Below are positions 1 through 64,000 of a stretch of 64,000 bases of DNA, piece by piece. This stretch comes from Hypomesus transpacificus. Its lineage: Eukaryota > Chordata > Actinopteri > Osmeriformes > Osmeridae. Numbering within the stretch: the first letter of the stretch is position 1; every line of letters begins with the position of its first letter. The stretch covers positions 11,847,051-11,911,050 of the forward strand of contig NC_061074.1 in NCBI RefSeq assembly GCF_021917145.1. The letters are read 5' to 3'. Made by a program: the position numbers and the translations under genes. Below the pieces are notes generated by a model, which worked only from the letters and a program-made list of their open reading frames with translations, searched no databases and was not told the origin of the DNA.

Positions 1-449
1 AGGTGGCGTGTGACGGCACATTGTTTGTGTGACTGTTATTTAACTTCTAAGATATATTCTCTGCTTTGACTCCCAGTGTTGCCATAGTTCCACATAGAAT
101 GTGAATTAATTTATTTATGTCTCTGATATTTCTTTTCATTTTCCATTCCTTCGGAAAAGCACAGAACTCAGCCCTCCAAAACCGACCCCCGTTTATGCAC
201 TCCCTCAAACCCTCAGTTAAACTTCAGGGATATCCATCTATCCAGTTAGGAAGCATAACTGATTGTGAATCAGTGTCACCTGTTTTGGGGCAAATGAAAG
301 TGACCGGTGCGGTGCACTGGACAGCCAACCGCAAGACAACACCCAAAAAGGGAGTGGTTTAGCAGCTGGTGGGCACAGACAATTTCTCTCTCCTTATCCT
401 TCCTGACTGAGTCTCCATAGTTTTGTGTTTCCTTGTCACTACTGGTAGC

Positions 450-600
450 ATGAGGCGGTACCTGCAGCCCACCCAGGTTGTACAGGTAGTCCAGCTCCTC
501 CAGAATAGCACACCCATACGTGCCGTCAGACGCAGGTTATGCTGCTTCTCCCAGCACAGTCTCACGAGCATGGAGGAGATGCCAAGAGGCTGTTCATCGA
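450..600 (+). pseudogene. N-terminal transposase remnant of the Tc1-like element
   Basis: This stretch begins at an ATG and encodes about 30 residues of a Tc1-family transposase N-terminus (MRRYLQPTQVVQVV, then LLQNSTPIRAV). It shifts to another frame, where SPSTVSRAWRRCQEA gives the recognition-helix part of the paired-like DNA-binding domain. It then runs directly into the 24-bp tandem array. The frame shift and the array interruption show that it is dead. The family call is from memory, not from alignment. Confidence 0.7.
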
Positions 601-2417
601 GGAGAGTTGGACAGGGCTGTAGAAGGAGAGCTGGACAGGGCTGTAGAAGGAGAGCTGGACAGGGCTGTAGAAGGAGAGTTGGACAGGGCTGTAGAAGGAG
701 AGCTGGACAGGGCTGTAGAAGGAGAGCTGGACAGGGCTGTAGAAGGAGAGTTGGACAGGGCTGTAGAAGGAGAGTTGGATAGGGCTGTAGAAGGATAACT
801 GGACGGGGCTGTAGAAGGAGAGCTGGGCAGGGCTGTAGAAGGAGAGTTGGACAGGGCTGTAGAAGGAGAGCTGGACAGGGCTGTAGAAGGAGAGCTGGAC
901 AGGGCTGTAGAAGGAGAGCTGGAAAGGGGTGTAGAAGGAGAGTTGGATAGGGCTGTAGAAGGAGAACTGGACAGGGCTGTAGAAGGAGAGTTGGACAGGG
1001 CTGTAGAAGGATAACTGGACGGGGCTGTAGAAGGAGAGCTGGGCAGGGCTGTAGAAGGAGAGTTGGACAGGGCTGTAGAAGGAGAGCTGGACAGGGCTGT
1101 AGAAGGAGAGTTGGACAGGGCTGTAGAAGGAGAGCTGGGCAGGGCTGTAGAAGGAGAGTTGGACAGGGCTGTAGAAGGAGAGCTGGACAGGGCTGTAGAA
1201 GGAGAGTAGAAGGAGAGCTGGACAGGGCTGTAGAAGGAGAGTTGGACAGGGCTGTAGAAGGAGAGCTGGGCAGGGCTGTAGAAGGAGAGCTGGACAGGGC
1301 TGTAGAAGGAGAGCTGGACAGGGCTGTAGAAGGAGAGCTGGACAGGGCTGTAGAAGGAGAGCTGGACAGGGCTGTAGATGGAGAGCTGGGCAGGGCTGTA
1401 GAAGGAGAGCTGGACAGGGCTGTAGAAGGAGAGCTGGGCAGGGCTGTAGAAGGAGAGCTGGACAGGGCTGTAGAAGGAGAGCTGGACAGGGCTGTAGAAG
1501 GAGAGCTGGACAGGGCTGTAGAAGGAGAGTTGGACAGGGCTGTAGAAGGAGAGCTGGGCAGGGCTGTAGAAGGAGAGCTGGACAGGGCTGTAGAAGGAGA
1601 GTTGGACAGGGCTGTAGAAGGAGAGCTGGACAGGGCTGTAGAAGGAGAGTTGGACAGGGCTGTAGAAGGAGAGCTGGACAGGGCTGTAGAAGGAGAGTTG
1701 GACAGGGCTGTAGAAGGAGAGCTGGACAGGGCTGTAGAAGGAGAGCTGGACAGGGCTGTAGAAGGAGAGCTGGGCAGGGCTGTAGAAGGAGAGCTGGGCA
1801 GGGCTGTATAAGGAGAGTTGGACAGGGCTGTAGAAGGAGAGCTGGGCAGGGCTGTAGAAGGAGAGTTGGACAGGGCTGTAGAATGAGATCTGGGCAGGGC
1901 TGTAGAAGGAGAGTTGGACAGGGCTGTAGAAGGAGAGCTGGGCAGGGCTGTAGAAGGAGAGCTGGACAGGGCTGTAGAAGGAGAGTTGGACAGGGCTGTA
2001 GAAGGAGAGCTGGACAGGGCTGTAGAAGGAGAGTTGGACAGGGCTGTAGAAGGAGAGCTGGACAGGGCTGTAGAAGGAGAGCTGGACAGGGCTGTAGAAG
2101 GAGAGTTGGACAGGGCTGTAGAAGGAGAACTGGACGGGGCTGTAGAAGGAGAGCTGGGCAGGGCTGTAGAAGGAGAGTTGGACAGGGCTGTAGAAGGAGA
2201 GCTGGACAGGGCTGTAGAAGGAGAGCTGGACAGGGCTGTAGAAGGAGAGCTGGAAAGGGGTGTAGAAGGAGAGCTGGACAGGGCTGTAGAAGGAGAACTG
2301 GACAGGGCTGAAGAAGGAGAGATGGACAGGGCTGTAGAAGGAGAGTTGGACAGGGCTGTAGAAGGAGAACTGGACAGGGCTGTAGAAGGAGAGCTGGACA
2401 GGGCCGTAGAAGGGCAT
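594..2417. repeat. 24-bp minisatellite, about 76 units, grown inside a transposase gene
   Basis: This is a near-perfect tandem array of a 24-base unit containing GAGCTGGACAGGGCTGTAG and the variants GAGTTGGACAGG, GAGCTGGGCAGG and GAACTGGACAGG. The array length divided by 24 gives about 76 copies. One short unit occurs at 1201-1212 and one ATGAGAT variant near 1884. The unit is divisible by three, so long open frames run through it on both strands; they are artefacts. The flanking sequence on both sides is Tc1 transposase, and the unit matches the single segment expected at that point of the transposon, so the array arose by expansion of transposon sequence. Confidence 0.93.
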
Positions 2418-3039
2418 GGACCCAGCTGCAGGAGCCGGATCAGCTCCTACGTGTGAGGAGTCACAGGAGGAGCTCTGCCAGAGCCCTACAACATGACCTC
2501 CAGGGGGCTACTGGTGTGCGTGTTTCTGACCAAACTGTCAGAAACAGACTTCATGAGGGTGGCATGAGGGCTAGATGTTGTCAGTAGTGCATGCAGGCAC
2601 CTGGGGGCCACGCTAGTCACATCACGAGTTGCCGTGATGAAATTCAAACAAGTTGGAACAGCTTTGGATTTCAACTGTTGACTTTGATTTTCGGTGGGAG
2701 TTTAGCTCCAGCCCTCAATCGTTGGTTATATTGGTTTCCATTGACAAATGTTACATCATTTTGTTTTCATTGAATTGCACAATGTACACTCAAGATTTGG
2801 TCCTTATTAATATGTTTTCTTCATCAAGACCCAGTGTGTGATTTAGGTGTTCCCTTGATTTAGTTTGAGCAGTGTGTGTTTGCCCAACCTTTCTTGATTG
2901 TCCTTCAGGATTGAAAAGTGAAAATAAACATGGCTTGTTTGGTACGGTGTTTTGCTCAGTGAATACAGTCAAGAGAAGTTCACGAACAGAGGATGTATAC
3001 CTCTATGGACGTTTTTTCCTTGTTGTTTTTTTTCCTCAG

Positions 3040-8787
<5,748 letters not shown>

Positions 8788-8961
8788 CCAATCAGAGACC
8801 TTGGAAAACAGTTTTGATCACCTCTGCGTTCAGTCAATGACTTTGGAGTGGAGCTAATCAATTTGCCCAAGCACTGACGACTCGATTTTTCTCCTGAAAA
8901 AGGCACTTTAACCACTTTGAAATGAGTATGCTGTAAGAAAAGCTTTTTGTCAATAAGAAAA

Positions 8962-8967
8962 AATAAA
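8962..8967 (+). terminator. Poly(A) signal of the prss16-like gene
   Basis: AATAAA lies 175 bases after the TGA stop at 8785-8787, in a T-rich context; this is a normal distance for a short 3' UTR. Confidence 0.7.
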
Positions 8968-10479
8968 GATTTTTCCTTACAGAAATACAATGCAATTCCA
9001 GTTTCCTTTTCGTATGTTTTGCTCCAACATAGGCAGTAATGAGTCTTTCCTCTATCTTTGTATGTTCTTTATCAGTGTCATTCTGGTGACGGACTACTGT
9101 AAATCATAACCCCCATGGCTCCTCAACAATTGAAAAACCAATGATATCCACACAAGCATTGAGACACACGGAACGTCTTGAAATATGGTCATCCACGAGG
9201 GAACGTGCAAACAATGAAAAGCACATCTTGCTTCCCTGCCCCATCTCAGCCTAGGTCGATAGTTAAGGGGTTGGATTTAGTGGTTGGAACTCTTGTGGTT
9301 CCAAATACCCTGTACAGGCCATGATCCCTACACAGCTGTGTGCTTGTTTTGATTCTCTCCACACACAAACACACACACACACTGTATTTGCCCTCTACTG
9401 TGTTTATTTTCACAACTATTGCCTCTCGGCATCCCAGCTGGACTAGCAAGACCCCCCTCCAAGCCTTAACAACAAACCCCCACCAAATCCTGCCCTGGGT
9501 TCAACCCCCCCCCCCCCCCCCCCAGTGTTCATGAAAGAAGAAGTCTGACAGCTTCAATAGCCCACATAGAAGCATAGCTGACTACATGACTGTATTGGTC
9601 TATTGAGTCTTTTCTCTGGCAAGCAGGAATTTAATTCAGGACAGCATGTCTTCCCTGTCTGATTTAATAAGCACATATGCTCCCCTTCACACATGATTAC
9701 ATGAACACTCTTACTTAATCTCCTGTAACCCAAACCCCTGTATATCTACTCCTATGTAATCCTCTCTAGAGCATGAGAGTAGGATGTAATCGAGCCTCAT
9801 CCCTTCACATTGATGTGTGTGTGTGTGTGAGTGTGTGTGTGTGGGGGGACAAAGAAAAAGACAGAGACCACATAGATGAACGCAGGTGGTCCTTTTGTCC
9901 AACGTTTCTGTCATATAAGGGGCCCGTCAAGGGGTAACAGGTGGGCTTGACCTTGTGTCCATAGCAGCAGTGCACTGCTATGGACACAAGCTGTTGGCAT
10001 TGTCTATTGCGTCATTTAATTTCCTTTGCTCTTCTGCGACTGCAGTCAACACACTCCTTACTGCTTCATTTTCTACGTCTTTAAAATGTTTGTTGGAACA
10101 CGTATTCACAGTTGAAAAACTCCGGTGGTCTTAGACTGTAGTCAGACAGGTCATAGAGTAAAAATAGACAGGGTCACTCGAGTCTTTAGTACTTTGTAAA
10201 AAATAATTCAGCTCCAACGCTCATATGTAGCGTAACATGTTTCAAGGAACTGCCTCTTCCTGTTGACATAAACAGCTTGCAAGTTGCAACTTGGAGTCCA
10301 CGTTTGTCATATTTCAACTCAGTGGCAAATTGAGCTTGAGTTATACGAGAGGGCGGAGTTCAACTAACAAAACCCCTCCGTTCAATAACATTGGAGTCAG
10401 TATAGCCTACCTGCAACTTTGATAAGGAAACACAACCGCTTCGACGGAATTTCGTGCTTTTCATTGGATACAATCTATG
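8968..10479. other. Intergenic stretch between prss16 and serpine2
   Basis: No exon-like coding sequence was recognised. It holds a short CA run at 9362-9381, a C homopolymer at about 9505-9523, and GT runs at 9817-9842. Confidence 0.6.
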
Positions 10480-10572
10480 CATACATTGCACATAAGGACA
10501 ACAGTGTTTTTTTATTTGTCGACTGACGCTTCCGCTGAATGCTGAAAGATATTCCTCATCCAAATCATTTAG
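10480..10572 (+). other. Candidate 5' non-coding exon of serpine2
   Basis: The sequence ends in a good donor (TTTAG followed by GTAAGAAC, intron from 10573). It lies about 0.7 kb upstream of the start codon exon, whose acceptor is at about 11246-11248 after a long pyrimidine tract. Mammalian SERPINE2 also has a non-coding first exon. The exon's 5' end cannot be placed from sequence. Confidence 0.35.
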
Positions 10573-11264
10573 GTAAGAACATAACAGAAACCTATTTACA
10601 CGTATAACGGTAAAATTAATTTTAAGTGAGTAAGCTTGAGTGGTAAGCAGTTGCTACATTGTATCATGCGTACAATTCACCTTGTATGCCAACTAGTTAA
10701 ATGGGATCCATTCATTAGTTCTTAGGTATTACTGGAACACTCCACATGTGGAAGGCTTACATTTAGTTCAACTTCTTCAAATATAAACATTGGACACACG
10801 CACACACACAGTAGACTAGTAGGTAGACTACTATCTGTTATATTTAAATCGCTGTGAGTTAGAGAACTGCATGTCAGGACTTAACTTACATAGCCTTATG
10901 AAGGCAGTGGTCTGTCATCACCCGCACATTCCTCTACAGCAGAACAGTGTGACAGAAAAGAAAAGGAGAAACAAAACTATAAACATAAAAAAGCCACAAA
11001 TGGCCCAAAACAAATAACCACGCACACACATTCTTACTTGAGTTCTTGAGTTTCTGTTAGGGGCTGTTAGTTGTTCTGGAACTGTCATAGGCATTTAGCA
11101 CCATTGCTTGTTAGGCAGTGTTGAAACCTCAAGGTGCAAACACTTAACAGCTCCACTCCTTGTTTCTTTTTCTCTTTTTTTTTCTCTTCCAATTTTTCTT
11201 TTGTCTTCTCTCTCCCTCGTTCTTTTCCTCTCATGTGTGCTAGTACAGTCAGAGAGACCTAACA

Positions 11265-14200
11265 ATGGGACGCCTCTCCATTGTGTGTCTATGTGTGCTG
11301 TTGGCCCTGTGTGGCCACCCGGGGGCGCTCTCCCTGGCCCCCTCTTATGGCGAGCGGGGCTCAGACCTGGGTCTCCAGGTGTTCCAGCAGGTGGTACGTT
11401 CTAGACCCCAGGAGAATGTGGTGATCTCTCCCCACGGTGTGGCCTCCGTCCTAGGCATGCTAATGCCGGGAGCACATGCAGAGACTAGGAGACAGCTTCT
11501 CACTGCACTCCGCTACAAGAAGAACGGTATGAACGATTTAGATATGCCAGAACGTATGCGTTCCCCACTATTGTTTTTAAATGGCTAACATTATTCATAT
11601 GACTACCATGTCAGTCTGAATGCAGCTTTACAAGAATGTCCATCCTGAATGATTCAAGGTTCATTTTGGAACCAGGGTTTATGTTCCGCTGATTGTTTCT
11701 CTTCCTCCAGGCCCTTACAAAATGTTGAAGAAACTCCACAAGACTCTGACATCCAAGTCCAACCAGGACATTGTGACCATCGCTAACGCCATGTTCACCC
11801 AGGAAGGTTTCCCCATGATGGGGGACTTTGTAAACACCAACCAGGAAAACTTCCAGTGTGAGGCTAAGAGCATGGATTTCAGCAACACAGAGAGGGCCGC
11901 CAATATCATCAATGACTGGGTCAATAACCGTACCAAAGGTTTGACATATCAAATTGCCTAGTGACTGTTCTGATCAATGAAAGCAGGATGATTATTTGAG
12001 GGATGCTGTTGGATCAGTGTATCTGTATAGTCATCATGCATGATCTCTTACTTGGTTGTATCGTTTGTATGTTTCCCACAGGCCTAATCCCAAGCCTGTT
12101 GAAGCCAGACATGTTGGACGGAGCCCTAACGCGTCTGGTAGCGGTCAACTCCATTTACTTCAAGGGCCTGTGGAAGTCTCGCTTCCTGCCTGAGAACACC
12201 AAGATGAGGACCTTCAATGGAGGCAACGGGAACACTTACAAGGTCCCCATGATGTCCCAGTTGTCTGTCTTCAATATAGGTCAGTTTCCAGGGGTCTTCT
12301 GTCATGGTCCAATCTCTACAGTCTTTAGAACTGGAGAGACGTGAGACCATAAAGCATTCGCATTACTTGGTGTTTAGCTACATTTTGTCATTGTCACTGT
12401 GTCTGACAGTTGGGCTAAAATGTGTTTCCTCGACTTATTCCTTGACCAGTGTGGTTATACTTGCAGTATGTGTCATAAAGGGAAGTTGGTACAGTACATG
12501 TCAGTATTGTGTTTAAATGTCATAATTCCCATGGTGCTTTGCTCTGGGCTGTTTGAGGGTTGTGGATGACTTCCTAGTTGCTGGTTTGGATTTATGAATG
12601 ACTTAAGATGGCTTCTTAGAAACAGATTAAGCTTTGTACCAGACTAAAATGACTTCCGATAGAAGATTTTCATCTAAGATACTTTGAAGTTCAAGATTAG
12701 GCTGCTCAAGTATTTAAGTACCTGGGTGTATATTTAACTCTTCAATTTCCAGCTTCTCTGAAATCAATAAATCTTATATAAAAAAAGCATTTATCTAAAT
12801 CTTTAAAACCTCTATAACACAAATGACTGCAATAAAAGACCTATGAACTCACAGATCAAAGTAATTAAATTCCTCAAGTGATTTACAGAGAAATCCATAC
12901 AGCCAACTTTGATTTACTTTACATTTATATACAGAGTTGACTATTTATTAGTTTCCATTGCCATTTGTTTTAGGTATATGCCATCTTTGTAGTTGATGGA
13001 TACATGTTGCACTCTGATTTTAGTCTTTTGGGAATTGAATGTATTTAAGTCGAGAGTTCACTCTGACAGTGCTGTGTGGATTGATATCACTGTTGTTTGG
13101 GTGTTAGCCACCTCCGCACCACAGCGAGTTATTGGCAGGGCATGAAAACTGGTCATCCAGGTTGTAACCAAAGCCAAGCAACAAGGATGTTGGAGAATAG
13201 CAAGTCACTGTGGAGCAGTTGCATTTACATGCATGACAAAAGTGTTGTTGTGTTTGAACACAAGCTAACTAGCTTTAAGTCTGAACGTTACCAGTGACCC
13301 CCTGAACTTTGGTCTGATCCCCTTCTCTGATAGGTCTAGCCAGCACCCCCCAGGGCCTGAAGTACATGGTTATTGAGCTACCGTATCACGGCAACAGCTT
13401 GAGCATGCTGATAGTCTTGCCCTCCGAGGATGTGCTCCTTGCAGATGTGGTTCCACACATCAGCACAGCCACTGTACAGAGCTGGACCAAACTGCTGCAC
13501 CTGGGGAAGATCCGCCTCATGCTTCCTAAGTAGGACTCACATACGCACAATCGCACATACACACATTCATGTTTGGGCACAAAACATTTACACAAGTAAA
13601 CAAACACACACTCACTGCCGTGTCATAAATGCCCTGTAATTGCCTCTCGTGATGTACAGTACACGACACGTAGACTCAGGATAAAACAGTGAGTCACTTT
13701 AATCTTTTCTGTTTAACTTTCAATGGTTTAACATTACGCAACCCGAAAAACTTCTTGCATAAGTGAATACGGGTGGAATATGACGCTGTCAAATTACCTC
13801 ATATATTTCCACATCCTCTTTGAACTGATTGTACCCCATTTAAATGTTGTCTCCACAAAATAATAGCGCTTAAATGTAAATAAAAGAGCATTTAAAATCC
13901 GCCTACCTGAGAATTTGAATGCTAACTTACTATTTGTGTAGGTTTACTGCAGACGCAGAGGTGGACCTTGGAGCTCCCCTTTCGGCACTGGGGATAACAG
14001 ACATCTTTGATGAGGGCAAAGCAGACTTCAGACACCTGAGTAAGTAATGTTGGCGTCGTAGAAGCCACATCACTCGCAACGGATTTGCATCAGTCTGAGT
14101 CAGGGTGTCGATGAAACTGTGACTGGAGCCAATGCGAAATTCCGTTTCACTGCTTACTGTGATGAGGGCTTCAAATAGCCATGAGTCATGTCTCGCTGTG

Positions 14201-14951
14201 CTCTGTGAAGTGGTGAATCATTTTCTGGTCATTTCCTGCCCTCTAAAAAAAACTCCCATACCCTGATTGAGTCAGCAGATTGAATGGTCCTACATTTTAA
14301 TGGTTGTCTTGCGCTACTTTGTGGTATGTGTCATTTACCGATGGAATTTTACACCACTGATGATGATTGGACACAAAACCTCTCCTTCAGGTTCCGAAGC
14401 CGTGTATGTATCAAAGGCTCTCCAGAAAGCCAAAATCGAGGTCAATGAGGATGGAACAAAAGCAGCCGCTGCCACTGGTGGGTAATGTGTGACTGTTAAG
14501 TAAAATGTGTATTTTAGAATGGCAGTTGTGTGTCTTTGTACCATTTTTATCAGCTCTGGAGAGTTTTACTACATGCTGTATGTTTTACTTTTGGATTTCC
14601 TCCTTCTCCCTGTAGCGGCCATATTGCTCGCCAGGTCCTCTCCACCTTGGGTTGTCGTGGACAGACCTTTTCTCTTCCTCACCAGACACAACCCAACAGG
14701 TATGCCCAAACTCCAGCCTGGCTAGCCTCTCACTGTGCTCTGCTGACCCTAATGCTTCCTAAAGACTGAGAGACTTCTCAGCTCACGTAGGTGTATGAAC
14801 CATGTGCACAGGCTTTGGAATTCTTTACACTTTGTAACTTGTAAGTTTTGTAACTTTGTAGCATTGTTTAGCAAGTGTGCAGTAAAACTGACCCTCACTT
14901 CCTTGTATTTCAGGTACTATTCTGTTCATGGGTCAGATCAACCAGCCTTGA
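11265..14951 (+). CDS. serpine2: Glia-derived nexin / protease nexin-1 (serpin E2)
   Basis: This is a complete secreted serpin of 396 residues (human about 398), an inhibitor of thrombin, urokinase and related trypsin-like proteases at cell surfaces and matrix. Eight coding exons join in frame: 11265-11526, 11711-11938, 12082-12279, 13334-13529, 13942-14039, 14391-14477, 14616-14699 and 14914-14951. A hydrophobic signal peptide covers about residues 1-22. Diagnostic blocks are ENVVISPHGVASVLGML, YFKGLWKSRF, the hinge EDGTKAAAAT (347-356) and a reactive loop with Arg363-Ser364 as P1-P1' followed by SPPW. The C-terminal core PFLFLTRHNPTGTILFMGQ is intact. The small-alanine hinge shows that it should be inhibitory, and P1 Arg fits thrombin/uPA. 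The start was chosen because it opens the signal peptide, preceded by AACA. Exon phases match across all junctions. Only about 200 bases separate its poly(A) signals from the wdfy1 start codon. Confidence 0.95.
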
Positions 14952-15459
14952 GTTTGCTTGAAGAGATGACCCTCACTCGAGTGTACTTTCTCAGCTTCAC
15001 AATAACAAGCATATAGTATACAGGAGAATCTGACTTAAGACTTGCCTACTTGTGCAGTTGAACGCGAGTTCAACACCTTCATACATGCTTTTACACATCT
15101 GAGACCACACACAAACCTTTTTTTGCCTGAAAACTTGTGGACATATATTCAAATAATTATTTGTTGTACTAAGACATTTACTTTTGTGTTGTATATTGCC
15201 TTTGTTCTTTTAGGAATGTGTTTTATAACAAGACCAGGAATGTCATATGTGTATATTATATGGAGTACATTTGAGTTAAAATTAATATTGGTCCTTTATA
15301 CAGTTTGTGTTTGACAACACTCCAAGTCTAAACTTACACGTATCTGCTGTGCAACAGTTAATTTTCACAACGCCTTAAGAAGTATGAAGCGGCAGAGTTA
15401 TGAATATGAGTTAGTTTACAAAATTATGTTTGTATCACAATTGCATACTGCACAACACG

Positions 15460-15465
15460 AATAAA
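15460..15465 (+). terminator. Poly(A) signal of serpine2
   Basis: AATAAA lies about 510 bases after the stop; a second AATAAA is at 15540-15545. Either would end the transcript before the wdfy1 start codon at 15673. Confidence 0.6.
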
Positions 15466-15672
15466 ATACACATGTAAAACGTGGGTTTGCGACCACTTTC
15501 AATGGCAGAGACATTTGAATGGATTTTCAACCTTACACAAATAAAAATATTTTAGACATTACGGTAATCCTTGACAGCGCCTCTGGGCTCTAGCTGGCTA
15601 AAAACTGTCAGCTGAGTTTTCCTTGCAAGTCTACAGGGAAAAAAACACAGCTCAACAAAAACACGTCAAGCC

Positions 15673-18600
15673 ATGGCAGCGGAGATCCATTCAAGGCCCC
15701 AAACATCAAGACCAGTTCTTCTTAACAAAATCGAGGGACACTCAGATGCTGTCAATGCTGCTGTTTTGATTCCAAAAGAGGACGGAGTCATTACGGTTAG
15801 CGAGGACAGGTAAGCAGGCTGGCAGCACTGGCTGTGTTGTTGCACGCCATCTAGTTAGCTAGCTGGCTAGCAGCTATAGCTGGTGGATTGGCCGAATTTC
15901 TAACATTCCATGGAAAATGTAATCGACTGGTCTAAAGTGATCTTTACCTTATTCGTAAACAAGAATACATCATTCCTGTTACCTAGCATAAAAGGCTTAG
16001 CTAACGCTACTAACGTAATCAATAATAAACAACATTAGTTATTGGAAAATCTCAGAACAGAAGGCTTGAATCCTGTCTGTGTCAGGTACTGTAGACTAGC
16101 TAGCTGCTATAGTTTCATTAATATAACTCGTACAGTACCAATCTCTGTAGCAAGATGTGGACTGTTACTGTAGCCAAAAGACGTTTTGTTGTAGTGCTAC
16201 AACGCACTTAGTTGCCTGCTTTCCCTGCTTGCTTAGCTACGTAAACTGCTTGCATCTAAATGTTAGCTACTGTAGATTAGCTATCCAGCTAACAGTAGTT
16301 GCCAAGTGAGTGACAAAAGACAGACTGGAATCGGCTCACAAGAATGTGTGTCCTCAGGGCAATGTATTTGATGTGAGTGAAATGCACGTCTACAGTAGCT
16401 GCCATTTCTGCATGCCAGACAATTGTACATATTAGAGGATGTGAATCGAGGTAATACTCTAATATCAGACAGTCAAGTAAGGAAAGTAAGGAAACGTCAT
16501 TACTAATTTGAGGAAGCTCCTTCAGTGTAGGAAGGACTTAGCCTACGACTTTTGAAAAAATCGACTTGAGTGCTCATGCTTCTTTTACCCAATACTAAGG
16601 TTGTTAATTAACCAGGCTCAATAAATGTAGTATCCTGACTGAATAACGAGGCACAATAAATGTAAATAATTATATTTATGATGTCATGATAACTTAATGG
16701 TATGACTATGTGGACAGTTCTTGACTCGTCCATTAGCCTATCCATATCATTCCATTGTCACCTCAGTCGTTACTAAGGCATGTTGAAGTATGAATATGTA
16801 ATTTCCTGTTTCACCAGAACAATCCGGGTATGGCTCAAGAGAGACAGTGGCCAGTATTGGCCCAGCATTTATCACACCGTCTCCTGTAAGTATAACATTT
16901 GGCTGAAGTAGCTTGTTTTGAAAAAGTTGATTTGAAAGTTTTTTTCATGTGTATGTGTGTGTGCCTATACTAGCGCCATGCTCCTGCATGTCCTACCACC
17001 ATGACAGCAGACGCATCTTTGTAGGCCAGGACAATGGTGCTATTGTGGTGAGTGTAATATGAGCTTACAGTGAAAATACATCTGTATCAGAAGATATCTT
17101 TGAGAAACCCAAAGGCTAAATATGAAAACTTGTAATACTGGTTGTCACTGACCCCATGTTTGTTCTGTTTTGAATGACAAACCACATGTCTACATTTCAT
17201 GGGCAATGTAGAAAAATCCAGAATGAACTTGCTGTTGTTTTGGTTCTATTTGCAGGAATTTCTCATCTCGGAAGACTTCAACAAGATGAACCTTGTCAAG
17301 ACATATCCAGGTGAGATCGGAGGGCCTTTCCTGCCGTTCTGTAGCCATGGGTAGTTGTGACGAAGTGAAAATGTGTCGAATTATGTTATTGTGGTGTGGT
17401 ACGCGTGCTGGAGGAGACGTCTTGTTTTGAGAAGTCCCACCCTGTCCCATGAGAAATCGTGTGGTCAACTCCCAGCACGGCACTGGCGAGCATTTCTCTC
17501 CTCTGTACAGGAGGCAGAGGCTAATGTCACTGAAGCACCAGAACCAACACACACACAAAGAAAACCCGTTCCCCCAAATTCAAGCGGATGAGAAGTCATC
17601 CAAGATTAGGCAAATCCCCCGCTAGATTACATGCTCCCTCAAATTGGCATATTGGGTGATTTTGATCCCCCCCCCCTCACCACTGTGACTGACGCTCAAG
17701 CCACTCAGCCTGGTTTCTTCTCTCATCAGTGGAAAAATTCTGCTTTGGAAGGTATTAGAGCCAGAACACCAGATATCCCTATAGAAGTTTCCATTTGCTT
17801 TGGGAGGATATGTGCTCCAATGATTCTCCTCCAACTAAATGAATCCAAAATGGCTCCTCCGAGTGATTCATCGTATTTTTGATGCTGAGACGTGAAGAGT
17901 GAGGTTGAGAGATGATCCAAGAGGGTGAACCTCTCTAGGGACAGAATCCTTGACCTAGATGAAGCCTTCTTCTTCTATTAGAAACTGCAAGTGGCAGCTC
18001 GGATCTAAGACGGATTTGAGAGACCGCAGATAGAGTGCGGCTAGTTTAGTTTGTTATATGTTTTTGTTGATTTTATGTAAAGCACTTTGAGCTGCAATTA
18101 TTGTATGAAAAGTGCTATATAAATAAAGTCTTACTTACTTACTTACTTCTGTAGAACTAGGAAAACATCTTCAAGGTTCAATCTCCTTTAGATGGCAAAT
18201 GAAGCCTTTTTCTACATTTTGAGGACTTCTCTTTGAATCTCGATTTAATGGAAGAAAATAAGGATTTAGCAATTGTGTATGTTTCTGAATATTTGCCTTA
18301 TCTGTACACAAATCATTTGTGCTTTTTCTCTCTCTCTGCGTGTGCGTGCGTGTTGCAGCCCACCAGAATCGCGTGTCAGCCTTGGTGTTTTCTCTGGAGA
18401 GTGAGTGGGTGGTGAGCACCGGACACGACAAGAGCGTCAGCTGGATGTGCACCCAGAGTGGCACCATGCTGGGACGACACTACTTCGGCTCCTGGGCCTC
18501 CTGCCTGCAGTATCCTTCCGTCCGTGCGTGTGCGTCTGTGCGTGTGCGTGTTTCCTCCCTCCGTTCTTTGTTCCTCCTCTTCCAGCCTTTCCTTGACCTC

Positions 18601-18737
18601 CATGTCCAGGTATGACAACGCCACGCAGCATGCCTTCGTGGGGGATTACTCCGGGCAGATCACCCTTCTGAAACTGGACAGGCAGTCCTACTCTACCATC
18701 ACCACACTGAAAGGCCATGAAGGTAACACCGCACGCA

Positions 18738-18774
<37 letters not shown>

Positions 18775-19122
18775 TCACAACAGATACTGCGAATGGAAAC
18801 CCCAGAGCTTAATGTTATTCAGCTGATCAGTTCGGAAAGGGAAACACTCAGTACAGTCTCTAGTATACGGCGGACTGCGGCGCGCCGTCCTGCTACTACC
18901 GCGTCAGACGGTGTGAGACGCACAGCTTGCACTGTGTGGTGCTGGGGTTCTTCTTCCATCACAAGGTTGGCTTGTGATGTGCCGCTCGTTTGCCCGTGAC
19001 TCACCGCAAGCCTCCATCCATCACATGACTCCATCCCTCACGCTTTACCTCGCACTCCCCCTCTCTTTCACTTCTCTGTCTCCCCCTCCCCCTATCTGTC
19101 TCACTCCTATTTCACTCTGTTA

Positions 19123-19213
<91 letters not shown>

Positions 19214-21064
19214 GCAGGTTGTATAGGAGCTCTGTGGTGGGATCCTGTTCAGAGTTTGCTGTTTTCTGGGGCGTCAGACCACAGCGTCATCATGTGGGAC
19301 ATCGGCGGGCGCAAGGGGCGCACACTACTTCTGCTAGGACACCAGTAAGTCCGGTCTCTTTGTCGGTGTGTGTGTGTGTGTGTGGGTGGATGAGTTGTCT
19401 ACACAAAGACAAAAGGTCCAGCATGAGAGGGAAATAAATCCAGTTTTATTAGCAGCCTTTGGAACGGCAAACAATCTCCTAAAGTTATCTGTGCTCACCC
19501 TGCTTCTGTATGTTCCACACCCTTGTCGTTTCCCCGACCTCCTTCCTCCTACGTTTGTCTCCTCGGCGAGGCTCCTCCTCTCTGCCAGTCGACGGCTAGC
19601 GCAATCCATACCAAGCATTATTACTATGCTGAGCATATTTCAGCGAGCTCTTCCTCTTCCCACGTGTCAACCCATGTGACGCGTGACTCCTCCCTCTGAG
19701 TCCAAGTCCCCCTTTCTCACACGCGTCACGCTTTCCTCCCGTGACCTCGGCCACGTCCCAACACGGTGTCCCTCTCCGTCCCCAGCGAGCGCGTGCAGGC
19801 GGTGCGTTACCTGCAGGTCACCCGGCAGCTGCTGTCCTGCTCGGCCGACGGAGGCATCACCGTGTGGAACATGGACACGCACAGAGACGAGGTAAGCCCC
19901 CCCCCCCCCCCCCCCCCCCCAAGGCACGCTGCCCTCTCGCCGGCCGACCGGCTCAGTCGCGCGCACCACACTCCATCTCGAAATCGAGTTTTCAAAGTGG
20001 CTGCACCCTGACGAGGGAGGACGTGAAAGGTGGTGGGAGCTGAGAAGGTGTCCCTTCGGCGGTCACTGTGCGGGGAACGCGGCGCTTGTGGCGCTGCCTG
20101 GGTTACGTGGCTGGCTGCTCGCTGCTGCCCTCTGGTGTTGGACCGGTGGGGCTGGAATTTAGTGAGCGTTTTGAACACACTGCTTTCCGTTCTTTCCCCT
20201 CCCAGGCTCCTCAGTGGCTGGAGAGTGACTCGTGTCAGAAGTGCGAGCAGCCTTTCTTCTGGAACATCAAACAGATGTGGGATAGTAAGACCATGGGGCT
20301 TCGGCAGGTACGGACAGCTGGGATCTGTAGTCTTACTGCGATGGTTAGAAATACAGTGGTTCCCTTTGAGGTTAACACTGAACCTGAAACGTGTGTGTGT
20401 GTGTGTGTTATATGCAGCACCACTGCAGGAAATGCGGCAAGGCGGTGTGCGGGAAGTGTAGCAGCAAGCGCTCCACCTACCCCGTCATGGGCTTTGAGTT
20501 CCAGGTGCGGGTGTGTGACGCCTGCTTCGACACCATCAAGGAGGAAGAGTGAGTAGTTAGACAGGAAGTTCCCCTCCGTGTTCTGGTGTCCTCGAAACGT
20601 CTCCGCCGGCGCGTCGCTTCCTTAATGCTCCTGGCATGCGTTCCACTCGATCCAGCGGAAGGAACGCTTGTTCTCACGACATGCTTCCTTGTGCGTGCTT
20701 GCGCGTGTGTGTCTTCTAGTCGGACAGCCCTGGCCACGTTCCACGAGGGGAAGCACAACATCTCCCACATGGACATGGACCCTTCCCGAGGCCTGATGGT
20801 GACCTGTGGCAGCGACCGCATCGTCAAGGTCACGCTCTTCACGGGTTACACATCACACACACACACCACCACACGCACATTCTGCATGAGGAATGCGGGT
20901 ATCGCTGGCATCCTTTGTCCGGGTAACTTAACGACGGCAACGTGTTTCCCACCTCTGTGTTGTTTGACTTAGTTTGTTTTCGGTTGGTTTCTTTTTTTCG
21001 ACAGATCTGGGATATGACACAGGTGGTTGGCTGCAGCTTAGCAACGGGTTTCACTCCTCGCTGA
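15673..21064 (+). CDS. wdfy1: WD repeat and FYVE domain-containing protein 1
   Basis: This is a complete 410-residue protein (human also 410), an early-endosome PI3P-binding adaptor reported to link TLR3/4 to TRIF. Twelve coding exons join in frame: 15673-15809, 16818-16885, 16974-17047, 17256-17310, 18359-18509, 18610-18722, 19218-19344, 19786-19891, 20206-20307, 20418-20548, 20720-20828 and 21005-21064. WD-repeat ends are visible as [29 protein letters not shown] and DRIVKIWDMT. A FYVE zinc finger at about 283-350 is inserted before the last WD repeat, with RQHHCRKCG and zinc ligands C287, C290, C314, C317, C322, C325, C344 and C347 all present. The ATG at 15673 opens [10 protein letters not shown]. 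The C-terminal tail after DMTQVV runs about ten residues beyond the human end as I recall it. Confidence 0.95.
17540..18150. mobile_element. Non-LTR retroelement fragment in a wdfy1 intron
   Basis: The 3' part carries AGCACTTTGAGCTGC, then GAAAAGTGCTATATAAAT and AAAG, followed by CTTA/ACTT repeats at 18131-18147. This is the typical 3' tail of teleost LINE/SINE elements that end in short tandem repeats. The tail at about 18075-18147 is clear; the 5' limit and the family are uncertain. Confidence 0.5.
19137..19212. repeat. (GT)n microsatellite at the wdfy1 exon 7 acceptor
   Basis: About 37 GT repeats with one GC interruption run to within six bases of the acceptor (GGGGCAG, exon from 19218). 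There is no pyrimidine tract between the repeat and the exon. Confidence 0.95.
19896..19920. repeat. Poly-C tract just after a wdfy1 donor
   Basis: A C homopolymer of about 22-25 bases begins at once after the donor GTAAGC at 19892. Its length is likely to be unstable and poorly assembled. Confidence 0.9.
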
Positions 21065-22024
21065 CTGGCCCCTGCCCCCCTGTTGGTCCCAAGACTCCGC
21101 CCCCCCCATTCAGACCAGAGAACTGCAGTCGCCATGGAAACTATCCTCTCATCTGTCCGACTCCTCCCCTTCTGCTTGTGCTTTTTTAACCCAATCTGGA
21201 CGTATGGAAGAAGTAGTTTGTGTGTGTGTGTGCGTGCGCATCCTTGCATTTCAATTATGTGTGTGTACGTGCGCCTGCATGTGTGATTGACATGGGTCTC
21301 AGGTCTGATTTGCAGCGTGTATTTGGCTAATCTTATTCTAAGCACAACGTAAGTTTGCGAACGGCTGGTCGTGTGTACGAACACGTATGACTGAGTTTGC
21401 TGTACAGTACTGATTGGGAAGATTGATATTGATTGTGGTTTTGTTTGGCTTGTGTTTGGTTCTGTCAACATAGTTGGTCGGCCCTTATTTCTCTTGCACT
21501 GTAACGTGGGAATGGTAAAGCGACCCAAATCCACCATTCCCCTCGAAACCATTCCTCGCAGCAGCATCCATCTTTTAGCATTCACTAAACACTACCTGGA
21601 TGTAGTCTTTCCCGGCCACTGTAACGTAGAAACACGACGTCCGTATGCCCTCGTGTGTGTGTGTGTGTGTCATGTACACTGCTCGGTGTTGTCCCCTTGT
21701 TTACGTCTCCCACGGAGGGAAAGAGCGTTGGCTTTTGCTCTGCGCTCCCTCGCCGGTTCTCGTTCTCTCTTTCACTAGTCGGCCTTAAAATCTCGTGTTC
21801 GTCTCAGGAGGCAAACGCAGAAGACTCTTGTCAGAGGGCGGAGCCAGATGTGTCTGCCATCGGCCCACTCTGTTACGGTGTTTTTTTCATTTATATATAT
21901 ATATTTTCTTTTCTTTTTTCTGTCAACTAGTCCACTCTCACCCCGCATATGTACAGACACCACGTGTAGCACGGATAAGTCCACTCTGCTGCCTTTTGTG
22001 ACAAGTTGTATGAGTATCCTGTCA

Positions 22025-22030
22025 AATAAA
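22025..22030 (+). terminator. Proximal poly(A) signal of wdfy1
   Basis: AATAAA lies 960 bases after the stop. It would give a short 3' UTR, with a longer form ending near 23433. Confidence 0.45.
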
Positions 22031-23416
22031 CTGCATTAAGGTTTGCTCAAGAGGGTTTTCTTCTTTAGACAGGCACTTGGTCATTGAAGCGGTACGTTCT
22101 ATTGTAAATGTAGCACTAAACATGGTCATACTCTCTTTCTGGTGAAGTCATTATTTGCTGTGGAACACGAGGCTGTGTGTGTGTTTCCTCCGGGGCCTTA
22201 AGATCTCAAGCCTTCTAGATGTTTCTAAACGCTCAACTCACGACTGTTCACGCGCACACTCACTCCACTCTCTAACTGAATTTTTTTGGGGGGGTTGGTG
22301 GGGTGGTCATTTTCTCAACCTTCTTTTTTGAAAGGTTGACTCATTAATCTTAGTGCTGTACCGTCCCCATCTCTCCGTCCTCCTCTCTCCCTGGCATGGC
22401 TTCCGGAAGGCTCTCACCTGCACTGAATGCACATTTGGTGTTTTGTTTTCCAGGACACGTTTTAACACCATTTAGATTTTGTTTCCTTTAAGGTGTATGT
22501 GTCTTTAAGGGTGTCAATGTTGGTTAACGTATGATAGGATAGACTCACACTTGTTCAAGGTAAAAAAGAAAAGAAAAAAAAAGAGTTCAGTTTCGAGAAC
22601 TTTGAACTGAAATTCCTGATAGCAGTCACATTCCAGTTTGGGTCGTGTAGTGTGTGTTTATATTTGTAGAGATTTGTAATTATGACGATTGTGTTCATGG
22701 TATCCGTTTGTTGATTTATACTGTGAGTAGGACAGGTGCAGGATGGTCACATTGAAAGCAGTTTACTGTCACCCCCCCGCCCACCTCCCCCCCACACCAC
22801 CTCACACAACACCTCACACAACACCTCACGCAACACACACCACCATCAAGGATGTTCAGGGTTCTTGGCCATACTTTGCTACAGAACAATCAGGAGCTCA
22901 GTTGTTTGTTTTTTGAATGATCATCTTATCCCAAGTTCCAGTTCTCTTTGATCACAAACTGTGGGTTTACGCTATGAGGAGGAGCCATTAACCAAAAGAG
23001 GTCTGTGTAGTTTCCCTCGCTGAAACCTCCAATTGAGTTGAATAATCTGTTCATCTGGAATTAAGTAGGTAACTCAAACAGTCTCCCTTGAAGAATTTAT
23101 ACCTTGTCGTTATTCTGTCCATGTCAGCTTATAGATTTTTAGGTCAGATACATTTTGGTTCGTTTTTTGTTTTGTTTTTAGAAGCCAACAAAGATGTTTT
23201 GTAACTATACTTTGGCGATGCCTCATACAGACACCATACCATGTACGTTTGTAGCTTTGTTTCCCTCGTTTTCATCATGTCATATCTGTTCGTAAAAGAA
23301 TCTGTCCACAATGTTGTATATCTCTAATAATTGTATTTTTAAACTGAACCCTTGTTGATATTACAATACTGACTTTAGCCTCCCTGTGGCTCATGTCAGC
23401 TTACGGGGAGGAATTA

Positions 23417-23433
23417 AATAAAAGCTTAATAAA
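23417..23433 (+). terminator. Distal poly(A) signals of wdfy1
   Basis: Two overlapping-range AATAAA copies (23417-23422 and 23428-23433) end a 2.35-kb non-coding stretch after the stop codon with no other gene on the + strand. The dhrs12 poly(A) signal on the other strand is under 100 bases away. Confidence 0.65.
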
Positions 23434-23527
23434 GATATTATGACCTGTCATGTTTCGTTTTTTTCTTTCAATTTGTTATCACATTCAAGAATAAAAAAGA
23501 CTTGGAGGCTTTTCTCACCAAGGTGTT

Positions 23528-23533
23528 TTTATT
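23528..23533 (-). terminator. Poly(A) signal of dhrs12
   Basis: TTTATT on + reads AATAAA on the minus strand, about 800 bases beyond the dhrs12 stop. The two genes converge here. Confidence 0.55.
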
Positions 23534-24341
23534 CAAGCTTGGACGCCCAGATAACACTGCAGCATGTCACAGTAAGTAACAGCAAACCATAGAAGTGCTT
23601 TTATTATGAATCCCTTAAGCATAGTATCAGTAGTTAAACACATAGGCCATTCTCATAATGCACACGTCAGGTCATACTGTAGGTTGGCCCTGTCTCTGGT
23701 CAGAGGGGCATGTTGGACTGATAGAGAAGCACTTCTCAAGAATGGGCTCAATCGAAGATGCGCTGTGACTCCTACTGTTTTCAGCTCCTGGCTCTCATCA
23801 TTAATCACAGTTGTATTTTTAGTATTGTAATTTGTGAGGAAAACACATACAGTTGCCATAGTGAAGGAACTTTCAACACCAGCCCACCCAGGCAAGTTAG
23901 ATTGAGCCCAATCGGCCAGTGACTGCATGCGATTGGTGGATAGGGTGAGTGACGTGACTTAGGTCAAATCAGATTCCCATCTGAGTGACAGCTTCCATTA
24001 AGTCACTGTGTGAAGGGCGGGATACAAGTGTTCTGTCAGTGTGAGTGCTTAGTCGAATGCGTAGTGTACTTTCAAAGAAGTGCTTCTTCCATCAGCAGTT
24101 TGACCTCATGACCTCTGAGCAGAAAAGACAGAGACGAATCAGTGTCACCATCACACCGTTCATTGGCTGTAACACAAGATTAATAACGCATTAAAATACT
24201 CTCGAATGAATGCTACAATGGGCCTATAGCTGTTCACAAACAGCAAGATGTGTTAAAAAGAGAGTGAGATCGAGAAGTGTGTGTGTGTTTGTGAAAAGGG
24301 GGGGGGGGGTGTTGGGGAGACTGTTGACTGGATCGGGCAGC

Positions 24342-29657
<5,316 letters not shown>

Positions 29658-30281
29658 TGTTAGCTCTGGAATCCTCTCGGCCGTTACTGTGAGTTCTGCT
29701 CCCATTTTAACATGGACCAAGACCACGTGTGTTGAATTTACATTGTACCGGGTGACACCTTGGGTCACCAAGCGGCAACAAATGAGGGGACTGTTGTGGT
29801 TCATTCAAGTTCAGCGATGTGCATTTGTTTGTTTGTTGAGTGTAATGTCGTGCCCAGTTACAATACCTACATCACACATTTATAAAAACCCTACGCTCAT
29901 CTGAATTCATTTTATAATAATTAATTCCCATATTATTCATAGTTTAATATACATTCACAGTATTATATACATCCATCCCAACTCTACAAACACAATTACA
30001 TTAAAAAGTTGTATTTTATTACTGATTGAGAGGGGTCTAGACTTCTCTGTGTACCTTGCCCAGATCGAGCTGATAGGTGTCAGCCAATCCCGAAGCAGTT
30101 TGATGAAAGCAGGGCGCGGTGCTCCTGAAGAAGGTGTGGTCTGTCCACTTTACGCACAGTAGCCTATTCTGGGAGTGTCGCCGATGTCTCATCCCAAGAT
30201 ACCGGTTTTAGTCGAGAAATAACTGAAAATAATATACTGTTCTCAAATTCAACAGAACTTTCCACTAACTGCAGTGGCAAG
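29658..30281. promoter_or_regulatory. Shared head-to-head upstream region of dhrs12 and ap1s3
   Basis: The two start codons face away from each other across 624 bases. A CCAAT box on + lies at 30084-30088 (AGCCAATCC), about 200 bases from the ap1s3 ATG, and a TATAAAAA sequence is at 29880-29887. Transcription starts cannot be fixed. The arrangement suggests a bidirectional promoter. Confidence 0.5.
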
Positions 30282-32823
30282 ATGGTAAGTTCTTGAATAG
30301 AAATCGGTAACTATTCAGGATGTGGCATTCATATGCTGAAGAAGCTATTATAATAGCCTAACACCTGTTCTATATGTGAGGAAGGATCTGTTCTTTTTAG
30401 ACAGGTGATAAAGTCTGCGGTGTTTTCACACCTTGGCTAGTTGTGTGTACGGAGTGTCATCTCCACCTGTTTTAGTTCCTAATGTTGGTATAATCTGGAG
30501 TGCGAATGGGAAATTATAAAAGAAACGTATAGGTCAAAGAGCACCACTGAAAATCTTTCCCGAGAATGAATGGCTTCGTTAAGGCGATAGTGTATCCTCA
30601 TCCAACAAAGTAGCATATATCATAACACTCGTTTGCTTTTAAGAACGTATTGTGGATCTATTGTGTCAGTAAGTACGCTTATGTCTTTGGCTGATAGTTA
30701 ACATGAGGTAGGTTGTGTTCCACTTGTGTGAGTATGCAGTGGGCAAGGCTTCATGTCCTATGTGTTTATGTGAGCGGTGCATTTTTCTCCAGTTACTGAT
30801 TAACTGCACGTTAATTACAACGTTTGTAGACTTAGACCATGGCCCTCCAAAAAACTTGTCAGGCACGTTTTTATCTGTCGCTCTAAAGACAATATGTTCA
30901 TAACCACTGCCAGCCATTTTATAACCATCTTCCCAATTGTAAATTAATTTCCTATAATTCACACCATAAGATACTATTTATATCTGCCATGATCTAGCCT
31001 GTATTCATATCAAATATGGTCTACTCTATATAATCACATGGTACTAAATCGTAAACCTATGACTCAACTTTACCTAATTCTTGTCCCGCAACAGATGCAC
31101 TTCCTGTTGCTCTTCAGCCGACAGGGGAAGTTGCGGCTGCAGAAGTGGTTCACCCCGCTCCCGGATCGAGAGAAGAAGAAGGTGATCAGGGACATGACCC
31201 TGATGGTGCTGGCCCGCCCACCACGCTCTTGCAACTTCCTGCAATGGAGGGACCTCAAGATCGTCTACAAGAGGTGAGGAGGGTGGTGGATGGGTAAGTG
31301 AGGAGGGTGGTGGATGGGTAAGTGAGGAGGGTGGTGGATGGGTAGGTGAGGAGGGTGGTGGATGGGTAAGTGAGGAGGGTGGTGGATGGGTAAGTGAGGA
31401 GGGTGGTGGATGGGTAGGAGAGGAGAGTGGTGGATGGGTAAGTGAGGAGGGTGGTGGATGGGTAAGTGAGGAGGGTGGTGGATGGGTAAGTGAGGAGGAT
31501 AGTGGATGGGTAAGTGAGGAGGATAGTGGATGGGTAAGTGAGGAGGGTGGTGGATGGGTAAGTGAGGAGGGTGGTGGATGGGTAAGTGAGGAGGATAGTG
31601 GATGGGTAAGTGAGGAGGATAGTGGATGGGTAAGTGAGGAGGGTGGTGGATGGGTAAGTGAGGAGGGTGGTGGATGGGTAGGAGAGGAGAAGAAGGCAGA
31701 ACTCACTTTCATCCTCACACTCAAACATAAACACACACAAACACAAACAAACATATGACCACAACTCACTTCCACGAAACACAACAGTGAAACACATTAT
31801 AAACTCACAAAGCCAGGGGCACAGGTTAGGGGCTAAATAGTCTCTAGACCTCATTCGTTCCACAGAAATGGGTATAATGTACAGGACCACCAATATACGC
31901 CTCTTCAGTTAACTTTGAAGAACTTTGTTTGACCTCTTCCTGTGTACTGTAGGTATGCCAGTCTTTATTTCTGCTGTGGTCTGGAAGACCAGGACAATGA
32001 GCTGCTGACCCTGGAGGTGCTACATCGATATGTGGAGCTTCTGGATAAATATTTTGGCAATGTAAGAGTGATAGGGGATGTAATCTAAGTGTAAGGGGAG
32101 TCAGGTGGCTGAGCGGTTAGGGAATTGGGCTGGTAATCCAAAGATTGCTGGTTCGATTCCCAGCCAAATGACGTTGTGTCCTTGGGCAAGGCGCTTCACC
32201 CTACTTGCCTCGGGGGAATGTCCCTGTACTTACTGTAAGTCGCTCTGGATAAGAGTGTCTGTAAAATGTTAATAGGACTGTATAGTCATGTTTTCAGCAC
32301 ACTTATCTTGCAAGGGTTTCTTGAGAAAATGTTCTTTATATCAAGAAGTTCATTTTAAAAATGTACATTTAATTTAAGAGGTGTTTGTTACACAATGTGT
32401 GTTTTTTAATTAATGATTTATTTTGCTGCTCTGACTGATAAGGACATTTGATGTGTTTGGTCTTGCCTGCAGGTGTGTGAGTTGGATATCATATTTAACT
32501 TTGAAAAGGCCTACTTCATCCTGGATGAGTTCCTAATGGAAGGGGAGATCCTGGAAACCTCCAAAAAAGCTGTAGGGACCTCCATAGAGGAAGCCGACTC
32601 CCAACAGGAGGTAGTTTGGAACTGACCTTCTTTAACTAAGTATTTTCATAAAAGAATTTGCCCCTTACTGCCTACTACGAAAAGCCAATATTATTGTTAT
32701 CATGCTATTTGATGTAATTTCCTGTTGTTTTGAAGGTAGATGAAATACATTTGGATTTAAATCAATATTCTCTTGGTCTCTTCACAGACAATGGAGGAAT
32801 ACATGAGTAAGCCTACATACTGA
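30282..32823 (+). CDS. ap1s3: AP-1 clathrin adaptor complex subunit sigma-3
   Basis: This is a complete 154-residue small (sigma) subunit of the AP-1 adaptor, which sorts cargo into clathrin coats at the trans-Golgi and endosomes. Five coding exons: 30282-30284 (only the ATG, then donor GTAAGT), 31095-31273, 31953-32061, 32473-32610 and 32788-32823 (TGA). The protein begins [19 protein letters not shown]. It continues with [35 protein letters not shown] and [20 protein letters not shown], and ends [11 protein letters not shown]. The ending matches AP1S3 (EEYMNKPTF) and not AP1S1 or AP1S2. A first exon holding just the initiator Met is usual for AP-1 sigma genes. A minisatellite starts exactly at the exon 2 donor and a SINE lies in the next intron but one. 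A poly(A) signal is at 33220-33225. Confidence 0.95.
31274..31685. repeat. 24-bp minisatellite beginning at the ap1s3 exon 2 donor
   Basis: About 17 units of a 24-base repeat carry GTGAGGAGGGTGGTGGATGG plus GTAA, with GGATAGTGG and GGAGAGG variants. The first unit begins with the authentic donor GTGAGG. The unit join GGGTAAGTGAG is a near-consensus 5' splice site and occurs about 14 times, plus GGGTAGGTGAG once. Confidence 0.93.
32097..32270 (+). mobile_element. tRNA-derived SINE in ap1s3 intron 3
   Basis: The 5' head has polymerase III promoter boxes: A box TGGCTGAGCGG at 32106-32116 and perfect B box GGTTCGATTCC at 32150-32160, as in a tRNA-Leu/Ser-like gene. The body (AAATGACGTTGTGTCCTTGG...CTTCACCCTACTTGCCTC) and the tail CTCTGGATAAGAGTGTCTG match a second copy at 45245. 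It has no tRNA acceptor fold, so it is not a tRNA gene. The orientation is the same as ap1s3. Confidence 0.88.
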
Positions 32824-33219
32824 CATACAAGAACATTTAAGACATATCGAGATTAAGAATTGAGAATACTTTGTCACAGTTGTTTTTACTATTTTTTTCT
32901 ACAAACATTTGACTTTGAATTTACATTTGTATCTGTTTGATTATTTGTATCAAGCAAGTGTGTGTTACTTTCAGAGAATTACTGTGCAGGGGGAAATGTG
33001 TCGCGAGAATTGTAATAGGAGATATATCACTGTTATATTCTTCTGTTGTGTGCGATACCTGTGAAAAGTTGATTATCTTAGTGTCTTTCACGTTTAATTC
33101 GATTACTGCCTCTGCATTCACTACATTTGTCAAATGTCTCAGGGTTGATAACTTACCTTTTCAAATGCTTTCATTTAAAAGTGTTTTACTTCTTAGTGTC
33201 CTCTGAATACTATAGGTTT

Positions 33220-33225
33220 AATAAA
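33220..33225 (+). terminator. Poly(A) signal of ap1s3
   Basis: AATAAA lies about 400 bases after the stop codon in A/T-rich sequence. Confidence 0.55.
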
Positions 33226-33664
33226 ATAATATCAGTGTAAATAATGTCATACTGATGTTTTTGCTTTAGTTTGTCTCCACCTGTTGTTGATAAAGGGAAT
33301 CCATGAATGTGGGGCCTGGTGCTAAAACACCAGTCAGTAGTAGATGGTACCTCGTTATATATCCAAAGGCAAATTGTGGTATCGCAGCAGGTAAAAGATG
33401 AAATAGGACTAGGCAATAAAATACAATACAGATTACCAATACTATAATGCTAACATGCAAAACCAAATTGCCTACATAAGTATTCTAGCCTAGTATATTT
33501 AGCCTACAAAAGTGTTTTGTTTTCACTTTTCCAATTGTTAACTGGATTGTCCAACAGGTCCATATTCAGAATACAATCTGCTCATTTCCATTATAGATTC
33601 CAACTTGGTTTGTGTTCTCTAAAAAAGGAAACATTACGCAGTAAGGAAAAAATAAAGTCAATGC

Positions 33665-33670
33665 TTTATT
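33665..33670 (-). terminator. Poly(A) signal of scg2
   Basis: TTTATT on + reads AATAAA on the minus strand, 400 bases beyond the scg2 stop. scg2 and ap1s3 converge here. Confidence 0.5.
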
Positions 33671-34069
33671 AATCTCAACATCACACATTACTGAAAACAC
33701 GTAAGAAATATAGTTAGGAACACAATACTGCATCTGAAGGATCTGACAAGTTTGGCTGTACTATGTGCATTGAAATGGCTGGTGAAAACTTGAACTATAA
33801 AGTGGTCTATTAACTAGTGTTTTATTAACTAGCCTATATCAAAAACATCGAATATACCACAAACCCCAGTTGCTAACATTAATAGGCACTGCCCTGAAGC
33901 TACATCAGTCCATAGAGGTCTAAAGAAATTTGCTACACAAGCAGGAATTGTTGTAAATCTACTGAATACACTCTTGCATGTTTTTAGTTTTCAAAATACT
34001 TTATTATGATTCTCCCCCATCAAAACAATATAATATGTACCATATATCTACATACTTCATCTACACCAT

Positions 34070-36085
34070 CTACATTCCTTTGACAGATTTGGCATTAAGG
34101 TCCTTGTCTTCACTCTCGTCGGTCTCTGGGTTTAAGAAGCTCAGAATTTTCAGTAGTGCCTCATCATCTAATGGTTGCGTTTGAGTTGCACCTCCCATGT
34201 CTTCGGTTTCTGACTGCCTTTTTTGAGATTTACTTTTGTCTGAGTCCATATGGTCAAAGTAGTCCTGTATCGCCTGTTCAAACGTTCCAAGGGCGGGCTG
34301 CTCCTTCTGCGAGAAAGGCTGAGAAGATCGCTTTGGGCTTGCTTTGCTTTTAATTGGCTCCGGATACAACGCCAACATTTGGCCTGTTAAATATGTTGCT
34401 AGCTCGTCTTCGTCAACAGAATCGCCATAGTCATCCTTTATTTCCTCGGGAACGCCAGCATGAGAGAATGTGCGGTCTCCTTGCCTTGCAGCTGGCGCGG
34501 GGGAGCTTTTATGATGTTTGACTGTGGTCGCCTTCTGATTTCCCAGGCTTCCCAGTCCGAGGATGTTTAGAATGTCATCTGTGTTTATGTCTTCTGTGAT
34601 ATCTCTTGCTTGGGCCTCAGGCAGCTGTCTGTTGTAATAATTTGCAGGGGGGCTTTTATACTTTTGGTAAGAGTTCAGCTTATCCTCAACCTTGGCTAAA
34701 ATGTTGGGCTTGTGTGTCTTTGCTAGAATCCTCTGCGGGGTTCGTTCTTGTTGAATGCCCTCTCCAGACTTAAGCATATCCAACAGATCATCTGGAGGTA
34801 TCTGTAAATTCTGGGAGATTCTGATAAGCTGGTAGATAGCCTCGGGGTCGATGGACTGAGTCGCCCTTCTAACAGCCCTTTTCTCTTCCTCTTCTAGCTC
34901 TCTTTTCTGTTGATCCTCCTCGGTTTTCTCCAGCACCTTTAACAGGTAGTAGTCCACCAGCTTTGTGAGGTCATCTGAATCTTCTCCTGGGCCAGACTGT
35001 GTTGACCTTTTTGCCGGGTAATTGCTCTCATCATCATCATCATCCTCCTCTTCCTCCTCCTCAACATCCTCGTCATCGTCAAGGCCTCGGTCAAACTCTT
35101 TCCCGTTGCCTCTCTCTTCCTCCTCCATCCTGATCTGTTTCTCCAAAGGTGCCCAGTCCTCTTCTGCAGGCTCTTCATCGTAGTCCAGGTTCCTCATCCT
35201 CAACATGCCATCGTCAGTGTTATCATCCTCTTCATCTTCATCATCCTCAGCATAGGCTTGCCTTTTGTGTCCCGCCTTGCCATTGGCCAGCCGCCCTAGT
35301 TCCTCGAACACAGACTGCAGAGTGGCCAAATTCTGGGGCGTGTACTTCTCCTCCACGTTCTCATTGGTGCGTTTGAAGGGGCTCTCGCGGTCCGAGCTCC
35401 TCTGCCTCTCCTCCTCCTCTCCCTCGCCCTCCTCCCCCTCATCTTCAAACATCAGAGGGTACTTTCTGGGAGGTTTGATACTGCCATGCTGCTGCCACTC
35501 CCACGGATAAGCCCCGCCCTCTACCTGGCTGCCATCCTCCTCCAACTTCGCCGGTCTCCGCCCAGTTCCTGCCCACACTTGGCTTGCAGTGTTGCGTGCC
35601 GGCGCCGGTCTGGGACTTTTTTCTCCCTGTTCGAGGGTACTAAGTAGAGCTTTTAGCCACTCCTGGGTCTTGTCCTCAGTATTGCTTTCTCCTTCATCCT
35701 CCTCTTCCTCCTCCTCCTCTCCATCTTGAGCTCGCCCAGGCTCTCTCTGGGTTTGAGATGGAGAGGTTAGTTTCAGCATTGAGCGTAGTTTTTCTGTGTT
35801 CACGTCTGCGACGTCGTTGTTTGGAGAGTGGCGGTTGTCATCCTCGGGGGCCGCCCCGGTCTGCTGGCGCAGGGTCTCGATGTACTCCAAAGCTTTGAGC
35901 ATGTCAGCGTTAGGGGGCATGTAGGGGGTCCCCCTGCGAGGGTCCGGCTCGCTGGCTGACAGTCTGTGTTCTCTAACTGACGCTCCCTGAACGTCAGCGG
36001 AGCCGAGGATGAGGATGAAGAGCAGCGGGATGAAGGTGAGGAGGAAGGCCATCCATGCCGTAAAGAGCTTGGGTACGGACGGCAT
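34070..36085 (-). CDS. scg2: Secretogranin II, secretoneurin precursor
   Basis: This is a complete 671-residue acidic granin (human 617), a cargo of neuroendocrine dense-core granules cut by prohormone convertases. The whole coding region is one exon, as usual for SCG2; an acceptor at 36093/36094 (GTCCAG) sits eight bases before the ATG. An in-frame ATG at 36121 lies inside the intron, so the start is 36085. A hydrophobic signal runs to about residue 34. The secretoneurin peptide lies at about 240-273 (TNENVEEKYTPQNLATLQSV...) between KR at 238-239 and KR at 274-275. Long Glu/Asp runs occur near 123-133 and in the centre, and many more dibasic sites (KR, RR) are present. The peptide resembles the secretoneurin-a type of teleosts as I recall it, so scg2a is likely. 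The stop is TAG. Confidence 0.95.
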   Translation of the reverse strand: MPSVPKLFTAWMAFLLTFIPLLFILILGSADVQGASVREHRLSASEPDPRRGTPYMPPNADMLKALEYIETLRQQTGAAPEDDNRHSPNNDVADVNTEKLRSMLKLTSPSQTQREPGRAQDGEEEEEEEDEGESNTEDKTQEWLKALLSTLEQGEKSPRPAPARNTASQVWAGTGRRPAKLEEDGSQVEGGAYPWEWQQHGSIKPPRKYPLMFEDEGEEGEGEEEERQRSSDRESPFKRTNENVEEKYTPQNLATLQSVFEELGRLANGKAGHKRQAYAEDDEDEEDDNTDDGMLRMRNLDYDEEPAEEDWAPLEKQIRMEEEERGNGKEFDRGLDDDEDVEEEEEEDDDDDESNYPAKRSTQSGPGEDSDDLTKLVDYYLLKVLEKTEEDQQKRELEEEEKRAVRRATQSIDPEAIYQLIRISQNLQIPPDDLLDMLKSGEGIQQERTPQRILAKTHKPNILAKVEDKLNSYQKYKSPPANYYNRQLPEAQARDITEDINTDDILNILGLGSLGNQKATTVKHHKSSPAPAARQGDRTFSHAGVPEEIKDDYGDSVDEDELATYLTGQMLALYPEPIKSKASPKRSSQPFSQKEQPALGTFEQAIQDYFDHMDSDKSKSQKRQSETEDMGGATQTQPLDDEALLKILSFLNPETDESEDKDLNAKSVKGM

Positions 36086-36093
36086 GGTTTCAC

Positions 36094-37028
36094 CTGGACA
36101 AGATACGAGTAGAGACATCATAAGGGACCTTTTGGAATTACTCTTAACACATTTTTACTGTTTAAAACTGTGGTATTTCCATCATATTGTCTTATGTTAG
36201 CCTATATGTTGCTCAGGTCTGTTAACCTCTTCTTTGTCCTCTATCAGACATCTGGATGTTATTTTGAAAGGATTTTTTTTTTATATAATCAAAACAGCAG
36301 GGTCTGGAATGTTATCTAAAGTCAAAGTAGTTTCATGAACTACATTTGTTTCTACAGCATGTGTTCTAATAGTAGCAGTTCATCTGCTAGTTATCTGCGA
36401 TAGGCTGTTTTATAACCCATCTCTATTGAACAATTAAAAAGATTTCAGTTCACAGTCTTTGCCTGTTGCTTGAATGTTTTTTTCTGTTGGTTGCTGAGAA
36501 TGAAAATGGCATCTGTTGAACGCCCTAATGACTGTTTGCCGACCAGTAATAGCATGGGCATTCAGCTCGCCTGTAAATCTCATTAGTTTTCAAATTGCTG
36601 TTCTCCGGAATGAGTCACACAACCCGTTGTCTTGGTAACCCTTGGACGGATGCTCGCTATAGGCTATATCCACGACGGTCTAGTGTGTTATAATAATAGG
36701 CAACAGTAATATCAAGTTTTCAATGACAACTATTTTATAGTGTCATGCAGGACTGCGAAACTAAAAATAGTGATGCATTTGTACAGATCGTCGATTTATT
36801 TTCCACTTTAGCAAAATTGCTTATCTAAAGAGTCAATTTCTCTGCAAACCCACGAAGCAAAGCTAAACACCATAGCTCTAACTATCAAATAACACTGCAG
36901 TTTAAGCAAATGCATCAGGTTGCTTCAAATGTCCAAATTGAAAAAATCTCAAATAGCCTTATAACCTATATTGTCCAAGCGCAGGATCAGCATAAGCAAA
37001 GTTGAACTTTATAAGGTATTAATCTTAC
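36094..37028 (-). other. Intron in the scg2 5' UTR
   Basis: The donor GTAAGATT is at 37028 and the acceptor GTCCAG is at 36094 on the minus strand. It is A/T-rich with no recognised element. Confidence 0.7.
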
Positions 37029-37105
37029 CTTGGCAATTTGTTTTAGTTGAGAGTTGTGAGCGGTTTTAGCATCTCTGTCTCATGAGCGCGTGCAGAGATT
37101 CTCTG
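37029..37105 (-). other. Non-coding first exon of scg2
   Basis: It ends in TTGCCAAG followed by GTAAGA (minus strand). The upstream boundary is inferred from the TATA-like box about 30 bases away. Confidence 0.55.
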
Positions 37106-37131
37106 GTTTCAGCACCGGGGACAGTTCCTCC

Positions 37132-37164
37132 TTCTATAAGAAGCTCCACATGACTCGTGCGTCA
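37132..37164 (-). promoter_or_regulatory. scg2 core promoter: TATA-like box and CRE/AP-1-like element
   Basis: On the minus strand a TTATAGAA box (37132-37139) lies downstream of TGACGCACGAGTCA (37151-37164). The latter is an imperfect palindrome joining a CRE-half site TGACG and an AP-1-like TGAGTCA-half. Mammalian SCG2 promoters have a cAMP response element at a similar place, which supports the reading. Confidence 0.55.
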
Positions 37165-37189
37165 GAGGGTAAGCTACGCAATATTGAAA

Positions 37190-37224
<35 letters not shown>

Positions 37225-39225
37225 TATACACACACACACACACACATTATGCAGGTCGTCATGATTTTAAAGGACCTGTATGGCGTGCATTGTTTTCGTT
37301 AAAATGTCTGGCACTTGTTGTTCACGTGTTGCATTGACTCATGGTTCTTTAGTTCGAGCTGAGGAGATCAAGGCCTACTATTTAAGTTGAAGTAGGACAT
37401 ACACTATTAAACATTTCTGTCCACTCTTTATGAGATGTATAGGCCTATGGTTGAGAAAGATGGACGTCACCTTAGATGTTTGGTAGGGAGAGGCAATACA
37501 ATGAGATGTCATTTTGCATCACCACTACGTAAGGCTTTTGACGGCTGAGAATTGTAGTTAATTCTGGGTTGCACTTTTGCTCCAATAACATTAATGGGAT
37601 ACTTGCACTCGTCTTTTCCAGCCTAGAAAGAGTTAAAGTCCGTCGATGACTCACACGTTAGATCCGCCAAAGAATGAGGCGGGGTAAGAAGACTGCGGAG
37701 GGAGACCTTGCGCCACGGGAGATGTGTGTGACGCTGCCCTCGACAGCCAGGACAGGCTGGTGTTATATTTGTGGTTGCCTGTCAAGTTTTAAGCGCAGGT
37801 CAGAGGAGGCGTCGTCCGTTTTCATTCATGCATTTTTTCTAATCATGTTGAGTGGATGAGCTTACCTAGAGACTGACTGTTTAGTTAGATATTTTGACTA
37901 GTGGGTGTCATCCCAATGTGTTTATTGTGCAGTAGCAATGGGCATAGAGAGTTTAAAATGTATCCTAACTGATAGCGATGAAATGCTATTCATTATACTT
38001 GTGTCTATCTAAAACATTGTATATTATGTTTGTTTAACCCCTAATCACAGACACACACGCGTACACACACATATTAAGAAACACACATACATACACACTC
38101 ATGCACACAATCGAGGCTGCAAGCAGTAGAAGACAGATAAGACTCCAACTGACTTGCTAATTGCTTGTGGCTGTAAGCTAGTATGTCACAGACGCCAATA
38201 AAATAAACCAATTACAGCTCTTTTTGGCACCCTTCTTGACACATGACCCTTTGGCACCCACTACCCAACCAACAGAAATATGGAGGTTGATTGATCAATT
38301 GCATTTATTCCACCAGAAATGATCTCTTTGACCCTTAAAATACAAGTTCAAGTGTTTATTGTGGTTGTAAACATGTAGAGGCATATGATCTGTTGGGGGA
38401 GTAAGCGGACGGCTATGTATCAGCTTACTACCAAGCTTTAATAATAATAATACATTTTCTTTGTAATGCACCTTTATTGAACGAAAACTGCTCAAATCGG
38501 TGCTTTAACCAGCATGATATATCTGAATGTATGTGTGTATAAAGGATGTTTCAATCATATCTTGTTACACATTGTTAATGGGATCTTCTCAGTTCCACAT
38601 GCACCAGTGAATTCGATTTTCACCTGAACCCAAGATAAGCTTCAGAGAGTCTGTCCATCTTTCTCCTCTTCTATCTCACTGCTTTGTCCTGCTTCCCTCT
38701 TCTTGATTCTGTTCTGTCCTCTCCCCTGGTATGTTGTCATGGGCTGAGCCTTGTTCTCTTCTTCTCTCCTGACTGTGCTGGCAGTGGAGACAGGGAGCTA
38801 GTGGGATTCAAATCTTACTTAAAGGGCAACAAAAGGTAGCTAACAAATACACATGTTTCACATGCTGTAAGTCGATTCATTACAAACACAGCCGTGTTTG
38901 TTGTTTATCCAGCCTACTTATATAACTGTGCCAATTTTCTTCTTCTCTTTTTATCCCTTGTTAAAAGAGGGAGGAGGGACAGTATTTATCTCTTTCTACA
39001 GAGGGATGAGTCACACTTCAGACCGGACCAAAAAAACATAGGATGAAAAAGCTACCACTGCAAAGATGCAAAATGCAGAAGAAAACAGGAAGTTGTTTCC
39101 ATTTTTGAAAGGGTAATTGCAACATCGGAAAAATGATGAGCGATTTAATGTAGAGCTGGAAAATGGCTTCGTATTAAAGCGAAATAGCAAAAGTGAATGC
39201 AAAGAGATAAATTAGGAAAATGCAA

Positions 39226-39420
39226 CGTTCCCATACTGCATCCTTGTGGAACACCACCACATCATTCCTGCATATCTTTCAAAAGTCAAAAGCCAGGGAA
39301 AATTTTGCTGGGGACAATAGTCCACATCTTGTTCTTCTTAAAGTACATCATTAAATCATAAATGAAATTCACTCTATCAAATGCTTTAGAAGTTGATGTT
39401 CAGCACAGTTTGTCACCTAC
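39226..39420 (-). pseudogene. Decayed LINE reverse-transcriptase fragment
   Basis: On the minus strand one piece reads TSKAFDRVNF (motif A, Asp retained, about 39371-39400). After a lossy stretch another reads GVPQGCSMGT (motif B, 39226-39255). The spacing is too short and contains stops, so this is an old, deleted non-LTR fragment. The family is not assigned. Confidence 0.6.
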
Positions 39421-40888
39421 ACACATTTATTTCAGGCTTCACTCTCGCCCACTGCTGTCACAAGACATCACAACCTACCGACATTATACAAGATCATACC
39501 CATACTAGAGAAAGGCCCATATTTCCCACACATTACATGAACATATTCAATGTTTCCTTGCCTGAAGCTCTTAACAAACCGACAGAAAGTCCGAAAGAAT
39601 CAACAAAACAGCAAAAAAAGAGATGTTGTGAAAATAGATTTTTTCTCTAGTCCCCTTCCCCCTTCATGTAGACCATTGCAGGCTATGGCAGCATCAAACT
39701 GAATCAGTTCTGCCATGCTACACAATTCTACACGCTCAATTTTCTTGGTAGGGTATAAATAGCCTGAGTTTCTTGTTGTTCTTATTAGGGAAGGCTGACA
39801 TCTGTATCTATGTTAGTTGTGCATTTATCTTGAGATTGTGTGTCTGCCTTTGTGTGCTAGAGTGTACATGTGTGTGTGTGTGTTACAGGTGGTGCTAGCA
39901 TGATGCTCGACATTTTTTAAACCTCTACCTGTCTCTTTCACTGAAGTAAAACAAAATCGTTCATTTCATTGGTACATGATAGGGAGCTGTGTCTAGCTTG
40001 TTTACCTCTTCTGAAAGATGAGGCTGTGGTAAAAAAAGGAACCTCCCTCTGCCTAAGCTGGCAGTGTCTCAGAAACACCCGCGTCCTGCAGCGACACCCC
40101 TGCCACGTTAGAGAGCAGGGAGTAAACAGATGCACGCTACCGGGGTGAAACCGGAAACCTCTAAATGGAACAACACACATTACCATTTAATATCTCCCCA
40201 AACAGGCAGAAGGCAAGGATTCCCAGAAGAAAGCTGCAGGAAACCATCCGACAATGTTATTTCAACACTTCCTTCCACCAAGGATGGAAGTAAAGTATGT
40301 TTGATGGAAGAAAAATAAAGACATGCTTGATTTCACAAAATGTTTTGGCTGACATACACACACTTGCGACAGTTACCTTTTTTTGTCTAATTAAAGTCAT
40401 CTCCATGAATCTGTAACATTGATTCTCCCTTCCTCCTAACTCTCATGACTCAGTTCTCTTGAATCATTCATTATCAACTTTCCTTCACTCAGGTAAGATT
40501 GTTCAGCCACAAACTTATTGGTCAGGAGAATATTGATCTTTACTGAAACCAGAACAAATATCAATACCCAAGACAGGTACTATTCACTATACTTATACTC
40601 CAGATGACCTGCGATTTGAACTGCAATTTCTCACATGGATCAATTATTTCCATGTTAAAGTAAATGAAAACACTGACTATATCAAAAGATCTGATCACAA
40701 CATGAAGGCAAAGCATTAATTCATGGTCATTTTAAACTCCTTCACTTTGTTCACATATACTTCCATGCTGACGGATGCCTTCAATAACATTCTGTGTTGT
40801 GAAGTGCCCATGGAGACAGGAAGTTGCATAGGTCACGGCTGTCTGCCCTTGTGCATGCTGTCTGTTACATCCCTCAGTCTTGGGATAC

Positions 40889-40989
40889 AGAGGGAGGGAG
40901 GGAGGGAGGGAGGGAGGGAGGGAGGGAGGGAGGGAGGGAGGGAGGGAGGGAGGGAGGGAGGGAGGGAGGGAGGGAGGGAGGGAGGGAGG
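40889..40989. repeat. (GGGA)n tetranucleotide array
   Basis: About 25 copies of AGGG without interruption, followed by GGGTGGGTGGGTGGG. It is purine-rich and G-run rich. Confidence 0.95.
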
Positions 40990-41821
40990 GAGAGGGAGAG
41001 GGTGGGTGGGTGGGTGGGTCGTGGGTGGGAGAGAAAGAGAGAGGAAGGAAAATAGACAGTCAAGGAGAATGAGGGAAACGGGATGGGGGATGGAACAAAA
41101 GAGAGGGAGGAAAGGAAGAGGTGTTAGAGGAAGAGAGACAGACAGAAAGGGAGACTGGACGTGAAGCCAGGATGACTCATAGGTCAGTGTGCCTGCCTGG
41201 ACAGTCGTGACAGTCGTGTTTGCGGCTGTGTGTATTTGTTTGCTCAAGAGACAAACCACCACTTAATTTAGCTTTGTCACAGTCCTTCCCTAAAACAGTG
41301 AATCATTGTCACCAAGCTACCAAAACTGAAACACACACTGCCCAAACAAAAATATAAATGGATTCAGCAGCTGCAGTCAACATTTCTCTGGACCCTAGCC
41401 TGAAAAAATAGCCATTACACCCTGGTCTTGTTTTATACAGATATTAGCTGTATACAAATCTTTCCTAAGAATATTTCCATTCTTTGGCATATATGAAGCT
41501 GAGGAAAAGGCCAAGTACATGTTCAAAGAAAGACAGAAAGGTCAGGACAGTCCCCTTTAGGTAGACTGTGCCCCCTCAGTCTCTTCAGGGCTCTCCTCTT
41601 TGGGAGCTGTTTGGGAGGCCAGTGTTTTTGAGGCTGAGAGAGTGGAGAGTTGACATACGTGCCAGACTACCGCCACGCTTCGAGGGAGCAGAGGGTTTGA
41701 GATTCAGGCACTGAGCCATCAGGGACGGGGTCTCAGGGCAGGGGAAGTCTCAATCGATGAGGCATCCAGTCAGATGAAAGGGTGTGTGAGGTGTGTGTGA
41801 GAGCGAGAGCGAGCGCGAGCG

Positions 41822-41938
<117 letters not shown>

Positions 41939-43439
41939 ACCACAGTAGTGGGTGGTCGGGACGAACAAGGCTTTAACGAAGGAATATCCTTTAAGACTGT
42001 GGATTTATCATCGCCGGGCCGGCCTTGACAAACACACATACACACACATGCAAGGACACACGCAAACTGCCCCACACACACACAACATGTCCCCAGGGCC
42101 ACTCACACACACACACAAACGCTCAGAAATTCACACAAACACACACACACACACACAAACTCACACTCATGCATAAACACCTGCTGATATTGAATCTCTT
42201 TGCTCTTTGCCACTTCCCCCTGCTGAGGACGCTTCTTGCCTTTTGTGCGCACTGCTGGTATCCATGGCGACAAAAGAAGTAACTCCATTGGTGGATGGAC
42301 CCCTCAGGAGCAGGTGAGATGAAGTAGCGATGGCTTGCTTTTTAATACGTTGTCAATAGAGTGAGGATGGTGTGTTACACTCATAGCCACATAGCGACAA
42401 CAGCGGGTCACTGTTGACATGCCAATATGTCACACACAAGACCACACAACATGGTAGAGCATAGCACGCACATTGCAACACAACACAACATCACAGCTGA
42501 GAAAAACCCAACCCAACACAAAACGTGCCAGATTCGTACAGTAGAACCTTATAACGTCCGCTGTGCTTAAAACACGGTCAAATGTCGTGTACTTCATTTT
42601 GCATGGATATCGCATAGTGCGGCACTTTCTCACCGCAGTATTTTAAGGAGACATCTCATAGACATATTTCTCTCCTCGGGGCAGAGAGAGAGAGAGACAG
42701 GCAGAGCGGCCCGCACTCCAGACGATGGAGAGAAACTGATAATAAGAACCAAATGAGCACCCCCTCAATGACACACACATCCCATGCTCTGAAGGGCAGC
42801 CAGGCCTGCACAGCACTCAGCATCGGAAATGCCAAGAGCATGTATGATAATAGACCTTTCATTAGGGAGAGAGAGAGATGAGGCCGTGTCCTTGATCAGG
42901 AGTCACTTGCATATCATTCTTTGTGTGTTTTGTGTGTGTGTGTGTGATTGTCTGGATCGTTTTATAATGGATTCTGTTTTGCCTAGTTTTAATGAGTCTT
43001 GTGATTAACCTAACCCTGGCAAAAGGTCATTGTCAGCATTAGGTAACAGTCTAGAAAGTTGGAAAGCTTTTCCGAAAAAGTGAAATGTTTGGAAATGAAT
43101 GATGTTCCCATGTTAAATTTTTTGGCTTGTCATTCTTTCTCCAGTGAGATCACGTGTGCGATTAGAATTCAGCTGTGTTTCCTTTCTGCTCTGTCTTGTA
43201 CCCCCCCAGACCCTCCCCACCCCTTCACTGGCCCTTCTATAAATACTCTGTTTGGTGACTCATCATCATCCCCTCATCCCCCCCTCCCTCCTTTCACTGC
43301 GTCGGATCACTCTCATCTCCTTCTCTCTCTCTTTCTCTCTTGATATCCGTCTTTCTCTTCCAGTCGTTCTCCCTGATTATTATGACACAGCCTGATTCCA
43401 GAGCCCTCAGCACGCAGTGTTTGTCACGCCCCTACACCC

Positions 43440-44715
43440 AGCCCGTATTCAGACCTCACACCAGCCTCCACCATAACCAGACCTCACACCAGCCTCCACC
43501 ATGATAACCAGACCTCACACCAGCCTCCACCATAACCAGACCTCACACCAGCCTCCACCATGATAACCAGACCTCACACCAGCCTCCACCATAACCAGAC
43601 CTCACACCAGCCTCCACCATAACCAGACCTCACACCAGCCTCCACCATAACCAGACCTCACACCAGCCAACACCATGATAACCAGACCTCACACCAGCCT
43701 CCACCATGATAACCAGACCTCACACCAGCCTCCACCATAACCAGACCTCACACCAGCCTCCACCATAACCAGACCTCACACCAGCCTCCACCATAACCAG
43801 ACCTCACACCAGCCTCCACCATGATAACCAGACCTCACACCAGCCTCCACCATAACCAGACCTCATACCAGCCTCCACCATGATAACCAGACCTCACACC
43901 AGCCTCCACCATAACCAGACCTCACACCAGCCTCCACCATAACCAGACCTCACACCAGCCTCCACCATAACCAGACCTCACACCAGCCTCCACCATGATA
44001 ACCAGACCTCACACCAGCCTCCACCATAACCAGACCTCACACCAGCCTCCACCATGATAACCAGACCTCACACCAGCCTCCACCATAACCAGACCTCACA
44101 CCAGCCTCCACCATAACCAGACCTCACACCAGCCTCCACCATAACCAGACCTCACACCAGCCTCCACCATGATAACCAGACCTCACACCAGCCTCCACCA
44201 TAACCAGACCTCACACCAGCCTCCACCATAACCAGACCTCACACCAGCCTCCACCATGATAACCAGACCTCACACCAGCCTCCACCATAACCAGACCTCA
44301 CACCAGCCTCCACCATAACCAGACCTCACACCAGCCTCCACCATAACCAGACCTCACACCAGCCTCCACCATAACCAGACCTCACACCAGCCTCCACCAT
44401 AACCAGACCTCACACCAGCCTCCACCATAACCAGACCTCACACCAGCCTCCACCATGATAACCAGACCTCACACCAGCCTCCACCATAACCAGACCTCAC
44501 ATCAGCCTCCACCATAACCAGACCTCACACCAGCCTCCACCATGATAACCAGACCTCACACCAGCCTCCACCATAACCAGACCTCACACCAGCCTCCACC
44601 ATAACCAGACCTCACACCAGCCTCCACCATAACCAGACCTCACACCAGCCTCTAGCTAAACCAGACCTCACACCAGCCTCCACCATGATAACCAGACCTC
44701 ACACCAGCCTCCAGG
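43440..44715. repeat. 28/31-bp minisatellite with 174-bp higher-order structure
   Basis: About 44 units share CCAGACCTCACACCAGCCTC. Short units (28 bases) have ACCATAACC at the joint; long ones (31 bases) have ACCATGATAACC. Long units start at 43498, 43557, 43672, 43703, 43818, 43877, 43992, 44051, 44166, 44253, 44452, 44539 and 44682. The order long-short-long-short-short-short (174 bases) recurs. Confidence 0.93.
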
Positions 44716-45244
44716 TACTTCAAACCCTACATGTATATCCTATATATCCCCCGACTTCCCCTGAACACTTTGTACAGCCACCAACGTCTAAAAGCCTGAT
44801 GGATTCTCAGTGTTGTGAGATAAAGAATCTAAAGAAATGGCCTAATAAGGTATGGGTCTCACCAAGTTTAGTCCTAACCCTTCTTACAATGTCTTTGTCA
44901 GACACACGTTGAGAAACGCCTTTGCCTAAACACCAAATGGCTGATGTCTGGTTGTCAAGGCAACACATCCACATAAAAGTGGGGTGGTAAATAACTAGCT
45001 TCCCACTCAATTTGCAATTTGTTAGGCAGGTGTGCCTAAAGCTATCTTCTCCATTTGAATATGCAGTTGAATTATGTCAACAGTGCCACCAATAATGTAC
45101 AGTACTGTGCAAAAAGCACAACTAAACATTTTTATAAACTTAAGTAAAAATGCTTTGAGAAATAACAAGGTGAAAAGACAAAACAAACATTTGCACAAAA
45201 CTGCAATTTCATACTGCGCACAAATACAATAGACAAACAAATAT
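44716..45244. other. Intergenic sequence between minisatellite and SINE
   Basis: A/T-rich, with nothing recognised in it. Confidence 0.5.
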
Positions 45245-45428
45245 GGGAGTCAGATGGCTGAGTGGTTAGGGAGTCGGGTTATTAATCAGAAGGTTGTTGG
45301 TTTGATTCCCGTCCGTGCCAAATGACGTTGTGTCCTTGGGAAAGGCACTTCACCCTACTTGCCTCAGGGAGAATGTCCCTGTACTTACTGTAATCCGCTC
45401 TGGATAAGAGCGTCTACTAAATGTAAAT
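45245..45428 (+). mobile_element. tRNA-derived SINE, second copy
   Basis: Same family as the copy at 32097: GGGAGTCAGATGGCTGAGTGG head (A box), a decayed B box GGTTTGATTCC, the AAATGACGTTGTGTCCTTGG body, and a tail CTCTGGATAAGAGCGTCTACT followed by AAATGTAAAT. The tail matches the 3' end of the L2-type LINE fragment near 47380. Confidence 0.88.
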
Positions 45429-46673
45429 ACACTCAAGACAATATTCATGTAAAAAAACACTGCTAAGACTTTGGCACAGTACGAAATAATACCATATTTT
45501 TTTGGACATCTGCTTCATTCTAACCTAGGTGACTCTCATTCATTCTACCCAGGCTGGACCTGCCAATACACCTCCCACACCCTAAACGAGGCCGCAGAGC
45601 AAGCCTCAACACAGCCTCAGCTAAGCTGCTCTGTTGAGAACAGCGTGTGCTGATGACGTGTGCCCAATAGAAGTGATCATAAACAAACAAACACAGGTTA
45701 TGGTGGTCTTTGGAGGCGAGAAGAGTTTGCGATGTGTCTCGCAGCAGGTGACTAGCCTCTGAAGCAAGGAGACACAAGTCGTTATTCTCAGTGACATTGC
45801 AAGAACAAATAAAGTTCAAGAGAAAAACACATGTCAAAAGATGGACGTCTATGAAAAGATGTTTCTCTGTGCTTTGTAAAAGGCCACGTAGGCTATAAGT
45901 TGGCTCCGATGATCATTCTATTATTATAAGCCTTCTGAGGGTGAAACAGAATGGATCATTGAATGATGTCCTCTTTACATATTTTGGATAGTTGTTTTAT
46001 ATAAGTTAAAGATGTCCATCAACAGTAAAAGATTAGGGGAATTTTCTTAGTGCCTTTTCCTTTATTGGGTGTGCTTGCCTTCGGCTAGAGCACAACCTTT
46101 GTTCTCTCTCATATATTTATTAATTTATTATTTTCCCACCCCTAAGGATTCCTCAATATTTGGACTACACAGACAACGTCGGTGTCAAAATGTTCGTCTT
46201 GGTCAAGATTTTGTTGCTTGTATTGGGATTTACGTTCCGTTGCATGGTTTAGGAGCTTACAAAGTTTTTGTGGCAAAAGGTGCCTTGAGCCACTTCAGTG
46301 CTAGCCTAACGTCACAACATTAGCACACCTTAGCAACGACGCATAGATACAACGTTCTAGTAAGACAGACAGAAATATCAGCATCGCGAGACCTCAGCCG
46401 TTAGTATCATAGCTAAAAGTCTAGGAAAGCTGAGGCTACTTTTCGCTATTTTTTGCTAGGTACCTACGAACAAGTCTTGTCTGCCAGACAAGTGGGCTCC
46501 CCTTCATTCTTTTGGTGAGCAGTCTCACGAGCCCTTCTGCCCCATCGTCATGGAGCCAAGCAGCAACATTTTGGGTTTCTTGGTCGCGTCATGTCACAAA
46601 GTTCATAATTTGACACTTCTGTCAATTCTACACCAAAAGTTTTATACCCAAAAAGTCACGCAGGGTATCTTTC
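45429..46673. other. Intergenic, possibly older repeat from about 46050
   Basis: No exon was recognised. From about 46050 the sequence looks like an unidentified interspersed repeat that may continue after the L2 insertion at about 47403; this is an impression only. Confidence 0.35.
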
Positions 46674-46679
46674 AAGAGA

Positions 46680-47402
46680 TATAGGAGTTCTGCTTTTAGC
46701 CAGCTGTATCAGATTCAAGACCCTGGTACTGACCTTCCGAGCAGTGAACGGGACTGCACCCGACTACATCAAGTCTCTCCTGCAGCCTTACACCCCCACC
46801 CGTCACCTACGGTCTACTTCAGACAACCGCCTGGTGGTCCCACCGCTCAAGACCGCCCGGTCCCAACACAAGCTTTTCTCCTGCCTGGCCCCCCAATGGT
46901 GGAACCAGCTCCCGACTTCCGTCAGGGACACTGAGTGTCTCCCCACCTTCAAGAAAAGGCTCAAGACGCAATAGTTCCGGGAGTACAACGGCACTTAAGA
47001 ATGCTTGGCTGGACTTGATGTTAGTTTCCTCCAGGATCACAATGAGTCTTATTGAGAGACTTGTTGCTCTTTTAGGTTAGTTATAACAAAGTTAACTCTT
47101 GAACTCGCTCTAAAATATTTTACTGTTGATTGTTCTTCTACAGGTACAGTCTTTTACAGGTACAGTCTTGCACGTTTTGGGGTTCATGTTGTTCTAATTT
47201 GTAACTTGTATGACTGCATGCTCTCATGGGTCTTCCCTTTGGCACATGTTTAGTGTTTCACAATGTATACTTCATGTTTTGGCTGCTTGCAATGTTTGGG
47301 ACTACCTCGTTGTTATGTTCAGTGACCTATGCTCTTTTGTAAAGCTCTCTCTTGGAAGCTGCTTTGGAAAAAAGCGTCTGCTAAATGCATAAATGTAAAT
47401 GT
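46680..47402 (+). mobile_element. 5'-truncated L2-type LINE fragment
   Basis: An open frame up to the stop near 46974 encodes the C-terminal end of an L2-clade ORF2: FRAVNGTAPDYIKSLLQPYT, then RSTSDNRLVVPPLKTARS, then APQWWNQLPTSVRDTECLPT and FKKRLKT. A 3' UTR follows and ends AAAGCGTCTGCTAAATGC plus ATAAATGTAAATG. AAGAGA occurs on both sides (46674-46679 and 47403-47408) and may be the target duplication. The reverse-transcriptase core is missing, so it is dead. Confidence 0.82.
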
Positions 47403-47408
47403 AAGAGA

Positions 47409-50400
47409 CCCCGTCCAAGAAAAACTGTAAAATCGGGGTAAAAGCCGCGGCTTTATTTCCGAAAAATACGGTACTAACCTGAACTTCAATGCCACTGCCT
47501 AAAATGTGTCAATCCGTTCACGAAGATCTCAGGAAAACGGCTAACCAGATTCTTGTTACCCCCAGTTTTCTTTTGTCCCTTATTATCTGCCCCAGGCTTG
47601 CCCCAATGGGCTTTCCATGACAGAGCTATAACAATTTATATTGTGCATAACTCCTCCCCATACAGTGGGGATAGCTTGAAGGCTTCGGATGCTTATCAAT
47701 ATGTTGTGACCAGATGTGTAAATGACGTGAAACTCAGTGCAGGCACTAGTTGCTGCATTTTATCATAATCCTATAAAAATTAGTGAAATGACAAATACAA
47801 ATGTTATGAACTATTGAGCCTATATTTAACACAAATGTAGGCCTAATAGGCTACACAAGCACTATACGGCAAAAGTTTATAAAATGTTGCGCAAATAATA
47901 CCAGTGTTGTCATACTGCAAGTCAAAGGTATTACACATTGTTCAAGAAAACACTCATCTCAATCTTGCGTTATAAGCGTTCTTCGGATTGATAACCAGCC
48001 ATTACTCAGGCTCTGCATCTTGTTTGGCGTTGCCGCGCTATTGCTGTTGGTACACAGCAACGTAATGATATGATGGCTCTCTAGCTCTTGGTAAACAAAC
48101 AGTCCTTAAAAGGCTTGTAAATTGAACCACCGTCGGAAAAACGCCATTCAGGCTGAACACTTGAGGAGGCCTTAAACTAAAGTAGCCGTACCACTTGGAT
48201 AGTGATTTAACTAAACAACATCCCCAATCAGGGTGAACACTCAAATTATTTAAACTACAGACCATAGCATTATTCTTTTCCAAACAAAACGAACACAACA
48301 ATAGAACTCAAAACAATGCTTATCTGACTGACTTCGTAGCTTTGCACCTTACCGGGGGCATTCTGGGTAAAAAGAGCATTGTCCTGTTTAAGAGCCTGTT
48401 TAAGGTTCTGACACATATCAGAGCCTTAAACAGCCTTATACATGCTATCAAACAGGCTCTGACACAAATGCAATATGAGTACATGCTTAAAAATATCACT
48501 AGAAGGGAAAAACTTCAGGGGAAGTTTAAGTGACATAGGTTAAGACCAATTTTACACAGGATTCCCCAATTTCTTCCTTTTCATGCGACTGTTTCAACTA
48601 TGTGAGACTGCCACAGACTATCACCATCCCCTCTTGCAGGGTATGAGAAGAAGCTCATGGAAATGACAAAAGAACACTGTCATTATACACTCTTATTATT
48701 TTAGAAGTGTAAATGAGCAGCAACAAATGTAAACGGTTGAATTTTCATAAATAATAAGTATGCATACTTAGTATAATCACCCAAATATGACTTGTACAAA
48801 TTTAAATTGAAAAAGTGCACCCATCTGCAACCGACGCAAGAACACCCCCTCAATAGTTTGATCTGTGACCTGTCTTGATTTGGGCGGACCTCAAAGCAGC
48901 AACGGCTACAAATTACCCGCTGCTTTCCACAAGGTCGCCATAGAAACGCTCATTAGGCAAAGGGTAAAACAGGATCTGCGCTGTTTGTTGATGAAACGCG
49001 AGGATGTCCCTGCTTTCAAACCCAAATTTGATTTATTCACAAACCTCTGAACCATTTATGGACAATTCCAGTTAGCTGACTGGAATGTCTTTAGTGGTAA
49101 GATGAACTATATAATAGTCTTTGGGTACAGTCTTTGGGTATCTTCCTTGACATCTATTTGCTGGAAAGAATTAGAGGTCAGCCTTACATTAGAGAGAAAG
49201 GGGGGAGATAGAAAAAGGCAGACAGTTAGGGAGAAATAAATAGAGAGTAAGAGGGAGGGTTACTGTGAGAAAAGCAGACTGGGAAAATGAAAGAGAGAAG
49301 GAAATCAAGCATCCAGAGTAATCCATAGTGCTGGGTCAGAGGAACTCATTTCCAACCTCATGAATTGTTCATATATTAGGCGGGCCATAGCGTAGGACAC
49401 AAGCTCAGATACCACTGGAGGGTCCTAATGATAAACATCCTGTCTGCTAATGCTGCACTACTGCATGCATTGTCTCTGCTTCTCAGTCTCTGGCCCGTTC
49501 CCTCCTACCCTCTCTGTCACTTCTGCTTCTGTGCTTCTCTGTCCTCATGGACTCCTCTCTTGGTTCTTCACACACAAGCGAGCACGCACATACTCGCTTT
49601 CTCCTAAGCACAAGTTTCACATGAATGATTTATTCAGTGACACGTGGAGCACAGGAAATTCAATTCATCATCCATGCTTTAAAAACCCTGTATGTTAAGC
49701 TTTCCAGAAAGAGAGAGACAGAGATAAAGAGGAAACGAGGAAGGAAAGATTGAGAGGACAAATGTTAATCTACCTCTCTATTTGGTACAAATGTATTGTA
49801 TTGTATTACAGTACAGGGTTGCAAGGTGTGGCTTATGTTCTGTTTGTCAGAAGGATCGGCTCTGTCATTTGGAGGCTCATCAAGAAGACCCTGTACAATG
49901 ATCTCGACCCAGAGATTTTCCCCGCAGAAATAGCAGAGAAAAACACAAGGATCGAATCTCTAAAGGGGAAATGTGTTCTCGTCTAGACAACGTGAGAATA
50001 TCCAACGGTAAACTTTAGACTGATAAAACAGTACGCTGTGCGAGGATCAATGAATGTCGGACTTACTTTAGATGAAATTGCTTTTGCAGTACAGTTCATG
50101 ATCCCATTTGTAGGTTACAGCAGACCAAGTGAAAAAAGGATGGCTGTTCTTTCAGGCTATTGTTTGACTTGCACTGTGGTGGGGCACACTGTCAACAAGG
50201 TGAGCTGTGATGCTCCTGGTCAATGACTGTGCTGATAAAAGGGTGTGTGTGCATGGCTGAAAAGGGATGAGCTATGGTAAAGCTACATGACAAAGCTTAC
50301 TGGAAGTTCCAATAACCATTTATGTCTATTCCATACAGACATGCTAATTGTACTCCTGGCTAGAGTACTTCAGCTGAATCTTGTGTTGTTACATTCATGC

Positions 50401-50747
50401 TCAGTGGTATTTGGGTAAAGATCGTTTTAATTGTGGATGGCAGTACTAAAGATGCAACTGTAAGATTGGACACTACATAATTGATCAGCCACTGCATCTA
50501 CTACTGTAATTAGAAGAATATCAAATGTATATAAGTACAACATTTAGCCATTCATTATATATGGATATGACTATAAACCAATGACAGACAGCAATGAAGT
50601 TTCAACAGGCCATGTAACTAGCCTCCAGCTAAATTCTGGTTTCTGGCATCATTACTGGAGTCTATGCAGATGCAGGACTGCCCCCTTCTGGTAAATTCAG
50701 ATAATGCAAATCCCGATAATCTCAGTCATTGTCAAACTTTTTAAACA
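47409..50747. other. Intergenic stretch before kcne4
   Basis: No gene was recognised. It holds a hairpin at 48394-48435. Several short open frames (for example 48865-49050 and 49750-49986) lack any family resemblance or splice context. Confidence 0.5.
48394..48435. other. Imperfect hairpin, 18-base arms
   Basis: Arm GCCTGTTTAAGGTTCTGA (48394-48411), a six-base loop, then an arm pairing at 16 of 18 positions (48418-48435). A third related copy, AAACAGGCTCTGACAC, follows near 48451. It may be a small foldback repeat. Confidence 0.6.
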
Positions 50748-50753
50748 TTTATT
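50748..50753 (-). terminator. Poly(A) signal of kcne4
   Basis: TTTATT on + reads AATAAA on the minus strand, about 310 bases after the kcne4 stop. Confidence 0.45.
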
Positions 50754-51061
50754 ATTCTAGAGGAAAATAGTTTAACCAATATTTACAGTACATATTTTGC
50801 ATCAAGTAAACCTACAGTTATTGTATATCAACACTGATCAGTGTATTTTCTAAGTTACAAATTGGCATTATACGTCAATCAATAGGAACAAAACTGCCAG
50901 TTTCTTTCAAGTGGGTTCCAGGTATATTTCAATGCTCAGGACTGTTTGACAGGAGCAGTCAAGTTCTTCTCCAGCTAAACGTTGGCCAGTCAATTACCAC
51001 GCTTCGGGTAGGCTATATGAGGCGGACAGCCATAAAGTCTCCATTGTTATCAGCTTTACAA

Positions 51062-51586
51062 TTATTTCAGTCCTGCTGAGTCGTCGCTGTTGTCCGAACT
51101 TCCTTTCAAAACTTCATCGGGACTCTCCACAGTTCCACTATCAGACTCCTCTTCTATAGCAAAGTGCACGTCGGCGGAGGAGCATAGTGAACTGACGCTG
51201 CTTTGCTCCATGGAACACAAAGCACAAGCCAGCGGGGACAAGACCTTGCCCTCGTAAACTCCTGGGGAGAAAGGGAGCGATGCCTGTCCTGAGCATAGCC
51301 CCGAGATGGCGGGCCAGGTGATGCTGTGCTTTTTCTTTAACGCTCCCCATTCCCGTTTTTCCTCCTCGTGCAACAGGCGCCTGAATATATTTGACCTCCT
51401 TTTCTCTCGCCTTTTTGAACGAACATAGCCCAGCATTATGCCAAAAAGGAATACACCATAAAAAGACATGACTATCAAAATGTATAGGTAAGCCTTGCCA
51501 TCACTTTGGTCGCTTTGGGACACCACATTTGCCTTCTGCAGGAACAGAATGTCAGGTGCAGTGGAATTGTCGGACCTCTCCATCAT
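51062..51586 (-). CDS. kcne4: Potassium channel regulatory subunit KCNE4 (MiRP3)
   Basis: This is a complete 174-residue single-pass membrane subunit (human about 170) that dampens Kv channels such as KCNQ1 and Kv1. An N-glycosylation site NST at 7-9 lies in the outer part. The membrane segment at about 33-55 reads AYLYILIVMSFYGVFLFGIM, followed at once by the juxtamembrane block YVRSKRREKRRSN that marks KCNE4. The long acidic C-tail keeps LCSMEQSSVSS and DVHFAIEEES. The coding region is one exon, as in all KCNE genes; an acceptor at 51620/51621 (CCTGTAG) lies in the 5' UTR. The first of two adjacent Met codons is taken as the start. Confidence 0.95.
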   Translation of the reverse strand: MMERSDNSTAPDILFLQKANVVSQSDQSDGKAYLYILIVMSFYGVFLFGIMLGYVRSKRREKRRSNIFRRLLHEEEKREWGALKKKHSITWPAISGLCSGQASLPFSPGVYEGKVLSPLACALCSMEQSSVSSLCSSADVHFAIEEESDSGTVESPDEVLKGSSDNSDDSAGLK

Positions 51587-51754
51587 TAGTGCAGGTTATG
51601 AAGAGGACCGCTTGAGTTTCCTACAGGGGAAAATATACAGTGTCGTTAGGCTATGATTTTGACAACTGTGAGGTTTAGTCCATTTAGTTCACACGTGTGT
51701 GTCTTTTACGAAACTGAATTGCTGTGTTTGTAAAGGTAGGATCGGGACACCTAC

Positions 51755-51815
51755 CTTAGAAATGATACCATGTGGGCCTTTTGGATCCCTGTGCTCGCTA
51801 ATGCCCCTCTGATGT
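51755..51815 (-). other. Non-coding first exon of kcne4
   Basis: It ends in TTTCTAAG followed by GTAGGT (minus strand, intron 51754-51621). The upstream limit is inferred from the TATA box at 51841-51848. Confidence 0.5.
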
Positions 51816-51840
51816 TTAGGGGAATTGTGAAGTGCAGGGA

Positions 51841-51876
51841 CTTATATAGCGACCTCAGGATGTCATAAATCACGTG
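51841..51876 (-). promoter_or_regulatory. kcne4 core promoter: TATA box and CACGTG E-box
   Basis: TATATAAG on the minus strand (51841-51848) lies about 30 bases before the inferred first exon. A perfect palindromic E-box CACGTG at 51871-51876 is about 25 bases further upstream, beside TCACGTGA-like flanks. Confidence 0.55.
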
Positions 51877-53674
51877 AGGAGTCTCCGTGGTCAAGAGCTG
51901 GTGTGGTCGGAAGAGTTTTGGCTCTGTCTTACTGGCTGAGCAGGAAACTAGACACTAGACATAAACGTGGCAAAACCATGCTTATTCGACTTGTGGACGG
52001 TAGCTTTAACTAACAACATCGCGTCTCCAACAAAAAGGATCGTTATCCTAAAACCATGGTACCCAAATCTAGATCCACTTTTACAGTGTATCTTTTAATG
52101 AAAATGCACCGTGCATGTGGCCCTTTATTTGAACTAACTTATTAGTTAGCGTGTATAAATTAGTGTGTGGGGGCTGCAATTCAGTTTAGTTATAACTAAA
52201 CTGAATTGTCATAAGTAGGCCTATGAGCCTATAGTAATATAGTGCGGAACGAAAACAGGGTAATATCGTCACTAGAAATATGAGGTGATGGCATACGTTG
52301 TTAAATTTGAGGTGTGGTCGAAACTGTGCTTATTAAATAAACCCAGTTGAAACAGTTAGTCCTCTTGCAGACTGAACTCCGTCACCAGTCTGCCGGAATT
52401 CGGTTTATAATCTAATCATTTTATCATCCTTATTACTGTGGATAGGCCTACTTCACTGACTAAAATAATAACACAAGGCAGGGTTTCTAGACCAAACACA
52501 ATCTTTACTTAATCATTCAAGGCAAATTACAAATAAATATAGTTGGATGCGCTTATAATACAAGGCAGGTCTCCCTACAGATAGGAGCTCCAAAACCATT
52601 CTATGTAATATCTTAAATAGATTCAAAATACAGATTTTAAATTTGCTTTATCCGGTGACCATTGCCCACCAACATATGTACAGTACAGGACAAAGTAGGC
52701 CTATTCTGTACTTAAAAAGGCATGTTATTTCAGGGAAAAAGTACCACACATTCTCTCAAGAAACACTATCATTGCTGTGTAGTATCATATGAAATGATTT
52801 ACGTGGTGGTTAATGTCGAAATAATTAGAAATCCCCAAAAGGCAACGTGTCAACTGTGAATGTACAGAACACGGTCTGTGTCAAGGAGAGTTTGGATGCC
52901 ATATATGCTTGGTGTCTTAGATATCTATCGAAGCATAGGGAGAGGCCACACCCAGACACGCGTGTTTGCATAAATACACACACATCCACAATTATTACAG
53001 ATACAGTATGACTGATGACAATCCTTGTCAATAAAGGTTGGATGTAAAGACGCTACACAACCACACACACCTTCTAAAAAATTTGATCATCCACCATACA
53101 CAAGTGCCTACCTCTTAAATCTAAAAAAGGGGCCTTGTTTGGATATATTGCAGTGTTCAGTTTCATGGTAATAACAACAGGAGCTGAGTATCCAGCACAA
53201 TATCTGTAAGTGCGCACATACAGAATCCTACAAGAGTTTACAAACATGTCCTATACTGCAAATATGTACTAACCACACCCTAAACTACACCCTTAAAGCG
53301 GGCACAGGTTTAGAAAGGATCATAAACATTTCATTTTTCAGTATTTTTCTAAGGTGTTAAAATGGCAGTATTTCACTGTGTGAGAGGTTTCTGGTTTTTT
53401 GGACTCTAATGTAGCCCTGACGGTTCTAGCGCTTGAAGGATCTAAAGAGCTGACACAGTAAGAGGAAGATCTCATGTGAATAAAAGCCAAAAGATTTTGT
53501 GAGGGAATCCCCAAAAAGAAACTGAAGATTCAAAACAAATTTAACAACAAAAAAAACAAATGCTAATAGTTTCCTGTCCTGCAGGAAGATTAAAATCTGG
53601 ACGTCACAAGTGGATGCTACTGGTTATAGGACATGGCCAGAGAATCAGCCAATGAGAGCCCTGGACAGCTATAA

Positions 53675-53712
<38 letters not shown>

Positions 53713-54789
53713 AGAAACCGTGACAGGAGAAAATAACAACTCCAGGAGAAATATGGAAAACAAAACAAAAAAACAAGCCGAAGTTGTATCCTATCAAACT
53801 ACTTCCTGTTGTGCTTCATTTAGGGCTAACACAGCATCCTGTCTCATTTCTGAAATGTTTCTGGTAAAATGGGCTAGGCAAAGACAGGCAGGGATAAATC
53901 AACCGTATCTTTCCAAACAGACATATCTACTTACTATTATTTGGAGAGAAAGTACTATCTAGATAGGTAAAGGTAAGGTATTAACAGATATGACATTGCA
54001 ACAACGGCCTCCTTTTTTCCGGTACAGTAATGCAGCTTGAGCGAAACTTCAGACCTCTACATGCTTCGGCACGTTATTTCTCATACTATCCCATTCACAC
54101 CTCTCTCAAAAGCTTACTCATATTTTTCTCGCTGTCGATGCCTGGGCTGTCAACTGGGATATCAGCTGGTCACATCTACCCAATAGCACATTGACACACC
54201 TTCACCGCTGGCCAATCGTCTCGCTGCCGTCTCGTTAAATAGGTTTCTCTCTCTGCCTTCGGTCCGTTCATGTGCTGTTGTGCGCGCCCCTCCACCTCCC
54301 CAACGCCACCTTCCTTCATGGACTCACCAGCTCCACCTTCCCTTCAGCAGAGTCATCAGCCATCACCACCAGTGTCTGGACTCTAAGGGGGGGGTTATCA
54401 TGCTGTTGCTCAGGGCAGAAGCCCCTCGATCACCAAATCTCCCTATTGTGTCTTACCGCCAAACCCAGTCTAATCACCACATATTGCTTGTTGAATAATC
54501 AATTCTATCATCTTCCTTCACTGTCCTCTCCTGATTGAAATAGTTCCCACTCATTCTGTATTTTCTTTTTTTGGTCTCAGGAGAACAAAATGGATTCAAG
54601 TAATGATGGTTTGACAGGGGTCGTCTTTTCAGGGACAGGCAGATGGAGAGAGAGGGAGGGGGGGGGGGGTCTTTGAGGCAGGTGCTGGCTCTGTGCTTGG
54701 ACAAACATTTGACTCGGGTGTCACACACATGGACACGTGAACCTACGTAAAACACACACACACACACGCAGATACCCTTCCTCTCCACG
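51877..54789. other. Intergenic and acsl3 3' UTR region
   Basis: The part nearest 54789 must be acsl3 3' UTR, but no convincing poly(A) signal on the minus strand fixes its end. It also holds a 32-base perfect palindrome at 52177-52208, a poly-A run at 53679-53709 on +, and a G homopolymer at 54657-54670. Confidence 0.5.
52177..52208. repeat. Perfect 32-base palindrome
   Basis: CAATTCAGTTTAGTTA is followed at once by its exact reverse complement, with no spacer. It lies about 330 bases upstream of the kcne4 TATA box. Confidence 0.95.

Positions 54790-64000
<9,211 letters not shown>

Follow-up and report, generated by a model that had tools for sequence, protein, structure and literature searches.

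Does a minisatellite that opens at an exon donor, and whose copies carry candidate donors of their own, affect the output of its host gene? This question is raised by the second intron of an ap1s3-type gene of the fish Hypomesus transpacificus. The gene lies in a 64,000-nucleotide stretch of contig NC_061074.1 (positions 11,847,051 to 11,911,050, forward strand); this whole stretch is hereafter called the window, and coordinates count from its first base.

The host gene and the repeat at its second intron

The host gene looks intact. Four exons join in frame to encode 153 residues followed by a stop codon:

31095..31273, + strand: ap1s3-type exon 2, 179 nt, ending in ...AAG AG/ (phase 2), with a translation that ends in DLKIVYKR
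31953..32061, + strand: exon 3, starting with G TAT GCC (R/YASLYF)
32473..32610, + strand: exon 4, with a 3' end (GAG/GTAGTT, matrix score 4.95) that was picked by eye
32788..32823, + strand: probable last coding exon (exon 5), picked by eye and joined in frame after a TTCACAG acceptor

The joined product of exons 2-4 matches the Pfam family Clat_adaptor_s (PF01217) with an E value of 1.6e-56; the match runs over residues 1-140 of the 143 in the query, so that the clathrin adaptor small chain domain spans the whole protein, as it should in an AP-1 sigma subunit gene. A misplaced exon border is ruled out both by the in-frame join of the four exons and by the adaptor small chain identity of the product of exons 2-4. 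The top PDB chains are AP-1 sigma-1A (232.6 bits) and sigma-3 (229.5 bits), with E values of 1e-68 to 1e-67; their bit scores are too close to tell ap1s3 apart from ap1s1 or ap1s2. A family scan of six stretches of the window gave a family match for five, namely the adaptor, a Tc3-type transposase segment and three neighbors of the gene, and none for 411-620 (+ strand). The neighbors are:

34073-36154, - strand: granin open reading frame
51065-51595, - strand: KCNE-type open reading frame
11244-11588, + strand: serpin exon

The neighborhood on the human map is SCG2-AP1S3-SERPINE2-KCNE4. Since the granin, KCNE and serpin neighbors agree with it, the gene name ap1s3 is likely to be right.

Intron 2 of the gene is 679 nt long, and a single repeat takes up 61% of it:

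31274..31689, + strand: 24-bp minisatellite (TRF: period 24, 17.3 copies, 95% matches, score 734)

The consensus unit is GTGAGGAGGGTGGTGGATGGGTAA. Four unit types, arranged as AABAABCAADDAADDAB, make up the 17 full units, whose mean identity to the consensus is 97%. The array opens together with intron 2, at the base that follows exon 2, and its unit contains the donor bases; both are features of a donor-derived minisatellite. Its left edge is sharp: aligned in register with the unit, the final 24 bases of exon 2 agree with it at only 3 of 24 positions, and the best ungapped match between any 24-mer of exon 2 and any rotation of a unit, given as a raw maximum, is 15/24, at 31163. Across the window, the exact sequence GGGTAAGTGAG turns up 14 times, always at a unit join inside the array; in 100 dinucleotide shuffles its mean count was 0.05 and its largest 2. 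An exact search for the unit in viral_contigs gave no match, as is expected for a fish sequence.

The preliminary description of this locus had reported about 14 decoy donors in an array that starts exactly at the exon-intron border, repeats the donor region with the real donor at the head of the unit, and ends at 31685. This observation is confirmed almost to the base: TRF places the start at 31274, unit 1 begins with the authentic donor bases, and only the right end needs to be moved, to near 31689.

Is the position at the border itself a sign of function? Minisatellites are common in the window, with five long arrays among 65 TRF rows, and an array start at a splice site is therefore no great surprise. 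With splice-site positions drawn at random in this window, 1.4-3.1% of trials placed one no more than 1 nt from the start of an array. The estimate takes five arrays, selected by eye among those 65 rows, with overlapping rows merged into 4044-4676 and with nested, short and microsatellite-like rows left out, and assumes 60, 100 or 140 splice sites. Genome-wide, many coincidences of this kind would be expected; thus, the border position alone is no argument for function, and the random-trial rate rules it out as proof. The abundance of minisatellites and the rate of chance coincidence both suit a wholly inert intronic repeat, with no detectable splicing at the joins and no effect of length. We nevertheless consider such inertness very improbable, given that downstream copies see some use in both human precedents, ABCA7 and IFI6, according to the parts of the sources drawn on here, and that strong donors near an exon are, by expectation, seldom wholly unused.

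Other repeats of the window are of several kinds:

600-2413: another 24-bp minisatellite of about 75 copies (TRF), reaching a Tc3-type transposase segment (HTH_Tnp_Tc3_2 in the open reading frame 2312-2587, + strand)
4044-4676: compound repeat built of CA runs and, between them, a recurrent segment around CTGTCTCTCCATGTCATGG (TRF)
43450-44713: 28-bp minisatellite, CAGACCTCACACCAGCCTCCACCATAAC, 43.8 copies (TRF)
61795-62482: G-rich 8-bp array, TGTGGGGC, 84.6 copies (TRF), in which some 416-nt windows equal the G4Hunter-type score of the ap1s3 array

The unit of the 600-2413 array reads RRAGQGCR in one frame, so this array may stem from transposase coding sequence. All three of its minus-strand frames are open for 625, 637 and 695 aa, and its open frames on the plus strand are shorter.

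Strength of the join donors and the predicted outcome of their use

Are the donors at the unit joins strong enough to compete with the real one? The sites concerned are as follows, with scores from a donor matrix and duplex energies with the U1 5' end:

31274..31279, + strand: authentic donor GAG/GTGAGG, which is also the start of unit 1; matrix score 10.27, U1 duplex -10.2 kcal/mol
31292..31662, + strand: 14 join donors TGG/GTAAGT, the first GT at 31294 and the last at 31654; matrix score 8.91, U1 duplex -11.1 kcal/mol
31342..31351, + strand: join of units 3 and 4, with TGG/GTAGGT at 31342 (matrix 6.34, U1 -10.8) and TAG/GTGAGG at 31346, the closest copy of the real donor (matrix 9.68, U1 -10.0)

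The copies of the repeat thus bear plausible 5' splice sites at 14 joins. Among the 74 GT sites of intron 2, a number that includes the real donor, 15 surpass the real donor in U1 energy (31342 and the 14 joins, the latter by 0.9 kcal/mol), but none has a better matrix score. The two measures disagree on the joins because the exonic side, TGG, is poor while the intronic side, GTAAGT, matches the consensus. Consequently, the earlier view that the joins are stronger than the real donor holds for U1 pairing and fails on the matrix, and the further claim that the decoys clearly outcompete the real donor is not supported by this divided result. For comparison, 0.5% of the 4078 plus-strand GT sites outside the array reach -10 kcal/mol in U1 pairing. 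The three ap1s3 donors that were measured score 10.27 (exon 2, the best), 7.32 and 4.95 on the matrix.

For a unit of this composition, joins of such strength are only a little out of the ordinary. When the donor hexamer was kept and the other 18 bases were shuffled, 235 of 5000 units (about 5%) equaled the joins on both scores; taken singly, the matrix score was reached by 1532 and the U1 energy by 328 of the 5000. Shuffling all 24 bases still gave 159 of 5000 units that reached both scores. The notion that the joins are designed U1 sites is weak in light of the 235 matching units. Burial of the joins by RNA structure is likewise unsupported: in folding with quadruplexes off and pairs at most 200 nt apart, the predicted accessibility of the 14 joins ranges from 0.26 to 0.85, compared with 0.77 for the real donor, and 6 of the 14 are as open as the real donor or more so.

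What would follow from the use of a join? Exon 2 extended past 31273 reads AGG TGA, so that its translation ends in DLKIVYKR and a stop, exactly as the preliminary description had stated in placing an in-frame TGA straight after VYKR. Full retention of intron 2 leads to the identical stop. The stop lies 16 to 376 nt upstream of the decoy junction and, in all decoy products, 263 to 623 nt upstream of the exon 4/5 junction. Nonsense-mediated decay (NMD) follows a 50-55 nt rule for a stop upstream of the last junction. Given the distance to the exon 4/5 junction, every decoy product should be an NMD target, and the position of the stop thus favors the earlier proposal that decoy transcripts are unproductive.

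Origin of the array and splicing of the intron

How could an array of this kind have grown from a splice donor? A clue lies at its right end:

31680..31689, + strand: AGGAGAGGAG, proposed as the seed of slippage; it agrees at 9/10 positions with AGGTGAGGAG, the word at the exon 2 donor (31272-31281)

We propose that the ancestral intron began with AG/GTGAGGAGGGTGGTGGATGGGTAG, followed by GAGAGGAG, so that a near-copy of the donor lay 24 bp further on. Slippage between these two words would have created the first 24-bp duplication, starting at the donor, and further expansion would have led to about 17 units. Leftward growth was presumably blocked by selection on the exon, which would leave the edge of the array at the border. 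Because repeats on the exon side would alter the protein, the sharp left edge needs no function.

The ends of the units bear on this history. The right flank of the array runs on as GTAG GAGAGGAGAA, to be compared with AG GTGAGGAG at the donor. Unit 7, GAGAGGAGAG, is similar to the start of this flank; the two have GAGAGGAGA in common, and each is preceded by a unit that ends in TAG. Such an ending occurs in 3 of the 17 units (units 3, 6 and 17), and the other 14 end in TAA. In the TAA form, the copied real donor becomes TAA/GTGAGG, a weaker site with a matrix score of 6.34, and GTAAGT arises. The likeness of unit 7 to the flank would be expected if an earlier end of the array had been copied into its interior. 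The right-hand seed may be a remnant of the array instead of its ancestor.

In the reading that we favor, and hold to be somewhat more probable than not, the array is a donor-derived intronic minisatellite that arose by slippage, the real donor is dominant, the decoys leak, and any effect of copy number is weak at most. The real donor would carry out most of the splicing, helped by the closely packed GGG runs that follow it. Low-level splicing from some of the 14 GTAAGT joins would yield transcripts with the stop after VYKR that are probably cleared by NMD, and copy number would act at most weakly through the decoys themselves. In favor of this reading are the edge and unit order of the array, the 9/10 match of the seed, the in-frame stop, the intact look of the gene, the unit retention in ABCA7 that does not vary with length, and the preference of G-triplets for adjacent upstream donors. 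The matrix also speaks for it, with the real donor scoring best of the 74 GT sites of the intron; U1 pairing, which prefers the 14 joins, and the predicted accessibility, which leaves the joins open, speak against it.

Could the array instead serve the real donor alone? Its base composition raises this alternative:

31269..31696, + strand: the longest C-free stretch in the window, 428 nt

The 416 nt of the array contain 237 G and no C; runs of at least three G number 29, and those of at least two G number 84. GGG motifs are of the hnRNP H/F type. The array may therefore be a G-run enhancer, a GGG block that promotes the upstream real donor, possibly with two-layer G-quadruplexes; once quadruplexes are allowed in the folding, the predicted energy of four units with short flanks goes from -14.2 to -49.5 kcal/mol. 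G-triplets are known to stimulate adjacent upstream 5' splice sites, according to the part of the source considered here (PMC5778605), and the GGG runs directly downstream of the ap1s3 donor resemble that arrangement. However, the enhancers in that account were first described in short introns, whereas this intron has 679 nt, and the 17-unit array brings donors of its own. Furthermore, the real donor already outscores the other two ap1s3 donors measured, so that help may be superfluous, and none of the quadruplexes predicted for one, two or four units has more than two layers. We regard a G-run enhancer as unlikely, even though it is the rival that we rate highest.

Comparison with minisatellites at human splice donors

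The closest precedent is the VNTR in intron 18 of human ABCA7. In the portion of De Roeck 2018 used here, it has a 25-bp unit, with 23.7 copies in the reference, and its first two bases are the GT of the exon 18 donor (PMC5954066). Some splicing, at a low level, leaves from the donor of the following unit, which retains exactly one unit and is unproductive; this retention is unaffected by VNTR size (PMC5954066). Frame-shifting isoforms are given as 14 +/- 6% and 2 +/- 1% 'respectively', and from the order in which that text introduces the isoforms, we read one-unit retention as the 2 +/- 1% figure, or some 2% of the transcripts of the tissues under comparison (PMC5954066). A longer VNTR goes with more exon 19 skipping and lower expression, and the same portion of text finds VNTR length without effect on NMD and does not attribute the fall in expression to NMD (PMC5954066).

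The ABCA7 and ap1s3 arrays are alike in unit size (25 and 24 bp) and in opening with the GT of the exon donor. They differ in several respects, as far as the ABCA7 account used here extends. The ABCA7 region is described as C-rich, whereas the ap1s3 array is C-free and G-rich. Retention of 25 bp shifts the reading frame in ABCA7, whereas the stop in the ap1s3 array is immediate and in frame. In ABCA7, length acts on exon 19 skipping and lowers expression but leaves retention unchanged. Finally, ABCA7 array length differs widely between people, and the ap1s3 array is known here from one sequence.

This precedent bears most directly on the model of the preliminary description, in which the joins compete for U1, a share of transcripts that depends on copy number ends at the stop, and the array thereby sets ap1s3 output. 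The model draws on the U1 energies (-11.1 kcal/mol at 14 joins versus -10.2 at the real donor), on the common outcome of all decoy products, a stop after VYKR and predicted NMD, and on the drop in ABCA7 expression as the VNTR lengthens (PMC5954066). On the matrix, however, no site in the array beats the real donor, and in the part of the ABCA7 study cited, the retention isoform is independent of length and NMD is excluded as the cause of lower expression (PMC5954066). By analogy with the unchanged unit retention in ABCA7, the claim that copy number tunes ap1s3 output through the decoys is not supported. The mechanism is possible, but its closest precedent does not favor it, and we judge it quite unlikely. 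More doubtful still is a general version, in which donor-derived minisatellites are recurrent and convergent in vertebrates: G-rich intron starts would expand up to the exon wall, the spread of a GTAG to GTAA mutation at the joins (14 of 17 units here) would fill the intron with U1 sites, and array length would set the balance between productive and dead-end transcripts.

A second human precedent, the minisatellite of IFI6 (also 6-16 or G1P3), has a 12-bp repeat unit and was reportedly described by Turri, Cuin and Porter in 1995. In the sentence of a later paper that cites this work, the minisatellite gives multiple splice donors, and two downstream units are used (PMC4526556). The alternative donors lead to three mRNA species that encode isoforms, according to the same passage (PMC4526556). 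The outcome for IFI6, so described, differs from that for ap1s3, in which the stop codon precludes a new protein. More generally, intronic VNTRs can cause differential splicing, as stated in the part of a further source considered here (PMC8096271).

The ABCA7 and IFI6 cases lend plausibility to low-level use of the ap1s3 decoys and make tuning through them less likely. Length may still matter in some other way, since ABCA7 expression fell as the VNTR grew. Should decoy use be confirmed, ABCA7 and IFI6 would be joined by a fish gene in which a splice donor independently gave rise to a minisatellite, which would suggest that the arrangement arises repeatedly and can be searched for by computer in any annotated genome. 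The array also offers a clean test of donor choice, with many identical competitors that are marked by position and all have the same coding outcome. The ap1s3 array is a real example of an arrangement already known from human ABCA7 and IFI6 and, judged by its sequence, remains a well-formed one.
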